Source: an uncultured Clostridia bacterium
GTDB taxonomy: Bacteria > Bacillota > Clostridia > Oscillospirales > Acutalibacteraceae
Reading direction: 5' to 3'
Length of the DNA: 61,935 nt
Assembly (NCBI GenBank): GCA_947632385.1
Contig: CANRPD010000005.1
Location: 1-61,935 of the forward strand
Shown: in pieces, positions 1 to 61,935 of the stretch
Layout of the letters: each line of letters begins with the position of its first letter
Position numbering within the stretch: the stretch's first letter is position 1
Made by a program: the position numbers and the translations under genes
Notes under the pieces: model-generated
What the model saw: only the letters and a program-made list of their open reading frames with translations
What the model was told of the DNA's origin: nothing
Databases searched by the model: none

Positions 1-104
1 CCCTCGTGAGAAACTCCTCTCTTTCTTCTCTAATCCTTTCCCTTCCACTGTCCAATATCATTGACAAACCTACAATTTTTGATTTTTCTCGAACCGCACC
101 GAAC

Positions 105-137
105 CGAAGCGGCCGCCCGGTTTGGGCGGCCGCTTCG
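105..137. repeat. perfect 14-bp inverted repeat, intergenic
   Basis: A 14-bp stem (105-118 with 124-137) closes a 5-nt loop. No T-run follows on either strand, so it is not a clear intrinsic terminator. Bases 1-169 otherwise show no convincing gene; a TTGACA at 61-66 has no -10 at the right distance. Confidence 0.5.
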
Positions 138-169
138 AGAGGTACAAAAATGAAAAAGCAAATGAGTGA

Positions 170-517
170 TCAGTGTCTTCTAGGGGCGACAGGCTTCCTG
201 CGCAAGTCCGCACGGGGAGAATACCGTCTGCCTGCGCGCACACTCCGTTTCTGATTGACCTGAACAGCTATCCAGCCAACTGTAGCCAAACCGAACACGG
301 CCCCAAAGGTCAAAATACACCGGCCTAGGGGAGGGCCCTCCCGGTGCACCTGCGCAGACAACTCAGTCACCACCGAGTCTTCCGCTTTAGTCTCCGCGTG
401 CAGAACAGCCGGGCCGGTTTCCGCAGCGGTCAGTAGACTCATCGCAGCCACAGTACCCAGAGTGAGAACCAGTGCGAGAAGGAAACTCAGCAGGTTTTTT
501 ATGGCTTGTCTCCGCAC
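170..517 (-). CDS. small membrane protein of unknown function
   Basis: I do not recognise the family. The protein (about 115 aa) has a basic N-terminus, a first hydrophobic segment near residues 8-28, a short acidic outside loop, a second hydrophobic segment near residues 65-85, and a very basic tail, so it looks like a two-pass membrane protein. I chose the GTG at 517 because AAGGAG lies about 10 nt upstream; a GTG at 538 is in frame but has a poorer ribosome site. Upstream are two direct-repeat boxes resembling WalR sites, which would link it to cell-wall control. Hydropathy and the upstream region are the only support for the gene. Confidence 0.5.
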   Translation of the reverse strand: MRRQAIKNLLSFLLALVLTLGTVAAMSLLTAAETGPAVLHAETKAEDSVVTELSAQVHREGPPLGRCILTFGAVFGLATVGWIAVQVNQKRSVRAGRRYSPRADLRRKPVAPRRH

Positions 518-575
518 CCGCGCCGCGCTCCTTCCCACTCACCGAAGCCTGTTCGACCGCACGATCCCATCAAAT

Positions 576-653
576 ATTACAATTTGGTTACACTCTACCA
601 TATCTTGTGGATGGATGCAAGGGAAATCACTAATTGTTTACAGTTTGTTCACA
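576..653 (-). promoter_or_regulatory. two WalR-like boxes around a possible promoter
   Basis: On the minus strand, TGTAAC-N5-TGTAAT (592-576) and TGTGAA-N5-TGTAAA (653-637) resemble the WalR/YycF consensus TGTWAH-N5-TGTWAH; the second departs at one position. Between them, TTGCAT (620-615) and TAGAGT (597-592) are 17 nt apart and could be the promoter. One box is upstream of the -35, the other lies at or just after the -10. Confidence 0.4.
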
Positions 654-716
654 AAAAGACCCCAAAATCTGGGGCCTTTGAGCAGAATTAGAGACAAAAA
701 ACCACAAGGTCTTGAA

Positions 717-760
717 AAAACTGCAGAAAAATCGAGAGGCGGCCATTACGGCCGCCTCTC
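717..760 (-). terminator. intrinsic terminator of the GH27 operon
   Basis: An 11-bp GC-rich stem (734-744 with 750-760, loop ATTAC) is followed on the minus strand by two T-runs (TTTTT, then TTTTTT). It lies about 30 nt past the end of the zinc-ribbon gene. Confidence 0.75.
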
Positions 761-787
761 ACACAAAAAGGAGGAATGAGGGAAATC

Positions 788-1003
788 CTAGCGGAACAGG
801 GTGCACTGTCCGCTCTCCCGGTAATATCGGATCCTTTTTTCGATCTCCTCCCTGGGGACCTGAAAGTAGGCCGCCAGGCAGTCGATACACAGGAACTCCT
901 CTGCGCCCCGAAACACCAATTTTTTATAGATAGCTATATCATCCGGGCCCAAAGGCGCACCACATTTACTGCAAGTTTTATAGTTGCTCCAGTCGCCGCT
1001 CAA
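788..1003 (-). CDS. small zinc-ribbon protein
   Basis: A 71-aa protein with two CxxC knuckles (CSKC near residues 11-14 and CIDC near 39-42), expected to bind one zinc. The C-terminal half looks like a charged helix. It starts with TTG at 1003, overlapping the TGA of the alpha-galactosidase gene (1002-1000), so the two are translationally coupled. I recognise the shape as a common clostridial small protein but know of no function. The unusual start is supported by the overlap and a purine-rich stretch just upstream. Confidence 0.7.
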   Translation of the reverse strand: MSGDWSNYKTCSKCGAPLGPDDIAIYKKLVFRGAEEFLCIDCLAAYFQVPREEIEKRIRYYRESGQCTLFR

Positions 1004-2151
1004 AGCCCCTGCACCAACTTTGCCTTAAACACCATGCAGGCGTGGGGCTCCACCCGAGCTGCGTAGCGCTCGGTAAACCTGCCCTCTGTCTCATGCGTCC
1101 AGCAGTTGTACAGCTCCAGACCAACGCCCGCTGCGGCGGGAATGCCCATATCCCAGAACTGCAGGGAGATCTCATTTCTCCGATCGGAGAGATTGAACAA
1201 TCCAATGGCCAGCTCGCCGGTGCTCAAAGGCTTCACCAGAATGAACTGTTCGTCATTGTTTCCGTTGATGCGATACGGACCGCGGCACTCCACATCCTGG
1301 TTGATCGCCAGCAGATCCGGGTTGGTGAGGGTGGCCTTGGTCTCGTCGCTCATGGAACGGATATCGCAGCCGATCATCAAAGGAGAATTCATCATGCACC
1401 ACAGGGCAAAATGCGTACGGTATTCTTCGTCGGTACATCCGCCCAAAGACCCGATCCATTCATTGTTGCTGCCGCCGTGCATGCCCACCACCAGCATGTC
1501 GATATCGTTGTGGCAGAAGGGGCCGGAGAACGCCATTTTCTGCATCTGCGACTGTGCCAGGTTCTTGATAGACTCCCAGTTGTCCTGGATATCTCCGGTG
1601 GATCGGAACAGGTGGGCACCGCTTCCCTGGATCCAGCTGTGTACATCCTCGGTTCCCCAGTTGCAAGCTGAGAAGAGGATATCCCTGCCGCAGTTGCGCA
1701 GTGCCAAGGACATCCGCTTGTAGAGGGTCTCACAGTCGATGTGCTTGGGTTTGTAGCAGTTGTCATATTTCAGATAATCCACGCCCCAGGCTGCGAAAGT
1801 AGCAGCATCCTGGAACTCGTGCTCAAAGCTGCCGGGATAGCCGGCGCAGGTGTGGGTACCGCAGCAGGAGTACATACCGAACTTGAGCCCCTTTGCGTGC
1901 ACATAGTCCGCCACAGCCTTCATACCATGGGGGAACTTCTCGGGATCCGGCACCAAAAAGCCGTTTTCATCCCGCTGGCGCAGGCTCCAGCAGTCATCGA
2001 TGACCACATACTCATACCCGGCGTCCTTCAGACCACTGGACACCATGGTGTCAGCGGTCTCTTGGATGAGCTGTTCGCTGACATTCCAGGTGAAGGTATT
2101 CCAGGAATTCCAGCCCAGAGGGGGCGTCAGCCCTAAAAATTTCTCATGCAT
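1000..2151 (-). CDS. alpha-galactosidase, glycoside hydrolase family 27
   Basis: Retaining glycosidase expected to remove terminal alpha-1,6-galactose from raffinose-type sugars or galactomannan side chains. The N-terminus carries the GH27 signature (PLGWNSWNTF). The nucleophile is the Asp of YLKYDNC (about D130) and the acid/base is the second Asp of NDIDML (about D218). At 383 aa it is a normal GH27 catalytic domain plus a short beta domain, with no signal peptide, so it is probably cytoplasmic and needs an importer for its substrate. ATG 2151 is preferred over an in-frame ATG at 2199 because GGAGGAA sits just upstream and the promoter at 2202-2230 would leave no leader for the longer form. 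Confidence 0.93.
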   Translation of the reverse strand: MHEKFLGLTPPLGWNSWNTFTWNVSEQLIQETADTMVSSGLKDAGYEYVVIDDCWSLRQRDENGFLVPDPEKFPHGMKAVADYVHAKGLKFGMYSCCGTHTCAGYPGSFEHEFQDAATFAAWGVDYLKYDNCYKPKHIDCETLYKRMSLALRNCGRDILFSACNWGTEDVHSWIQGSGAHLFRSTGDIQDNWESIKNLAQSQMQKMAFSGPFCHNDIDMLVVGMHGGSNNEWIGSLGGCTDEEYRTHFALWCMMNSPLMIGCDIRSMSDETKATLTNPDLLAINQDVECRGPYRINGNNDEQFILVKPLSTGELAIGLFNLSDRRNEISLQFWDMGIPAAAGVGLELYNCWTHETEGRFTERYAARVEPHACMVFKAKLVQGL

Positions 2152-2201
2152 ACAGGGTTCCTCCGTGGATAAGTTGTCCGGTTTCTCCGGCTTCTGCACC
2201 C

Positions 2202-2230
2202 ATTGTACCGGCTTAGCTATAAAAAAGCAA
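2202..2230 (-). promoter_or_regulatory. sigma-A promoter of the GH27 operon
   Basis: TTGCTT (2230-2225), 17-nt spacer, TACAAT (2207-2202) on the minus strand, about 50 nt before the alpha-galactosidase ATG. Confidence 0.6.
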
Positions 2231-2335
2231 CAGAGGAATTTCGGATTTCATACCCAAAAATAATCCAGGTTGAGCAGGGAGACTGTGAACTCTGCCGGTA
2301 TTTGCAAGATTTGAAAAATAAAATTCAAAGATGCC

Positions 2336-2363
2336 TTGACAAATCTCAGATCCATGATAAAAT
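2336..2363 (+). promoter_or_regulatory. sigma-A promoter of metQNI
   Basis: A perfect -35 TTGACA (2336-2341) and a -10 TAAAAT (2358-2363) with a 16-nt spacer. Transcription would start near 2370, leaving a leader of about 358 nt before metQ. Confidence 0.75.
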
Positions 2364-2369
2364 AGACCC

Positions 2370-2571
2370 AATATCTTTCGTGAAAGGGAGGGTTTGTGCA
2401 TGCGCGTCAGCTTTCTGATGTTCGCTCTCTGCATGTGCGCGGATGATTTCATGCGCGCTTGTTTTGTTGCGCCCGCTTCCGATCCCTCCAGCCAAGCGAA
2501 AGTCTAGGCAACTGCCCAAGGCGTTTTCGTCTGTTTTCCGGGGGCTCATCGGAGCACCCGGTTATTTTTTT
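2370..2571 (+). promoter_or_regulatory. candidate attenuator/riboswitch leader of metQNI (no known class)
   Basis: Between the promoter and an intrinsic terminator lies a region that can fold: a closing stem pairs 2387-2392 (GGAGGG) with 2484-2489 (CCCTCC); inside it are a TCAG/CTGA hairpin (2407-2418) and a GC-rich hairpin (2437-2458). The terminator at 2538-2571 would switch expression off. The gene context suggests methionine, SAM or tRNA as the signal. I could not find the S-box core (GATGAAG...GGCAACC) or the T-box GGTGGNACCGCG motif, so the sensor class is unknown. The folding was done by eye. Confidence 0.5.
2538..2571 (+). terminator. intrinsic terminator inside the metQ leader
   Basis: CCGGG-G-GCTC pairs with GAGC-A-CCCGG around an ATCG loop (2538-2561), followed by TTATTTTTTT. 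It stands 157 nt before the metQ start codon, where an attenuator terminator would be expected. Confidence 0.7.
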
Positions 2572-2588
2572 GAGAGGAGCTCAGGAGA

Positions 2589-2645
2589 ATGAAGAACCTG
2601 CTTGCACAGCTGGTGAAAGCCAATTCGCTGAACGATCGAATGTGA
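2589..2645 (+). CDS. 18-aa leader ORF with strong ribosome site
   Basis: ATG 2589 to TGA 2645 encodes an 18-residue peptide (MKNLLAQLVKANSLNDRM). GAGAGGAG lies about 10 nt upstream, a better ribosome site than many real genes here have. It comes just after the attenuator terminator and before metQ, so it is made only on read-through. The only internal Met is its last residue, so it is not an obvious methionine-stalling leader peptide. It could be a coupling ORF, a small protein, or chance. No family is recognised. Confidence 0.4.
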   Translation: MKNLLAQLVKANSLNDRM

Positions 2646-2727
2646 CCCGTTGCGTTCGTTTCGTATCAGCAGTACCGGGCAGCTTGCCCGACCAATCTAT
2701 TTATTTCAATGTGGAAGGAAGATTATC

Positions 2728-3579
2728 ATGAAAAAGATCCTCTCTGTTGTTTTGATCCTCGCCCTGGCCGTTTCCTGTCTTTGCGGGCTGGCCGCCTGCG
2801 GCAGTCAAGCCGAGATCAGCATTTCCGTGCCCAACGACGCCACCAATGAAGCCCGTGCTCTGATGCTGCTGGAGCAGCTGGGGTACATCCGTCTCAAGGA
2901 GGGCGCCGGCATCACCGCCACCATTCAGGATATCGCCGAGAACCCGCACAACATCAAATTCAACGAGGTGGAAGCAGCCCAGGTGCCCAGCACGCTCCAG
3001 GACGTGGACTACGCCATCATCAATTCCAACTATGCTCTTTCTGCCGGTCTGGACCCGGTCAGCCAGTCTCTGGCTCTGGAAGGTTCCTCCTCCGCCTATG
3101 GCAACGTGCTGGCAGTGAAGGATGGCAACCAGGATTCTGACCGGATCAAGGCGTTGGTAGCCGCCCTGGAGAGCCAGCAGGTGGCTGACTTTATCACCCA
3201 GACGTATTCCGGCTCTGTGGTATCCACAGTGGAAGCGCCTACCGACGGCTACGATCCCACCATCAATTACGACGCCCTCTCCGGTGAGACGATCTCCGTT
3301 GCGGCCTCCCCCACGCCCCATGCAGAGATCCTGGCCATTGCTAAGGACATCCTGGCCGCCAAGAACATTACCCTGGACATCCAGGAATACAATGACTATG
3401 TGATCCCCAACAACGTGGTGGAAGACGGTACGGTGGATGCCAACTACTTCCAGCATGTCCCCTACATGAACGATTTCAACGCCCAAAACGGCACCCACCT
3501 GGTGGCTGTCTCCACGATCCATGTGGAACCCTTGGGCCTCTACGGCGGCAAACAGAACTCTCTGGATGCCCTAAAGTAA
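2728..3579 (+). CDS. metQ: MetQ methionine-binding lipoprotein, circularly permuted
   Basis: Substrate-binding lipoprotein of a methionine ABC importer. Residues 1-23 are a lipoprotein signal peptide with lipobox LAAC and lipidated Cys24. The two halves of the NlpA/MetQ fold are in reversed order. Residues about 29-165 match what is normally the C-terminal half (VPNDATNEARAL, ENPHNIKF, EAAQVP, NSNYAL). After a linker (about 166-185), residues about 187-283 match what is normally the N-terminal half (SPTPHAEIL, YNDYVIPN, DANYFQH, EPLGLY), ending at the SLDALK that in normal MetQ leads straight into VPND. Total length (283 aa) is normal. ATG 2728 is preceded by GGAAGGA. metN follows 7 nt later. 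Confidence 0.9.
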   Translation: MKKILSVVLILALAVSCLCGLAACGSQAEISISVPNDATNEARALMLLEQLGYIRLKEGAGITATIQDIAENPHNIKFNEVEAAQVPSTLQDVDYAIINSNYALSAGLDPVSQSLALEGSSSAYGNVLAVKDGNQDSDRIKALVAALESQQVADFITQTYSGSVVSTVEAPTDGYDPTINYDALSGETISVAASPTPHAEILAIAKDILAAKNITLDIQEYNDYVIPNNVVEDGTVDANYFQHVPYMNDFNAQNGTHLVAVSTIHVEPLGLYGGKQNSLDALK

Positions 3580-3586
3580 TCAAAGT

Positions 3587-4600
3587 ATGATCGAACTGCG
3601 CAATCTTTCCAAAACCTTTCGCACTGCCGACGGTACCGTGGAAGCGTTGCGGGACGTGAGTCTCACAGTGGAAGACGGGGATATCTTTGGCATCATCGGC
3701 ATGAGCGGCGCTGGCAAAAGCACCCTGGTCAGGTGTATCAATATGCTGGAGCGGCCCAATTCCGGTAGTGTGCTCATCGATGGACAGGATCTTTCCCTCC
3801 AGCCCGATCGGGTGCTACGCCGTGTCCGCCGGGAGATCACCATGATCTTTCAAGGATTCAATCTACTGATGCAGCGTACCGTCCTTAAGAACGTCTGCTT
3901 CCCGCTGGAACTGGCCGGCGTACCCAAATCCCAGGCCCGTACAAGGGCACTGGAGCTGCTGCAGACCGTCGGCTTGTCGGACAAAGCCAACGCCTATCCC
4001 GCTCAGCTGTCCGGCGGGCAAAAGCAGCGAGTGGCCATTGCACGCGCACTTGCGACCGACCCCAAAGTGCTGCTCTGTGACGAAGCCACCAGCGCATTGG
4101 ATCCCTCCACCACGGTCTCCATTTTGGAGCTGATCCGCCAGATCAATGAAAAGACTGGTATCACGGTGATCATCATCACGCACCAGATGTCCGTGGTGGA
4201 AAATGTCTGCCGCCATGTGGCCATTCTGGACAGTGGCAGGGTGGTGGAACAGGGCGAGGTCGCTGAGGTCTTTGCGCACCCCAAGTCCAAGGCTGCCCGG
4301 GATCTGGTATTTCCGGAGGACAGCGAGGGGGCTCTGCGCGTGGGCAGCGGAGACGCTCAATATATCCGAGTGGTCTTCAACGGCGCAGATGCAGCCGGAA
4401 AGCCCCTTATCGCCCACATGGCGGTGGAAAAAGGCATCGAGGCAAGCATCGTCTACGCCTCCACGCGCAGCATCAACGGCAAGGTCTACGGCTCTATGCT
4501 GTTGGGTGTTTCCGGCGGAGAAGGGGTTACCCGGTCAGCCGTCGAATATCTCACCAACACGCCCTCTGTGGCCGCCGAGGAGGTGACTTTGGATGCTTGA
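3587..4600 (+). CDS. metN: methionine ABC transporter ATP-binding protein MetN
   Basis: ATPase that powers methionine import with MetI and MetQ at the inner face of the membrane. It shows Walker A GMSGAGKST (38-46), signature LSGGQKQ (141-147) and Walker B with catalytic Glu in VLLCDE (161-166). The C-terminal 90 or so residues fit the NIL regulatory domain, where methionine binds to inhibit transport. At 337 aa it has the usual length. It overlaps metI by 8 nt, so the two are probably coupled in translation. Confidence 0.96.
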   Translation: MIELRNLSKTFRTADGTVEALRDVSLTVEDGDIFGIIGMSGAGKSTLVRCINMLERPNSGSVLIDGQDLSLQPDRVLRRVRREITMIFQGFNLLMQRTVLKNVCFPLELAGVPKSQARTRALELLQTVGLSDKANAYPAQLSGGQKQRVAIARALATDPKVLLCDEATSALDPSTTVSILELIRQINEKTGITVIIITHQMSVVENVCRHVAILDSGRVVEQGEVAEVFAHPKSKAARDLVFPEDSEGALRVGSGDAQYIRVVFNGADAAGKPLIAHMAVEKGIEASIVYASTRSINGKVYGSMLLGVSGGEGVTRSAVEYLTNTPSVAAEEVTLDA

Positions 4601-5303
4601 CAGTTTGTTTTCCCAAGAGGGTTGGCAGGAGGCACTGGAGGTCCTCACGCAGTTTCCCTTAGCCATCTGGGAAACGGTCTATGTGACGGTACTGGCCATC
4701 TTCTTTGCCATTCTGCTGGGACTGCCGCTGGGCGTTCTCCTGGTGGTAGGCGGCGAAAACGGCATCCTGCCGCTTCCCCGCCCCGTCATGCGCATCCTGG
4801 ATGTGGGGATCAACCTGCTGCGATCCGTGCCCTTTCTGATTCTCATGATTCTGGTCTTCCCTCTGACCCGTCTGATCATCGGCACCATCGTGGGCACAAC
4901 AGCCTCTATTGTTCCCCTGGTCATCGCGGCGTTTCCCTTTGTGGCTCGATTGGCGGAATCCAGTCTCCGGGAGGTCGATCCCAATGTCATCGAGATGGCC
5001 CAGAGTACCGGGGCAACGCCCTTCCAGATCATCACCCGGGTCCTCATCCCGGAAAGTGTTCCCTCCCTGATCTCCAATGCCACCATTGCGCTGACCACTA
5101 TTTTGGGATACAACGCCATGAGCGGTATCATCGGAGGCGGCGGGCTGGGCAAGATCGCTATCAACTACGGCTATTACCGCTACAAGTTTCTCATCATGTT
5201 CCTGGCGGTGATCTGCCTGATCGTGCTGGTACAGGTGTTCCAGAGCATGGGTACCCGGCTGGCCCGGCGGGCGGATAAACGCCTCAAAAATCAAAATCCA
5301 TAA
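4593..5303 (+). CDS. metI: methionine ABC transporter permease MetI
   Basis: Integral membrane permease of the MetNIQ importer (binding-protein-dependent transport, BPD_transp_1 family). The 236-aa sequence has about five hydrophobic helices and the EAA-type coupling region (near ALREVDPN...EMAQSTGATPFQII) that contacts MetN. It is the last gene of the operon and is followed by a terminator at 5321. Confidence 0.95.
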   Translation: MLDSLFSQEGWQEALEVLTQFPLAIWETVYVTVLAIFFAILLGLPLGVLLVVGGENGILPLPRPVMRILDVGINLLRSVPFLILMILVFPLTRLIIGTIVGTTASIVPLVIAAFPFVARLAESSLREVDPNVIEMAQSTGATPFQIITRVLIPESVPSLISNATIALTTILGYNAMSGIIGGGGLGKIAINYGYYRYKFLIMFLAVICLIVLVQVFQSMGTRLARRADKRLKNQNP

Positions 5304-5320
5304 ACCTCTAGAAAGGCCAA

Positions 5321-5358
5321 CAGGGACTGCCCTCAAGCGGGGGCAGTCCCTGTTTTTA
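5321..5358. terminator. bidirectional terminator after metI
   Basis: A 13-bp stem (5321-5333 with 5342-5354) followed by TTTTT on the plus strand. It sits between convergent genes and reaches the stop codon of the minus-strand gene. Confidence 0.85.
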
Positions 5359-5898
5359 CCAGTTCACCCGAATCTCGCATTTTTCTCCACCGGATTTGAT
5401 GCTTTCCAGCAGTTCAACCTCCACCTCTTTTTGGAACAGCTCCCGGAAGATGCCCCGGGCATTTCCCAACGTGCAGAGGCACCAGGTGCGGTAGAGCGTC
5501 CCCGGCACCCGCTTGACACAGGCGCAGTAGCATTCTGGGTAACAGAAGTGCAGCTCGTTCTCCGAAATGTAGGCAAGACTGGCAAAGGTCTCATGGGCAT
5601 TGAAGTCTTCCACAAAATCTTGGAGCGTATCCGCCCTGTTCAGATATGTACGCAGCTTCTCGGCGATAGCCTTCCCGTCATTGCACCGGCAATCCATGCG
5701 CACCCGACGGATGGTCATCTCATCGAAGCGTTCCTCCAGCGCCCCGCACACGGCTTCTGCCCAGGCGAATTTCTTCCCGACATCCGCGCTTTTGGAGAGA
5801 GGGTACTTCACTTCAAACTCTCGGGCTGCCTCCTCCCCCACGTTCTCCCGCAGGCTCTGTATCAATCGCAAGGAATGGGCGTTGTCGTTTTTGGGCAT
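5356..5898 (-). CDS. cysteine-rich protein of unknown function
   Basis: A 180-aa soluble protein I do not recognise with certainty. It has clustered cysteines: CRC near residue 70, then CYPECYCAC and CLCTLGNARG in the C-terminal half, suggesting metal or cofactor binding, as in several small clostridial DUF families (it may be DUF6144-like, unverified). ATG 5898 is chosen because GAAGGGAGAAGAG lies just upstream; the open frame extends further but without a ribosome site. It stands alone between two terminators. Confidence 0.7.
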   Translation of the reverse strand: MPKNDNAHSLRLIQSLRENVGEEAAREFEVKYPLSKSADVGKKFAWAEAVCGALEERFDEMTIRRVRMDCRCNDGKAIAEKLRTYLNRADTLQDFVEDFNAHETFASLAYISENELHFCYPECYCACVKRVPGTLYRTWCLCTLGNARGIFRELFQKEVEVELLESIKSGGEKCEIRVNW

Positions 5899-5985
5899 GG
5901 TCTCTTCTCCCTTCTTACCGAATCTAAGAATAGTATAGCAAACATCCATTCGTGCGTCAAGCCCCATCGAATATTCTTTCCACGC

Positions 5986-6010
5986 AAAAAAGCCCCCGGA
6001 ATCCGGGGGC
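5986..6010 (-). terminator. intrinsic terminator of rplJ-rplL
   Basis: GCCCCCGG/CCGGGGGC stem at 5992-6010 followed by TTTTTT on the minus strand, 20 nt past the rplL stop codon. Confidence 0.9.
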
Positions 6011-6029
6011 CTTACCGCTTTGAGAAAAC

Positions 6030-6410
6030 TTACTTGACTTCCACTTCGGCGCCGGCCTCGACCAGCTTCGCCTTGATGGCCTCGGCTTCTTCAGCGGAGA
6101 CGCCTTCCTTCACGGCCTTGGGAGCCTCGTCCACCAGAGCCTTTGCTTCCTTCAGGCCCAGACCGGTGATCTCCTTGACCACCTTGATGACGTTGATCTT
6201 GCCCTGGCCGGGGCTGGTCAGCACAACGGCGAACTCGGTCTGCTCAGCGGCAGCGGGAGCAGCCTCAGCAGGAGCGGCAGCAACAGCAACAGCAGCGGGG
6301 GCAGCGGCGGAAACGCCGAACTCTTCCTCCAGAGCCTTGACCAGCTCAGAGAGCTCCAGAACGGTAAGTGCCTTGACGGCTTCGATCAGATTGGTGACCT
6401 TCTCAGACAT
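6030..6410 (-). CDS. rplL: 50S ribosomal protein L7/L12
   Basis: Stalk protein that recruits translation factors to the ribosome; several copies bind to L10. The 126-aa product has an N-terminal dimerisation helix, an Ala-rich hinge (near residues 38-55), and the conserved C-terminal domain with [19 protein letters not shown] 6410 follows GGAGGTTATTATC. It is last in the rplJ-rplL operon, before the terminator at 5986. Confidence 0.98.
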
Positions 6411-6572
6411 GATAATAACCTCCAATAATATTTCGTGCAGCAGCACGTGTCAGTTTGCCTTTTCGGCTTTGGGCTTTTACAACCCTCTTTTTTGGATACC
6501 GCACAGTGCGGCAGACCTTACGATCCGCTGAACTAGGCTTTCCCACAACAGCGATCGCAAACAGAACGCAGC

Positions 6573-7109
6573 TTAGGCGCTCTGCTTCTCGGCAATGGCA
6601 TTGAGCGCGATGACCAGGCCGCGAATGGTCCCATTGAGGACATTCGCAAAACCCTGGATCGGCGCATTGAAGCCGCCGAGCACCTGGGCGATGAGCACTT
6701 CCTTAGAGGGCAGTTTGGCCAGACCGGTCACGCCCTCCGCATCCACTGCGCTTCCGTCCACAAATCCTGCTTTCACCTGGAAGCTCCCATTGGGGTTCTT
6801 CTTCACAAAGTCAGTGAGGATCTTGGCAGCGTCGGTATAATTTCCTTCGCTGTACGCAATGGCCGTGGTACCGTTGAGGTGCTCCTCCAGCCCCTCGATC
6901 CCGGCCTGTTCAAAGGCCAGCTTCAAAAGGGTGTTCTTGACGACCTTGTACGAGCAGCCAGCTTCACGCAGCTGTTTGCGCAGCTGGGTGTCGTCCGTCA
7001 CGTTGATGCCGTTGTAATTCACCAGCACACCTACATTGGCAGCCTTGAACTCTTCGGCAAGCTGTGCGACCTGTTGCTGTTTCTGTGCAAGGATCTCTTG
7101 ACTGGGCAA
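6573..7109 (-). CDS. rplJ: 50S ribosomal protein L10
   Basis: Anchors the L7/L12 stalk to 23S rRNA; with L7/L12 it normally represses its own mRNA through the leader upstream. The 178-aa product has the L10 pattern (VLVNYNGINV, LKKQLREAGCSYKVVKNTLLK-like core, and a C-terminal helix). It starts at TTG 7109, preceded by AGGAGGTGAAATGAA; the nearby ATG is out of frame, so TTG appears to be the real start. Confidence 0.97.
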   Translation of the reverse strand: MPSQEILAQKQQQVAQLAEEFKAANVGVLVNYNGINVTDDTQLRKQLREAGCSYKVVKNTLLKLAFEQAGIEGLEEHLNGTTAIAYSEGNYTDAAKILTDFVKKNPNGSFQVKAGFVDGSAVDAEGVTGLAKLPSKEVLIAQVLGGFNAPIQGFANVLNGTIRGLVIALNAIAEKQSA

Positions 7110-7138
7110 TTCATTTCACCTCCGAAACAAAGAATGAG

Positions 7139-7318
7139 AAAACGCCTTTCCGGGCGGGTGCCGCGGAAAGGCGTAATACGACGGTTTCACTTCTCCATAG
7201 CGAACGGAGATCCCTCGCATCCTTCCTCGGCAGGCCGGTAAACCGTTTACCGCTCCGCTGAACAGCCAGCCAAAACCGGCTGCTTCGCTTCGCGACCTGC
7301 TGTCTTCGGTCAGACAGC
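7139..7318 (-). promoter_or_regulatory. L10 leader RNA with terminator-like hairpin
   Basis: The roughly 200-nt untranslated leader of rplJ-rplL contains the GCCGAGGAAGG stretch typical of Bacillota L10 leaders (near 7227-7217 on the minus strand). A strong hairpin (7141-7152 with 7164-7173) followed by TTTTCTC could act as a terminator. L10 or the L10-L12 complex would be the ligand. Boundaries are approximate. Confidence 0.7.
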
Positions 7319-7324
7319 TTTATT

Positions 7325-7353
7325 ATAATACCACAAAGGGCTTCCTTTGTCAA
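7325..7353 (-). promoter_or_regulatory. promoter of rplJ-rplL with inverted repeat in the spacer
   Basis: TTGACA (7353-7348), 17-nt spacer, TATTAT (7330-7325). The 18 nt at 7333-7350 form a perfect 7-bp inverted repeat with a 4-nt loop, from the ACA of the -35 to the TGT just before the -10. Confidence 0.8.
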
Positions 7354-7370
7354 GCCCTATGATGGTCCGA

Positions 7371-8063
7371 TCAAACAAACCGGGACGGATTGATCTTCAC
7401 GCCGGGGCCCATGGTGGCGCTGACCACGCAGGAGCGCACATACTGGCCCTTGGCAGCAGCCGGCTTGGCCTTGACAATGGCATCCATCAGGGTATCAAAG
7501 TTCTCCTGCAGCTTCTGCGCACCAAAAGATACTTTCCCGATGGGGCAGTGGATGATGTTGGTACGGTCCAGACGATACTCAATCTTACCGGCCTTGGCTT
7601 CCTGTACGGCCCGGGCAATGTCCGGGGTCACCGTACCGGCCTTGGGGTTGGGCATTAAGCCACGGGGGCCCAGCAAACGGCCCAGACGACCGACCTGACC
7701 CATCATGTCCGGGGTAGTGATGAGCACATCGAAGTCCATCCAGTTCTCGGACTGGATCTTCTGGACCATTTCCTCACTGCCTACAAAATCAGCACCGGCG
7801 TTCTGGGCATCTTCCACCCGCTCGGGCTTGCAGATGACCAGCACCCGCACGCTTTTGCCCGTGCCATTGGGAAGCACGATGGCTCCGCGGACCTGCTGGT
7901 CCGCATGCCGTCCGTCTACGCCCAGCTTCACATGCAGCTCAACCGTCTCGTCGAACTTGGCCACGCCAGTCTTCACACACAGGTCCAGCGCATCGTTTAC
8001 GTCATACAGCTTGGTGCGGTCGATCAGCTTCGCACTCTCCGCATACTTTTTTCCGTGTTTCAT
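7371..8063 (-). CDS. rplA: 50S ribosomal protein L1
   Basis: Binds 23S rRNA at the L1 stalk and helps release E-site tRNA. The 230-aa product has the hallmark [18 protein letters not shown] segment. ATG 8063 follows GGAGGAAACC. It forms an operon with rplK 60 nt upstream, and a strong promoter for rplJ-rplL lies directly after it (7325-7353), partly within the end of the spacer region. Confidence 0.98.
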
Positions 8064-8122
8064 ACTATGGTTTCCTCCAGTGGTCAATATCGGATTTCAG
8101 GATTTCCTCCCACTAGCGGGGG

Positions 8123-8548
8123 TCAATCAACTACCTCGATGCCCATCGAACGGGCAGTACCGGCGATCATGCTCATGGCCGTCTCGATGGTGGCGGCGTT
8201 CAAGTCGGGCATCTTGGTCCGGGCGATCTCCTCGACCTGGGCCTTGGTGATCTTGGCCACCTTTTTCTTGTTCGGCTCACCGGATGCCGTCTCAATGCCG
8301 CAGGCCTTCTTGATCAGCACGGCGGCGGGAGGCGTCTTGGTGATGAACGTGAAAGAACGGTCGGCATACACGGTGATGACTACGGGGATGATCAGCCCCA
8401 CGTCATTCTTGGTCCGCTCGTTGAATTCCTTGGTAAACGCCATGATGTTCACGCCATGCTGGCCCAGCGCAGGACCTACAGGCGGCGCCGGAGTGGCTTT
8501 CCCGGCGGGGATCTGGAGCTTGATAAAGCCCGTTACCTTTTGTGCCAT
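8123..8548 (-). CDS. rplK: 50S ribosomal protein L11
   Basis: Part of the GTPase-associated centre, needed for factor function and for RelA-type stringent response. The 141-aa product has the N-terminal proline-rich domain ([23 protein letters not shown]) and the C-terminal RNA-binding domain ([10 protein letters not shown]). GGAAAGGAAG precedes ATG 8548. Confidence 0.98.
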
Positions 8549-8644
8549 GAATGAATTCTTCCTTTCCTGTCGAAAAACCTTTCCGGCCTTTCGACCGCGT
8601 GGTGTTCGCGGCCCGAGCGCTTTTCAGATTTGCCCGTGCCTCCC

Positions 8645-8692
8645 ACAGGGGGCTTCCCCCTGGTCTTCCAAAAAGCGGTCCCCCGCTTTTTT
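8645..8692 (-). terminator. tandem hairpins between nusG and rplK (possible attenuator)
   Basis: Two hairpins lie in the 189-nt nusG-rplK gap: 8646-8662 (7-bp stem, CTT triloop) and 8670-8691 (stem AAAAAGCGG/CCGCTTTTT). On the minus strand the second is a weak terminator shape (GCGG stem then TTTTT). They could reduce read-through from nusG into rplK-rplA. Confidence 0.4.
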
Positions 8693-8737
8693 CAGCATAT
8701 CTTGCCCGCGGCTGGTCACCGCGTGCAGCCCGGTGCG

Positions 8738-9265
8738 TCAGTCGCCCACCGGCTCGGCCTGGTCCAGCTCCAGCTCCACGGGAGTGTCTCGGCCAAACAT
8801 GGAAACGGTCACCCGAACGCGGTTCTTCTCCACGTCCAATTCTTCCACCGTTCCGATGAACCCCTCCAGGGGCCCGTCAATGATGCTCACCGAGTCACCC
8901 ACGTCATAGCGCACTTCCACGCTCCGTTTCTCGATACCCAGCCGCTCCACTTCTTCGTCTGTCAAGGGCACTGGCTTGGAGGATGGACCCACGAATCCGG
9001 TACAGCCGCGAATGTTCCGCACCGCATACCAAGACTCGTCCGTCATGACCATCTTCACAATGACGTACCCCGGAAAGATCTTCCGCTCAACTTCCTTGTG
9101 CTGCCCGCTCTCAGTGATCTCCGTCACCTTTTCAGTGGGGACCAGCACTTCCTGGATCAGATCCTGCAGCTGGCGGTTCTCCACGGTGGTCACCAGATTG
9201 GAAGCCACCTTGTTCTCATATCCGGAGTAGGTGTGCACCACATACCATTTCGCTTCGTCTGCCAT
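8738..9265 (-). CDS. nusG: transcription termination/antitermination protein NusG
   Basis: Elongation factor that binds RNA polymerase and links it to ribosomes or Rho. The 175-aa product has the NGN domain (WYVVHTYSGYENKV, then FPGYVIVKM) and the C-terminal KOW domain (VGDSVSIIDGPLEGFIGTV). It is third in rpmG-secE-nusG. GAAAGGA precedes ATG 9265. Confidence 0.98.
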   Translation of the reverse strand: MADEAKWYVVHTYSGYENKVASNLVTTVENRQLQDLIQEVLVPTEKVTEITESGQHKEVERKIFPGYVIVKMVMTDESWYAVRNIRGCTGFVGPSSKPVPLTDEEVERLGIEKRSVEVRYDVGDSVSIIDGPLEGFIGTVEELDVEKNRVRVTVSMFGRDTPVELELDQAEPVGD

Positions 9266-9291
9266 CTTCTGTTCCTTTCAGCCCTGCTTCG

Positions 9292-9558
9292 TCAAACCTT
9301 CGCCACATCCATGATGAGGCCCAGCAGGTTCATAAAGCAGGTGTCCAGCAGGAAAACGAACACACCCAGCACCGCGATGGTCACCAGCACCACACCGGTG
9401 TTCTTGAAGGTCGCCTTTGGGGTGGGCCAAACGATCTTCTTCATCTCTCCTTTGCAGTCCCGCACGAACTTCAAGATCCGGCGGAACAGCCGCACCAGGA
9501 TAAAGGGCTTTTTCTCGTCCTTTTTCACGGACTTGGCATCCGTCTTGTTCTCTGCCAT
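9292..9558 (-). CDS. secE: preprotein translocase subunit SecE
   Basis: Small essential subunit of the SecYEG channel. The 88-aa product has a basic N-terminal amphipathic region with EMKKIVWPT, the SecE hallmark, and one transmembrane helix near residues 55-78. It lies between rpmG and nusG, as is usual in Bacillota. Confidence 0.96.
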   Translation of the reverse strand: MAENKTDAKSVKKDEKKPFILVRLFRRILKFVRDCKGEMKKIVWPTPKATFKNTGVVLVTIAVLGVFVFLLDTCFMNLLGLIMDVAKV

Positions 9559-9573
9559 GGTCTTTTTCTCCCT

Positions 9574-9723
9574 TTATCTGGTTTCCCTGTGCAGGGTGTG
9601 CTTGCGGCAGAATCTGCAATATTTCTGCATCTCCAGCCGGTCGGGGGTGTTCTTCTTTTCCTTCTTGGTGTTGTAGTTTCTCTGCTTGCACTCCGTGCAG
9701 GCCAGAACGACTTTGACTCTCAC
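9574..9723 (-). CDS. rpmG: 50S ribosomal protein L33
   Basis: A 49-aa ribosomal protein with two CxxC pairs (CTEC and CRFC), the zinc-binding form of L33. The start is GTG 9723, preceded by CAGGAGGCGCCGAAA; the open frame extends upstream without a better start. First gene of rpmG-secE-nusG, under the promoter at 9835-9863. Confidence 0.95.
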
Positions 9724-9834
9724 TTTCGGCGCCTCCTGTTTCTTAGGAATATGTTTGGACCCCTGCGGGGCCCTGCCTCCCTCGCTGTTACAAAAGCGGG
9801 CACAAAAAAAGAACCCTCTCCACGAGGTAGTATT

Positions 9835-9863
9835 ACTATAGCACATCCCCTTCGGGATGTCAA
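9835..9863 (-). promoter_or_regulatory. promoter of rpmG-secE-nusG with inverted repeat in the spacer
   Basis: TTGACA (9863-9858), 17-nt spacer, TATAGT (9840-9835). The 18 nt at 9843-9860 form a perfect 7-bp inverted repeat with a 4-nt loop (minus strand ACATCCCGAAGGGGATGT). Confidence 0.8.
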
Positions 9864-9910
9864 GCACTTTCCCGCAGATAAGGTCCTCTTTTTTGTCTTT
9901 CTCTGCCCGA

Positions 9911-10699
9911 TCAGCTTTCCAGTCGGCTCTCGATCTTCTTCCCCTGCTTTTTGGGTTTTTCGGGTTTGATCTTCTTTCCCTTCAGCTTTCGGCTAAAGCG
10001 CAGCGCCTTCTGCAATTCCTCATCGGTCTTGTCCTTCAGAGTCCCAAAGGCCCCGTCCGAAAGGCCGTTGAACAGCACGCTGGTCACCACACACCGCAGG
10101 TCCAGATCTCCCATCCGGTACATGTCGTCCAGCAGGGCAGCCAGCTTGGTCACCGCTTCACTGTCCGGATAGAGCGTCACCAGCTGTTCCACCTGAGGCA
10201 CCACCTGCCCCTTGGTAAAGGTCACAGCCCGCACCTGGCCATACGTGATCTTCTCCTGATTCAGCGCCTCTTTGATCTCCGGGAACATGTTGGCCAGCCG
10301 GTTGAAAAAGAACAGGCTGTCCACCACACGCTCGTCATCCTTGCCGCGCTTGGTGCGTTTCTGCTGCACCATGGCCACCCGCTTGGGGCCCTGCACCACT
10401 TCCAAAAAATCATTCAAAATGCTGTCCGCGTCCGACCGATCGCTGGTCTGATAGTCAAACAGCCAGCTGGAAAGCACCCGCCATTCGCTGGGCGTGCCAT
10501 CCACCTTCAGATTGGCGGAACGCAGCTCGAACTGCTTTTTCCCGGGGACATACCGCAGGCCGTAGGCCACCGACTCTGTGGCAAAATAGACGCTTTGACC
10601 GCCGTCTTCCTCCTCCAGAGGCACTGCCGGGCCAAAGCCCTGTTTTTCCAGCTCCACATAGAGGCCGCTTTGTATCCGTTCAAATACGTTGATTTCCAA
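9911..10699 (-). CDS. conserved hypothetical protein with basic tail
   Basis: A 262-aa soluble protein I do not recognise. It looks like mixed alpha/beta in the first 150 residues and helical after that, ending in a very Lys-rich tail ([19 protein letters not shown]) that could bind nucleic acid. The start is uncertain: TTG 10699 is preceded by GGAAGGACGAGGG and gives a protein beginning MEINVFERI, whereas the open frame reaches 10870 without a good site. It stands alone between rpmG and ddl. Confidence 0.65.
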
Positions 10700-10813
10700 A
10701 TCCCTCGTCCTTCCTAACTGGGTTCTCTTTATTATACGGCAAGGAGGCGGACCCGTCAAGTGGTCATTTTCCGCGGATCCAGGGACAGTCGCTCGTAAAA
10801 AACGTGAAAACAG

Positions 10814-10842
10814 TTGCGAAATCCCGGCTTTCATAGTATAAT
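10814..10842 (+). promoter_or_regulatory. sigma-A promoter of ddl-murI-ywiB-argS
   Basis: TTGCGA (10814-10819), 17-nt spacer, perfect TATAAT (10837-10842). The leader is about 120 nt long. Confidence 0.75.
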
Positions 10843-10967
10843 GGACTGCAAGCGCGCAAAAGCAGGGCATTTTCCCGTGGGGGACCTCCCCTGTGTCGGA
10901 AAAAACACCTCTGTTTCCGCATATTGAAGACTGTTTTTTCTATAAACTAAGAGTATCCTTTATCTGA

Positions 10968-12086
10968 TTGGACGTGATCTCATTGAGTGAATCCAAAAAA
11001 TGCCGAGTGGCAGTACTGTTTGGGGGCGTATCCTCCGAGCACGAGATCTCTCTGCTGTCTGCTTCCTCTATCGTGGAGAACCTGTCCCCCGAGCAATACG
11101 ACCTGATGACCGTGGGCATCACCAAAGAAGGCCGGTGGCTGCTGTACACCGGGCCGGTGTCCGCCCTGCGGGACGGAACCTGGGAACAGACCGGTTTGAC
11201 CGTTCCAGCATTCCTTTCCCCCGATCCCGGCGTCCACGGGCTGGTGGCCCTGGAAAAAGACGGGGCCCGGGTGCTGCCGGTGGACGTGGTGTTCCCTGCG
11301 CTGCACGGAAAAAATGGCGAAGACGGCACCCTGCAGGGGTTGCTGCAGCTTTCGGGCATTCCCTTCGTGGGCTGCGGCACGCTGGCCTCCACCATCTGCA
11401 TGGACAAGGCGGTGACCCATTCTCTGCTGTCTGCCGCCAATATCGAACAGGCCCACTATCTGTGGTTCTACGCCGACCGCTTTCCGGTGGCGGCGGAGAC
11501 CATCAAAAAGAAGATCGTGGCCAGGCTCAACTTCCCGGTGTTCGTGAAACCCGCCAACGCCGGTTCCTCGGTGGGCGTGAGCAAGGTGGACGCCCCTGAA
11601 GGCCTGGATGCCGCCATCGAGAAGGCAGCCCGCGAAGACCACAAGGTAGTGGTGGAAGAGGGCATCGACGGCCAAGAGGTGGAAGTGGCGGTGTTGGGCA
11701 ACCGAGACTGCACTGCCTCCATCGTGGGAGAGATCTGTGCATCGGCGTCCTTCTACGATTACGAAGACAAATATATCAACGGCACCAGCCAGCTGTTTAT
11801 CCCAGCCCACCTGGAGGAGGAAACGGCACAAAAGGTCCGGGAAACTGCCGTGCGGGCCTATCGTCTGCTGGGATGTTCTGGGATGGCACGGGTGGATTTC
11901 TTCGTGACCCGGGAGGAGCATCGGGTCATATTAAACGAGATCAACACCTTGCCGGGCTTTACCAGCATCAGCATGTACCCCAAGCTGTGGATGGCCTCCG
12001 GCCTCACCTATGGCGAGCTGCTGGACCGCCTCATCGACCTGGCGTTCCAGAAGGCCGGGATCGAAAGGGGCCAGGCGCATGGATAA
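10968..12086 (+). CDS. ddl: D-alanine--D-alanine ligase
   Basis: ATP-grasp enzyme that makes D-Ala-D-Ala for the peptidoglycan stem peptide in the cytoplasm. It shows VLFGGVSSEHEISLLSA near the N-terminus, VFVKPANAGSSVGVSKV, and the metal-binding end RVDFF...INEINTLPGFTSISMYPKL. Length (about 372 aa) is normal. The start is uncertain: TTG at 10968 or TTG at 10983, neither with a strong ribosome site. It overlaps murI by 8 nt, putting two cell-wall precursor enzymes in one unit. Confidence 0.95.
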   Translation: MDVISLSESKKCRVAVLFGGVSSEHEISLLSASSIVENLSPEQYDLMTVGITKEGRWLLYTGPVSALRDGTWEQTGLTVPAFLSPDPGVHGLVALEKDGARVLPVDVVFPALHGKNGEDGTLQGLLQLSGIPFVGCGTLASTICMDKAVTHSLLSAANIEQAHYLWFYADRFPVAAETIKKKIVARLNFPVFVKPANAGSSVGVSKVDAPEGLDAAIEKAAREDHKVVVEEGIDGQEVEVAVLGNRDCTASIVGEICASASFYDYEDKYINGTSQLFIPAHLEEETAQKVRETAVRAYRLLGCSGMARVDFFVTREEHRVILNEINTLPGFTSISMYPKLWMASGLTYGELLDRLIDLAFQKAGIERGQAHG

Positions 12087-12885
12087 TCGACCCATCGGGG
12101 TGTTCGATTCCGGTCTGGGCGGCCTGACAGCGGTAAAAGAGCTGGAACAGGTGCTGCCCGGAGAGAGCGTGGTCTATTTCGGCGACACCGGCCGGGTCCC
12201 CTATGGCACCCGCAGCCCAGAGACCGTGCGGGCCTACGCCCGGCAGGATATGGCGTTTCTCATGAGCCAAGGCGTCAAGGCGGTGCTGGCCGCCTGCGGC
12301 ACGGTAAGCTCCCTGGCGGGGGACATCGGCCGTAGCCTGCCGGTGCCCTACTTCGACGTGGTCGAGCCCACGGCCCGAGCGGCATTTGCCGCCACGAAAA
12401 ACGGACGGGTGGGCGTGACGGGGACCAACGCCACGGTGCGCAGCGGCTCTTACGAAAAGGCGCTACAGGCGCTGGATCCGGGTCTGGCAATCACGGCAGC
12501 GCCGTGCCCGCTGTTCGTGCCCCTGGTAGAAAACGGCTTTCTGGATCCGGATGACCCCGTGACGCTGGAGATCGCTCGCCGGTACCTGGAGCCTTTGAAA
12601 GCTCAGTCCGTGGATACCGTGATCCTGGGGTGCACTCATTTCCCCTTGCTGCGGCCGGTCATCGCCCGTGTGATGGGCCCTCAGACCCGGCTCATCGACA
12701 GCGGACGGGAGGCTGCTCTGGCCCTGGCGGAAGCTCTGGAGGTGCAGGGCCTGCTGTGCGGACCGGACAGGCCCCGGCAAGCAGCTTTTTTCGTAACAGA
12801 CGACCCGGAGGGGTTCTGCCGGGTGGCAGAGCCATTTTTGGGGCACAGTGTGGAAGGGGCCGTGGCCCAGGTGACAGTGGAATGA
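12079..12885 (+). CDS. murI: glutamate racemase
   Basis: Converts L- to D-glutamate for UDP-MurNAc-peptide synthesis. ATG 12079 lies inside the end of ddl. It has FDSGLGG, the first catalytic Cys at residue 73 and the second at residue 185 in GCTHFPLL. The first Cys stands in AACGTVSS rather than the usual ACNTAS, so the highly conserved Asn after it is Gly. Both cysteines remain, so I expect activity. Length (268 aa) is normal. Confidence 0.93.
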   Translation: MDNRPIGVFDSGLGGLTAVKELEQVLPGESVVYFGDTGRVPYGTRSPETVRAYARQDMAFLMSQGVKAVLAACGTVSSLAGDIGRSLPVPYFDVVEPTARAAFAATKNGRVGVTGTNATVRSGSYEKALQALDPGLAITAAPCPLFVPLVENGFLDPDDPVTLEIARRYLEPLKAQSVDTVILGCTHFPLLRPVIARVMGPQTRLIDSGREAALALAEALEVQGLLCGPDRPRQAAFFVTDDPEGFCRVAEPFLGHSVEGAVAQVTVE

Positions 12886-12914
12886 ATATGGAACGGAAAA
12901 AGAAAGGAGTCCAC

Positions 12915-13367
12915 ATGTTCAAGGAGGACTACGACATCCAGATCGTGGGCTTACAGGTATATGGGGACTCGGAAGACGACCGGGGCCGGATCGCGCTGTC
13001 CACCACGGGGACCTATTCCGAGCGGGGCGCGGCCCGGTTCATCGCCTACAAAGAATACGATGAGGAAGATCCCAGGATCTCCCACACGGCCATTTTGAAG
13101 GTGGAACCGGACAAGGTGACCATGTCCCGGACCGGCAGCGGCACCCGGCTGATCCTGGAACGTGGCCGCCGGCACCTGTGCCTGTACGACACCGGGTTCG
13201 GGTCCATGTCCGTGGGCATCTTCACCAGCGAACTGGAATCCACCCTGAGTCCTGCGGGAGGCCGCCTCAACGTGAAATACACCCTGGATATTGATTCTGC
13301 CCTGTCCAGCTCCAACGAGCTGGAGGTGGAGATCCGGCCCCGGGGCAAAAGACGGCTGGCCCCGTGA
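12915..13367 (+). CDS. DUF1934 (YwiB-like) beta-barrel protein
   Basis: A 150-aa protein of the DUF1934 family, a small lipocalin-like beta-barrel of unknown ligand. It lies directly before argS, as ywiB does in Bacillus. ATG 12915 follows AGAAAGGAGT; an in-frame ATG at 12882 overlaps the murI stop but has a poorer ribosome site. Confidence 0.85.
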   Translation: MFKEDYDIQIVGLQVYGDSEDDRGRIALSTTGTYSERGAARFIAYKEYDEEDPRISHTAILKVEPDKVTMSRTGSGTRLILERGRRHLCLYDTGFGSMSVGIFTSELESTLSPAGGRLNVKYTLDIDSALSSSNELEVEIRPRGKRRLAP

Positions 13368-13398
13368 AAATCAAAGAAAAAACAAGAGGAGAAGCACT

Positions 13399-15090
13399 AT
13401 GTCTATTCTGGTAAGTCAAGCCACCGACGGTCTGCGCAGCGCCATCATCCGTGCCCTGGAGCTGGCCATGGAAAAGGGAGCCCTGCCCCAGGCGCAGATC
13501 CCCGCCTTTACATTGGAGATCCCCGCGGACCGCGCCCACGGAGACTGGGCCTGCAATGCCGCCATGGTGGGCGCCCGGGCCTTTCACACCGCCCCCCGGG
13601 CCATCGCCCAGGCCATTTCTGATCACCTGGATCTGAGCGCCACTGCCTTTTCCCGGTGTGAGATCGCAGGGCCGGGCTTTTTGAACTTTACCTATGAGGA
13701 CACGTTCTACGGCAACGTGCTCCGGGACATCTGGGAGAAAGGGTCCCACTACGGGGAAAGCGATTTTGGCGGCGGCAAGCGGGTGCTGGTGGAATATGTA
13801 TCCGCCAACCCCACCGGTCCCATGCACATCGGCAACGCCCGGGGCGGCGTGCTGGGAGATACCCTCTCTGCGGTGCTGGAGACCGTGGGCTACCGGGTAG
13901 AACGGGAATTCTACGTCAACGATGCAGGCAACCAGGTGAACAAGTATGCGGCCTCCCTGGAGGCCCGATACATGCAGCTGTACAAGGGCGAGGAAGGCTT
14001 CCCCTTCCCGGAAGACGGCTATCAGGGACCGGACGTCACCGAAAACGCCAAGGCCTTCGCCCAGCAATACGGAGACCGGTTCGTGGATGCCGACCCGGAA
14101 GAACGCCGGGCTGCGCTGATCGATTTTGGGCTGCCCAGAAACATCCAGGGCCTGCATGACGATCTGCAGCGCTATCGGGTGGAGTACGACAACTGGTTCC
14201 ATGAATCCACCCTGCACCAGAGCGGTGCGGTGCAGGAGATGGTGGAAAAGCTGCGGGAAAAGGGCGTCACCTATGAAAAAGACGGCGCCCTGTGGTTCCG
14301 CGGCGGCGACTTCGGCAGCGAGGACTTCGTGCTGGTGCGCTCCAACGGCGTGCCCACCTACGTGGTGCCGGACATCGCCTACCACTACGACAAGCTGGTG
14401 ACCCGGAACTTCGACTGGGCCATCAACGTGCTGGGAGCCGACCACCACGGCTATGTGCCCCGGCTCAAGGCGGCGCTGCGGGCACTGGGCATCGATGCAG
14501 ACCGCTTGACTGTGGTACTGATGCAGATGGTGAGCTTGGTGCGGGACGGCGAGGTCGTCAAGGCCAGCAAGCGCAGCGGAAAAGCCATCACGCTGGTGAC
14601 ACTGTTGGAGGAGGTCCCCGTGGATGCCGCACGCTTCCTGTTCAATTCCTACGAACCCAACACGCGCATCGATTTTGACCTGGACCTGGCGGTGCAGCAA
14701 GACTCCCAGAATCCCGTCTATTGCGCCCAGTACGCCCACGCACGGATCTGCAGCATCCTGCGCAACCTGAAGGCGGACGGCGTAGAACCCCGGGCCTGCA
14801 CGCCGGAGGAACTGCTGCTGCTGTCCACCCCGGAAGAGCGGGAACTGATGAGCTTCCTGGCCGGCTACACCGATGAACTCAAGGGCGCTGCCCGGGGACT
14901 GGACCCGGCCCGGGTGACCCGGTATATCACCAACTTGTCCACCCTGTTCCACAAGTTCTACAACACCTGCCGCGTGCGGGGCGAAGCGGAGCCCCTGGCA
15001 GCCGCCCGGCTCTATCTGTGCTGTGCGGCCCGGACGGTGCTGGAGAACGCCATGGCCCTGCTGAAGGTAGACGCCCCGGAGAGCATGTAA
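13399..15090 (+). CDS. argS: arginyl-tRNA synthetase
   Basis: Class I synthetase that charges tRNA-Arg. The HIGH motif is in SANPTGPMHIGNARG, and KASKRSG stands where KMSKS is in other class I enzymes, as is common in ArgRS. The N-terminal additional domain and C-terminal DALR anticodon-binding domain are both present. Length (563 aa) is normal. ATG 13399 follows AAGAGGAGAAGC. It is last in the ddl-murI-ywiB-argS unit and is followed by a terminator. Confidence 0.97.
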   Translation: MSILVSQATDGLRSAIIRALELAMEKGALPQAQIPAFTLEIPADRAHGDWACNAAMVGARAFHTAPRAIAQAISDHLDLSATAFSRCEIAGPGFLNFTYEDTFYGNVLRDIWEKGSHYGESDFGGGKRVLVEYVSANPTGPMHIGNARGGVLGDTLSAVLETVGYRVEREFYVNDAGNQVNKYAASLEARYMQLYKGEEGFPFPEDGYQGPDVTENAKAFAQQYGDRFVDADPEERRAALIDFGLPRNIQGLHDDLQRYRVEYDNWFHESTLHQSGAVQEMVEKLREKGVTYEKDGALWFRGGDFGSEDFVLVRSNGVPTYVVPDIAYHYDKLVTRNFDWAINVLGADHHGYVPRLKAALRALGIDADRLTVVLMQMVSLVRDGEVVKASKRSGKAITLVTLLEEVPVDAARFLFNSYEPNTRIDFDLDLAVQQDSQNPVYCAQYAHARICSILRNLKADGVEPRACTPEELLLLSTPEERELMSFLAGYTDELKGAARGLDPARVTRYITNLSTLFHKFYNTCRVRGEAEPLAAARLYLCCAARTVLENAMALLKVDAPESM

Positions 15091-15142
15091 TTATTGGGTA
15101 TACAAAGGGTTCGGCTTCGCCGCCTCGCCCTTCTGAAAATCA

Positions 15143-15188
15143 AAACAGCCCGCCTGTCTCCCCTTGGGAAGGACCAGGCGGGCTGTTT
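15143..15188. terminator. bidirectional terminator after argS
   Basis: A 14-bp stem (15143-15156 with 15175-15188) with AAA/TTT ends on both sides, between the convergent argS and HAD genes. Confidence 0.9.
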
Positions 15189-15189
15189 G

Positions 15190-16011
15190 CTATGCAAGGG
15201 CCCATACAATGGCCTGGGCCAGGCCGTCCGCGTCGTGGGCGGCGGTGATCCGTGTGGCGGCAGCTCGGGCAGCCGGGTCTCCGTCCGTTACGGCAAAGGA
15301 GAGCCCTGCCGCTTCCAACATCGTCACATCGTTGCCGTTGTCCCCCACTGCCATCAGCTCCTCCCGGGAAAAGCCCAGCCGTTCCGCCAGAAACGCCAAG
15401 GCCGCTCCCTTATGGGCGTCGGCGTGATTGATCTCGATGTTGTCCGGCAGAGAGGAGGTCAGCCGCAGTCCGCCCAGCTCCTCCAGCCGCCGCCAGATCT
15501 CCCCCCGCTGCGGCTCGGGCACATAGGGCAGGTTGATCTTCTCCGGGCAGATCCCCGTCTCCAGCAGCGCGGCATAGGAGGGCGCCAGGGTATAGGCCTT
15601 GCCAAAGATGAAATGCCACTTGTCCTCCGGGAACCGATAGTGCTCCACCGCCCGCTCCGGGTTGCCGGCCCGGGTCCACGCGCCTCCGTCCCAGTAATAT
15701 TCGATGTAGAGATCGTATTCGTCCAGCACCGCCTGGACCTGCCGGGCCTGCTCATTGGACAGCAGCGTCTCCCGGATCGGCTTCTCCGCGGTCAGATCGT
15801 ACACCGCCGCACCGTTGGACGTGATGGCGTAGCGCACGCCGGGCAGAGCGGTGATCTCCGGCGGCAGGAACGTGCGCATCCGGCCGGTGGCGGGCACCAG
15901 CTCCACGCCCCGCCGGTGGGCAAGCTCCAGGGCCCGGCGGTTGCCGTCGGACAGATATTTGTGCTGGAGGATCGCGGTCCCGTCCAGATCAAAGGCCAGC
16001 AGGCGGATCAT
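15190..16011 (-). CDS. Cof-type HAD phosphatase
   Basis: Cytoplasmic HAD-superfamily phosphatase, Cof/YidA group, acting on sugar phosphates or flavin/PLP intermediates; the substrate cannot be read from sequence. It has motif I LLAFDLDGTA (nucleophile Asp), motif II ATGR, motif III Lys (AHKGAAL) and motif IV GDNGNDVTML, with a type IIB cap between II and III. Length (273 aa) is typical. ATG 16011 is preceded by a structured leader. Confidence 0.93.
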   Translation of the reverse strand: MIRLLAFDLDGTAILQHKYLSDGNRRALELAHRRGVELVPATGRMRTFLPPEITALPGVRYAITSNGAAVYDLTAEKPIRETLLSNEQARQVQAVLDEYDLYIEYYWDGGAWTRAGNPERAVEHYRFPEDKWHFIFGKAYTLAPSYAALLETGICPEKINLPYVPEPQRGEIWRRLEELGGLRLTSSLPDNIEINHADAHKGAALAFLAERLGFSREELMAVGDNGNDVTMLEAAGLSFAVTDGDPAARAAATRITAAHDADGLAQAIVWALA

Positions 16012-16033
16012 AAACGCACCTCTTTTTCCACAG

Positions 16034-16163
16034 GGTATCCTTGGATGATACCAGGATCGCGTTGCGCAGCAACGCAACCCATGCGCTTTTTCCATGAGGA
16101 AAAGCGCTATGCTGGTTCAATGTTCTCCGAAACGGTCCAAATCTTTGATTTGGAAACCGTTTC
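16034..16163 (-). promoter_or_regulatory. four consecutive hairpins forming the HAD gene leader
   Basis: Four inverted repeats follow each other: 16034-16052 (6-bp stem), 16059-16075 (7-bp, GCA triloop), 16083-16107 (10-bp plus one bulged base, ATGA loop) and 16129-16163 (15-bp plus a 2-nt bulge, TTT triloop). With the promoter at 16172-16200 they make up nearly the whole 5' leader of the HAD gene. No known riboswitch motif is apparent. Confidence 0.55.
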
Positions 16164-16171
16164 ATGAGGTT

Positions 16172-16200
16172 AGTATACCACAAACCGCCCTACCGGGCAA
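16172..16200 (-). promoter_or_regulatory. promoter of the Cof-type HAD gene
   Basis: TTGCCC (16200-16195), 17-nt spacer, TATACT (16177-16172) on the minus strand, preceded by GTGG (extended -10 type). Confidence 0.6.
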
Positions 16201-16217
16201 GAGGTCCCAAAAACAGC

Positions 16218-16249
16218 AAAAGGTCCCTCGCACCGGCGAGGGACCTTTT
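16218..16249. terminator. bidirectional terminator after the DUF1540 gene
   Basis: A 14-bp stem (16218-16231 with 16236-16249) flanked by A and T runs, 15 nt past the DUF1540 stop. Confidence 0.9.
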
Positions 16250-16263
16250 GCCCACAGAACAAA

Positions 16264-16596
16264 TTATTCTGGCTGAAAGGTGCAGCACTCCGTCTCGCTT
16301 TTCACGGTGACGTTGCCGCACAGACAGCCCACACAGACACAGTCCGCCTCGCACCGGCAGTCCCGGTTGTAGACACAGTGGGTGGCCTTGCAGTCGATGG
16401 AGCTCTCGACAGAAGGCTCGCGCTGGGCAGTGGAGTTCTCTCCCCAGCTGCCGTTGTGCCGCTCCTCAAAGGAAGCGCAGCACGTCTGTCCGCTTTCCCG
16501 GGCGGCGGGGCCCTCCACCTGGATGCCCTTCAGGCAGCACAGGTTGTCCCGGTAATGTTGGCAGGCAGTCACCTGACATTCCAGCTTGTTGGTCAT
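16264..16596 (-). CDS. DUF1540 cysteine-rich protein, two repeats
   Basis: A 110-aa protein with two copies of the DUF1540 metal-binding pattern: residues about 5-42 (CQVTACQHYRDNLCCLKGI...CCASF) and about 69-107 (CKATHCVYNRDCRCEADCV...CCTF). Each copy carries six or more cysteines. DUF1540 proteins are common in spore-formers, and their role is unknown. The terminator at 16218 ends its transcript. Confidence 0.9.
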   Translation of the reverse strand: MTNKLECQVTACQHYRDNLCCLKGIQVEGPAARESGQTCCASFEERHNGSWGENSTAQREPSVESSIDCKATHCVYNRDCRCEADCVCVGCLCGNVTVKSETECCTFQPE

Positions 16597-16682
16597 AAGG
16601 CACCTCGTCCAAAAAGATTTGCAAACCCCGCGATCGGTTTACAAAGGATAGTCTCTCCGGATTCTCCTGCCTTATACACCGT

Positions 16683-17318
16683 TTACGCCTGTTCCTTCAA
16701 AATGTACTTTCCGGCAAACTGCATCACCAGGAACGCCACCACGCAGGTCACGATGATCTCGGGGATCATGTACACGCCGTTGTAGATCAGCGAGTAGATC
16801 ACCGCCAGAGCCGTGCCGGAGAGGTTCGCCGCAGCGGGGAACCAGTCCTGCAAAAAGCTCTGCATCTCCGTCACCTCGGTGAAGGACGCCCACAGCACCC
16901 AGCCGGACAGGAAGGAGCAGAAATACCGCAGCAGGCAGCTCACCAGCGCGCCCAGCGTCATGGCCACGCCGTCGTTGCGGATCTTCCCCCGGAAGATCCC
17001 GCCGAAGCCCAGCACGGTGAACGCCAGGATGTAGTCCAGCAAAACGGAGCCGATGAGCATGCCCGCCGTCAGCCCCTTCAGCGCCGAGAGCCCGAACAGC
17101 AGCTGCAGCACGCTGAATACCAGCCCGGCTCCCAGGCCCCACTTGGTGCCGCAGCGGTAGGAAAACACCAGCACCGGCAGCATGGAGCACAGGGTGATGG
17201 AACCGCCATAGGGCAGGTCCAGCACTTTGATGAAGGACAGCACGGTGCCCAAGGCCACCATCAGTCCGCCCAACACCAGATTGAAGACACGTTTGTTCAC
17301 TTTGATCCGACCCTTCAT
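16683..17318 (-). CDS. thiT: energy-coupled thiamine transporter ThiT
   Basis: S-component of an ECF transporter for thiamine; it binds thiamine in the membrane and works with a shared EcfAAT module not in this window. The product (about 211 aa) has six hydrophobic helices, the LGGLMVALGTVLS-like first helix that contacts EcfT, and the GSITLCSMLPVLVFSYRCG segment typical of ThiT. ATG 17318 is chosen; an upstream in-frame ATG at 17378 would add a non-conserved 20 residues. The TPP riboswitch directly upstream supports thiamine as substrate. Confidence 0.93.
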   Translation of the reverse strand: MKGRIKVNKRVFNLVLGGLMVALGTVLSFIKVLDLPYGGSITLCSMLPVLVFSYRCGTKWGLGAGLVFSVLQLLFGLSALKGLTAGMLIGSVLLDYILAFTVLGFGGIFRGKIRNDGVAMTLGALVSCLLRYFCSFLSGWVLWASFTEVTEMQSFLQDWFPAAANLSGTALAVIYSLIYNGVYMIPEIIVTCVVAFLVMQFAGKYILKEQA

Positions 17319-17417
17319 GGAATGATTGAAAAATGAAAAATGCCATTCGGATAAGCTCCAAATGACATAAGACCGCATCGGAAAAGCAGCCGGACCGGCC
17401 GCCCTTCACTATGATGA

Positions 17418-17518
17418 AACGATTCCTACGTCGGTATTATCCGCATCAGGTTCCTGCCCATCTGGGCAAAGGGTTTAAGCTCAAGGCTCCTCTCAGCCCG
17501 CAAAAGCGAGCACCCCTT
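17418..17518 (-). promoter_or_regulatory. TPP (THI-box) riboswitch
   Basis: The minus strand has the conserved TPP aptamer parts in order: GGGGTGC, GGGCTGAGAGGAG, AACCCTT, GGAACCTGAT, CGGATAATACCG and CGTAGGAA. It senses thiamine pyrophosphate and would shut off thiT when TPP is high. Boundaries are approximate. Confidence 0.95.
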
Positions 17519-17537
17519 CTTTCATTTTTCGCACCTT

Positions 17538-17566
17538 ATGATACACCGAACCGGGACAAAAGTCAA
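17538..17566 (-). promoter_or_regulatory. promoter of the TPP riboswitch-thiT unit
   Basis: TTGACT (17566-17561), 17-nt spacer, TATCAT (17543-17538) on the minus strand, about 20 nt before the aptamer. It diverges from the lacI-family promoter. Confidence 0.65.
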
Positions 17567-17586
17567 CCGAAAAAACAAAAATGGGG

Positions 17587-17636
17587 TTGCAATCCCGAGA
17601 AAAAGGGAGTATAATCTTTATAAAGGACTTTATAAA
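17587..17636 (+). promoter_or_regulatory. promoter and palindromic operator of the LacI-family gene
   Basis: TTGCAA (17587-17592), 17-nt spacer, perfect TATAAT (17610-17615). Directly after the -10, bases 17617-17636 form a 20-bp palindrome (TTTATAAAG-GA-CTTTATAAA) covering the start site. That is a good place and shape for a LacI-type dimer to repress its own gene. Confidence 0.7.
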
Positions 17637-17658
17637 CCTTTCAAATGAGGTGGAGCCT

Positions 17659-18723
17659 GTGAAAGCCAAAGAATTGGCCCAACTGCTGGGCGTGTCCCCC
17701 GCCACGGTCTCCCTGGTGCTCAACAACAAGCCGGGCATCAGCGACAGCCTGCGGGCCTCCCTGCTGGGGAAGATCCGGGATCTGGGCTGCGGGAACATGA
17801 TCCGCTGCCAGGAGGGGTGCGATCCCAAGGACGACGCCGCCCTGTCCGCCGCCCGCAGCGGCCGGCCCCAGGTGGTGCTCTACCTCATCTACACCGGATT
17901 GGAAGACCCCTCCCATTGGGAGTTCGCCTTTTTCCCCCAGGTGCTCCGGGGCGCCGGCGCCGAGGCCCGGGAAAACGGCTGGGAGCTGGTGGTCCTGCAC
18001 ATGGATCCCTCCGGCGGGGATCTCAGCAGCCTCTCCGCCTATGCGGATCGGGCCGTGGGGGTCATCGCCCAGGTGAGCCGGGCCGATCAGGTAGACCTGC
18101 ATCGGATGCGGGCCTTGGGCCTGCCGGTGGTGTTCGTCGATACCTACCGCCGGGAGAAAGAGGCCAGCAGCGTCTGCGTCAACAACGAGCAGGGCATGTT
18201 CCGGGTGGTGGAATACCTGAAAGAAAAGGGCCACCGACGCATCGGCTACGTGTACGGCTGCGAGACCGACAGCATGGACGAGCGCCGCGGGTGCTTCTGC
18301 CGGGCTTTGGTGGAGCTGGGACTGCTGGATTCCCTGCAAAAGGAAAACGAGTTCTTCTTTCCCGAGGACTGCGATTCCCCCTGGGAGACCCTGGAGCAGT
18401 CCTTCCGGTCGACCGCGCACCTGCCCACCGCGCTGGTGTGCGAAAACGACAACGCCGCGCTCCACGCTCTGCGGGCCCTCAAGGCCGTGGGTCTCCGGGT
18501 GCCGGAGGACGTTTCCCTGGTGGGCTTCGACAACCGTCCCCTGTGCAGCCTCACCGACCCGCCCCTGACCTCCGTGAAAAATGATCCGGACCTGATGGGC
18601 CGGGCCTGTGTGCTCCTGCTGCAGGACCTGCGCCGGCTCATGCGCCTGAACACCACGCCCTCCCTGAAAATGGAGCTGCCCACCCAGCTGGTGGAGCGCC
18701 AAAGCGTGCGGGATCTCACCTGA
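17659..18723 (+). CDS. LacI-family transcriptional regulator
   Basis: DNA-binding repressor with an N-terminal helix-turn-helix (KAKELAQLLGVSPATVSLVLNNKPGISDSLR, residues about 2-33) and a periplasmic-binding-like sensor domain (residues about 70-350) with FDNRPLCSL and the C-terminal PPLTSV pattern. GTG 17659 follows GAGGTGGAG. No sugar-use genes lie beside it: thiT is divergent under its own riboswitch, and the next gene is convergent. The palindrome at its start site suggests autorepression; the GH51 gene at 21 kb is a possible but unproven target. Confidence 0.9.
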   Translation: MKAKELAQLLGVSPATVSLVLNNKPGISDSLRASLLGKIRDLGCGNMIRCQEGCDPKDDAALSAARSGRPQVVLYLIYTGLEDPSHWEFAFFPQVLRGAGAEARENGWELVVLHMDPSGGDLSSLSAYADRAVGVIAQVSRADQVDLHRMRALGLPVVFVDTYRREKEASSVCVNNEQGMFRVVEYLKEKGHRRIGYVYGCETDSMDERRGCFCRALVELGLLDSLQKENEFFFPEDCDSPWETLEQSFRSTAHLPTALVCENDNAALHALRALKAVGLRVPEDVSLVGFDNRPLCSLTDPPLTSVKNDPDLMGRACVLLLQDLRRLMRLNTTPSLKMELPTQLVERQSVRDLT

Positions 18724-18763
18724 TCGCCCTCAAACCATCGCGTATAAGGGACCTCCTTTTGTT

Positions 18764-18804
18764 CCTTGGGGCTGCCCACTCGGGGCGGCCCCAAGGTTTG
18801 TTTA
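18764..18804 (+). terminator. intrinsic terminator of the LacI-family gene
   Basis: Stem CCTTGGGGC (18764-18772) with GCCCCAAGG (18788-18796), then TTTGTTT. Confidence 0.8.
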
Positions 18805-18833
18805 TTGGGTCCCCCTTCCCGTCCCAGGGACAG

Positions 18834-18872
18834 AAAAGCGCTCAGGCACACCGCCTGAACGCTTTTTTTCAC
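18834..18872. terminator. terminator between convergent genes
   Basis: Stem AGCG-C-TCAGGC with GCCTGA-A-CGCT flanked by AAAA and TTTTTTT. It can serve the flavin-reductase-like gene on the minus strand and back up the LacI-family terminator on the plus strand. Confidence 0.8.
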
Positions 18873-18913
18873 GATTTCCCCAGGCCCTGCCGGTCCACAG
18901 GGCACGCGATCCT

Positions 18914-19453
18914 TCACCGCCGGTCGTCCACGTCGATGACCTCGCCCACAAAGACCACATGGGCCTGCCAGTCTCCCCGCTCGTCCGGGGGATAGACCGC
19001 CGGGCTCGCCTGATAATACGCCTGGATCTCCGGCGCCAGGTCCTCCCTGGCAAACGCGTGCTGATACAGCTTCCTGCACAGGAACGTGAGATGCGCCTCC
19101 CGATACGTGACGCTGTCCCCCATGGGCACCGGCGTCAGCCCGGCGGCCTTCACCTTGTCTCCGTCCCGCCCAGAGTGAGACCCCATATACCCCAGCGCCT
19201 TCCGGTATTCCGGCGGGAAGAAGCTCACGGTAAAGGTGGGGTTCTCCAGGAGGAACGAGCACGTGTACCGGGACGGATACACATACACGGTCACGGTGGG
19301 CCCGGCGCTTCCTCCCCGGGACCAGAGATTGCCCAGGCTGCCCCAGCCGATGGTGCACCCGTTGAAGTGCTCCATGGAGCCGGCCGTGACCAGCGCCATC
19401 TCCCTGCTGAACAGCGAAAACGCAGGATATTCTTTCTGCTCAAACGGTCTCAC
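18914..19453 (-). CDS. flavin reductase-like (FMN-binding split barrel) protein
   Basis: A 179-aa protein with a flavin-reductase-like split barrel: NGCTIGWGSLGNLWSR and TVYVYPSRYTCSFLLENPTFTVSFF are typical strands of the NADH:FMN reductase fold. It may reduce flavin or simply bind FMN; partner unknown. Start GTG 19453 follows GGAGAGGTGAGC; the longer frame to 19618 is low-complexity and overlaps the next gene upstream. The promoter is not obvious. Confidence 0.85.
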   Translation of the reverse strand: MRPFEQKEYPAFSLFSREMALVTAGSMEHFNGCTIGWGSLGNLWSRGGSAGPTVTVYVYPSRYTCSFLLENPTFTVSFFPPEYRKALGYMGSHSGRDGDKVKAAGLTPVPMGDSVTYREAHLTFLCRKLYQHAFAREDLAPEIQAYYQASPAVYPPDERGDWQAHVVFVGEVIDVDDRR

Positions 19454-19517
19454 ACGCTCACCTCTCCAAAATCTTCTCTTCCCCGTTTCCGGGGATCTCC
19501 CTTTCCGGGGATGCCCC

Positions 19518-20924
19518 TCACAGATCCCCTTCGCCCTCGGTTCCCCGGGTCCAGCAGGCAAACAGCTGCATCCCACCCAGCAGCACGAACAGGGACACCG
19601 CCGGCGACACCAGCGCATGCCCGGCGATGAGCGCGATGGCGAACCCCGCCAGGGTGACGAACAGATACGTGGCGGTCTTCAGCGAGCCCAGGGTCTCAAG
19701 CGGGTGCCGGACGAACCGCACCACCGCCCAAGCGATGAACCCCAGATACGGCAGGATATACACCACAAAGCCCACCACGCCGTGGCGCACCAGCACCGCC
19801 ACCAGGTCCATCTCCACCATCAGCTCCACATCGTGGGTGAGGGCCGGGCAGTTGGCATAGCCCACCCCAAACAGCTTCACGGCCAGTCCCCCGTCCAGAT
19901 AGGACTGCACCGTGGCGGCGGAACTCAACAGCCGGCGGCTGAGGATCTGATCCACCCGTTCCACCAGAGGGTTCTGGTCCAGCAGGGTCCTCAGCCAGGT
20001 GCCCCGGGTCATGGCCTCGATCTCCTCACTGAAGGAGAGCTGGCTCATTTCCGAATTCTCGTCCATGATCTCCACATAGACGTTGTTGAGATAGCTCTGC
20101 AGAGAGGACCGGAAATAGAGCAAAAACACCGTCACACACAGCAGCGCCAGCACGGCGAACCGCACCCACGCCCCCCGAGAGGGCGTCCGCAGCGCCTGCA
20201 CCGCCGCCCAGATCCCCGCGGCCAGGCAGTACAGCGCGATGAACAGGAACACGATCTTGGTCCCGATGAAATTGGCGCTGAACGCCACGGAAAACAGCGT
20301 CCACGCGATGCCCACGCCCCGATACCAGGTCTTTCGGGTCACCGTGGGCAGCTGGGTCACACAGTAGTACACCGTCACCGGCGCAGTCAGCGCCAAAATG
20401 CAGCTGACTTCATTGGCGGCGTGGAACCACCCGTTATAGCCGTACCCAGAGCTCCCGTAGGAGACAAAGCTCGTCCCCGTCAGGTAGGCCAGCAGAATCA
20501 CCCCGGCATAGAGGCCTCCCGCCCAGGCGATGGCCCGGGTCGAGGCCAAAAATCCCAGCTCCCGATAGGCGCTCCAGAGGAAGATCAGCACCAGCGGCGC
20601 GTAGAACGTCTTGACGATCTCCTGGATATTCCGCAGGCACAGCCCCAGCCCGCCCAGGCGGAACAGATGCACCAGGAACACCAGTAGATAGGCCCCGATG
20701 GCCCCCAGCGCCCCCCAGACCCACTTTTTCTGGGGAAAGCGGCTGATCCACACCGTATAGACCAGCCCCAGCACCATGAACAGCGCCCGCATCACCACGC
20801 CGGGGGTCACCGGCAGCTGGGCACGGATGGCAAAGGCCGTCAGACAGTCCAGCAGGGGCTGAAAGACCACATAGGCCGCCACCACCAGGGGCAGCGTCCT
20901 GCGCACGGCATCCGATCGGGACAT
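19518..20924 (-). CDS. O-antigen ligase/polymerase-like membrane protein
   Basis: A 468-aa polytopic membrane protein with about eleven hydrophobic helices and one large outside loop (near residues 265-345), the layout of the WaaL/Wzy O-antigen ligase family. Such proteins polymerise or attach surface glycans. SANFIGTKIVFLF and the HAANEVSC segment fit the family's conserved helices. No glycosyltransferases or Wzx lie next to it, so its glycan is unknown. ATG 20924 follows GAAAGGTGG. Confidence 0.8.
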   Translation of the reverse strand: MSRSDAVRRTLPLVVAAYVVFQPLLDCLTAFAIRAQLPVTPGVVMRALFMVLGLVYTVWISRFPQKKWVWGALGAIGAYLLVFLVHLFRLGGLGLCLRNIQEIVKTFYAPLVLIFLWSAYRELGFLASTRAIAWAGGLYAGVILLAYLTGTSFVSYGSSGYGYNGWFHAANEVSCILALTAPVTVYYCVTQLPTVTRKTWYRGVGIAWTLFSVAFSANFIGTKIVFLFIALYCLAAGIWAAVQALRTPSRGAWVRFAVLALLCVTVFLLYFRSSLQSYLNNVYVEIMDENSEMSQLSFSEEIEAMTRGTWLRTLLDQNPLVERVDQILSRRLLSSAATVQSYLDGGLAVKLFGVGYANCPALTHDVELMVEMDLVAVLVRHGVVGFVVYILPYLGFIAWAVVRFVRHPLETLGSLKTATYLFVTLAGFAIALIAGHALVSPAVSLFVLLGGMQLFACWTRGTEGEGDL

Positions 20925-21048
20925 AAGAAACCACCTTTCGGGAGGGTTTTGAAGTGTTGTGTTATGGAAACTATTCTAAACCAAACCAGCCCATTATGCA
21001 ACCCTTAATTTGCCGAAACCGGCCAAAAAAGCGGTTTTCCCGGTGGGC

Positions 21049-22518
21049 TCAGCGCACCGTCAGCGCCGCCACCGAGCACCCGGGCAGCATCACCCGCCAG
21101 GCCTCTCCCTCCGGCCGCACCGTGCATGCCCGGGGCTCCACCCGGCTCGGGCAGTCAAAATCGTTTCGGTCTGCGGGCTTCCCCGCCAGGATCCGTCCCC
21201 GGATCTCCCGGGGCCTGCACCCCTCCAGCCGCAGTTCCAGCTCTTCTGCCCCCTGGTCGGCCAGGTTCGCCACCGTGATGTGCACCTCCCCGTCCGCATC
21301 CACCGAGGCCGAGGCGGACAGCGCCGGCACCGCATGACCGCCGGCCCCGGCGGCGCCGGTATCCAGCGCACACGCCAGCAGCCGGGCGTCCTGGTGCTCC
21401 TGGTACAGGTCGAACACGTGATAGGTGGGGGTCTTCACCATCCGGTCGTCCCGGGTCAGCAGCACCGCCTGCAGCACGTTCACCAGCTGGGCCAGATTGG
21501 CCATCACCACCCGGTCTGCGTGTCGGTTGAAGATATTCAGCGTCACCGCCGCCACCAGGGCGTCCCGCATGGTGTTCTGCTGATACAGGAACCCCGGGTC
21601 GGTGCCGGGCTCCACCTGGTGCCAGGTGCCCCATTCGTCCACCACCAGGCCCACCCGGTGCTCCGGGTCGAACCGGTCCATGACGGCCGTGTGCTTCACG
21701 ATGAGCTCCTCCATGAACAGCGCCTTCTCCAGCAGCTCATAGTATTCCTCCCGGGTGAACTGCGTGGCGCTGTGCTTGTGCTCCCAGGTGCCGCCCACGG
21801 TGTAGTAGTGCAGGCTCAGCCCCTGCATGTACCGCCCGGCGATCTCCATCACCTCCCGGGTCCAGTCATAGTCGTCCCCGTTGGGCCCGCAGGCGATCTT
21901 GAACACCCGGTTCTCCCCGTAGCTGCGCACATAGGTCTGGTACCGCCGGTAGTTGTCCGCGTAGAAGGACGGCCGCATGTTGCCGCCGCAGCCCCAGTTC
22001 TCGTTGCCCACGCCGAAGTATTTCACCCGCCAGGGGTCCGGGTGCCCGTTGGCCGCCCGCAGCTGGGCCATAGGCGAGACCCCGTCAAAGGTCAGATACT
22101 CCATCCATTCGCTCATCTCCTGCACCGTCCCGGAGCCCAGGTTCCCGTTGATGTACGGTTCGCAGCCGATCTGCCGGCACAGCTCCATGAATTCGTGGGT
22201 GCCGAAGGAATTGTCCTCGGTGACGCCGCCCCAATGGGTGTTCACCATCTTTTTCCGCTGCCCCCTGGGCCCGATGCCGTCCTTCCAGTGGTACTCATCG
22301 GCAAAGCACCCCCCGGGCCAGCGCAGCACCGGCAGCCGGATGGCCCGCAGGGCCTCCACCACGTCGGTGCGCATGCCGTTCACATTGGGGATCGCGCTGT
22401 CCTCCCCCACGAACACCCCGCCGTAGATGCAGTGTCCCAGGTGTTCGGAAAAGTTGCCGTACAGGTTTCGGTTGATGACGGCCCCAGCGCTGCGGGCGTC
22501 CACGGTCAGTCTGCTCAT
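21049..22518 (-). CDS. abfA: alpha-L-arabinofuranosidase, glycoside hydrolase family 51
   Basis: Retaining exo-enzyme removing terminal arabinofuranose from arabinan or arabinoxylan pieces. The catalytic acid/base is in [11 protein letters not shown] and the nucleophile Glu in [23 protein letters not shown] near the N-terminus is the GH51 signature. The 489-aa length is normal, and with no signal peptide it is cytoplasmic. ATG 22518 follows AAGGAGGA. No arabinose catabolic genes are near it. Confidence 0.95.
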
Positions 22519-22606
22519 GCTGTGTCCTCCTTGGGTCGGTCGACGATCGTTCTCCAAATCTTCTTTCCGCCGGGAAAAACGGCTCCCGCCGCTCTCCCCT
22601 GGGTCG

Positions 22607-23524
22607 TTACAGGATGGTCAGCGCCCCGGGGACACATTCCACCGTGATCCGGTCAAAGTGCCCCAGCACCTCGCCGTCCGTATGGACGCACAGGGGCACG
22701 CTGGCGCGCACCTGGGCGCTCCGGAACCGCCCGCCCCGCACCCCCGGGAACCAGAAATGCTTCCCGAAAAAGGCCGTGGGCAGCGCCAGCAGCACCAGCA
22801 GCCGGGGCAGTCCCGCCACGCTGCACAGGTCCAGCTGGCCGTCGGTGTCGTCGGCCTGGGGGCAGAATTGGAACCCGCCCCCCTCGAACCGGTGCACCAT
22901 CCCCGCCGCGAACAGGAACCCATCCAGCTCCAGGGCGTCGCCCCCATCGGGCTGCAGGGTCACCCGGGCCTTTTGGGCGGTCAACAGCTCCTTCATGGCC
23001 ACCGCCAGGTACGTCAGCTTCCCCAGTCCCAGCCGGTTGAGCGTCGCCTTGGCCCGGTTCTTCTGCACCGATTCGCACACCGCCGCGTCAAAGCCCATGC
23101 CGCAGGCCGTGGCGAACCGCCGCTTCGTCCCGTCGGGCAGCGCCACCACCCCCAGGTCCATCCGCCGCCCGGGGCTTGCCAGCGCCCGCCGGGCCGCTTG
23201 GGCGGGGTCCTTGGGCAGCCCCAGGTCCCGGGCCAGGTCGTTGCTGGAGCCCGTGGGCACCCAGCCCAGCCGGACCATCCCCGGGTCTTCGAGGCCCTGG
23301 AGCACCTCGTTCACCGTGCCGTCTCCCCCCAGCACCCACAGCGTCACGTCTCCTGCCGCCTCCCGGGTGAGGGACTCCGCCAGCCGGGCCGCATCCCCCG
23401 GCCCCTGGGAGAACACCGCCCGGTAGTCCACGCCGCTTTCCGCCAGCACCGGCTCCACGGCCTCCCGCCAGACCTGCTCCCCCCGCCCGGACCGGGCGGC
23501 CGGGTTCACCACCACATGGATCAT
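22607..23524 (-). CDS. diacylglycerol kinase-family lipid kinase
   Basis: Cytoplasmic lipid kinase of the DagK/YegS/LCB5 family, expected to phosphorylate diacylglycerol or a similar lipid. It shows the nucleotide-binding [24 protein letters not shown] and [12 protein letters not shown] motifs. Length (305 aa) is normal. ATG 23524 follows GGAGAGGCAGG. It lies 75 nt after the nucleotidyltransferase gene on the same strand and could share its transcript. Confidence 0.92.
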
Positions 23525-23598
23525 TGCCTGCCTCTCCTTCCCCGCTCAAACCCCCGCGTCTCACGCGCCGGACTTTCACCGTCCAGAAAAACCTCGTT

Positions 23599-24405
23599 CT
23601 ACCCCTTGTCCGCCCCCCACGAGCTGTTCCATGTCTTGGGCCGCGGGAGAAAACGGGTCTGATACTCCCGTTCCATCGTGTCGATGTCCTGCTGGGTGAT
23701 CTCGTCCGGCGAAAAGCGGTTCTTATGGCACAGCCTCAGCAGATTCAAGTAGGTAATCTGCGGGCATTCCTGCTCCACCCGTTCCAAAATGCTGTACTTG
23801 CTGGAACAGCTTTTTCCGGTGTAATAGAGATAGTCCGACATGGCCGTGGTGAGGACGATCTGAGTCATCATTCGCAAGGACGGGTGCGCCACGGTTTTGA
23901 GGTACTCGTTTTGGTACCAATCGGTCCCCTTGAGGGACTCCAATTCTTCGGCGCTCATCCGCTTGGTCATCTCCACGTCGGCCCGCGTCGGGCGTTCCAG
24001 CGAGGGGATCCGATCCTCCCCGTACACGGTGATCCCGGTGTCCAGCGCCCGGAACACCTCGATGGGCCGTTCAATGAGGTCCTTGTTTTGCTGCGTCCGG
24101 GGAAAATCGTAGGCATACGGATGCACCAGATGCCTGGACTGAAACACGACCTTTGCGATGGGCACATCCCGCCCGGTATCCTGCTCCACCCGGTCGATCA
24201 GGGCCCAGATCTGCCGCTTCTCCAAGTCGTACTCCACCTCATCCGACACGATGTGGATCAGGTCGATATCGCTGCCGGCATTTCCCGTATAGGTGTCGTC
24301 CGAAAGAGACCCCACCAAGATCACCGACTGGACGAAATCCAGTGCCCGGACTTCATCGAGATACCGACTGAGGATCTCCTTGGCCCGTTCCTTCGACTTG
24401 TTCAT
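23599..24405 (-). CDS. nucleotidyltransferase-fold protein
   Basis: A 268-aa protein with an N-terminal nucleotidyltransferase core: GSLSDDTYTGNAGSDIDLI has the GS-x(n)-DxD signature. The C-terminal half is helical. It resembles antibiotic-type and MNT-like transferases; the substrate is unknown. ATG 24405 follows CAGGAGGGATGCAA and lies only 23 nt past the helicase stop, so it looks like the fourth gene of the TerB-BrxD-helicase operon. Its codons are less GC-rich than those of its neighbours, hinting at a separate origin. Confidence 0.75.
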   Translation of the reverse strand: MNKSKERAKEILSRYLDEVRALDFVQSVILVGSLSDDTYTGNAGSDIDLIHIVSDEVEYDLEKRQIWALIDRVEQDTGRDVPIAKVVFQSRHLVHPYAYDFPRTQQNKDLIERPIEVFRALDTGITVYGEDRIPSLERPTRADVEMTKRMSAEELESLKGTDWYQNEYLKTVAHPSLRMMTQIVLTTAMSDYLYYTGKSCSSKYSILERVEQECPQITYLNLLRLCHKNRFSPDEITQQDIDTMEREYQTRFLPRPKTWNSSWGADKG

Positions 24406-24428
24406 TTGCATCCCTCCTGTGTGTTCCT

Positions 24429-26627
24429 TCACGCCCCCAGGCAGTCCGCCCGCAGGCCCGCAAAGTCCAGAAAATCCTCCACATACTGCTTGCGCAGCAG
24501 CTCCTGGGGCACGAACTCGTTGTACTTCCCCCGGATCTGCACCTGCTCCGGCAGGGGCAGGGTGTTGAGGTCCGGCTCCTCGGCCAGGATCTCCCGGATC
24601 TCCGCTTCCAGCCCGGCCTGTCCCCCGTCATACACCACCTCCAGGTACACACAGGTGGGCCAGGGCATCCGGCTCTGGATCCCCCGGGCCCGCAGCAGCA
24701 GGTGCAGCGTGGTCAGCTGCCGGGTCCCCACCCAGGGGAAGACCGCGAATTTCCGCTCCGAAAGGGCCGTCACAAGCCGGTCTAAGACCCCCGCGTTCCG
24801 GGTGATGAACCGGATCTCCTCCAGCCGCTGGGCGCAGCCCTCGCTGAGGTAGGGATACGTCTCGTCCCCCTGCAGGATGCTCCGCAGCTTCTGCACCAGC
24901 ACGGTGTGCAGCTCCGTGTCGAAATCCACGTCCCAGTCCACCACAGAGATCCCCGGCACCTTTTTCACGAACAGCACTTTCGAGCGCTCGTTCACCTCCA
25001 CCGTCTCCCAGGACATCCCCGCCAGGGCGAACCGCGTCCCCACCGGGTACACCTTGTCCACGGTGCCGATGGTCCGATTCTCGTCCTTCACCAGCAGGTA
25101 TTCCGAGGCCTCGAACACCGTGAGGAACTTGTAGCTGTTGGCAACCTTTTCCCCTTCCCGCCCCAGGATCAGCCCGCCCCGCTCGGTCCGTTCCAGCTGG
25201 TCCGTGTCCAGCAGGTGCCGCAGCAGCAGCCGGTAGTCCTCCTGGGTGACCGCCCGGAAGGGCCCCAGGGTCAGCACGTCCTGGGCCAGCCGTGCAGGAG
25301 ACAGCTCCCCGCAGCTCTTCAGGTGGCTCATGGTCTGGTGATACACCAGGTCATAGGGGTGCCGCCGGGGCTGGATGGGCTCCACCCAGTGCTCCCGCAG
25401 GTACAGCTGGATGATGGCGATGGTGCGGATGAACTCCCAGTTCACCGGGCCCAGGGTCTGGTCCGCGTTCACCTTCAGGTCCTCCACAAAGGTGAACAGC
25501 AGCCGGGGGATCTGCCCCCGCCGGCCGCACCGGCCCAGCCGCTGGGCAAAGCTGGAGACCGTGGCCGGCGCGCCGATCTGCACCACCTGGTCCAACGAGC
25601 CGATGTCGATGCCCAGCTCCAGGGTCACCGTGGCCCCGGTGACGATCTTCTGGTCCGGGTCCCGCATCTCCTCCTCGGTGTTCTCCCGCAGCAGGGCGGA
25701 GACGTTCCCGTGGTGCACCCGGTACACGTCCGGGGCCTTGCGCTCCAGGGCGATCTGCCGCAGGTTCGCCATCACCAGCTCCGTCTCCTCCCGGGAATTG
25801 GTGAACAGGATGGTCTTGCGGTCCAGGGTGTTCCGGAACAGGTACTCGTACATCTGCCGGGTGCCGGCCTGGGCGGCGGAAAGGGCCGTGTCCGTCCCCT
25901 CGTCCCGGGGCTCGTCCCGCTTGTCCGCCACGTTCACGAACCGCTCCACATGCAGCCCGATGCGCTTTTTCCCCTCGGGCATCACCGGCGCCTGGCACCG
26001 CCGGTGGGTCCCCGTGCACAGCCACTGCTGGGCCAACGTCACGTCCCCCAGGGTGGCGGAGAGCCCGATGCGCCGGGGGAACACCCCCGTCAGCTGCTGC
26101 AGCCGCTCCAGCACGCACAGCAGCTGCACCCCCCGGGCGTCCCGCATGAAGTAGTGCACCTCGTCGATGATCACATACCGCAGGTCGGAAAACAGCTTGA
26201 GGCACGTCCCCCGCTTGTGGGTCAGCAAACTCTCCAGGCTCTCCGGGGTGATCTGCAGCAGCCCCCGGGGCTTCTTCACCAGCTTGTTTTTGGCCGTCAC
26301 CGAGGCGTCCCCGTGCCACTTGGTCACCGGCAGGTCCGAGCGGGCCAGCAGGCCGTCCAGGCGCTTGAACTGGTCGTTGATGAGGGCCTTCAGGGGGGAG
26401 ATGTACATCACCCCCACCGAGGCGGCGGGCCGCTGGGTCAGGTCCGTGAGCACCGGGAGAAAGGCGGCCTCGGTCTTGCCGGAGGCCGTCCCGGAGGACA
26501 GCAGCAGGTGGTCGTCCGTGTCGAGAACGGTCTCGATGGCCGCCACCTGGATGGCCCGCAGCCCCTCCCAGCCGCTCTCGTAGATGTAGTCCTGGATAAA
26601 CGGCGCCAGGCGGGAAAATGCATCCAT
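24429..26627 (-). CDS. Lhr/BrxHI-like DEAD/DEAH-box helicase
   Basis: Superfamily 2 helicase. Walker A is GTASGKT (46-52), motif II is DEVH (155-158), motif III is LSATLGD, and motif VI is in AQRLGRCGRRG. The long C-terminal half (about residues 400-732) fits the Lhr-type winged-helix and beta-sheet regions. At 732 aa it is the size of BrxHI, the Lhr-like helicase of type 2 BREX, where it accompanies BrxD. ATG 26627 lies 4 nt after the brxD-like stop. No PglX, PglZ or methylase is present. Confidence 0.88.
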   Translation of the reverse strand: MDAFSRLAPFIQDYIYESGWEGLRAIQVAAIETVLDTDDHLLLSSGTASGKTEAAFLPVLTDLTQRPAASVGVMYISPLKALINDQFKRLDGLLARSDLPVTKWHGDASVTAKNKLVKKPRGLLQITPESLESLLTHKRGTCLKLFSDLRYVIIDEVHYFMRDARGVQLLCVLERLQQLTGVFPRRIGLSATLGDVTLAQQWLCTGTHRRCQAPVMPEGKKRIGLHVERFVNVADKRDEPRDEGTDTALSAAQAGTRQMYEYLFRNTLDRKTILFTNSREETELVMANLRQIALERKAPDVYRVHHGNVSALLRENTEEEMRDPDQKIVTGATVTLELGIDIGSLDQVVQIGAPATVSSFAQRLGRCGRRGQIPRLLFTFVEDLKVNADQTLGPVNWEFIRTIAIIQLYLREHWVEPIQPRRHPYDLVYHQTMSHLKSCGELSPARLAQDVLTLGPFRAVTQEDYRLLLRHLLDTDQLERTERGGLILGREGEKVANSYKFLTVFEASEYLLVKDENRTIGTVDKVYPVGTRFALAGMSWETVEVNERSKVLFVKKVPGISVVDWDVDFDTELHTVLVQKLRSILQGDETYPYLSEGCAQRLEEIRFITRNAGVLDRLVTALSERKFAVFPWVGTRQLTTLHLLLRARGIQSRMPWPTCVYLEVVYDGGQAGLEAEIREILAEEPDLNTLPLPEQVQIRGKYNEFVPQELLRKQYVEDFLDFAGLRADCLGA

Positions 26628-26631
26628 ACCG

Positions 26632-27948
26632 TCACACCTCGAATTCCTGGAACTCCTGGTGGAGCTCCTCCTCGGACAGCCCGCCCTTGGAGAGGGTGAA
26701 GCTGTTGGAGCCCAGCACCCCGGCCACCGTGGCCCCGGGGTTCTGGTGGAGGATGTTCACCAGCTCGATGAAGTCCCGGATGATCTCCCGGGGGGTGATG
26801 TGGGTGTCCGCGCCCACCCGGTTGTATTCCACCGTCAAAAAGGTCAGCAGCTCCTCCCGGCCCAGGGTGGGGGCATAGCCGTACAGCCCCGCGTGGATGT
26901 CCCGCAGCTTCTCCACCAAGATGTACATCTCCTCCTGAGAGAGCATTTTCAGGGGGATGATGGGGGCGGAGAGGTCCTTGAACTCCTCGGTGGCAAAGTG
27001 GCCCTGGCTCAGCCGGGAACGCAGCGCCTCGTAGCTGAAAATCCCCCGATACCGGTCCTCCACGCACTGGGGCGTGCCCCCCAGCAGGAACCCGATGTGC
27101 TCCGCCTTGCCCTGGAGCACGTCGTTGTACATGGTCAAAATTTTCTCGTAGTTGTTGGCCCGGGTCACGGCGTTGGGGATCTTGTACAGGTTCACCAGCT
27201 CGTCGATGAGCACCAGCAGCCCCCGGTACCCCGCCTCGGTGAGGAAGGCCGCGAAGAGCTTGAGGAAATCGTACCAGGTCTCGTCGTTGACGATGAAGTG
27301 GATGCCCAGGTCCCGCCGGGCCTCGGTGCGTGTGGGGTACTCCCCCCGGAACCACCGCAGCACGTTGGATTTCAGGGCCCCGTCGTCCTCCCGGTAGGCC
27401 CGCCAGTACAGGGCCACCGCCCGGGCGAACTCGAACCCGTTCACCATCCCCTCCAAAGACCCCGCCACGGCGTAGATCCGCTGCTCCACCAGCCGGTCGA
27501 AGGCCTCTCCCTCCGCGCCGGTCTCGGCCTTCACCGCCGTCTGGATCCCCGCGATCCACCGCTCCAGGATCAGCGGCAGAGCGCCGCCGTCGGGCTTCGC
27601 CTTCACCGAGAGGTTGCGGATGAGCTCCTTGTACGTGGCCAGGCCCTGCCCCTTGGTGCCGGCAAACCGCCGCTCGGGGGAGAGATCGGCGTCCACCACG
27701 GCAAAGCCCCGGGCCGTGGCGTAGTTGCGCACGGTCTGGAGCAGAAAGCTCTTTCCGCTGCCGTATTTGCCCACGATGAACCGGAAGGACGCGCCCCCCT
27801 CCCCGATGAGATCGATGTCCCGGAGGATGGCCTCGATCTCCTGCCGGCGGCCCACCGTGATGTATTCCAGCCCCACCCGGGGCACCACGCCGCTCTTCAA
27901 GGCGGTCATCAGGATATTGGCCACCCGGGGCGGCACCTTAGTCGCCAT
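26632..27948 (-). CDS. BrxD-like ATP-binding protein (DUF2791 family)
   Basis: P-loop ATPase of the BrxC/BrxD group (DUF2791). Walker A is GKYGSGKS (60-67), Walker B is in LLVLIDELVNL (near residue 245), and a sensor-like GFLLGGTPQ follows. Length (438 aa) matches BrxD. ATG 27948 follows AAGGAGATG and overlaps the end of the TerB-domain gene by 11 nt. In BREX, BrxD-type ATPases work with a helicase on DNA; here the rest of BREX is missing. Confidence 0.88.
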   Translation of the reverse strand: MATKVPPRVANILMTALKSGVVPRVGLEYITVGRRQEIEAILRDIDLIGEGGASFRFIVGKYGSGKSFLLQTVRNYATARGFAVVDADLSPERRFAGTKGQGLATYKELIRNLSVKAKPDGGALPLILERWIAGIQTAVKAETGAEGEAFDRLVEQRIYAVAGSLEGMVNGFEFARAVALYWRAYREDDGALKSNVLRWFRGEYPTRTEARRDLGIHFIVNDETWYDFLKLFAAFLTEAGYRGLLVLIDELVNLYKIPNAVTRANNYEKILTMYNDVLQGKAEHIGFLLGGTPQCVEDRYRGIFSYEALRSRLSQGHFATEEFKDLSAPIIPLKMLSQEEMYILVEKLRDIHAGLYGYAPTLGREELLTFLTVEYNRVGADTHITPREIIRDFIELVNILHQNPGATVAGVLGSNSFTLSKGGLSEEELHQEFQEFEV

Positions 27949-29863
27949 GCTGCTCAAACATCTCCTTCACTTGGGCTTCGTAGTCCTCGTAGAGGACCAG
28001 GTCTTCGTCCAGCAGGCTGTCCCCCACCCGGTCCAGGGCCTTTTCGTTGATGCCTTCGGCCAGGACCTCCGGCAGCAGGCCGTTTTCCGCCGCGAACCGG
28101 TCCACCGGCTCTCCTCCCGCCGCCCGGGCCAGCGCCCCCCGCTCCAGGGGGTCGAGGGAGGCGTACAGGGCCTGCCACGGGTCGGTCTCGGCGGCATTTG
28201 CGGGGGCAGCGGCGGGGCTGGGGCCCAGTTCGTGCAGATCGGGGGCCTGCGCCGGTGCGCCCCGGTCCCAAACGGCCAGCGGGGCGCTGGGGGCCGGTTC
28301 GAGACCGGTTGGGGCCCCATTTTGGGGGGCAGCGGCGGGGCTGGGACCCGGTCCGTGCAGATCGGGGGTCTGCGCCGGTGCGCCACTCTCCAAAAAGTCC
28401 AGCGGGGCGCTGGGGGCCGGTTCGAGACCGGTTGGGGACCCATTTTGGGGGGCAGCGGCGGGGCTGCGACCCAGTCCGTGCAGATCGGGGGTCCTTTCCA
28501 AGGGCGGCTCGGAGATCGGGCCGGGCAGGGCCTCCTCCACGGTGAGGGCCTGCTGGGTGGCGTCCGCGTCCACCCGGATGCGGGACAGGGCCGCCTCGTC
28601 CACCCGGACCTCCACCCGGGTGGCCTGCCGGTAGGCCTCCGCCGCCAGGCGGTCCACCAACGCCCCGGGGGCAATGCCCAGCCGGCTCAGGGCCCGGCGC
28701 AGCTCGGGATCCAGGATGCTCTCCTCCGCGTGGAGGGCGAACCGGTACCCCGCCGCCCGGCGCACCGCGGCCTCGGTGCGCTTCATGACGAAGCTCACCA
28801 GGGTCTTGCCCCGGCGGGTGGCCAGGGCGGTGGAAAAGCTCCACACGTCCTCCCGGCAGAGGTACACCTCCCGCCGGGAAAGGACCACCGTGCGGTCGGG
28901 CTGGTGCAGCCAGGGGCAGAACAGCGCCCCCTTGAAGGGGGTCCAGCGGGCGGTCTTTTTCGTGGGGACGTACAGGGCCTCGTCCAGATCCAGACCGGCC
29001 TGCTCCAGGGCGGCGTCCAGGCCGTCCAGCACCGCCAGCACGCAGGTCTCCAGCAGCTGCTGGGTCTCCGGCGTGCAGAAACGGGACTTTTTCAGGTCGT
29101 AGGTGGACAGTTTCGCGTAAAAACCGAAGCCCTCGTCGTCCCGGGCCAGTTCGGGGTAGCGTTCCAGCAGGCCCTTCTCCCGGGCAAAGTCCTCGAAGCT
29201 GCGGCCCAGGGGGTAGTAGATGTGGAAATCCTTGAGCCAGCGCAGCACGTACTTGTCCACCGCCGGGTCCAGGGGGCGGTAGGCCTGCCAAAAGGCATAC
29301 AACTGCTCCAGCCCCCCGGCGGGGTCCGGGGCGCCGATGCAGTGGAGCAGCTCATACAGATACAAAAAGGCGTAGGAGAGGCCGGTCTTCTCCACCCGGC
29401 CTGCCCGCACCCGGGTGCGCCAGGTGAAGTAGGTGCGCAGCTGGCGGTAGCCCAGCATCTGGTAGTTGGGAAAATAGGCGGAAAAGTCGGCATAGCCCGC
29501 CCAGTCGTCGGTGAAATCCGCCATGAACTGGGCCTGGCGGTAGAAAATGCGGGCGTTTTCCCGCTGCACGGCCCGGTCGAAGAACCGCTGGGCGGGGATG
29601 TAGGGCATCCGGTACTGCCGGGCGATGTCCCGCATTTGGAGAAACCGCTCCCGCACCGGGTCGGGGCCGGGCGTCTCCAGAGGCTGAGGGGACCGCACGT
29701 ACCGCCCCACCCCCGGGATGGGGCCCTGCTCGTAGTCCAGCTCGTAGAAGGGGACCTCCCCTGGGGGCGCGGGGGGACGCTTCTCCGAGGGGGCCGGGGC
29801 GGGCTCCGAAGCGGGGACGCCCCGGGGGGGCAGCTTTTGGGCCCGGTAGTTTTTCCCATTCAT
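27938..29863 (-). CDS. TerB-N/TerB-C domain protein with tandem-repeat linker
   Basis: A 641-aa protein. The N-terminal part (about residues 40-230) and the middle fit the TerB-N domain type (RQYRMPYIPAQRFFDRA, GYRQLRTYFTWRTRVRAG). Residues about 455-554 are a Pro/Ala-rich linker of 41-residue repeats, and the last 90 or so residues resemble a TerB-C-like helical end (LLPEVLAEGINEKALD). TerB-N/TerB-C proteins are reported next to AAA ATPases and SF2 helicases in DNA-processing stress or defence islands, as here. ATG 29863 is favoured by GGGAGGGAACGGG upstream. First gene of the operon. Confidence 0.8.
   Translation of the reverse strand: MNGKNYRAQKLPPRGVPASEPAPAPSEKRPPAPPGEVPFYELDYEQGPIPGVGRYVRSPQPLETPGPDPVRERFLQMRDIARQYRMPYIPAQRFFDRAVQRENARIFYRQAQFMADFTDDWAGYADFSAYFPNYQMLGYRQLRTYFTWRTRVRAGRVEKTGLSYAFLYLYELLHCIGAPDPAGGLEQLYAFWQAYRPLDPAVDKYVLRWLKDFHIYYPLGRSFEDFAREKGLLERYPELARDDEGFGFYAKLSTYDLKKSRFCTPETQQLLETCVLAVLDGLDAALEQAGLDLDEALYVPTKKTARWTPFKGALFCPWLHQPDRTVVLSRREVYLCREDVWSFSTALATRRGKTLVSFVMKRTEAAVRRAAGYRFALHAEESILDPELRRALSRLGIAPGALVDRLAAEAYRQATRVEVRVDEAALSRIRVDADATQQALTVEEALPGPISEPPLERTPDLHGLGRSPAAAPQNGSPTGLEPAPSAPLDFLESGAPAQTPDLHGPGPSPAAAPQNGAPTGLEPAPSAPLAVWDRGAPAQAPDLHELGPSPAAAPANAAETDPWQALYASLDPLERGALARAAGGEPVDRFAAENGLLPEVLAEGINEKALDRVGDSLLDEDLVLYEDYEAQVKEMFEQHGD
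28202..28500. repeat. in-frame 123-bp tandem repeats (about 2.4 copies)
   Basis: Units start at 28202, 28325 and 28448, giving a period of 123 bp (41 codons). Copies 2 and 3 share long identical stretches, including a GCGCTGGGGGCCGGTTCGAG block, so the expansion is recent. The repeats stay in frame within the TerB-domain gene. Confidence 0.9.
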
Positions 29864-29915
29864 GGCGATCCCGTTCCCTCCCCCCGCGAAGGCCCCATGG
29901 GTCTCCACACTACAT

Positions 29916-29944
29916 AGTATACCACAAAATCACGGATCTGTCCA
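29916..29944 (-). promoter_or_regulatory. promoter of the TerB-BrxD-helicase operon
   Basis: TGGACA (29944-29939), 17-nt spacer, TATACT (29921-29916) on the minus strand, preceded by TGTGG (extended -10 type). The start site would be about 45 nt before the ATG. Confidence 0.65.
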
Positions 29945-29999
29945 GTAAAAATCGAAAAAATGTTCGTAGAAATTTCTTTCGAATTTTTGTGCAGGTTTT

Positions 30000-30650
30000 T
30001 TACGCTTCCGTCTCCGGGCCGAAGTGGAGAGCACCGTCCTGCATGCGCAGGTCGGGCATGCGGGGATCCAGGGGCAGGCGGGCCAGGGTCTGGGCGTCGG
30101 CGTAGCAGGCTTCGGGGTCCAGGGGCAGGCCCAGGAGCGTGCGGCCGATGACGGCTCCGGCCAGGGAGGCCCCCAGGACGGAGGTGTGCTGGCCGTCGGC
30201 GGCGTAGAAGTCGGCCTCCGGGTGGGCGGCGGCCAGAGGCCACCACAGCCGGCCCACGGGGCACAGGGTGGCTCCGGTGCGGGCGGCCAGGGCCTCGTAG
30301 GCCTCGGTCATGGCAGCCTGGCCGGCGGGATCCGTCTTTTCGCTCCAGGTCATGTAGAGGTAGAGGCGGGTGTGCTCCGGAGTGAGGGCCGCCAGGCGCT
30401 CGCCGGCGGTGAGGAGGGACTCCCTCCCCGGGAAGGGGTGGGCCCGGTGCTGGAGGAGGACGGCGTCGTAGCCGCCGTAGAGCAGGTTATAGTAGGTCTG
30501 GGACTGCTCCAGGTGCCAATCCAGGCCCATGCCGGGGTGGGTGAGCATCACGGTGTGGGGGTCCTCCCCGTAGGCGCGCAGCAGGGCGGCGACCCGGGCG
30601 GGCACGTAGTGGACGAAGGTGTGGCTGTTGCCGAGAAACAGGATCTTCAT
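30000..30650 (-). CDS. SGNH/GDSL-family hydrolase
   Basis: A 216-aa SGNH hydrolase, probably an acyl or acetyl esterase. The block I serine is in FLGNSHT, and the catalytic Asp/His pair is in AADGQHTSVLGASLAG. No signal peptide, so cytoplasmic. ATG 30650 follows AAAGGAG. A second SGNH gene diverges from it 155 nt away. Confidence 0.85.
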   Translation of the reverse strand: MKILFLGNSHTFVHYVPARVAALLRAYGEDPHTVMLTHPGMGLDWHLEQSQTYYNLLYGGYDAVLLQHRAHPFPGRESLLTAGERLAALTPEHTRLYLYMTWSEKTDPAGQAAMTEAYEALAARTGATLCPVGRLWWPLAAAHPEADFYAADGQHTSVLGASLAGAVIGRTLLGLPLDPEACYADAQTLARLPLDPRMPDLRMQDGALHFGPETEA

Positions 30651-30740
30651 GGGACGGCTCCTTTCCCCGCGAAGGGTTTTCTCTTTATTCTATCACACTT
30701 CCCCGGCGCTTTCAAGCCCCGGCAGGGCGGGCGGGCGCGG

Positions 30741-30769
30741 TTGACTTTTCCCGGGAAAGGGGGTATACT
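30741..30769 (+). promoter_or_regulatory. promoter of the membrane-anchored SGNH gene
   Basis: TTGACT (30741-30746), 17-nt spacer, TATACT (30764-30769). The spacer contains the palindrome TTTCCCGGGAAA, in the same register as the 7-4-7 inverted repeats of other promoters here but with mismatches at the ends. Confidence 0.75.
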
Positions 30770-30805
30770 GGCGGTAGAGATCCGACCGAAAAGGAGGGAG
30801 CCGCC

Positions 30806-31858
30806 GTGCGGGGAAAGGAGACCGTGCAGAAGCTGGGCAGGACCGCGGTGTTCTGTCTGGTGTTCTGCCTGCTGTTCGGGGCAGTTCAGCGGGTGCTGAC
30901 CCAGCCCGGGGACATGAACCGGCAGCTGCAGGCCACCTTTGCCGAGGACGAGCCCGGCACGCTGGACGCGGTGTGCATCGGCGGCAGCAACACCTTCACT
31001 CTGTTCCAGGGGCCGGTGGCCTTTGCCGAGACGGGGATCACGGTGCGGTGCTTCGGCTCGGACGGGCAGCCGCTGGTGGCCCGGGAATATTTCCTGGAGC
31101 AGGCCCGGAAGACCCAGCCCGACGCCCTGTACATCATCACGGTGCAGCCTTACCCCGCCGCCTTCAGCGAGGCGGTGATCCACTGGTCGGCGGATGCCTT
31201 TCCCCCCTCCCTGACCCGGCTGCGGATGATCCACGACCTGTCGGCGTTCTACGGGGTCCCCCTGTGGGACCGGGTGGCGTATTACCTGCCGCTGGTGCAG
31301 TATCACAGCCGCTGGAGCTCCCTGAGCACGGGAGACTTCCACTGGGGCTCCAACGGGCTCAAGGGGGCGGACAACGGGCAGACGTTTTTGGAGACGGCAG
31401 AGCCCCAGCCCCAGGACCTGCCCCGCACCCAGGAGCGCTGCACCCTGGCGCAGCCGCTGGCGGACTATTGGGAGCATCTGCTGGACCTCTGCGATGAGGC
31501 GGGGATCGAAGCGCTGTTCGTGGTGCCGCCGGCCTGCACGGACGAGGACACGGCCCGGGAATTCAACACCGTCGGCGACCGCATCCGGGCCCGGGGCTAC
31601 CCGGTGCTGGACCTTCTGGAGCAGGCGGAGGCGGTGGGTCTGGATCCCCAGACGGACTACTACAACGCCCAGCACACCAATGTCCACGGCTCTTTGAAGG
31701 CCACCCGGTTCCTGGCGGACTATCTGCAGGACCACTATGGCTTTGCGGACAAGCGGGGCGACCCGGACTTTGCCGACTGGGACCAGGCGGCGCAGCAGTA
31801 TCGGGCGCTGCTGGAGCCCTTCCTCTCGGACGAGGAGCGGGCGCTGCTGGACGGCTGA
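30806..31858 (+). CDS. membrane-anchored SGNH-type protein (DltD/AlgX-like)
   Basis: A 350-aa protein with an N-terminal signal anchor (residues about 11-30), so the rest is extracytoplasmic. CIGGSNTF gives the serine of an SGNH fold, and YNAQHTNVHGSLKAT the C-terminal Asn/His region. The layout resembles DltD-type and AlgX-type proteins that act on acylated cell-surface polymers; the substrate is unknown. GTG 30806 follows AAGGAGGGAGCC. The esterase gene follows 46 nt later, probably in the same unit. Confidence 0.8.
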   Translation: MRGKETVQKLGRTAVFCLVFCLLFGAVQRVLTQPGDMNRQLQATFAEDEPGTLDAVCIGGSNTFTLFQGPVAFAETGITVRCFGSDGQPLVAREYFLEQARKTQPDALYIITVQPYPAAFSEAVIHWSADAFPPSLTRLRMIHDLSAFYGVPLWDRVAYYLPLVQYHSRWSSLSTGDFHWGSNGLKGADNGQTFLETAEPQPQDLPRTQERCTLAQPLADYWEHLLDLCDEAGIEALFVVPPACTDEDTAREFNTVGDRIRARGYPVLDLLEQAEAVGLDPQTDYYNAQHTNVHGSLKATRFLADYLQDHYGFADKRGDPDFADWDQAAQQYRALLEPFLSDEERALLDG

Positions 31859-31904
31859 GGATCGGATCCATACATCGCGCGGCGCGCGAAGAGGAGGTTT
31901 TTTC

Positions 31905-32678
31905 ATGGCGACCTTTGACATTTCTCTGTTTCTCAATTCCCTGCGGCGGCAGGGCAGCTTCAAGCTGATCCTGCCCAACGACTTTCCCGCCCCGGACGAC
32001 GCCTATCACCGGCGGCCCACCAAGACCCTGTTCCTGCTCCACGGCTACACCGGCATGGCGGGCAACTGGGTGCCTGAGGAGCTGTGCGGGAAGTACAATT
32101 TCGCCATCGTCATGCCCAACGGCGAGAACGGGTTCTACCTCAACGGGCTGTCCACCGGCCACGCGTTCCAGGACCTGGTGGGCGTGGAGCTGGTGGACTA
32201 TGTGCGCAGGACCTTCGGGCTGGCCCAGAGCCCCGAGGACACCTGCATCATGGGGCTCTCCATGGGCGGGTTCGGGGCGCTGCACACGGCGCTGCGGTAC
32301 CCGGAGACCTTCGGCAAGGCTGCGGCGCTGTCCTCAGCGCTGATCGTCCACGACATCGCCCACATGCAGCCCGGCACGGACAACGGCGTGGCCAATTACG
32401 CGTACTATCGGGAGTGCTTTGGCGACCTGGAGACCGTGGAGGAGCGGGACGTGAACCCCGAGGTGCTGGTGGAGGCCCTGCAGGCGGCGGGCAAGCCCCT
32501 GCCGGGGATCTACATGGCCTGCGGCACGGAGGATTTCCTCATCGAGCCCAACCGGGCCCTGCACCGGTTCCTCACCGAACACGGCGTGGAGCACCAGTAT
32601 TTTGAGGGGCCGGGGGTCCACGACATGGTGTTCTGGAGCGCCTGGGCGCCCAAGGCCGTGGAGTGGATGTTCGCCTGA
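31905..32678 (+). CDS. alpha/beta-hydrolase esterase (FrmB/esterase D-like)
   Basis: A 257-aa serine esterase of the esterase D/S-formylglutathione hydrolase type, often a tributyrin or acetyl esterase in Bacillota. The nucleophile is in GLSMGGFGAL, the oxyanion region in LFLLHGYTGMAG, and the catalytic Asp and His are in CGTEDFL and GPGVHDMVFW. No signal peptide. ATG 31905 follows GAGGAGG. Confidence 0.9.
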   Translation: MATFDISLFLNSLRRQGSFKLILPNDFPAPDDAYHRRPTKTLFLLHGYTGMAGNWVPEELCGKYNFAIVMPNGENGFYLNGLSTGHAFQDLVGVELVDYVRRTFGLAQSPEDTCIMGLSMGGFGALHTALRYPETFGKAAALSSALIVHDIAHMQPGTDNGVANYAYYRECFGDLETVEERDVNPEVLVEALQAAGKPLPGIYMACGTEDFLIEPNRALHRFLTEHGVEHQYFEGPGVHDMVFWSAWAPKAVEWMFA

Positions 32679-32692
32679 AGACCCAGGGGCCG

Positions 32693-32721
32693 TTTACATT
32701 CCGGAAGGAATGTGCTACAAT
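32693..32721 (+). promoter_or_regulatory. promoter of patB-msrC with inverted repeat in the spacer
   Basis: TTTACA (32693-32698), 17-nt spacer, TACAAT (32716-32721). Bases 32696-32713 (ACATTCCGGAAGGAATGT) are a perfect 7-bp inverted repeat with a 4-nt centre that is itself nearly palindromic. Confidence 0.8.
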
Positions 32722-32780
32722 ACGGGAAAAGACCGGTTTTGGGTCAAAAAAAGCCGGAAAAATGCGAAAGGGGTTTTTTC

Positions 32781-33992
32781 ATGAAGTACGATTTCACTTC
32801 CATCATCGACCGCGTGGGCAAGGACGCCATGGCGGTGGACGCCGTAGGCAAGGGCGGCTGGGGCAGCTTCCCGGTGCCCCGGGAGGGCTTTGACTTCATC
32901 CCCATGTGGGTGGCGGACATGAACTTTGCCACTGCGCCCAGCGTGGTGGAATCCGTCAAGCAGCGGCTGGAGCACCCGCTGTTCGGCTATTACGGCACCC
33001 GGGACGAGTATTACGAGTCCATCATCCGCTGGCAGGAGCAGCACCACAAGGTGACGGGCCTGACCAAAGAGGCCATCGGCTACGAGCACGGCGTCCACGG
33101 GTTCGTCACCAGCGCCATCGCGGTGCTCACCGAGCCGGGAGACAAGGTGCTGGTGCACAGCCCGGTGTATGTGGGCTTTGCCGCCGACGTGGACATGCAG
33201 GGGCGCACCTCCGTCTACAGCCCGCTGAAGAAGGACGCGGAGGGCATCTACCGCATGGACTATGAGGACATGGACAAAAAGCTCAAGGAGAACAACATCC
33301 ACACGGCCATCTTCTGCTCCCCCCACAACCCCACCGGACGGGTTTGGGAGCGCTGGGAGCTGGAAAAGGCCCTGGAGGTCTACGAAAAGAACGACTGCTA
33401 CGTCATCAGCGACGAGATCTGGGCGGACCTGACCTACACCGGCCATCAGCACATCCCCACCCAGAGCGTGAACGCCTGGGCCCGGGAACATGTGGTGGCG
33501 GCCTATGCCCCCAGCAAGACCTTCAACCTGGCGGGCATGATCGGCAGCTATCACGTGATCTACAGCAAGTATCTGCGGGACCGCATCGGGGCGCACTCCG
33601 CCCGGACGCACTACAACTCCCAGCACCTGCTGTCCATGTATGCCCTGCTGGGGGCGTACAGCCCCGAGGGCGCCGAGTGGGTGGAGGAGCTCAAGCAGGT
33701 GCTGGAGGAGAACCTGCGCTATGGCACCCAGTTCATCCACGAGCACTTCCCGGACGTGGACGTGACCATGCCCCAGGGCACCTACATGCTGTTCCTGGAC
33801 CTGACCCGGTACTGTGAGCGCACCGGCAAGACCCTGGACGACATGCTCCACGCCGGCTGGGACGTGGGCGTGGGCTGGCAGGACGGCCGGGGCTTTAAGG
33901 GCCCGTGCCACATCCGCATGAACCTGGCCCTGCCCAAGAGCCGGGTGGAGGAGGCCTTTGACCGGCTGCAGAAGCACGTGTTCGTGGACTGA
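32781..33992 (+). CDS. patB: PatB/MalY-type cystathionine beta-lyase/aminotransferase
   Basis: PLP enzyme of fold type I, PatB/MalY group, splitting cystathionine to homocysteine, pyruvate and ammonia, or acting on other C-S bonds. The PLP lysine is in APSKTFNLAG; SPHNPTGRVW and SDEIWADL are the class I aminotransferase motifs; PMWVADMNF is the group's N-terminal mark. Length (403 aa) is normal. The next gene, a methionine sulfoxide reductase, follows 28 nt later, which fits a sulphur amino-acid role. Confidence 0.92.
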   Translation: MKYDFTSIIDRVGKDAMAVDAVGKGGWGSFPVPREGFDFIPMWVADMNFATAPSVVESVKQRLEHPLFGYYGTRDEYYESIIRWQEQHHKVTGLTKEAIGYEHGVHGFVTSAIAVLTEPGDKVLVHSPVYVGFAADVDMQGRTSVYSPLKKDAEGIYRMDYEDMDKKLKENNIHTAIFCSPHNPTGRVWERWELEKALEVYEKNDCYVISDEIWADLTYTGHQHIPTQSVNAWAREHVVAAYAPSKTFNLAGMIGSYHVIYSKYLRDRIGAHSARTHYNSQHLLSMYALLGAYSPEGAEWVEELKQVLEENLRYGTQFIHEHFPDVDVTMPQGTYMLFLDLTRYCERTGKTLDDMLHAGWDVGVGWQDGRGFKGPCHIRMNLALPKSRVEEAFDRLQKHVFVD

Positions 33993-34020
33993 GCGAATTT
34001 TTCCGAAAGGCGGCGAGGAC

Positions 34021-34470
34021 ATGCAGCTCCCCGACTATGACCGGGCGGTGCGGGAGGCCCGCGCCCTGATGGAGGGCGTGCCCGAAGACGTGCCCAACTT
34101 TGCCAATCTGTCCGCGCTGGTGATGCAGACCCTGCCGGACCTCAACTGGGCGGGCTTTTACACCGTGACCCCAACCGGGGACCTGCTGCTGGGGCCCTTC
34201 CAGGGCAAGCCCGCGTGCATCCGCATCCCCCGGGGCAAGGGGGTGTGCGGCACGGCCCTGGCCACCGGGCAGACCCAGTGGGTGCCGGACGTCCATGCCT
34301 TCCCGGGGCATATCACCTGCGACGCGGCCAGCCGCAGCGAGGTGGTGGCGCCGGTCTTTCGGGAGGGGCAGGTGGCGGCGGTGCTGGATGTGGACAGTCC
34401 CCTGCCGGACCGCTTTTCCGCCCAGGACGTGGCCTTTCTGGAGGCCATCGCATCGCTGCTGAGCCGCTGA
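34021..34470 (+). CDS. msrC: free methionine-(R)-sulfoxide reductase (GAF domain)
   Basis: GAF-domain enzyme that reduces free methionine-R-sulfoxide using thioredoxin. The 149-aa product is a single GAF domain with the fRMsr active-site cysteines in GKGVCGTAL and HITCDAASRSE. Start ATG 34021 follows AAAGGCGGCGAGG. It lies in an operon with patB and is followed by a terminator. Confidence 0.93.
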   Translation: MQLPDYDRAVREARALMEGVPEDVPNFANLSALVMQTLPDLNWAGFYTVTPTGDLLLGPFQGKPACIRIPRGKGVCGTALATGQTQWVPDVHAFPGHITCDAASRSEVVAPVFREGQVAAVLDVDSPLPDRFSAQDVAFLEAIASLLSR

Positions 34471-34484
34471 ACACAGGGCATAGG

Positions 34485-34518
34485 GGGGATCCCGCCGGGT
34501 GCGGGGTCCCCTTTTTTT
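34485..34518 (+). terminator. intrinsic terminator of patB-msrC
   Basis: An 11-bp stem with one G-T pair (34485-34495 with 34501-34511) followed by TTTTTTT. Confidence 0.85.
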
Positions 34519-34564
34519 GCGATGCGGTCCTCTCCCCCGCCCCAAAAAGAAACCGCCGGAGCGC

Positions 34565-34593
34565 TTGACTTGCACCCCGGGGGGCGGTATACT
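34565..34593 (+). promoter_or_regulatory. promoter of the two-domain esterase gene
   Basis: TTGACT (34565-34570), 17-nt spacer, TATACT (34588-34593). The spacer has a CCCCGGGG palindrome but no clean 7-4-7 repeat. Confidence 0.75.
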
Positions 34594-34652
34594 GAAAGCA
34601 GAAAAGAGGCCCGGTGCGGCCGGGCAAATCCACCGATCAGGAGGTCGTTCGT

Positions 34653-35918
34653 ATGAGTCATGGGTATTATACCCGCATTCGGGTCACCGACTACGGACCC
34701 TATGTGGTCCGGGTGATCCTGCCCGTCCCCGGGACCGTCCGGGCCGAGGCCCTCTCCCCGGAGCAGTTCTCCGTGTACGTCTCCCGCATGGATGAAAAGG
34801 GCGAGCCGCTGCTGCTGCCCAAGAGCTGGATGGCCGTGGACGACAAGGAGCCCAGCCAGGGGTACATCCCGGTGCTGCGGGCCACCCCCGGCACCCAGGA
34901 CGGCCAAGAGCTGCCGGAGGGGGAATACATCGTGCTGCACATGGCCTATGGGCCCCAGGCCCAGCTGTCCTCCTGCATCAGCGCGCCGGCGGGCCTCAAC
35001 GTGTACGTGAAGATGCGCTACCGCATCACGCTGACGGCGCCGGTGGAGACCTCTGCCGGGACGCTGGCGGGGCGGGTGTATGACTATCCCCTGGGCAGCT
35101 TTGCCCCGGATTCCGACGGATTCCGCAACGCCACGTCCTCTTATGAGGCCCAGCCCCTCAATTACGGGTATTTCATCCCCCAGACCGGCGGCAAGCGCCC
35201 GCTGATCATCTGGCTGCACGGGGCCGGCGAGGGCGGCGTGGACCCCACCGTGGCCTATACGGGGAACAAGGTCACCGCTCTGGCCAGCGAACCGGTGCAG
35301 GGACTGTTCGGCGGGGCGTATCTCCTGGTGCCCCAGACCCCCACCTTCTGGATGAACGACGGCTCCGGGCAGTACGGGAACAGCGGAAAGAGCATGTATG
35401 TGGAAGCCCTGAAGGCGTGCATCGACGAGTTCGTGGAAAAGAACCCCTGCATCGACCGGGACCGGATCTATCTGGGCGGCGACAGCAACGGCGGCTTTAT
35501 GACCATGCGCATGGTGCTGGACTACCCGGACTTCTTTGCGGCGGCGTTCCCGGTGTGCGAGGCGCTGTACGACGAGACCATCTCCGACGAAGCCCTCCGG
35601 CGGATCATCCACCTGCCCATCTGGTTCACCCACGCCAAAAACGACCCGGTGGTGAAGCCGGAGACCACCGTGGAGGCCACCTACCGGCGGCTGGTGGCGG
35701 TCGGGAACCGGAACGTCCATTTCACCTTCTGGGACGGCATCCGGGACATCCACGAGGGCTTCCGGGACAGCGAAGGCAACCCCTTTGAGTACATCGGGCA
35801 CTTTGCGTGGATCCCGGTGTTCAACGACGACTGTCGGCTGGACTATGACGGCCAGCCGGTGGTGGCCAAAGGGAAGGAAGTCTCCCTGCTGGAATGGCTG
35901 AGCCTGCAGCACCGGTGA
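34653..35918 (+). CDS. two-domain alpha/beta-hydrolase esterase
   Basis: A 421-aa protein. Residues about 1-150 look like a beta-sandwich (Ig-like) domain; residues about 165-420 are an alpha/beta-hydrolase with oxyanion segment IIWLHGAGEGG, nucleophile in GGDSNGGFM, Asp in FTHAKNDPVV and His in DIHEGF. This arrangement occurs in PHB-depolymerase/feruloyl-esterase-like enzymes. There is no signal peptide, so the substrate is probably a small imported ester. ATG 34653 follows CAGGAGG. Confidence 0.85.
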   Translation: MSHGYYTRIRVTDYGPYVVRVILPVPGTVRAEALSPEQFSVYVSRMDEKGEPLLLPKSWMAVDDKEPSQGYIPVLRATPGTQDGQELPEGEYIVLHMAYGPQAQLSSCISAPAGLNVYVKMRYRITLTAPVETSAGTLAGRVYDYPLGSFAPDSDGFRNATSSYEAQPLNYGYFIPQTGGKRPLIIWLHGAGEGGVDPTVAYTGNKVTALASEPVQGLFGGAYLLVPQTPTFWMNDGSGQYGNSGKSMYVEALKACIDEFVEKNPCIDRDRIYLGGDSNGGFMTMRMVLDYPDFFAAAFPVCEALYDETISDEALRRIIHLPIWFTHAKNDPVVKPETTVEATYRRLVAVGNRNVHFTFWDGIRDIHEGFRDSEGNPFEYIGHFAWIPVFNDDCRLDYDGQPVVAKGKEVSLLEWLSLQHR

Positions 35919-35949
35919 GGAGCCTGTCGGGACCCAAAAAGCGTGGAAA

Positions 35950-35982
35950 AGAGCCTCCCCAGGACGGGAGGCTCTGTTTTTT
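35950..35982. terminator. terminator after the two-domain esterase
   Basis: A 10-bp stem (35950-35959 with 35966-35975) and a T-run, between convergent genes. Confidence 0.85.
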
Positions 35983-35999
35983 GACGGACGGGGGCGGGA

Positions 36000-36497
<498 letters not shown>

Positions 36498-36534
36498 TGC
36501 GCCCATCCTTTCCGTTTCCCGGTATTCTGGGGAA

Positions 36535-36563
36535 ATCCTACCATTTTTCCCCAAAAAAGTCAA
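36535..36563 (-). promoter_or_regulatory. promoter of the SEC-C gene with imperfect spacer repeat
   Basis: TTGACT (36563-36558), 17-nt spacer, TAGGAT (36540-36535). The 18-nt segment pairs ACTTTTT with GAAAAAT around TGGG, with one mismatch and one G-T pair. Confidence 0.65.
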
Positions 36564-36662
36564 TCACCCAAATGGGGCTTTCCCCCGCCGGGGGAAAATT
36601 TCTCTTTCCCTTTCCCCGCAGACATGGTATGATGAGAAAAACACTGCAAGGAGGCGACTGCC

Positions 36663-38015
36663 GTGGCAGAGCGGATCGAAGCGCCGGGATACGCCCGGCA
36701 GGTGCTGGAGGCCCTGGAACAGGGGGGCTGTGAAGCGTGGTTCGTGGGGGGCTGCGTGAGGGACAGCCTGATGGGCCGCGCCCCGGTGGACTGGGACATC
36801 GCGGCGGGGCCGGGGCCGGTGGCCATCGAACGAGCGCTGGCGGGGCGGTACACGCTGATCCGCACGGGAGAGAAGCACGGCACGGTGACGGCGCTGAGCG
36901 CGGGGCGCCCGGTAGAGATCACCGCGTTTCGGGCGGAGACGGGGTATGCCGACCACCGGCACCCGGACGCGGTGCGGTTCGTGGACCGGCTGGACGAGGA
37001 CCTGGCCCGGCGGGATTTCACCGTGAACGCCCTGGCGTATCACCCCCGGCGGGGACTGGTGGACCGGTTCGGCGGGCAGGCGGACCTGGCGGCGGGGGTG
37101 CTGCGCTGCGTGGGCGACCCCGGACGGCGCTTTGCCGAGGACGCGCTGCGGATCCTGCGGGGGCTGCGGTTCGCGGCGTGCCTGGGGTTTTCTCTGGAGG
37201 CGCAGACGGCCCGGGCCGCGGTGGAAAACCGGGAGCTGCTGCGGGAGATCTCCCGAGAGCGGGTGCTGGGGGAGCTGGAAAAGCTGCTGTGCGCTCCCCA
37301 CGCCGCCCAGGTGCTGGATGCCTTCCCTTCGGTCCTCTTCACGGTGCTGCCGGAGCTCAGCCCCATGGAGCACTGCACCCAGGAGCACCCCTGCCACCGG
37401 GGCACCGTGTGGCAGCACACCCTCTGGGTGCTGGAGGCGGCGCCGGCGGAGCCGGTCCTGCGGTGGGCGGCGCTGCTGCACGACTGCGGCAAGCCCGGGA
37501 CCAAGACCCGGGGACCCGACGGGATCGCCCACTTTTACGGCCACGCGGCGGAGAGCGAAGCGCTGGCCCGGGAGATATGTAGCGGCCTGCGGATGTCCGG
37601 CCGGGAGGCCGACCGGGTGTGCGCCCTGGTGCGGTGCCACGGGGAGGTGCTGCCCATGGCGCCCAAACGAGTGAAAAAGCTCTTGGCCCGGCTGGGCGAG
37701 GAAGACTTTTTCGGGCTGCTGGAGCTGATCCGGGCCGACTGGACCGGACAGGCCACCGGGCTGCTGGAGGAGCGCCTGCCTGCCCTGGAGGAAACCCGGC
37801 GGCGGGCGGAGGATCTGCTGGCCCAGGGGGCGTGCCTAGGCTTGGGGGATCTGGCAGTGAACGGGGACGACCTGCTGGAACTGGGCTTTGCGCCGGGGCC
37901 CGGGCTGGGCAGAGCGCTGGATCGGCTGCTGGAGGCGGTGCTGGAGGACCGGCTGCCCAACCGGCGGGCGGCGCTGCTGGAGGAAGCCCGGACACTGCTG
38001 GGAACCGGTCCGTAA
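36663..38015 (+). CDS. cca: CCA tRNA nucleotidyltransferase
   Basis: Adds or repairs the CCA end of tRNAs. The N-terminal class II nucleotidyltransferase head has GGCVRDSLMGRAPVDWDIA (DxD metal site), followed by RRDFTVNALAYHP and EDALRILRGLRFAA. An HD-domain region (LLHDCGKPGTKT) occupies the middle, as in HD-containing bacterial forms. Length (450 aa) is normal. GTG 36663 follows AAGGAGG. The kinase-like gene follows 53 nt later. Confidence 0.94.
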   Translation: MAERIEAPGYARQVLEALEQGGCEAWFVGGCVRDSLMGRAPVDWDIAAGPGPVAIERALAGRYTLIRTGEKHGTVTALSAGRPVEITAFRAETGYADHRHPDAVRFVDRLDEDLARRDFTVNALAYHPRRGLVDRFGGQADLAAGVLRCVGDPGRRFAEDALRILRGLRFAACLGFSLEAQTARAAVENRELLREISRERVLGELEKLLCAPHAAQVLDAFPSVLFTVLPELSPMEHCTQEHPCHRGTVWQHTLWVLEAAPAEPVLRWAALLHDCGKPGTKTRGPDGIAHFYGHAAESEALAREICSGLRMSGREADRVCALVRCHGEVLPMAPKRVKKLLARLGEEDFFGLLELIRADWTGQATGLLEERLPALEETRRRAEDLLAQGACLGLGDLAVNGDDLLELGFAPGPGLGRALDRLLEAVLEDRLPNRRAALLEEARTLLGTGP

Positions 38016-38068
38016 GGGCGTTTTTTGCGTCGGAAACGAACACGAAACGGTCAAAAAGGAGGGTTTTC

Positions 38069-38626
38069 ATGACGCGAACGGTCATTCACATTTACGGCGC
38101 ATCGGGCAGCGGCACCACCACCCTGGGGCGGCTGCTGGCCCAGCGGCTGGGCTTTTTCCACCTGGACACCGACGACTACTTTTGGCTCCCCACGGACCCT
38201 CCCTTCACCACGCCCGCGCCCCTGGAGGTCCGGCAGGAACGGCTGATGGGGGATCTGCTGGCCCACGAGGGGGTGGTGGTCTCCGGGACGCTGGGCGGCT
38301 GGGCCCAAGGCGTGATGCCCTACTGCACCCTGGGGGTGCGGCTCTACATCGACAGCGCCCTGCGCATGGAGCGGCTGAAGGCCCGGGAATACGCCCGGTT
38401 CGGGGAGCGCATCCGACCGGGCGGTGACATGGCGGAGGAACATCAGGCGTTTCTCGAATTCGCGGCCCAGTACGACACCGGCGGCACCGAGGTGCGCAGC
38501 CGGGTCCAGCAGGACCTGCTGGAGCAGGAGCTGCCCTGCCCCATCCTGCGGCTGGACAGCAGCGCGCCGGTCCTGGACAATCTGGAAGCGGTGTGCGCGG
38601 CGCTGCAGGCCATGGACCGGAAATAA
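38069..38626 (+). CDS. small P-loop kinase-like protein
   Basis: A 185-aa P-loop protein of the nucleoside/adenylate-kinase-like group. Walker A is GASGSGTTT near residues 10-18, where the last motif positions are Thr-Thr. HLDTDDYFW is a likely substrate Asp region. ATG 38069 follows AAAAAGGAGGG. Neighbour: cca upstream. The substrate is unknown. Confidence 0.75.
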   Translation: MTRTVIHIYGASGSGTTTLGRLLAQRLGFFHLDTDDYFWLPTDPPFTTPAPLEVRQERLMGDLLAHEGVVVSGTLGGWAQGVMPYCTLGVRLYIDSALRMERLKAREYARFGERIRPGGDMAEEHQAFLEFAAQYDTGGTEVRSRVQQDLLEQELPCPILRLDSSAPVLDNLEAVCAALQAMDRK

Positions 38627-38635
38627 AGCGAAAAG

Positions 38636-38666
38636 CAGGCCCTCCCCGGGACACGGGGAGGGCCTG
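38636..38666. terminator. terminator between convergent genes
   Basis: A 12-bp stem (38636-38647 with 38655-38666) between the kinase-like gene and the flavin reductase. Confidence 0.8.
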
Positions 38667-38684
38667 CCGGCTGACTGTTATTTT

Positions 38685-39191
38685 TCAGCTGCCGTGGTAA
38701 CTGGACGCATTTTTGGGCGTGCCGCCCTTGATCACAGTGCGGTAGTAGTCGTAGGTCAGCGGGGTGCCGAGACCCACGGGCTCCGCCTCCTCCACCGCGC
38801 CGATAAACAGCAGGTGGGTGCCCACATCCACGGTCTCCACCACCCGGCAGCTGAACCGGGCGCAGATGTGCTCGGTGGGATAGGGCATGTAGGCCTCATC
38901 GAACCCGGTGGGGATGCCCTCGAACTTGTCCAGATCCCGGCTGGAGCGGAACCCGAACCGGCCGATGGACTCCAGGGTGCTGGTCTGATCCAGCACCACG
39001 GCGGTAAAGCGGCCGGCCCGCCGGATGACATCGGCGGTGTAGTTGTCCTTGTTCACCGCCACAGAAAGCTGGGCGGGCTGGGCGGTGACCTGCAGCAGTG
39101 TGTTCACCACGCAGCCGCTGCGCTCCATGCCGTCCCGGGCCGAGACGATGTACAATCCGGAGCTCATCCGGAAAAATGCGGTTTTGTCCAT
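38685..39191 (-). CDS. flavin reductase family protein
   Basis: A 168-aa FMN-binding split-barrel protein of the flavin reductase family, like the N-terminal domain of high-molecular-weight rubredoxin. SGLYIVSARDG...SGCVVNTLLQVTAQPAQLSVAVNKDNYT is the flavin-binding part. It may transfer electrons from NAD(P)H to FMN or another partner. ATG 39191 follows AAAAAGGAGGG. Monocistronic under the promoter at 39215-39243. Confidence 0.9.
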   Translation of the reverse strand: MDKTAFFRMSSGLYIVSARDGMERSGCVVNTLLQVTAQPAQLSVAVNKDNYTADVIRRAGRFTAVVLDQTSTLESIGRFGFRSSRDLDKFEGIPTGFDEAYMPYPTEHICARFSCRVVETVDVGTHLLFIGAVEEAEPVGLGTPLTYDYYRTVIKGGTPKNASSYHGS

Positions 39192-39214
39192 GAATAGCCC
39201 TCCTTTTTGGGTCT

Positions 39215-39243
39215 ATTGTACCCCAAACCGTGCGGTTTGACAA
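39215..39243 (-). promoter_or_regulatory. promoter of the flavin reductase gene with inverted repeat in the spacer
   Basis: TTGTCA (39243-39238), 17-nt spacer, TACAAT (39220-39215). On the minus strand CAAACCG-CA-CGGTTTG is a perfect 7-bp inverted repeat that spans the end of the -35 and the spacer. Confidence 0.75.
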
Positions 39244-39290
39244 GCCCTTTGGCGGGCTGTGGCATTCATTTTGTCCGGCCGGGGCCCGAC

Positions 39291-39310
39291 AAAAAGCCCC
39301 CGCAGGGGGC
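39291..39310 (-). terminator. intrinsic terminator of the Nif3-like gene
   Basis: GCCCCC/GGGGGC stem (39296-39310, triloop) followed by TTTTT on the minus strand. Confidence 0.75.
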
Positions 39311-39348
39311 GGAGGCTTTGGGGAACGAGATGGGACCGGCAGGCCGGA

Positions 39349-40176
39349 TCAGACGATGCCGTTGATGCGGACGATCTCCAGGCCCTTTTTCTCCCAGGCA
39401 TCCAGGATCTGGTTGAAGCCCAGGGAATCGCTGGCCATATGGCCGGCCACGATGAAATTGCACTTGTTGTGCTTGCGCAGGCCCTCCAGCACGTCGGGGG
39501 TGGCGTGCATGGTGACGAAGGTGCCGATGCCCGCGTTGGAGCAGGCGATGTATTCATCCAGCGAGGGAGCGCCCACGCCGTACATCTCCACGTAGATCTT
39601 CCCGGCGAAGCTGCTCTTGGAGCCGATCCAGACCTCGGGCTGCTGGCCCTCCAGGGCATCCTGATACTCCCGGATGGTCATGAGCTCGTCGATCACGTCG
39701 CCCACGGTGCAGCGGGGGTTCTTCTCCATCAGAGCGTCCATGCGCTTCTGAGTGTAGCGCTCCGCCAGCATATCGGCAGGGGTGTGGAAGGCCACGTCGC
39801 TGATGTCCAGCAGCTTGGCGGCGTCGCGCATCATGGTGCGGTTGCGGGAGTGCATCCCCTGCTTCCGGCGGGCGTCGTTGGCATAGGCCAGCTTCTGAGC
39901 CTCGTTGATGGGCACGCCGCACTCCATGAGCTTCTTCATATGGTCCCGGCCGAACAGGTCCCCGGTGTGGGCATTGATGATGCCGGCGGGATGGTGCTGG
40001 GCAACGCAGTCGAAGCCCAGCTGCTTGGCGATGAGCAGCATGGCCTCATTCATGTCGATGCCGGCCAGCACGCGCTTGACCTCTTTGCCGTTGTCGTACA
40101 CGATGCCGGAATCCTCGGGCATGGCCTCCAGGCCCACCAGGTCCAGGACGGTTTGGTACATTTCCTTGACAGTCAT
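39349..40176 (-). CDS. Nif3-like dinuclear metal protein (DUF34), divergent
   Basis: A 275-aa protein of the Nif3/YbgI/DUF34 superfamily by the spacing of its metal-ligand histidines (AQHHPAGIINAHTGD in the first half; VAGHMASDS near the end). Nif3 proteins bind two metal ions; the substrate is debated. This one is divergent, so the family assignment is moderately sure. ATG 40176 follows AAGGAGGAAC. Its promoter may be TTGCGC-17-TATAAT ending near 40235. Confidence 0.75.
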   Translation of the reverse strand: MTVKEMYQTVLDLVGLEAMPEDSGIVYDNGKEVKRVLAGIDMNEAMLLIAKQLGFDCVAQHHPAGIINAHTGDLFGRDHMKKLMECGVPINEAQKLAYANDARRKQGMHSRNRTMMRDAAKLLDISDVAFHTPADMLAERYTQKRMDALMEKNPRCTVGDVIDELMTIREYQDALEGQQPEVWIGSKSSFAGKIYVEMYGVGAPSLDEYIACSNAGIGTFVTMHATPDVLEGLRKHNKCNFIVAGHMASDSLGFNQILDAWEKKGLEIVRINGIV

Positions 40177-40307
40177 TGGATGTTCCTCCTTGTTTTTGAC
40201 GCGCTTCCCGCTTGTCAGATTGAATTGATTATACACCGATTTTCCCCGGAGCGCAACGGGTTCTTGCAAGAGAAGCCGTTTTTTTCGCCGGGAGCGTGCG
40301 CGTGCCC

Positions 40308-40452
40308 CCGGCCCGCCGTCTCCCGGATGCGGCGCGGGCGGGCAAAAGACGGTGGGATAGGCGGTTGGGAACGTCCCGCCCGCGCCGCATGCTTTTTTGC
40401 GGAGCAAAAAAGGGCCCGAGCCGAAAGCTCTGGCAGGGAGACGGCGGGCCGG
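40308..40452. repeat. large branched inverted repeat (145 nt), intergenic
   Basis: A perfect 17-bp stem (40308-40324 with 40436-40452) closes a region holding a perfect 16-bp stem (40327-40342 with 40375-40390, 32-nt loop), a perfect 9-bp stem with a GGA triloop (40392-40412), and a short 4-bp stem (40418-40430). Together these form a four-helix branched structure filling the Nif3-DUF2007 gap. It could be a structured RNA, a terminator complex or a mobile palindromic element. No ORF. Confidence 0.85.
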
Positions 40453-40459
40453 CGGTCTG

Positions 40460-40936
40460 CTAAAAGCCCAACAGAGAGCGGATCCAGTTGGCCACGGCGT
40501 CGGCAGAGAACACCGCCGCCATGATCAGTAGCAGAAAGACCACCACCGACACCGTTTCCAGCAGCAGGCGGCGGAAGCCGGGCCGTTCAGCTTCGGTCTC
40601 CTCGGAGGCGGGGGCGGCATCCAGCTCCTGCTTGAGCTGGGCGGAAATGGCCTGGGCAGCCTCCAATGAACCGAAGGGAACGTAGAGGTTCCGATCGGTG
40701 GGCAGGGCGGTGGGATCGGACAGATGAGCGGAATAGCCCTGGGAAACGGGTTCGATCTGGCAGGAGATGCCGGCCTCCAACAGACGGCTCTCCAACAGGC
40801 CGGCGGCATACGCATCCGCCCGGTGCAGCAGCACGGAATCCTCCGGCGCAGCGGCCCGGAGCTTGGTATTTTTGCAGTTGGGACAGCGGCGGGCAGAACT
40901 GTCCACCGGGGTTCGACAGCGGGCACAATAGAGCAC
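40460..40936 (-). CDS. zinc-ribbon and DUF2007 membrane protein
   Basis: A 158-aa protein: N-terminal zinc ribbon (CARC...CPNC, residues 4-21), a DUF2007-like segment (residues about 33-105: VLLHRADAYAAGLLESRLLEAGI...VPFGSLEAAQAI) that may bind small signals, and one C-terminal transmembrane helix (near residues 130-150). Function unknown. A promoter (TTGCAA-17-TACAAT, 40992-40964) lies upstream on the minus strand. Confidence 0.8.
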   Translation of the reverse strand: MLYCARCRTPVDSSARRCPNCKNTKLRAAAPEDSVLLHRADAYAAGLLESRLLEAGISCQIEPVSQGYSAHLSDPTALPTDRNLYVPFGSLEAAQAISAQLKQELDAAPASEETEAERPGFRRLLLETVSVVVFLLLIMAAVFSADAVANWIRSLLGF

Positions 40937-40963
40937 GGGGATCCCTCCTTTGGGTTCTCCCCC

Positions 40964-40992
40964 ATTGTACCGCAGGCAGGCCGATTTTGCAA
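40964..40992 (-). promoter_or_regulatory. promoter of the DUF2007 gene
   Basis: TTGCAA (40992-40987), 17-nt spacer, TACAAT (40969-40964) on the minus strand. Confidence 0.65.
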
Positions 40993-40998
40993 GGCCTT

Positions 40999-41562
40999 TT
41001 ACCGGAACACCGGCTGCAGCTGGCGGCCCTCCAGGGCGGCCTCCACCGCCCGGGGCACCAGGGAGAAATCCGCCACCAGGGAGGTGGGCTTTTTTTCGGG
41101 GTCATCCTGGCCCAAGGGGACCAGATACACGTGCTTGGTGTTGAGCAGGCGCATGAGATTGGGCCCGGACGCCCCCAGAGAGTCGTTGCTGGCTACACAG
41201 AGCACCACGGGCATCCCGATGCGTAGAGCGGATTTGACCGCCAGCGTTACTGGGGTATCGGTGATGCCCGCCGCCAGCTTGGACAGCGTGTTCCCGGTGC
41301 AGGGGCAGACCACCAGGGCGTCCGCAAGATGCTGGGGGCCGATGGGTTCCGTGTCCACCAAGGTGTGTAAAACGTCGTGGCCGGCGATGGCCCGGGCCCG
41401 GGCAATGTGCTCCTGCGCCCGGCCAAAGCGGGTGTCGGTCTGATAGGCGTTGTAGGACATGATGGGCAAGATCCCGTATTTTCGGCTGAGGATCTCCATC
41501 TGCTGAAGGGCCTTCTCCAGGGTGCAGAAGGAACCGCAGATGGCAAAGCCGATGGTGTGCAT
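40999..41562 (-). CDS. spoVFB: dipicolinate synthase subunit B
   Basis: Flavoprotein-type subunit of dipicolinate synthase, which makes the spore-core chelator dipicolinic acid in the mother cell. The 187-aa product has the flavoprotein fold (GFAICGSFCTL, ALVVCPCTGNTLSKLAAGITDTPVTLAVKS). ATG 41562 follows GGAAAGGATGATTTGT; an in-frame ATG 9 nt upstream is less well placed. It lies 87 nt after dpaA in the same unit. Confidence 0.94.
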   Translation of the reverse strand: MHTIGFAICGSFCTLEKALQQMEILSRKYGILPIMSYNAYQTDTRFGRAQEHIARARAIAGHDVLHTLVDTEPIGPQHLADALVVCPCTGNTLSKLAAGITDTPVTLAVKSALRIGMPVVLCVASNDSLGASGPNLMRLLNTKHVYLVPLGQDDPEKKPTSLVADFSLVPRAVEAALEGRQLQPVFR

Positions 41563-41648
41563 ACAAATCATCCTTTCCAAAAGGTCGTTGGCGTGCAAAA
41601 AGCGGGGGTTTTCCTGCCGGAACCCGCCCAAAAGCCCCCCGAAAGCGT

Positions 41649-42479
41649 TCACAGCCGGGCGGAGATGCACCGCCAGAGCAACGTTCCCGCCGCCAGAGGG
41701 GCAGTGGTTCCCGGAAGGCCGGGCAGGGACACCAGCCGGAGAGAATGCCGCCGGGCGGCCTGGGAGTCGATCCCGCCGGGGGCGGAAGCCAGCTCCAGCA
41801 AGACGGCATGGGACGGCAGGGATTGCATTTCGCTCTCACCGAAAACAGGCGCCGGGACCGTGTTGAAGACCACCTCATAGGGGGCGTGGACGGCTCCCAG
41901 ACCCAGGGGCCGGCAGCCCAGGTCGGCGATCTGCGGGTGCACGGACGGGTCGCGGGCAAAGCAGTCCACCTGGGCATGGAGCGCAGGCAGCAGACCGCAC
42001 AGTGCCCGGCCGATCCGCCCAAAGCCCAGGACCAGGCAGCGGGCGCCCGCCAGGGAACCCGGGGTTTCCCGGATGGCGGCAGCCAGGGCGCCCTCGGCGG
42101 TGAGGGCCGCGTTGCCGGTGAGCAGATCCTCAAAATGGGCGTACTCCTCCACCACCTGCAGGGCAGGAAAGCGGGCGGGCAGCGTACCCAGCAGACCCCC
42201 GAAGACCCGGGTCTCCGGGGAAAAGCGCAGCGTCCCGAGGGGCACCGCCCGGGGGGCAAAGGGAGCGTTCAGGGTCTCCCCGTCCCGGGAGACCGGCATG
42301 GACAGCAGGATCAGGGCACAGGAATCCAACAGCTGCCGGGGCGAACAGGCCGGGAACGGGCTTTCCGGGAGCTGCTCCAGGGCAGAGAGCGCCACGGAAA
42401 AGCCGTCCGCGGCGGCGGCACGGGCCAAATAGAGCTGACGGGCGTCCCCGCCCAGGACGCCCAGAGAACAGGGCTGCAT
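41649..42479 (-). CDS. spoVFA: dipicolinate synthase subunit A
   Basis: NAD(P)-dependent subunit of dipicolinate synthase. The 276-aa product has an N-terminal domain and a Rossmann domain (CLVLGFGRIGRAL near residue 150), plus the end LVSLPGLPGTTAPLAAG typical of DpaA. Together with spoVFB it shows the organism can make dipicolinic acid. ATG 42479 is chosen over the longer frame. A SigK-like promoter lies upstream. Confidence 0.94.
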   Translation of the reverse strand: MQPCSLGVLGGDARQLYLARAAAADGFSVALSALEQLPESPFPACSPRQLLDSCALILLSMPVSRDGETLNAPFAPRAVPLGTLRFSPETRVFGGLLGTLPARFPALQVVEEYAHFEDLLTGNAALTAEGALAAAIRETPGSLAGARCLVLGFGRIGRALCGLLPALHAQVDCFARDPSVHPQIADLGCRPLGLGAVHAPYEVVFNTVPAPVFGESEMQSLPSHAVLLELASAPGGIDSQAARRHSLRLVSLPGLPGTTAPLAAGTLLWRCISARL

Positions 42480-42524
42480 CAGATGACCTTCTTTCCATGA
42501 ACACAGAGGGGTGGGTCCACAGTG

Positions 42525-42552
42525 CATTGTATGGCGGGACGGTTTGTTTGGT
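42525..42552 (-). promoter_or_regulatory. possible SigK promoter of spoVFA-spoVFB
   Basis: On the minus strand, ACC (42552-42550), 16-nt gap, CATACAATG (42533-42525), against the SigK consensus AC and CATANNNTA. Matches are short, so this rests partly on known SigK control of spoVF in Bacillus. Confidence 0.35.
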
Positions 42553-42678
42553 GCCCGGAGGCAGGACAGGGGCGGCGAATTTTTCACTTTTTTGCCGGGA
42601 GGGACTTTATTTTACCGGCTTTTTGCCATATAATAGGGAGGTCAACGGCAAAAACCTGTTTGGACGAGGAGACAAGCA

Positions 42679-44058
42679 ATGGAGAATATACTGGATACAG
42701 TTCGACGGATCCATTTTGTGGGCATCGGCGGTTCGGGCATCTGCCCCATTGCCGAGATCCTGCTGCACAAGGGATATCAGATCTCCGGTTCGGACCTCAA
42801 CGAATCCGACACTTTGGACCGGGTGAAGACCTACGGCATCCCGGTGTATATGGGCCACCGGCCGGAAAATGTGGGCGACGCCCAGTGCGTGGTGTACACC
42901 TCCGCCGCCAAGCCCGACAACCCGGAGCTGGTGGAGGCCCGGCGTCGGGGCATCCCCACGCTGGAACGCTCGGAAATGCTGGGGATGCTCAGCGATCGGT
43001 TCCGGGAGATGGTGGGCATCGCCGCGACCCACGGCAAAACCACCACTTCCTCCATGCTGACCCAGATCACCCTGGAGGCCGGCAGAGATCCCAGCGCCAT
43101 CATCGGGGGAAAGCTGCCCCTGCTGGGTTCCAACAGCCGGGTGGGAAAAAGTCAGCTGCTGGTGTGCGAAGCCGACGAGTACAAGGACACCTTCCTACAC
43201 CTGCACCCGGCGGTGGCGGTGCTTTTGAATCTGGAAGTGGACCATTTGGATTATTTTAAGGACCTGGACCACATCGTGCGGTCCTTCCACCAATATGCCG
43301 AGCAGACCCGGGAGGCCGTGATCTTCAACGGGGAAAGCGAGAACCTGCGCCGGGCGCTACAGGGGATCTCCGGCAAACGGCTGGTGTCCTTTGGGCTGGG
43401 GAGCAACAACGACTATTGGCCCGGGGAGATCACCCCGAGAGAACGGACCCAGCGCAGCTTTACCCTGATGCACGGCAGCGAAGCGCTGGGCCGGGTGGAC
43501 CTGCAGGTGCCTGGAATGCACAACGTCCTGGATGCGGTGGCGGCGGGCGCTGCCGCCCATGTGCTGGGGATATCGGGAGAGGACATCTGCCGGAGCCTGA
43601 GCCGGTTCACCGGCACGCACCGGCGGTTCGAGCTGCTTGGGAACTTCGGGGGGATCCAGATCGCCGACGACTTCGCCCACCACCCCACGGAGCTCCGGGC
43701 TACACTGACGACTGCCATGGAGATGGGCTATCGGGAGGTGTGGGCCATTTTCCAGCCGCATACCTACTCCCGGACGTACGATCTGCTGGAGGATTTTGCC
43801 CAGGCGCTGGCCATTCCGGACCATGTGATCATGACGGAGATCCTGGCGGTGCGGGAAGAAAACGTGTACGGCATCCACACATCGGACCTGGCGGCCAAGA
43901 TCCCCGGCAGCGTGTGGTTCTCCAGCTTTGCAGCGATCGAGGACTATGTGATGGAACGCGCCCAGCCGGGGGATCTGATCCTGACCCTGGGCGGTGGCGA
44001 TATCTACAAGTGCGCCAATCAGCTTGTGGACCGGTATCGGGCCCGAGAAGAACGATGA
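42679..44058 (+). CDS. murC: UDP-N-acetylmuramate--L-alanine ligase
   Basis: Adds L-Ala to UDP-MurNAc, the first step of stem-peptide synthesis. It shows HFVGIGGSGICPIAEIL, the P-loop AATHGKTTTSSM, and the domain-3 segment QIADDFAHHPTEL. Length (459 aa) is normal. ATG 42679 follows GACGAGGAGAC. A TATAAT at 42629-42634 is a likely -10. Another cell-wall gene, consistent with ddl and murI upstream. Confidence 0.97.
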   Translation: MENILDTVRRIHFVGIGGSGICPIAEILLHKGYQISGSDLNESDTLDRVKTYGIPVYMGHRPENVGDAQCVVYTSAAKPDNPELVEARRRGIPTLERSEMLGMLSDRFREMVGIAATHGKTTTSSMLTQITLEAGRDPSAIIGGKLPLLGSNSRVGKSQLLVCEADEYKDTFLHLHPAVAVLLNLEVDHLDYFKDLDHIVRSFHQYAEQTREAVIFNGESENLRRALQGISGKRLVSFGLGSNNDYWPGEITPRERTQRSFTLMHGSEALGRVDLQVPGMHNVLDAVAAGAAAHVLGISGEDICRSLSRFTGTHRRFELLGNFGGIQIADDFAHHPTELRATLTTAMEMGYREVWAIFQPHTYSRTYDLLEDFAQALAIPDHVIMTEILAVREENVYGIHTSDLAAKIPGSVWFSSFAAIEDYVMERAQPGDLILTLGGGDIYKCANQLVDRYRAREER

Positions 44059-44101
44059 TCCCCGGCGGGGGCAAGTTCAAACGAAACAAAGGCGGGATAG
44101 T

Positions 44102-45020
44102 TTGACACAGGAAGTGCAAAAGGCCGGGCCGTGCGCCCGGCGGACCCAGATCGTTTTTTTCGACATTGACGGCACGCTGCTGGACCACGGCCACGGCAGC
44201 GTGATCCCCAGGAGCACCATGGCCTCCCTGAAGGCGCTGCAGCACAAGGGCATCAAGGTCTTTGTGGCCACGGGCGCCGGCTCTGCTGGACCAGGTGTAC
44301 CCCCTCTTCCCCTTTGACGGGTATGTGACCACCAACGGCCAACTGGTATGGGAACGGGGCGGCCGCATGCTGCGGGAGGCGCAGCTGGACCCCCAGGCAG
44401 TGCGCAAACTGGCCAAGTTGGCTTTGCAGGAGGATTTCTCCTGCCAGATCGTGGAGAAGGAGAAGGTCTATCTGGTGAGCCGGACGGAGGACTTCAACCA
44501 CCTCTACGGTATCGTTTTGAAGCTGCCCATGCCTCCCCTGTACGACTGGGACCGGCTGGGAAAGGTGCCGGTGATCCAGTGCCTGGCCCACATGGACGCC
44601 CATGCACTGTCTCTGGCCGAAGCCATCTCCCAGCTGCGGTGTCTGGACACCGGCGACGAGCGATTCGACGTGATCCCTCGGGACGGGGGCAAGGATGTGG
44701 GCGCGGCAGCTGCTGCCGCCGCCTACGGCATTCCCCAAAGGGAGACCCTGTCTTTTGGCGACGGCGACAACGACGTACAGCTGCTCCAGTGGGCCGGTGT
44801 GGGCGTGGCCATGGGCAACGGCAGTCCGCTGTGCCGACAGGCCGCAGATTACATAACCGATGACGTGGGCGAAAACGGCGTGAAAAACGCCCTGGTCCGG
44901 CTGGGCGTGCTGACCGAAGCGGAAGTTCTCAGCCAAATGGAAGAACGGGAAGTGGCTTTACAACGGGGACCGTACAGAGTCCCGGACGAAAAGCCGTCTG
45001 CAGAACAGGAACTGCACTAA
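44102..45020 (+). pseudogene. Cof-type HAD phosphatase gene with a frameshift
   Basis: The first frame has motif I (VFFDIDGTLLD) and KVFVATG up to about 44275, then ends. The next frame carries on without a gap with RAPALLDQVYPLFPFDGYVTTNGQ and runs to 45020 through motif IV (LSFGDGDNDVQLL). Normal text would be VATGRAPALL, so about five bases seem to be missing at 44266-44276; one CGGGC unit of a tandem pair lost by slippage would do it. The likely start is TTG 44102. It is either a recent pseudogene or a sequencing error. Confidence 0.8.
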
Positions 45021-45040
45021 AAACAGCTTTCTCGGGAGCA

Positions 45041-46012
45041 TTACCTCCCCAGTTGCTTCTCCATCTGCACAGGAATCCCCTGGCGGAAGGTGACCGCATA
45101 CCCCGCCGCCTGATACAGGGAAAAAGCGGGTTCCAGGGTGCTTCGGGTCTCGAGAAGGAGCGTATGGTCGTCTTTCGATCGGGCAAAGGCCTCCACCGAC
45201 TGGATCAGCCTTTTGGAAAGGCCCCGGCCCCGGAATTCCGGTACCAGGTAGAGGCGCTTGAGCTCCCCGACCCCCGGCTCCTTTTCCCGATAGGCCACGC
45301 AGCCGATGGGCATTCCCCCGGAAAAGAGGGCCCAGACCCGCTGCAGCTTCTCGTGGAAGCCGTAGGGGGTGTAGAGACCGCTGTCCTCTCTCAGAAAAGC
45401 CTGCATGAAGTCATCGAGGCGGGCAAAGAGTGCAAGGGTCACCGGGTCGGCGGCGTCCACCACCCGCAGGGTGAGATCCCCCTCCTGTTCGGGGCGAACC
45501 AGACCGTAGAGCACCACGTCCTGCCACTGGCCGTTCCGGAAGTACTGGCGCTTCTGCACGCCTTCTTTCTCCATGCCCAGCTTTTCCATCACCCGGCCGG
45601 AGGCAGGGTTGCAGGCGAAATGCCGACCAATGAGCTTGTGCAGGCCCTTCTCCCGGAACACATAGTCCGTGAGCGCCCGGGCGGCTTCCGTAGTATAGCC
45701 CCGGTTCCAATACGCCCGGCCAACCCAGTAGCCGATCTCTCCAAGAAGATGCTTTTTGTGGATGCCCGATATGGAGATGCTGCCCACCACCGCCCCGGTA
45801 TCCTTTTCGGTGATGGCGAGATTGTATTCGATGTCGTTCGCGAACCATTCTGCATGCCTAGGAACCCAGTTCAGGAAATGCTCCGGCGGGTAGGGATGGG
45901 GCATCCCGAGAGTGGTTTTCGCCACCTCCCAGTCGTTGCAGAGCGCCACCACCTGCTCCACGTCCTCTGCCGTAAAGGGCCGGAGGAGGAGTCGTTCGGT
46001 TTCCAAAGTCAC
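45041..46012 (-). CDS. tandem GNAT acetyltransferase (two domains)
   Basis: A 323-aa fusion of two GNAT domains. Residues about 1-170 match the RimJ/RimL type (ETERLLLRPFTAEDVEQV, YWNRGYTTEAARAL, NPASGRVMEKLGM). Residues about 180-323 are a second GNAT domain (RLYLVPEFRGRGLSKRLI). Substrates unknown. Start GTG 46012 follows GAAGGGACC. Confidence 0.9.
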   Translation of the reverse strand: MTLETERLLLRPFTAEDVEQVVALCNDWEVAKTTLGMPHPYPPEHFLNWVPRHAEWFANDIEYNLAITEKDTGAVVGSISISGIHKKHLLGEIGYWVGRAYWNRGYTTEAARALTDYVFREKGLHKLIGRHFACNPASGRVMEKLGMEKEGVQKRQYFRNGQWQDVVLYGLVRPEQEGDLTLRVVDAADPVTLALFARLDDFMQAFLREDSGLYTPYGFHEKLQRVWALFSGGMPIGCVAYREKEPGVGELKRLYLVPEFRGRGLSKRLIQSVEAFARSKDDHTLLLETRSTLEPAFSLYQAAGYAVTFRQGIPVQMEKQLGR

Positions 46013-46033
46013 AGAAGGTCCCTTCTTTCGTTA

Positions 46034-47113
46034 TTATTCGATGAGGGCGGTGACGATGTCGCCCATTTCGGTGCAGGTCACCAGCTTCGCGCCGCAGCCC
46101 TCGGTGTAAATGTCCGCCGTGCGTGCCTGGGCAAGGGCCTTTGCCACCGCTTGCTCGATCCGATCCGCTGCTGCGGCCTCATTCAGAGAATACCGCAGCA
46201 GCATCGCCACGGAGAGGATTGTGGCCAGGGGGTTCGCCTTATTTTGCCCGGCGATGTCCGGCGCAGAGCCGTGGATGGGCTCATAGAGGCCGAAGCCGCT
46301 GTCCCCCAGGCTGGCGGAGGCCAGCATACCGATGGAACCGCTGATCATGGAAGCCTCGTCGGAGAGGATGTCACCGAACAGGTTGGAGGTGACGATCACA
46401 TCGAACTGGCCGGGATTCCGCACCAGCTGCATGGCACAGTTATCCACATACATATGGTTCACCATCACCGTGGGATGGTCCTTCGCCATTTCATCCACGA
46501 TGGAACGCCACAGCCGGGAGGTATCCAGCACGTTGGCCTTGTCCACACTGGTGAGCCGCCCCCGGCGCTTTTCCGCCATCTCAAAAGCGGTCTGCACGAT
46601 GCGCCGGATCTCGTGCTCGGCGTAACGTTCGGTGTCCCAGGCAAAGCGTTCGCCGTTTTCCGTTCCGGTGGACCGCTCGCCGAAGTAGATGCCCCCGGTG
46701 AGCTCCCGCACCACCAGCAGATCCAGATCCCCGCCGATGATCTCGGACTTTAAGGGAGAAGCCGCCCGCAGGGGCCCAAAGATCACCGCCGGGCGCAGGT
46801 TCGCATAGAGACCCAGGGCCTTGCGGATGCCCAGCAGGCCCTTTTCGGGCCGGTTACTCCCCGGCTGGCTGTCCCATTGGGGACCGCCCACCGCCCCCAA
46901 CAGCACGGCGTCCGACGCCTTGCAAACAGCGATGGTCTCCTCGGGCAGCGGCACTCCGGTCTCGTCAATGGCCGCCCCGCCCAGGAGGGCCGGGGTCAGC
47001 GTGACCTCAAAGCCGCAGACGGCGGCGGTCTTTTCCAGCACCTTGACGGCCTCGTTGACGATCTCCGGGCCGATGCCGTCTCCACGGAGGACGGCGATGC
47101 GATAGGTTTTCAT
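46034..47113 (-). CDS. leuB: 3-isopropylmalate dehydrogenase
   Basis: Third step of leucine synthesis, oxidising and decarboxylating 3-isopropylmalate with [21 protein letters not shown] and the C-terminal [21 protein letters not shown] are the family marks. Length (359 aa) is normal. ATG 47113 follows GAAAGGAAG. It follows leuA at 67 nt. leuC and leuD are not in the window. Confidence 0.97.
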
Positions 47114-47179
47114 AGGGGTCTTCCTTTCGATGGTTTTTGTCTCGACGCAGCTGAACGAACGGTTTGCAGCTCGGACGGG

Positions 47180-48874
47180 TCAATGGGTACGCGCATGCTG
47201 CCCGCTGGCGCGGTTGATGGCGCAGATGATGCCCTTGACGGTGGCGATGCTGATGTTGCTGTCCATGCCCACGCCGAAGACGATCTCGCCGTTGTGGCGC
47301 AGCTGGATGTAGGACACCGCCCGGGAATCGGAACCGCCGGAGACGGCATGCTCATTGTAGGAAACGAAGTCGTAGCCCGTGATGCCCACCGCGCCCAAGG
47401 CGTTGTAGAAGGCATCGATGGGGCCGTTGCCCCGGCCGGAAAGCTGCCGGGTCTCGTGGTCGAACCGGAGGGTCCCTTCAAAGTGGGCCACCACGCCCTC
47501 CCCCTCATCCTCGGTGAAGATCCGGTAGGTGAGCAGGTGGTACGGGCCAGCCACTTCCAGATATTCCTGGCGGAAAAGGTCAAACACCTCGGCGGGCGTG
47601 ATCTCCCGACCCAAACGGTCGCAGGCCTGCTTGACGATGCGCCCAAACTCCGGGTGCATGGCCTTGGGCAGCTGATACCCAAAGGATTGCTGCATGACGA
47701 AGGCGGCGCCCCCCTTGCCGGACTGGCTGTTGATGCGGATGATCGGCTCGTACTGCCGGCCCAGGTCGGAAGGATCGATGGGCAGATACGGGACCTCCCA
47801 GTAGGGAGAATGCTCCCGTGCCATGAAGTTCACGCCCTTGTTGATGGCGTCCTGGTGAGAACCGGAGAAGGCGGTGAAGACCAGCTCACCGGCATAGGGA
47901 TGCCGGGGATGCACTTTCATCTGGGTGCATTCCTCATAGACCTCCTTGATGTGGTTCATGTGGGAGAAATCCAGCTGGGGGTCCACGCCCTGGGAATAGA
48001 GATTCAGTGCCAGGTTCATGATATCCACATTGCCGGTGCGTTCGCCGTTGCCGAAGAGGGTCCCCTCCACCCGTTCGGCGCCGGCCATGACGGCGAGCTC
48101 GGTGGCGGCGATCCCGCAGCCCCGGTCGTTGTGGGGATGGACGCTGATCACCGCGCTGTCCCGATGCTTCATATGGCGGATGCAGTACTCCACCTGGTCG
48201 GCATAGGTGTTGGGGGTGCTCATTTCCACCGTGTTGGGCAGGTTGATGATGACCTTGTTGTCCGGAGAAGCTCCCAGCTCCTCCAGGACCCGGTCACAGA
48301 TCCACACGGAGTTTTCCACCTCGGTGCCGGAAAAACTCTCCGGAGAGTACTCATAGCGGATGTGGATATCGCTGGTGCGCTGCATCTCCTCGGTGAGGCG
48401 ACGGATCAGCCGGGCACCCTCCACCGCGATGTCGATGACGCCCTGCATATCGGTGTTGAAGACCACCTTGCGCTGGAGCGTCGAGGTGGAATTGTAGAAA
48501 TGGACGATGACATTTTTGGCGCCCTCAATGGCTTCAAAGGTCCGGCGGATCAGGTGCTCCCGCGCCTGGACCAAGACTTGCACCGTCACATCGTCGGGAA
48601 TCAGGTCGCGCTCGATCAGCGCCCGCAGGATCTCGTATTCTATCTCGGAAGCGGAGGGGAATCCCACCTCGATCTCTTTGAACCCGATCTCGCAGAGCAT
48701 GTGGAAAAACTCCAGCTTCTGCTCCAGATTCATGGGATTGACCAACGCCTGGTTGCCGTCCCGCAGATCCACGCTGCACCAAACCGGCGCCTGGGTGATC
48801 ACCTGGTCCGGCCAGGTGCGCTCCCGGTAATGAATGGGTTCAAACGGCTTGTACTTTTTGTAGCCCTCTCGCAT
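47180..48874 (-). CDS. leuA: 2-isopropylmalate synthase
   Basis: First committed step of leucine synthesis, condensing acetyl-CoA with 2-oxoisovalerate. The 564-aa product is the long (yeast-like) form. The catalytic barrel has SVDLRDGNQALVNPM, HPHNDRGCG and GNGERTGNVD; the C-terminal LeuA dimer domain binds leucine for feedback inhibition. It is under a leucine T-box and is followed by leuB. Confidence 0.97.
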   Translation of the reverse strand: MREGYKKYKPFEPIHYRERTWPDQVITQAPVWCSVDLRDGNQALVNPMNLEQKLEFFHMLCEIGFKEIEVGFPSASEIEYEILRALIERDLIPDDVTVQVLVQAREHLIRRTFEAIEGAKNVIVHFYNSTSTLQRKVVFNTDMQGVIDIAVEGARLIRRLTEEMQRTSDIHIRYEYSPESFSGTEVENSVWICDRVLEELGASPDNKVIINLPNTVEMSTPNTYADQVEYCIRHMKHRDSAVISVHPHNDRGCGIAATELAVMAGAERVEGTLFGNGERTGNVDIMNLALNLYSQGVDPQLDFSHMNHIKEVYEECTQMKVHPRHPYAGELVFTAFSGSHQDAINKGVNFMAREHSPYWEVPYLPIDPSDLGRQYEPIIRINSQSGKGGAAFVMQQSFGYQLPKAMHPEFGRIVKQACDRLGREITPAEVFDLFRQEYLEVAGPYHLLTYRIFTEDEGEGVVAHFEGTLRFDHETRQLSGRGNGPIDAFYNALGAVGITGYDFVSYNEHAVSGGSDSRAVSYIQLRHNGEIVFGVGMDSNISIATVKGIICAINRASGQHARTH

Positions 48875-48933
48875 ATCGAACGACCTCTTTCACTGATGTT
48901 TTTCTCCCGCAGGACGTGTGCCCGAAGAAACAA

Positions 48934-49195
48934 AAGCCCCGGACACGAAAATGTGCTTTCGTGTCCGGGGCGCAAAGCCAAAACGCGGTACCACCCGGCT
49001 TTCGGCGGAAGACCCGCCCTCTTTGGCGATTAACGCCGCCGCACGTCTCTCCTTAAACGCATATGCCTTCGGGAGAGCGACTCAGGGATGAGCTATCCAC
49101 GCCGGAGATCGGTCCGCTTGCACCCCACACGGACTCTCTGAAACGATCTGGACCGGCGTCTTATTCCCGTCACAGTCTTTATCCTTGGTTCGTAC
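48934..49195 (-). promoter_or_regulatory. T-box leader with leucine (CUC) specifier
   Basis: The minus strand holds a stem I with the specifier region GATCTC, where CUC (49107-49105) is a leucine codon in the loop above the basal stem; then the T-box GGGTGGTACCGCG (near 48985-48997) and a terminator hairpin (48934-48971) followed by TTTTG. Uncharged tRNA-Leu would keep leuA-leuB on. Confidence 0.95.
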
Positions 49196-49200
49196 CGCAA

Positions 49201-49229
49201 ATTATAGGCGGAAAGTTTCATTTTGTCAA
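49201..49229 (-). promoter_or_regulatory. promoter of the leuA T-box unit
   Basis: Perfect TTGACA (49229-49224), 17-nt spacer, perfect TATAAT (49206-49201). The -35 overlaps the stop codon of the preceding gene. Confidence 0.9.
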
Positions 49230-49507
49230 GCCTGATTTTTTGCCGTCTCCGGCAGGGCATCCACAGGAGCCTGTTCCGGCGGCGCATATTTTTCCCAGTG
49301 GAACACGGTCTTGCGGGTCCCGTCCGTGAATACATACGTGTACACCAGCATACCGTGATCTTTTTGGTACACAGACCCGCCGTTATAATCCTCCGTGATG
49401 CGCACCAGAGGCCGGTTATTCATCAGCTTGGCCTGCGCGGTATCCAGCAGCAACGCGCAAAGACAGACCGCCAGCACCGCCAAAACGGTTTTCCACGTTC
49501 GACTCAT
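49226..49507 (-). CDS. small secreted or membrane-anchored protein
   Basis: A 93-aa protein with a signal peptide or anchor (residues about 6-26) and a beta-rich outside domain (TEDYNGGSVYQKDHGMLVYTYVFTDGTRKTVFHWEKY). No family recognised. ATG 49507 overlaps the end of the phosphatase-like gene by 4 nt (ATGA), so the two are coupled. Confidence 0.7.
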   Translation of the reverse strand: MSRTWKTVLAVLAVCLCALLLDTAQAKLMNNRPLVRITEDYNGGSVYQKDHGMLVYTYVFTDGTRKTVFHWEKYAPPEQAPVDALPETAKNQA

Positions 49508-50214
49508 GCTTTTTTCTCTCCTTCCGTTGATGTTCCGTATGCCCGATCGGCTGCCTCCCGGGCGAGATCCACCAAATAGTGATCCGGATGGTCTCCACCC
49601 TCGCCCCCCGGCAGCTGCGCAAAGACCTCCATCACCTGAGAGCGCATCCAGAGGCCCGGCGTGATGCGTACGGAGTAGCCGCAGCCGGGATCGCACATCC
49701 AGTCCAGCGGGCCGGCCTTTGGCAGCCCGTAGGCCGCCAGCAGCGAGGTGATCACCCCCGCATGGGTCACCAATACCGCCTGTGTCTCACCACGGACCAT
49801 CAAATTCTGTACCAGCATCTCAAAGCCCATGCAGACCCGCCGGACAAACACCGGACTGCTCTCCCCGTTGGGCGGGGCAGTCTGTCCCCCTGCCTGGAGC
49901 CACTCCAGGAAGCCCGGCTGATCCCGCAGCTCCCCGGCGGTCTTGTTTTCCCAGTCCCCAAAGTCGCATTCTGCCATCTCCAGGATGACTTCGGGATCCG
50001 CCTGGGGATAGAGGAGCTTCAGGGTATCCACGCAGCGGGTGGAAGGGCTGGCAAAAAATGCCTCGGCAGAGGGATAGCCGTATTTTTGCTTGAGCTCCAG
50101 CAGCCTGGGGATGGTCTCCATGGCCAAAGGGGATTCGGTCCGTCCGATGTATCGGCCCTGTAGGTTCCCCTCACAGGGCATGTTGCGGATGAGATGGATG
50201 ACATAGGATTTCAT
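49504..50214 (-). CDS. histidine phosphatase-like protein lacking the catalytic His
   Basis: A 236-aa protein of the histidine phosphatase superfamily (VIHLIRNMPCEGNLQGRYIGRT). The nucleophile His of RHG is Asn (R10-N11-M12). Other active-site parts remain: R60 in SPSTRCVD, E82 in MAECDFGDWE, and H151 in VTHAG. The His codon CAC becomes AAC by one change. So it may be inactive, or have another job such as ligand binding. ATG 50214 is chosen; coupled with the small protein downstream. Confidence 0.85.
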   Translation of the reverse strand: MKSYVIHLIRNMPCEGNLQGRYIGRTESPLAMETIPRLLELKQKYGYPSAEAFFASPSTRCVDTLKLLYPQADPEVILEMAECDFGDWENKTAGELRDQPGFLEWLQAGGQTAPPNGESSPVFVRRVCMGFEMLVQNLMVRGETQAVLVTHAGVITSLLAAYGLPKAGPLDWMCDPGCGYSVRITPGLWMRSQVMEVFAQLPGGEGGDHPDHYLVDLAREAADRAYGTSTEGEKKA

Positions 50215-50221
50215 AAAGACC

Positions 50222-50554
50222 TCACTTGCGCAGGAATACGCTGTCGCCGTCGCCTTCCCCCGATTCATCGGTCACATACCGTTCCACCTGCATGTGCAGG
50301 TCGTACCGATCCCGCAGCTGGGCGATCTCCGCCATGACGGGAGAAGCGTGGTGGACATCCAGGGCATACTGATCTGCCCAAGCATCGATGAGCAGCACCG
50401 TGTCGGGATCCTCCAGCGGGGTAAAATACTGGTAGCGCAGATTGCCCGCCTCGGCGCGAATAGCGGCAACTCGCCCGCTTTCCGTCATTTCACGGGCAAA
50501 TGCTGCTGCCTTTCCCGGCGCACCGGAATAAAAGATGTGGATGGTGATGGGCAT
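50222..50554 (-). CDS. antibiotic biosynthesis monooxygenase-fold (ABM) protein
   Basis: A 110-aa protein with the ABM ferredoxin-like fold (ITIHIFYSG...EMTESGRVAAIRAEAGNLRYQYFTPLEDPDTVLLIDAWADQYALDVHHAS). Often annotated as putative quinol monooxygenase; the role is not known. ATG 50554 follows GAAAGGAG. It heads the unit ABM - phosphatase-like - small protein. A TTGACG-18-TATACT promoter (50619-50590) lies upstream. Confidence 0.8.
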   Translation of the reverse strand: MPITIHIFYSGAPGKAAAFAREMTESGRVAAIRAEAGNLRYQYFTPLEDPDTVLLIDAWADQYALDVHHASPVMAEIAQLRDRYDLHMQVERYVTDESGEGDGDSVFLRK

Positions 50555-50589
50555 GGGAGGGCTCCTTTCCGCACCTGTCTTTTGAAGAA

Positions 50590-50619
50590 AGTATACACCC
50601 AAAACGAGGTCTGCGTCAA
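50590..50619 (-). promoter_or_regulatory. promoter of the ABM-phosphatase-like unit
   Basis: TTGACG (50619-50614), 18-nt spacer, TATACT (50595-50590) on the minus strand. Confidence 0.65.
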
Positions 50620-50687
50620 GGACAGTGTCCCCTTTCTTCGGGTGGAGATGTTCTGGACCGGCTGGGAAAGTCAAATTGAAAAAAAGA

Positions 50688-50716
50688 TGGACGTTTTCCG
50701 GGAAATGTGGTAGAAT
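50688..50716 (+). promoter_or_regulatory. promoter of the asnB-ligase-racemase-asnB operon
   Basis: TGGACG (50688-50693), 17-nt spacer, TAGAAT (50711-50716), preceded by TGTGG. The segment ACGTTTTCCGGGAAATGT (50691-50708) is an inverted repeat with two G-T pairs, in the same register as the perfect ones. Confidence 0.65.
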
Positions 50717-50775
50717 AATAGGCTGATGGGGTGTGCGCAGGCGAGAGCTCCCCGGAAAGGCAGGTACACGAGTTT

Positions 50776-52617
50776 ATGTGCGGTTTTGTTGGGTTTACCG
50801 GACAAGAGCAAAAAGAGGGCGTCCTGAAAGCAATGACCGACGCCATTGCCCACCGCGGCCCGGACGACGCAGACTACTACGCCGACAGCGGCATTTCTTT
50901 GGGATTCAGACGGCTGTCCATCATCGATCTGGCGGGCGGCCGCCAACCCATCCTTAACGAAGACGGCACCAAGGTGCTGGTCTTCAACGGGGAAATATAC
51001 AACTTTCAGTCCATTCGAGAGGACCTTCTGGCCGCCGGTCATGTGTTCAAGACCCGGGCCGACTCGGAAGTGCTGCTCCACGGGTATGAGGAATACGGGA
51101 CCGACCTGCTCAACCGGCTTCGCGGCATGTTCGCCTTCGTGATCTGGGATAAGGAAAAGCAGGAGCTGTTCGGCGCCCGGGACTTTTTCGGCATCAAGCC
51201 CCTTTATTATGCCCAGATGGGCGGCACCTTCCTGTTCGGGTCCGAGATCAAGGCGTTTCTCCATCACCCGGATTTCAAGAAAGAGCTGAACACCCGGGCC
51301 CTGGAAAATTATCTCTCCTTCCAGTATTCTCCCGGACCAGAGACCTTCTTCAAAAACGTTTACAAGCTGCCCCCCGCCCACTACTTCACCTATCGGGACG
51401 GGAAGATGGAGATCACTCGGTACTGGCTGCCCACCTTCCATGCCGAAGAGGACAAGCCGTTGGAGTATTGGGTAGATGCCATTGAAAAGACCTTTGACGA
51501 CTCTGTGGAGGCCCACAAAATCAGCGATGTGGAGGTGGGTTCGTTCCTGTCCTCCGGGGTGGATTCCAGCTATGTGGCCTGTTCTGCCGACGTGGACAAG
51601 ACCTTCACCGTGGGCTTTGACAACGGGACCCAGTACAACGAGATCAGCTACGCCGAGGAGCTCTCCAAGCTCATCCCGGTGAAGAACATCAGCAAAGTCA
51701 TCACCCCCGAGGAGTTTTGGGGCAACTTTGCGAAGATCCAGTATCACATGGACGAGCCGCTGGCGGATCCCTCCGCTGTGGCCCTGTACTTCGTTTGCAA
51801 CACCGCTGCCAAGTATCTGAAGGTGGTGCTCTCCGGCGAAGGCGCCGACGAGATCTTCGGCGGGTACAATATTTACAAAGAGCCGCTGGAACTGCCCTGG
51901 TACGATCGGATCCCCTTCCCGATCCGGCGATTCATCGGCAAGGTGGCCTCTCTGCTGCCCGCGCATCGGGGGCTCAATTTCCTGGTACGCAGAGGCAAGC
52001 GCCTGGAAGAACGGTTTATTGGAAATGCCTATATGTTTACCCAAAAGGAGCGCCGGGCTATCTTAAAAATTCCCTCGGAGGTGCCTGCTCCCGAAGTGCT
52101 TACCCGGCCCTATTATGAGATGGTCCGGGACAAGGACGCCGTCACCAAAATGCAGTTTGTCGACCTCAATATGTGGATGGTGGGCGATATCCTCTTAAAG
52201 GCCGACAAGATGAGCATGGCCAATTCCCTGGAGCTGCGCGTACCCTTCCTGGATAAGGAGATCATGGCGCTGGCAGGCCGCATTCCCCTGAAATACCGGG
52301 TGAACAGCGAGAACACCAAATATGCCATGCGTCAGGCGGCCGCCCGGCGGATGCCGGAAAAGTGGAGCGGCAAAAAGAAGCTGGGTTTCCCGGTGCCCAC
52401 CCGGGTCTGGCTGAAGGAAGATAAGTATTACGGCATCGTCCGGGAAGCGTTTGAGAGTCCGGCCGCACAGCGATTCTTCCACACGGAAAAGCTGATCAAA
52501 CTGCTGGATGACCACCGAGCCGGCAGGGCAGACAACAGCCGCCGGGTCTGGACGGTGTACACGTTCCTGGTCTGGTACGGCGAATTTTTCAAGGAGGAAA
52601 CGACCCATGCGAACTGA
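50776..52617 (+). CDS. asnB: glutamine-dependent asparagine synthetase-like amidotransferase (copy 1)
   Basis: A 613-aa AsnB-type enzyme. The N-terminal class II glutaminase has Cys2 (MCGFVGF), RRLSIID and NGEIYN; the C-terminal ATP-pyrophosphatase domain has FLSSGVDSSYV and SGEGADEIFGG. AsnB paralogs can amidate other carboxylates, including D-Asp or mDAP in peptidoglycan (AsnH, LtsA). Context favours such a role. ATG 50776 begins directly with the nucleophile Cys. The ATP-grasp gene overlaps its end by 11 nt. Confidence 0.92.
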   Translation: MCGFVGFTGQEQKEGVLKAMTDAIAHRGPDDADYYADSGISLGFRRLSIIDLAGGRQPILNEDGTKVLVFNGEIYNFQSIREDLLAAGHVFKTRADSEVLLHGYEEYGTDLLNRLRGMFAFVIWDKEKQELFGARDFFGIKPLYYAQMGGTFLFGSEIKAFLHHPDFKKELNTRALENYLSFQYSPGPETFFKNVYKLPPAHYFTYRDGKMEITRYWLPTFHAEEDKPLEYWVDAIEKTFDDSVEAHKISDVEVGSFLSSGVDSSYVACSADVDKTFTVGFDNGTQYNEISYAEELSKLIPVKNISKVITPEEFWGNFAKIQYHMDEPLADPSAVALYFVCNTAAKYLKVVLSGEGADEIFGGYNIYKEPLELPWYDRIPFPIRRFIGKVASLLPAHRGLNFLVRRGKRLEERFIGNAYMFTQKERRAILKIPSEVPAPEVLTRPYYEMVRDKDAVTKMQFVDLNMWMVGDILLKADKMSMANSLELRVPFLDKEIMALAGRIPLKYRVNSENTKYAMRQAAARRMPEKWSGKKKLGFPVPTRVWLKEDKYYGIVREAFESPAAQRFFHTEKLIKLLDDHRAGRADNSRRVWTVYTFLVWYGEFFKEETTHAN

Positions 52618-53836
52618 TTTTGTCCCCGTGCTGCTGGGCAGTGACATCAATGTATACGGCATGGCCCGGTCCTTCCACGAGGCGTATGGGATCCCGTCGG
52701 TGGCCATCGGAAAAGGCGTTCTGGGTCCCTGCACAGCCAGCTCTATCGTGCATGTAGAGGTGGTGGAACCCCGACTGGAAGAGGACGCAGTCTTTGTGCA
52801 GACACTGCTGGATTTTGCCGCCCGGTATCGGGACTCGAATCAAAAGCTTTTGCTGGTCCCCTGCGGAGACAACTATGCCAAGCTGGTGGTACGCAATCAG
52901 GACGCCCTGCGGGGGACATACGCTTTCTCCTGCTCGACCCCGGAGCTGATGAATCAGCTGACCGACAAGGAGACCTTCTACCGCGTGCTGGACCGTCACG
53001 GGATCCACTATCCCAAGACCACCACCTGCTCTTTTGAAGGCCATAAGGACCTGCAGCTGCCCTTCGATTTTCCCATTGTGATCAAGCCCTCCAATTCCGT
53101 GGCCTACTGGAACTGTAAATTTCCCCACAAGAAGAAGGTCTTTGTCGCCCAAAGCCGGGGCGAAATGGAGGCGATTCTGACGGCGATCTATTCCTCCAGC
53201 TACAAAGATCATCTGATCCTCCAGGAATACATCCCCGGGGATGACAGCGCCATGCGGGTAATGAACTGCTACTGCGGCCAAGACCGCAAGGTGAAGCTCA
53301 TCTCCCTGGGACATGCGCTGCTGGAGGAACATTCCCCGGAGGGCATCGGCAGCTATGCCGCCATCATCAGCGACCGGGACGACCGCATCGGCGATATGAT
53401 CCGGGATTTTCTGGAAGACGTGGGCTATGTGGGCTTTGCCAATTTCGATATGAAATATGACTGCCGGGACGGCCAGTACAAGCTGTTTGAAATGAATCCC
53501 CGACAGGGGCGCAGCAGCTATTTTACCACCGCAGCTGGGTATAACCTGGCCCAGTGGCTGGTGGAGGATGTTCTGGACAGGAAGAATCTGCCCTGCACCG
53601 TGGCGGAAAATCGGGTGCTTTGGAGTCTGATCCCCAAGGGCATTCTCTATCGCTATGTGTCCGATCCCACGCTGAAAAAAGAGGCTAAGGCGCTCATTCA
53701 GGCTGGAAAATACCGGCAGTGCTATTACTATGAGGGGGACCGGTCCTTCAAGCGCTGGATGCATTATCGGCGCAATCAGCTCAACTATTACAGCAAGTAC
53801 AGACGCTATTTCGGAAACAAGGGCCTCACCGACTGA
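52607..53836 (+). CDS. ATP-grasp carboxylate-amine ligase (D-aspartate ligase-like)
   Basis: A 409-aa ATP-grasp enzyme. FDFPIVIKPSNSVAYW, LILQEYIPGDDSAMRV and MKYDCRDGQYKLFEMNPRQGRSS are the ATP-grasp strands and metal-binding residues. It lies between an amidotransferase and an Asp/Glu racemase, the arrangement of D-aspartate ligase genes (AslA/Aslfm), which add D-Asp to the stem-peptide side chain in lactic bacteria. The assignment comes from context; sequence alone says ATP-grasp ligase. Confidence 0.8.
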   Translation: MRTDFVPVLLGSDINVYGMARSFHEAYGIPSVAIGKGVLGPCTASSIVHVEVVEPRLEEDAVFVQTLLDFAARYRDSNQKLLLVPCGDNYAKLVVRNQDALRGTYAFSCSTPELMNQLTDKETFYRVLDRHGIHYPKTTTCSFEGHKDLQLPFDFPIVIKPSNSVAYWNCKFPHKKKVFVAQSRGEMEAILTAIYSSSYKDHLILQEYIPGDDSAMRVMNCYCGQDRKVKLISLGHALLEEHSPEGIGSYAAIISDRDDRIGDMIRDFLEDVGYVGFANFDMKYDCRDGQYKLFEMNPRQGRSSYFTTAAGYNLAQWLVEDVLDRKNLPCTVAENRVLWSLIPKGILYRYVSDPTLKKEAKALIQAGKYRQCYYYEGDRSFKRWMHYRRNQLNYYSKYRRYFGNKGLTD

Positions 53837-53854
53837 GCCCGGAAAGGAGACGGT

Positions 53855-54571
53855 ATGAAGACGCTCGGTGTGATCGGCGGGCTGGGGCCCATGGCTACCG
53901 CCCGGCTGCTGACCCGGATCATCGAAATGACGGACGCCTCCTGTGACCAGGAACACCTGGATGTGATCGTCTTTGACCGACCCCAGGTGCCGGACCGCAC
54001 GGCTTATCTGCTGGACCCCGAACACAGTGCGTCGCCTCTGCCCAGTATGCAGAACACCGCCCGGACCCTGGAAACACTGGGTGCGGGCGTCCTCTGTGCC
54101 CCCTGCGTGACTGCCCACTGCTATTTTGCGGAGCTGTCCGGCTGCGTGGCCGTCCCCTTCCTCAACATGGTGGAAGAGACCGCCGCTGAGATCCTGCGTT
54201 TTGGCAAAAAGAAGGTGGGTGTCCTGGCCACCAGCGGCACGATACACACCCGGCTGTTCCAGCAGGAATTCTCCCGCCAGGGACTCAGCTGGGCGGTCCC
54301 CTCCCAACAGGGACAGGCCACGGTGATGGAGGTCATTTATGACGAGATCAAACGCGGTTTGACACCAGACGCCCGAAAAGTCTCCGCTTTGTGCCAGGAA
54401 ATGGCTGCCCAGGGGTGCGACTGTGTGGTTTTGGGCTGCACCGAATTATCGCTCATCCCCAAGGAAATGCTGCCGGAAAACGGGAGCGTAGACGCCATGG
54501 ACGTGCTGGCCAAACGGTGTGTCACCGCCTGTGGAGGCAGATTGCGGGCAGAATTTGACCGGTTATTGTAG
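53855..54571 (+). CDS. racD: aspartate/glutamate racemase family protein
   Basis: A 238-aa racemase of the Asp/Glu family without cofactor. The two catalytic cysteines lie in CAPCVTAHCYF and VVLGCTELSL; GVIGGLGPMATARL is the family N-terminus. Together with the adjacent ligase, D-aspartate is the likely product. ATG 53855 follows GGAAAGGAG. A murI is present elsewhere, so this is a second racemase with a different job. Confidence 0.9.
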   Translation: MKTLGVIGGLGPMATARLLTRIIEMTDASCDQEHLDVIVFDRPQVPDRTAYLLDPEHSASPLPSMQNTARTLETLGAGVLCAPCVTAHCYFAELSGCVAVPFLNMVEETAAEILRFGKKKVGVLATSGTIHTRLFQQEFSRQGLSWAVPSQQGQATVMEVIYDEIKRGLTPDARKVSALCQEMAAQGCDCVVLGCTELSLIPKEMLPENGSVDAMDVLAKRCVTACGGRLRAEFDRLL

Positions 54572-54583
54572 GAGGAAGATCTT

Positions 54584-56437
54584 ATGTGCGGATTTGTAGG
54601 CTTTTTGAATACGCCGGAGCTTCGGGAACCCGACCGGGTCCTCCGTGCAATGGCAGACCGCATCGCCCACCGAGGCCCGGACGACGCAGATTATTACCGG
54701 GACGATCGGATCAGCCTTGGGTTCCGCAGGCTTTCCATCATCGACCTGGCGGGTGGCCGGCAGCCTCTGCGCAACGAGGACGGCAGCAAGGTCCTGGTCT
54801 TCAACGGGGAGATCTACAATTATCAGGCCCTGCGGGAAGACCTGCTGCAAAGGGGCCATGTATTCACCACCAAGAGCGACTCCGAGACCATCCTCCACGG
54901 CTACGAGGAATTCGGCAAGGACATTTTGCAAAAGCTGCGGGGCATGTTCGCTTTTGTCATCTGGAACAAGGAAAAAGAGGAGCTTTTCGGGGCCCGGGAT
55001 ATCTTTGGCATCAAGCCGTTTTACTACTATCAAAACGACGAGCAGTTCCTTTTCGGATCGGAGATCAAATCCTTTCTCTCCCATCCAGGGTTCAAAAAGG
55101 AATTGGACGAGGAGAAGATCCCCGAATATCTGTCCTATGAGTACATTCCCTATGAGAACACCATCTTCAAAAACGTGTACAAGCTGCCCGGGGCCCATTG
55201 TATGACCTATCGGGACGGGAAACTGACCGTAGAACGGTACTACCGCATCCGGTACAGCATCGAAGAGGACCGGTCTCAGGAATACTGGGAAGAACAGATC
55301 CAGAAAGAATTTGAAGAATCCGTGGCCATGCATCAGATCAGCGATGTGGAAGTGGGCTGTTTCCTCTCCTCCGGGGTGGATTCCAGCTACGTGGTCCGGG
55401 AGATCAGCAAAGGTACCGAAAAAGTCAAGACCTTTTCGGTAGGGTACACGGAAGAAAAATACAGTGAGCTGCCCTATGCCCAGGAGTTCTCCCAGGAGAT
55501 CGGCGTCCCCAACATCGCGAACAAGGTCAGTGCGGACGATTTTTTCGACGCCATGCCGGAGATCCAGTATTTCATGGATGAGCCCCTGCCCAACCCCTCG
55601 GAAATTCCTCTGTATTTTCTGGCTAAAAATGCCCGGCAATACGTAAAGGTGGTACTTTCCGGAGAAGGCGCCGACGAGCTGTTTGGTGGGTACCCCATGT
55701 ACCTGCAGGGCGGGCATTTTGCCAACTATGAGAAGAAAGTACCCAGGCCCTTCCGCAAGCTGGCGGGGGCCGTGGCCGGAGCCCTGCCGGAATTCAAGGG
55801 CAAGCATTTTTTGATGCGGGGTGCGCAGCAGCCCTATCAGCGGTTCATGCGAGCCAATTATGTGTTCCAGGAAAAAGAGCGGCAAAAGTACTTGAAACGG
55901 CCCATCACGTCCAAACCCCCAGAGGAATACAGCAAACGGTATTTTGATGAGGTGCCGGACCTGGACGAGCCCACTCAGCTCCAGTATGTGGACATGCACA
56001 CCTGGATGATCTATGACATCCTGCTCAAGGCCGACCGGATGAGCATGGCCAATTCCCTGGAACTGCGGGTGCCGTTCCTGGATAAAAAAATGCTGGAGCT
56101 CTCCACCCGCATCCCCAGCCGGTACCGTGCCGACTGCGCCACCGAAACCACCAAAAAGGCCCTGCGGGGGGCCGCTTTCAAACAGCTGCCGGAAAAAACG
56201 GCAACGCGCAAAAAGCTGGGCTTTCCGGTGCCGCTTTCCGACTGGCTGCGACAGGACAAGTACTATGAAAAAGTCAAAGCTGCTTTCCAGAGCGACATTG
56301 CTGAAAAATTCTTCATCACGGACGAATTGATGAAGCTGCTGGACGATCACAAGGCCGGCCGGGCGCTCAACATGCAGAAGATCTGGTCTTTTTACACCTT
56401 TATCGTGTGGTATGAGCAGTTCTTTGTGAAAAACTGA
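54584..56437 (+). CDS. asnB: glutamine-dependent asparagine synthetase-like amidotransferase (copy 2)
   Basis: A 617-aa paralog of the first gene, 12 nt after the racemase. It has the same Cys2 glutaminase (MCGFVGFL), FLSSGVDSSYV and SGEGADELFGG. The two copies align along their full length, so the cluster has an internal duplication or a paired specialisation. ATG 54584 follows GGAGGAAG. It is followed by a terminator at 56598. Confidence 0.92.
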   Translation: MCGFVGFLNTPELREPDRVLRAMADRIAHRGPDDADYYRDDRISLGFRRLSIIDLAGGRQPLRNEDGSKVLVFNGEIYNYQALREDLLQRGHVFTTKSDSETILHGYEEFGKDILQKLRGMFAFVIWNKEKEELFGARDIFGIKPFYYYQNDEQFLFGSEIKSFLSHPGFKKELDEEKIPEYLSYEYIPYENTIFKNVYKLPGAHCMTYRDGKLTVERYYRIRYSIEEDRSQEYWEEQIQKEFEESVAMHQISDVEVGCFLSSGVDSSYVVREISKGTEKVKTFSVGYTEEKYSELPYAQEFSQEIGVPNIANKVSADDFFDAMPEIQYFMDEPLPNPSEIPLYFLAKNARQYVKVVLSGEGADELFGGYPMYLQGGHFANYEKKVPRPFRKLAGAVAGALPEFKGKHFLMRGAQQPYQRFMRANYVFQEKERQKYLKRPITSKPPEEYSKRYFDEVPDLDEPTQLQYVDMHTWMIYDILLKADRMSMANSLELRVPFLDKKMLELSTRIPSRYRADCATETTKKALRGAAFKQLPEKTATRKKLGFPVPLSDWLRQDKYYEKVKAAFQSDIAEKFFITDELMKLLDDHKAGRALNMQKIWSFYTFIVWYEQFFVKN

Positions 56438-56597
56438 CCGAAGAAAGCCATCCCACGGAGATCCTCTTGTTTGAAGCCCAGGATCGGAACGATTGGAAAC
56501 CTACACTCAACTCTGACCTGCTGGACATCCAGGGCACGATTTCGATCGCAGTGACCTGTTCGGGGGTGCGGTAGACGACGCATCCCGGGTCTTCGAC

Positions 56598-56634
56598 AAA
56601 AAAGTACGTCTCCGTTTGGGGGACGTACTTTTTA
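56598..56634. terminator. terminator after asnB copy 2
   Basis: Stem AAGTACGTC-t-CC with GG-g-GACGTACTT followed by TTTT. It lies between convergent genes and also serves pyrE. Bases 56440-56590 before it show no supported gene. Confidence 0.85.
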
Positions 56635-56658
56635 TTTATCGAAAAAGCTTGAAACCGG

Positions 56659-57333
56659 TCAGGAGCGGTCTGCTAAAATGCAGTACTGGGCCATGTAGTC
56701 TTCCATGGCGCGGAGCAGGTCGGGATCGGTATGCTGCTCTTTGAGATAGGCGTGGATATCCTCCACCGTGACGATGGGGTGAACATGCAGGCCGAATTCC
56801 TCCTCCACCTCCTGGATGCTGGTCTTGCCCGGCATCGTGCCCACCTCACAGCGGTCCACGCTGATGAACATGTGCTCCACCCGGACATCCGCGCAGGCCT
56901 TGAGCAGCGGCATGACCTCCCGCACGGCGGTACCTGCGGTGATCACGTCTTCGATGAGGGCCACCCGGTCGCCGTCCCAGACCTTACAGCCGATGATACT
57001 GCCGCCTTCTCCGTGGTCCTTGGCCTCCTTGCGGTTGAAGAAATACGGCTTGTCTAAGCCGAAATCCCGATACAGCGCCACCGAGCACGTCACCACCAGG
57101 GGGATTCCCTTGTATGCCGGGCCAAACAGGGCGTCAAAATCGCCATCGATGGTCTCCTTCACCAACTGTGCATAGTAGATCCCCAGACGGGCCATCTGGG
57201 CGCCAGTTCTGTAATTTCCGGTGTTGATAAAGTACGGTGTGTTCCGACCGCTTTTGGTGATAAAATGGCCAAACCGCAGCACATCGGATGCCATCATGAA
57301 TTCGATAAACTCTCTCTTTTTTTCTGTCAGCAC
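56659..57333 (-). CDS. pyrE: orotate phosphoribosyltransferase
   Basis: Makes orotidine monophosphate from orotate and PRPP in pyrimidine synthesis. The PRPP-binding motif is VALIEDVITAGTAVREV. Length (224 aa) is normal. Start GTG 57333 follows AAAGGAAG; the open frame reaches 57363 but overlaps the MBL gene end. No other pyrimidine genes are nearby. Confidence 0.96.
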   Translation of the reverse strand: MLTEKKREFIEFMMASDVLRFGHFITKSGRNTPYFINTGNYRTGAQMARLGIYYAQLVKETIDGDFDALFGPAYKGIPLVVTCSVALYRDFGLDKPYFFNRKEAKDHGEGGSIIGCKVWDGDRVALIEDVITAGTAVREVMPLLKACADVRVEHMFISVDRCEVGTMPGKTSIQEVEEEFGLHVHPIVTVEDIHAYLKEQHTDPDLLRAMEDYMAQYCILADRS

Positions 57334-57359
57334 AATGGATCTTCCTTTCTCTTTTGGGG

Positions 57360-58382
57360 TCAAGGGCCTCCTTCCATGGAGGGAAGGCCCTGGATCACGG
57401 TCAACTGCTTCCCGTCTGTCGAAAACAGCAAGGTGCGGTCCTCGTCGGTACGAAGGACCTGGACGCCCGCATCCAGCAGACGGGCCAAAGTCTCTGAATG
57501 GGGGTGACCATAGGGGTTATCCGCCCCACAGCTGATCACTGCATAGTCTGGGGCGACAGCACACAAAAACGAAGCGGTGGTGGATGTAGACGAACCGTGG
57601 TGACCGCATTTGAGCACCTGCGCATGGAGATCGGAGACATGCTCCAGGATCTGGGCTTCTGCCTCACCTTCCGCATCGCCGGTAAGCAGGAAGGAGGTCT
57701 CCCCGTAGGATACTCGAAGCACAGCAGAAAAGTTATTCAGTTCCTCCCAATCCGCATCTTCTTCTGGGGAGAGCACCTGTACGGTCAAAGAAGCAGGCGT
57801 TTCAACTTGAGAACCCCGCACCAGCCGGATCACCGGAAGCCCTGTTTCCGACGCAGCGTCCAGCACATGCTCATAGGAAACGGTGGTGGGCGCGTATTCT
57901 TCCGGCACCACAGGCATGTACAGCCGGTCCACCGGCATCTGCTCCAAAATCTCGCCCATCCCGCCCATGTGATCGCTGTGTGGGTGACTCATCACCAGAG
58001 CGTCCAGCCGGTCCACGCCCAGGGCACGGAGCGCCTGAAGCAGCCCGTTGGCATATTCACGTTCTCCGGTATCGATGAGCATGTGAAACGTCCCGCTTGC
58101 ATCGGTGAACCGCACCAGCTGACTGTCCCCCTGACCCACATCGAAGAAGTAGACCTCCAGGGAGCCATCAGTGGGTTGGGATAGCAGATCCGATGACGGG
58201 ACCGGCGATAGATCTCCTGGAAAAAGGTCCTGGGGAAGCCAACCGCCTTTCCAAACGCCCACTGCAAGGGCCAGTACAACCGCTAAGCCAAACAGCAGGA
58301 TACGGGTCCCTCGCTTGACATGTACAGATCTGCGGGAACGAAACGAACGGGAGGAGAAATCTTTAATCCTCTTCTTCCCCAT
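57360..58382 (-). CDS. ComEC-type metallo-beta-lactamase fold hydrolase, membrane anchored
   Basis: A 340-aa protein: basic N-terminus, one transmembrane helix (residues about 27-46), then the beta-lactamase-like domain of ComEC (YFFDVGQGDSQLV, LVMSHPHSDHMGG, LLTGDAEGEAEAQIL, VLKCGHHGSSTSTTASFL). The HxHxDH zinc site is complete. Free-standing ComEC-like proteins are thought to be secreted or surface nucleases or phosphodiesterases. ATG 58382 overlaps the previous gene by 20 nt. Confidence 0.9.
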   Translation of the reverse strand: MGKKRIKDFSSRSFRSRRSVHVKRGTRILLFGLAVVLALAVGVWKGGWLPQDLFPGDLSPVPSSDLLSQPTDGSLEVYFFDVGQGDSQLVRFTDASGTFHMLIDTGEREYANGLLQALRALGVDRLDALVMSHPHSDHMGGMGEILEQMPVDRLYMPVVPEEYAPTTVSYEHVLDAASETGLPVIRLVRGSQVETPASLTVQVLSPEEDADWEELNNFSAVLRVSYGETSFLLTGDAEGEAEAQILEHVSDLHAQVLKCGHHGSSTSTTASFLCAVAPDYAVISCGADNPYGHPHSETLARLLDAGVQVLRTDEDRTLLFSTDGKQLTVIQGLPSMEGGP

Positions 58383-58629
58383 TGGGCTTATAGAGATTGA
58401 ATCGGAACAGTTTGGACTCATCGGCCTCCCGCTCGCACATGACAAAGGCCTCGGCGATCTTCCCGCCTTCGATGAGGTTGGTCAGGCCCACCAGCTGGCT
58501 CAGCTTGCTCTTGAGATTCAACCGATCTCCGTCCCGGGTCATCAGATAGACCTCGCCCTCACATCCGTCCAGGACCTGCAGGAAAGCAGGCACGTCGATA
58601 TCATGCAGCTCGATCATTTTGGGTGACAT
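58363..58629 (-). CDS. conserved small protein of unknown function
   Basis: An 88-aa soluble protein (IELHDIDVPAFLQVLDGCEGEVYLMTRDGDRLNLKSKLSQL...). I recognise it as a conserved Oscillospiraceae small protein but not its function. ATG 58629 follows CAAGGAGGAATGC. The stop overlaps the start of the ComEC-type gene, so translation is probably coupled. Confidence 0.75.
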   Translation of the reverse strand: MSPKMIELHDIDVPAFLQVLDGCEGEVYLMTRDGDRLNLKSKLSQLVGLTNLIEGGKIAEAFVMCEREADESKLFRFNLYKPNGEEED

Positions 58630-58750
58630 ATGCATTCCTCCTTGATGTCCCCTGGTTGAGAACGCCTTTGGACGTTGTCCCCATTTTAGCATACCCCGCT
58701 CCATTTGGCAACCTTCCCCATGCGTTTTCCGGCGTAAAAAAAGTCATTCC

Positions 58751-58837
58751 GTCCGGCCCCGACCGCGCCGGACCGCCCCAAGGGCTGTCCGCGTTTTGCC
58801 CGTTGGGCAAAACGCCGCCCGTTCAAAGAACGGGCGG
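58751..58837. repeat. cluster of three hairpins between spoVAD and the 88-aa gene
   Basis: Stems: 58751-58757 with 58767-58773 (7 bp); 58791-58801 with 58805-58815 (perfect 11 bp, GTT triloop); 58815-58824 with 58828-58837 (10 bp, AAA triloop). The last two share the base at 58815, so they are back to back. The 281-nt gap holds no gene I can support. The element resembles those at 16034-16163 and 40308-40452. Confidence 0.7.
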
Positions 58838-58909
58838 GCGCGGGCGGGGGCCAGCGTAGCACAAAGCCGCGAAACGGACTGCTCGCCAAAACAGTCAAAG
58901 GCATCCGTG

Positions 58910-59914
58910 TCATTCTACGGTCAACTGGACCACATGGCATATTCCCGGAATGGGCTCTCCCTGCTGTTGGCTGGTAGTGCTCATCAATGCGCCTGTGGCA
59001 CAAAACAGCACGTTGCGAAGCACTTTCTGTTCCATCTGTGTGAAAATATGTCCGCACAGTACGGAAGCAGAACACCCACAGCCGGATCCCCCGGCATGCA
59101 CATCCTGCTCCTCTCGATCGTAGAGCATCAGGCCGCAGTCGTTGTGCACCGGTCGAAGATCGACCCCGTTGTCCTCTGTCAGGTCGTACAGCAGCCGAGT
59201 GCCTACCAACCCCAGGTCCCCAGTAAAGATGCGGTCAAAGTCCTCCGGTCGAGAGCCGGTGTCCTCCAAAAACTGCAAAATGCTCTGTGCAGCGGCCGGG
59301 GCCATGGCCGCTCCCATATTGCTGGGATCCTTGATCCCCAGCTCGCGGATCCGTCCCACCAAGCCTCGCCGCACCCGGATCTTACCGCCGGTCCCCAAGA
59401 CAACCGCTCCCGCTGCCGTGGCCGTCCACTGTGCCGTGGGTGTGCGCTGTGCGCCGTATTCCAGCGGTGTCCGAAACTGACGCTCCGCCGAGCAAAAATG
59501 GGAACTGGTCACCGCGACAGCGCGCTGGGCCGCACCGGCATCCACCGCCATCGCCGCCATCAGCAGGGTCTGCGCCATGGTAGAACAGGCCCCGTATTGG
59601 CCCAGAAAGGGGATCTCATACTCCAGCAGGCCAAAGGTGGAGGAAATACATTGGTTGAGCAGGTCCCCGGCAAAGATCATGTCGACCCCGTCTGCCGTGC
59701 AGCCCGCCTTATCCAATGCCACGGCGACCGCTTCGTTTTGCAGCTGTGCTTCCGCCTTTTCCCAGCTCGTATACCCCAGAGAGACATCGTCAAACGTCTG
59801 GTCAAAATACGCGCTCAGAGGGCCCTGCCCCTCCTTTTTCCCGCCGACGGCGCCGGCTCCCAATACCGTGGGCGGCGCGGTGAACTCCACCGTTCCCCGT
59901 CCGATCCGTTTCAT
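58910..59914 (-). CDS. spoVAD: stage V sporulation protein AD
   Basis: Binds dipicolinic acid and helps take it into the spore. The 334-aa thiolase-like protein has GACSTMAQTL with the family cysteine, HNDCGLMLYD, and GGSGCGCSASV near the end. ATG 59914 follows GGAGGGGAAAGG. spoVAC is 17 nt upstream. The next spoVA gene (spoVAE) is not found downstream; a hairpin cluster follows instead. Confidence 0.96.
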   Translation of the reverse strand: MKRIGRGTVEFTAPPTVLGAGAVGGKKEGQGPLSAYFDQTFDDVSLGYTSWEKAEAQLQNEAVAVALDKAGCTADGVDMIFAGDLLNQCISSTFGLLEYEIPFLGQYGACSTMAQTLLMAAMAVDAGAAQRAVAVTSSHFCSAERQFRTPLEYGAQRTPTAQWTATAAGAVVLGTGGKIRVRRGLVGRIRELGIKDPSNMGAAMAPAAAQSILQFLEDTGSRPEDFDRIFTGDLGLVGTRLLYDLTEDNGVDLRPVHNDCGLMLYDREEQDVHAGGSGCGCSASVLCGHIFTQMEQKVLRNVLFCATGALMSTTSQQQGEPIPGICHVVQLTVE

Positions 59915-59931
59915 CCTTTCCCCTCCTCTCT

Positions 59932-60375
59932 TTACAGTCCGAACAGAAACACGATCAGCCCGTACACCACACTGGCAGTGATCCCGAAAACGAGAACCGG
60001 ACCGGACACGGCGAACATCTTCGCACCCAGCCCAATGATAAACCCCTCGCTTTTAAATTCCATGGCCGGAGAAACCATCGAATTGGCAAACCCGGTGATG
60101 GGCACCAACGTACCGGCTCCCGCATGTTTGGCAATATTATCGTACCAGCCCAGAGCGGTCAATGACGCAGAAATGAGAATCAAACTGACCGATACCGCCA
60201 TGCGGGCATCTGGCAATTCCAGTCCCAGGTTTTGGTACATCCGGCAGAGTACCTGCCCCACTGTGCAGATAAACCCGCCAAACAGAAAAGCCAACAGGCA
60301 GTCCTTGACAACGGGAGAATCCGGTGACGCCGCCTGGACTTGTCGGCCGTACTGCTGTTTCGTGATGGTCTTCAC
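59932..60375 (-). CDS. spoVAC: stage V sporulation protein AC
   Basis: Membrane channel component for moving dipicolinic acid in and out of the spore; SpoVAC is thought to be a mechanosensitive channel. The 147-aa product has four hydrophobic helices and SPAMEFKSEGFIIGLGAKMF. Start GTG 60375 follows GGAGGGACG. The longer open frame has no ribosome site. A SigG/SigF-like promoter lies upstream. Confidence 0.95.
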   Translation of the reverse strand: MKTITKQQYGRQVQAASPDSPVVKDCLLAFLFGGFICTVGQVLCRMYQNLGLELPDARMAVSVSLILISASLTALGWYDNIAKHAGAGTLVPITGFANSMVSPAMEFKSEGFIIGLGAKMFAVSGPVLVFGITASVVYGLIVFLFGL

Positions 60376-60404
60376 ATACGTCCCTCCACATATTTTGATA
60401 CCTC

Positions 60405-60435
60405 TAGTCTGGACGAGCCAGCGCCACTTTATACC
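60405..60435 (-). promoter_or_regulatory. likely SigG/SigF promoter of spoVAC-spoVAD
   Basis: On the minus strand GGTATA (60435-60430), 18-nt gap, CAGACTA (60411-60405), against the SigG consensus GHATR and CATWHTA with one mismatch in the -10. Forespore sigma control of spoVA is known in Bacillus. Confidence 0.45.
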
Positions 60436-60511
60436 GGCTATCTTCCCCCGGGAAAACCTCCGGTCCTGTGGGCTAGAAAGCGGGTTTGTCTGGTTCGAGA
60501 AAAAGCGCATG

Positions 60512-60542
60512 AAAAAGCTCCCCCATCTGAAAGGGGGGAGCC
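60512..60542 (-). terminator. intrinsic terminator of the SGNH gene
   Basis: An 8-bp stem (60517-60524 with 60534-60541) followed by TTTTT on the minus strand. Confidence 0.8.
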
Positions 60543-60559
60543 AAAGAAACAGCAGACGG

Positions 60560-61153
60560 TCAGAGGTCCAGTTCCCGGCGAATGAACCTGGCGATTGCTC
60601 GGGCGCAGACCCGGTAGCCTTCCTCCGTCAGGTGGAGGAGATCTTCACACTTGTAAGCATGGGGATCCTGGGCACAGAGTGCATACAGATCATTGACCGG
60701 TACCTGTTCCTCCGCCATCAGGGCCTTTGCCGCGTCGTTATAGGCCCGGACCCATTCGTCGTTATACTGGATGGACAGCGCACCGGTCCCCGTCACATCG
60801 GCAGCCACGCCGGGAGAAAGGATGGGCGTGGTGGTGGCAAAAACCGGTTTTGCGCCGTTTTTGCGGATCTCCCGGAGGATCCGGTGCAGAAAATGCAGAT
60901 ATTCCGGGATCGGATGAATGGCCTCCTCCATAGGGGACTCGATATTCATATCCCAATATCCATTGTTCCAATGGACCAGATCAAAGGGACCAAAGTGGCG
61001 GAACATCTGATTCATCTGCCACAGGGTATAGGCTGCGAACCGACCGTTGTCGTACGGGTCATAGACCACTTCACACACGCCCTTGAGTTCCTCGGCCACA
61101 TAGTCGTCATAGCCCATACGAATGGAATCGCCCAATAAAAGCACACGTTTCAT
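60560..61153 (-). CDS. SGNH/GDSL-family hydrolase
   Basis: A 197-aa SGNH hydrolase, probably a cytoplasmic esterase. Catalytic Ser in LLLGDSIRMG; the Asp/His pair lies in KCEDLLHLTEEGYRV. HWNNGYWDM may be block III. ATG 61153 follows AAAGGAGC. It forms an operon with the AlkZ-like gene 14 nt upstream and is followed by a terminator at 60512. Confidence 0.88.
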   Translation of the reverse strand: MKRVLLLGDSIRMGYDDYVAEELKGVCEVVYDPYDNGRFAAYTLWQMNQMFRHFGPFDLVHWNNGYWDMNIESPMEEAIHPIPEYLHFLHRILREIRKNGAKPVFATTTPILSPGVAADVTGTGALSIQYNDEWVRAYNDAAKALMAEEQVPVNDLYALCAQDPHAYKCEDLLHLTEEGYRVCARAIARFIRRELDL

Positions 61154-61167
61154 GTTCCTGCTCCTTT

Positions 61168-61842
61168 CTACCCCAACAGTTTCAGTAAGGCCGTCTCTTC
61201 CGCTTGGGGGAATCGTTCCCGCAGCCGGGCGATCAACCGCTCCTTCGACACCGTCGGAGCACATTGATAACACCGATCCACAAATTCCCGTCCCAACAGG
61301 CTTTCTGGGGTCGCATATCGGGCCACGCCCCATCCGTACCGTTTCCCCTGCTTGTCCACACGGTACTCAAAATCCGCAATGACTACGTACAGCTGGTGTT
61401 GCAGCCGGGTAATGACGGTTTCAAAGCCCTTATTGCCGTCCTTCCGATAATTGGCGGCCTTTTTCAGCTCTCCGGTCTGCATGGACCCAGCACGGTCCAG
61501 CACCTGATACAGCGCCCAGTCCTTGGCAGGAGCCAGTCCATCCTCCCACCGGGCGTCATAATCATAGCCGTCTCTTCGATAGTTGAGCAGATCCGGAAGC
61601 CAGTCCAAACTGACAAAGCCCGCCTTGCCGCCAAAAAACTTGCCGTACACACACATGCCCGACCGGGCGACTGGACCTTTCCATTCCCAAGGGCCATCCT
61701 CCGTGTCGGAAAACCACAGCCGGGAAGGTGTGTGTTCTTCCACGGACAGGCCCGGAACCGGGCACTGAAAAAACGGCAGAAATCCCGCCCGCCGGACGTT
61801 CTCCATCAGTGCCTCCGGGCTGTTGACTTCCATGAGATCCAT
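61168..61842 (-). CDS. AlkZ-related protein
   Basis: A 224-aa protein resembling the AlkZ-related group, distant relatives of the winged-helix DNA glycosylase AlkZ/YcaQ (YDYDARWEDGLAPAKDWALYQVLDRAGSMQTGELKKAANY, then the RYGWGVARYATPESL region). The catalytic QxQ/QxD motif of true AlkZ is not evident, so activity is uncertain. It is the first gene of the unit; the 16-bp repeat lies just upstream. Confidence 0.6.
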   Translation of the reverse strand: MDLMEVNSPEALMENVRRAGFLPFFQCPVPGLSVEEHTPSRLWFSDTEDGPWEWKGPVARSGMCVYGKFFGGKAGFVSLDWLPDLLNYRRDGYDYDARWEDGLAPAKDWALYQVLDRAGSMQTGELKKAANYRKDGNKGFETVITRLQHQLYVVIADFEYRVDKQGKRYGWGVARYATPESLLGREFVDRCYQCAPTVSKERLIARLRERFPQAEETALLKLLG

Positions 61843-61858
61843 AAACGGTCCCCCTTTT

Positions 61859-61935
61859 TAACACAGTGCTCTGCTAACACAGTGCTCTGCTAACACAGTG
61901 CTCTGCTAACACAGTGCTCTGCTAACACAGTGCTC
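61859..61935. repeat. 16-bp tandem repeat at the window end (about 4.8 copies)
   Basis: Unit TAACACAGTGCTCTGC at 61859, 61875, 61891, 61907 and 61923, identical in every copy, cut by the end of the window. It lies in the upstream region of the AlkZ-like gene. Confidence 0.95.

Follow-up and report, generated by a model that had tools for sequence, protein, structure and literature searches.

Natural circular permutations are often noticed between distant relatives, and the event itself is then hard to reconstruct. Among lipidated ABC binding proteins, a natural circularly permuted example with demonstrated glucose binding is TpMglB-2 of Treponema pallidum, a Type I sugar-binding protein with relatives in treponemes and gut Gram-positives; its permuted part matches the parent poorly (13% identity), and its authors leave another gene as a possible source of that part (PMC4990184). 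Permutation relations have likewise been found by structure among the glycine betaine-binding OpuAC (2B4L) and ProX (1R9L, 1SW1), distant entries with less than 24% identity in any pair (PMC2395249). For MetQ, no account of a permuted form was found among the matches listed in a search of titles and abstract openings of the openly licensed literature, a body that leaves most subscription papers and preprints outside; within that scope, the remark of an earlier note on this DNA that no permuted MetQ had been described still holds.

Here, we analysed a window (the whole stretch of DNA under study) of 61,935 nucleotides from an uncultured Clostridia bacterium, in which the earlier note had read one gene as a circularly permuted metQ. 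The analysis makes it very probable that this gene encodes the binding lipoprotein of a MetNIQ importer, the only MetQ found, and that the protein was permuted at its lobe boundary, probably by duplication and fusion.

Reversed order of the two MetQ parts

By its translation, the open reading frame (ORF) at 2728..3579 (+) encodes a MetQ/NlpA lipoprotein of 283 aa. A Pfam search matched PF03180 in two stretches, profile positions 99–234 at window 2818–3225 (159.9 bits) followed by profile positions 1–96 at window 3292–3579 (101.8 bits). Together these stretches cover positions 1–96 and 99–234, and the whole protein scored 257.1 bits against a gathering cut-off of 27. A phmmer search against PDB chains matched 22 sequences, every one in two stretches, and the order was reversed in all five alignments displayed among them; for 4k3f, query residues 31–166 aligned with chain residues 103–238 and query residues 186–282 with chain residues 2–98. 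Both searches showed that the linear order of the PF03180 parts is reversed, and we therefore class the protein as a permuted variant rather than a standard member of the family. The swap of the two halves that the earlier note had proposed is borne out by these searches, including an alignment of the parts to MetQ chains, a check of the kind that it had recommended.

Among 133 distinct MetQ ORFs, 78 had the order C-N and 2 the order N-C-N (80 permuted in all), and 53 had the standard order N-C; identical ORFs were counted once, so that some loci were dropped, and the sampling is uneven, so these counts are not a frequency. The 80 permuted ORFs and the E-values of the matches exclude a chance origin of the reversed order. 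These results confirm that the protein at 2728–3579 is a real, circularly permuted MetQ. Two NCBIfam MetQ/NlpA models scored it below their cut-offs (NF008285: 157.1 bits, cut-off 374; TIGR00363: 154.6 bits, cut-off 228.85), and the standard-order MetQ of locus L087 was likewise below them (181.3 and 174.3 bits).

The chain opens with a signal peptide (residues 1–23; 2728..2796, +), a helix over residues 2–23 in the structure model, which ends in the lipobox LAAC at Cys24 (2797..2799, +), the predicted lipidation site; signal peptide and lipobox are as normal as had been claimed. The first predicted strand (residues 30–35) follows five residues on. The former C-terminal part (residues 31–166, PF03180 99–234; 2818..3225, +) comes next, then a newly formed linker, about 20 residues long (residues 167–185; 3226..3282, +), and finally the former N-terminal part (residues 186–283, PF03180 1–96; 3283..3576, +). 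The protein is cut where the two lobes meet: the mature N-terminus runs directly into the strand preceding VPNDATNEARAL, SLDALK forms the C-terminus, and the cut costs only some two profile positions (between PF03180 96 and 99). The claim of the earlier note that the protein stops exactly where standard MetQ continues into VPND was slightly too precise, as L087 has about seven residues between SLDAL and VPND.

Predicted structure and linker

The AlphaFold2 model of the permuted MetQ had a mean pLDDT of 92.4 and a pTM of 0.81, and block means across the linker region were 90 (residues 161–170), 98 (171–180) and 98 (181–190). It predicts a two-lobed fold. The best structure matches of the model were MetQ, with the crystal structures covering about residues 27–168 in a sequence-order alignment (4qhq: 142 aligned, rmsd 1.7), and OpuAC and similar proteins, which are more distant than MetQ, aligned across residues 27–283. 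Foldseek and VIA-align are taken to align in sequence order, and a permuted superposition is therefore not directly visible from them. The structure prediction proposed in the earlier note thus gave a confident fold, to about one half of which MetQ structures align in sequence order.

In the linker, columns P, G, D, Y, L and G were invariant across 29 aligned junctions. Outside this set some linkers break the motif (e.g. L059, L107, L111, L124, L128–L131, L133 and L134), several of them differing at one of the six positions.

Methionine pocket, selection and copy number

In Neisseria meningitidis MetQ (NmMetQ), the methionine contacts are R156, N213, N238, Y81, F98, H100 and Y103 (PMC6739813). 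We mapped them onto the permuted protein by the offsets of its matches to 7mbz_E, inferring a one-residue gap in the C-part between R43 and N101. All seven contacts were retained on the plus strand of the window: Arg43 (2854..2856; R156, a contact of the methionine alpha group), Asn101 (3028..3030; N213), Asn126 (3103..3105; N238, E. coli N229, a key affinity residue), Tyr224 (3397..3399; Y81), and Phe241, His243 and Tyr246 (3448..3465; F98, H100 and Y103). The same residues were kept in 78/78 C-N ORFs, except F241 (77/78, with V in L106), and in 2/2 N-C-N ORFs; standard-order ORFs were more variable (F 42/53, H 44/53, N101 52/53). Judged by sequence, the permuted MetQ should bind methionine and serve in its transport.

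To this conservation is added purifying selection. For 15 pairs of permuted genes, two of which were not computable (L053/L056 and L001/L019), dN/dS was 0.025–0.088 in 12 of the 13 computable pairs and 0.214 in the other (L038/L040). The permuted metQ genes are under purifying selection. By the computational criteria available, the permuted metQ appears functional, and the claim of a working gene is supported at this level by selection, the conserved contact residues and the confident fold prediction.

A profile search of the source genome (76 contigs) found no second PF03180 match. The permuted gene was also the sole PF03180 match in 12/12 carrier genomes of one set and in 34/38 of another; the remaining four comprised one full standard copy (G265), one fragment at a contig end (G064) and two weak matches (G136 and G404, 23–24 bits).

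Genomic context

Family searches found metN (3587..4600, +), encoding an ABC ATPase (ABC_tran) with a C-terminal NIL domain, and metI (4593..5303, +), encoding the permease, adjacent and downstream of the permuted metQ, so the operon partners are normal, as had been stated. Across the main clade of permuted genes, metN lay directly downstream in 70/76 C-N ORFs. It was not found in the other six within the downstream DNA searched (109 bases for L041, 1263 for L134, and about 2.9 kb each for L042, L045, L046 and L048). At L048, a weak ABC-ATPase match stood alone in these ~2.9 kb. By contrast with this arrangement, metN preceded the standard gene in 29 of 53 ORFs and followed it in 11, with neither side assigned for the remaining 13.

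The four loci that lack metN at the score used over ~2.9 kb, the anchor on the other lobe and the loss of the lipobox in one subclade would all suit a permuted protein that has changed its substrate or become a receptor instead of an importer component. We consider such a change improbable, however, given the seven conserved methionine contacts and the metN that directly follows permuted metQ in nearly all main-clade loci.

An Rfam scan of window 2000–5500 found no methionine riboswitch or T-box; its sole match was to an unrelated viral family (22.5 bits, gathering score 43) and was rejected. Across 20 loci, made up of L053, L064 and 18 C-N loci from the main clade, the same search at gathering threshold returned two tRNAs as its sole matches and no methionine-responsive element.

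Elsewhere in the window, three minus-strand genes at 24429–29908 matched the PADLOC anti-phage defence proteins SngA (1.4e-62), SngB (1.3e-179) and SngC (5.1e-226), a system known as Shango. In the SngA-like protein, an insert rich in proline and alanine appears repetitive on inspection by eye. Two long plus-strand ORFs (50731–52617 and 54584–56437) are mutually similar by eye and are presumably paralogous asparagine synthetases; the ORF between them (52508–53836) seems to us to resemble an ATP-grasp enzyme.

Distribution of permuted MetQ

A genome scan matched at least 592 stretches, at least 574 of them relatives, from which the best 80 loci were retained. With each part used as a phmmer query against the full set of ORFs to call the order, 46 of these best 80 were permuted (L019–L064) and 34 standard (L065–L098). 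Within the window's genus (29 genomes), 2 genomes carried a permuted MetQ, 7 a standard one and 20 gave no match. A junction profile (A1) built from 29 rows matched 19/250 genomes and 13/135 genera of the window's family, 18/391 genomes of the class (ten family groups, including the window's own), 5/398 of the phylum sample (three across the whole junction and two on the N-part side only), and 2/101 in the family to which a Flexilinea-labelled genome belongs; the window's genome is common to the family, class and phylum samples, and G276 to the latter two. By record titles, many of the Clostridia carriers come from gut or rumen. Permuted and standard MetQs share roughly 40–69% identity per part. 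The search for further permuted homologs and their placement on trees, which the earlier note had also proposed, shows that permuted MetQ is no singleton but forms a clade that is widespread, chiefly among Clostridia.

This distribution bears on whether the gene could be an assembly chimera or a product of misjoined contigs. An artefact would fit the division of the source genome into 76 contigs and the word MAG in the titles of most records of permuted relatives. Nevertheless, the same order with a similar linker recurs in many separate assemblies, including one of a single contig (G657) and one of two (G503), and the permuted genes are under purifying selection. The independent assemblies refute a chimera, whose probability we regard as negligible, and uphold the statement that no assembly error is involved.

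Trees and a probable single origin of the main clade

With standard order restored and both parts included, the 76 main-clade C-N rows and the 2 N-C-N rows formed one clade (SH-aLRT 99). In the 121-row MetQ tree, a quick tree rooted at midpoint only, a standard group from Lachnospiraceae adjoined the permuted clade. When 65 rows were analysed by single parts, the main clade was not one side of a branch with either the N-part (2 changes) or the C-part (2 changes, forced by starred branches); both parts combined, the same rows gave it as one group with a support of 99. Partner MetIs from the main clade, represented by 36 C-N rows and L053, likewise grouped together (support 94), nearest to five standard MetIs of Oscillospiraceae (support 99). 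With Lachnospiraceae nearest by MetQ and Oscillospiraceae by MetI, the trees therefore disagree on the closest standard relative. The main clade looks like the result of one old event, followed by spread among Clostridia and into Anaerolineaceae-labelled genomes.

The L064 type and a second cut site

Two permuted MetQs stand apart from this clade. L064 comes from a record titled Neisseriaceae, from goat reticulum, and L146, 74% identical to it, from another genome in that family sample. Both are cut at the main-clade site, and their linker is different and carries no main-clade motif. Their metN lies upstream in 2/2 loci, their MetIs fall in a set separate from the main clade (29 rows, starred 99), and the 12 top matches listed for each part of L064, besides L146, are all MetQs of standard order from records titled Bacillota or Actinomycetota.

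We compared one-origin trees with free searches in two row sets, one of 72 rows (32/76 main C-N, 2 N-C-N, L064 and 37/42 standard) and one of 65 (24 main C-N, 2 N-C-N, L064, L146 and 37 standard). Trees that held all permuted MetQs together were not rejected and scored above the free search, with a gain of 15.37 log units for 72 rows (p-AU 0.712) and of 3.75 for 65 (p-AU 0.563). These tests, and the identical cut site, speak for a single event behind all permuted MetQs, L064 and L146 included, with the L064-type linker merely diverged. We find this doubtful, since the linker, the upstream metN, the separate starred set of MetIs and the best matches of L064 all point away from the main clade. 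We consider a separate origin of the L064 type likelier than a shared one, and the event may be independent.

A second cut site occurs in L053 and L056, whose order is N(48–96)-C-linker-N(1–49) with a linker of the main-clade type. The two share 98.8% DNA identity over 1213 bases, and their bins come from different runs. Together with one other main-clade row they form a starred set (95) in the 65-row analysis; by path, the row closest to them is L035, whose MetI also adjoins that of L053 (support 81). Holding the C-N rows together without L053/L056 (72 rows) was not rejected either (+8.80 log units, p-AU 0.617). The tree tests are thus compatible with a place inside or outside the C-N clade, and L053/L056 represent either a permuted gene that was permuted again or an ancestral fused duplicate that was trimmed differently. 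With L053 as query, 7 of the 59 genomes of its family sample matched at E 1e-70 or better, its own included, and the matches of the six others begin at residue 71–80, as the usual cut predicts.

Taken together, MetQ may have been permuted repeatedly: one old event whose product took on methionine uptake in many Clostridia, an independent L064-type event at the same lobe boundary in a Neisseriaceae-labelled lineage, and a third form in L053/L056 (re-permuted or trimmed differently), with the lobe roles exchanged and the anchor moved. We regard this combined history as an even call.

Route of permutation and position of the anchor

Duplication and fission-fusion have both been described as models of circular permutation (PMC3320104). 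Most likely, metQ was duplicated in tandem and the copies fused, after which the leading N-terminal part and the trailing C-terminal part would have been lost, with the cut between the two lobes. Signal peptide and lipobox would have stayed in front throughout, so that the lipid Cys is now followed by the former C-terminal part, the new linker and the former N-terminal part. The two-lobed fold and the inter-lobe methionine pocket would be retained in such a chain, which is therefore expected to close around methionine and hand it to MetI in the normal way, and a short tether would place the lipid anchor on what is usually the second lobe.

No fused N-C-N-C intermediate was seen among the junction matches of the family, class, phylum and Flexilinea-family samples, in which whole-junction matches had open frames of 279–371 aa. 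One candidate tandem fusion (G699) was rejected as an ordinary MetQ with a low-complexity tail, and in G684 two metQ-like genes are adjacent yet separate. The lack of a tandem intermediate and the near-completeness of both parts would also suit fission of the gene followed by fusion of its halves, without duplication. This route appears unlikely, because 0/133 distinct ORFs carried one part alone, no split MetQ occurred at these loci, and adjacent separate metQ genes (L093, L170) offer raw material for duplication, which we continue to prefer.

A pattern search found a lipobox in 58/78 C-N ORFs, with a median of 7 residues from Cys to the first part (range 3–38), and in 51/53 standard ORFs, with a median of 20 (range 4–49); the ranges overlap widely. 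Among the 20 unmatched C-N ORFs, the pattern overlooked one lipobox, LNGC in L107. The remaining 19 lack a Cys at the site and have endings like ALAD, which we read as suited to signal peptidase I, and they form one subclade of 19 rows in the 121-row tree (L039, L041, L042, L045–L048, L050–L052, L054, L055 and L057–L063). Five of the 19 sit in Chloroflexota-labelled records. In N. meningitidis, full stimulation of MetNI requires lipidation of MetQ (PMC8416018), and the authors of the TpMglB-2 study considered its permutation possibly adaptive to tethering (PMC4990184). The 19 lipobox-free members argue against adaptation to tethering as a general cause of the permutation in MetQ.

Discussion

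Permuted and standard MetQ are still close, at the identities given above, the permuted gene is the sole PF03180 match in most of the carrier genomes examined, a second origin may have occurred and a further cut site is present. In a well-studied transporter, these features make it possible to test the route of permutation, and also what lobe and anchor position are required by an ABC importer. The results also carry a warning for annotation: family profiles score reversed genes well above the cut-off and leave the reversal unflagged.

Compared with MetQ/NlpA (PF03180; E. coli 4YAH, N. meningitidis 6DZX/7MBZ), the protein is alike in the sequence of both parts and shares the seven contacts, the lipoprotein signal and the MetN (NIL) and MetI partners. 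It differs from standard MetQ in the swapped part order, the new linker of about 20 residues, the anchor that probably sits on the other lobe, and a tether shorter at the median (7 versus 20 residues, with wide overlap). The family search matched PF03180 only, the PDB sequence matches were to MetQ chains and the best structure matches were MetQ, which sets the protein outside the class of TpMglB-2 (Type Ic), with its Type I sugar-binding fold and permuted N lobe. The permuted part of TpMglB-2 matches its parent poorly, whereas the permuted MetQ has high identity to MetQ in both parts. OpuAC and ProX resemble it in being a case of permutation among binding proteins, but offer neither a close standard/permuted pair nor a map of the event. 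Permuted binding proteins of other families are thus already known, and the permuted MetQ is a fresh, well-resolved instance.
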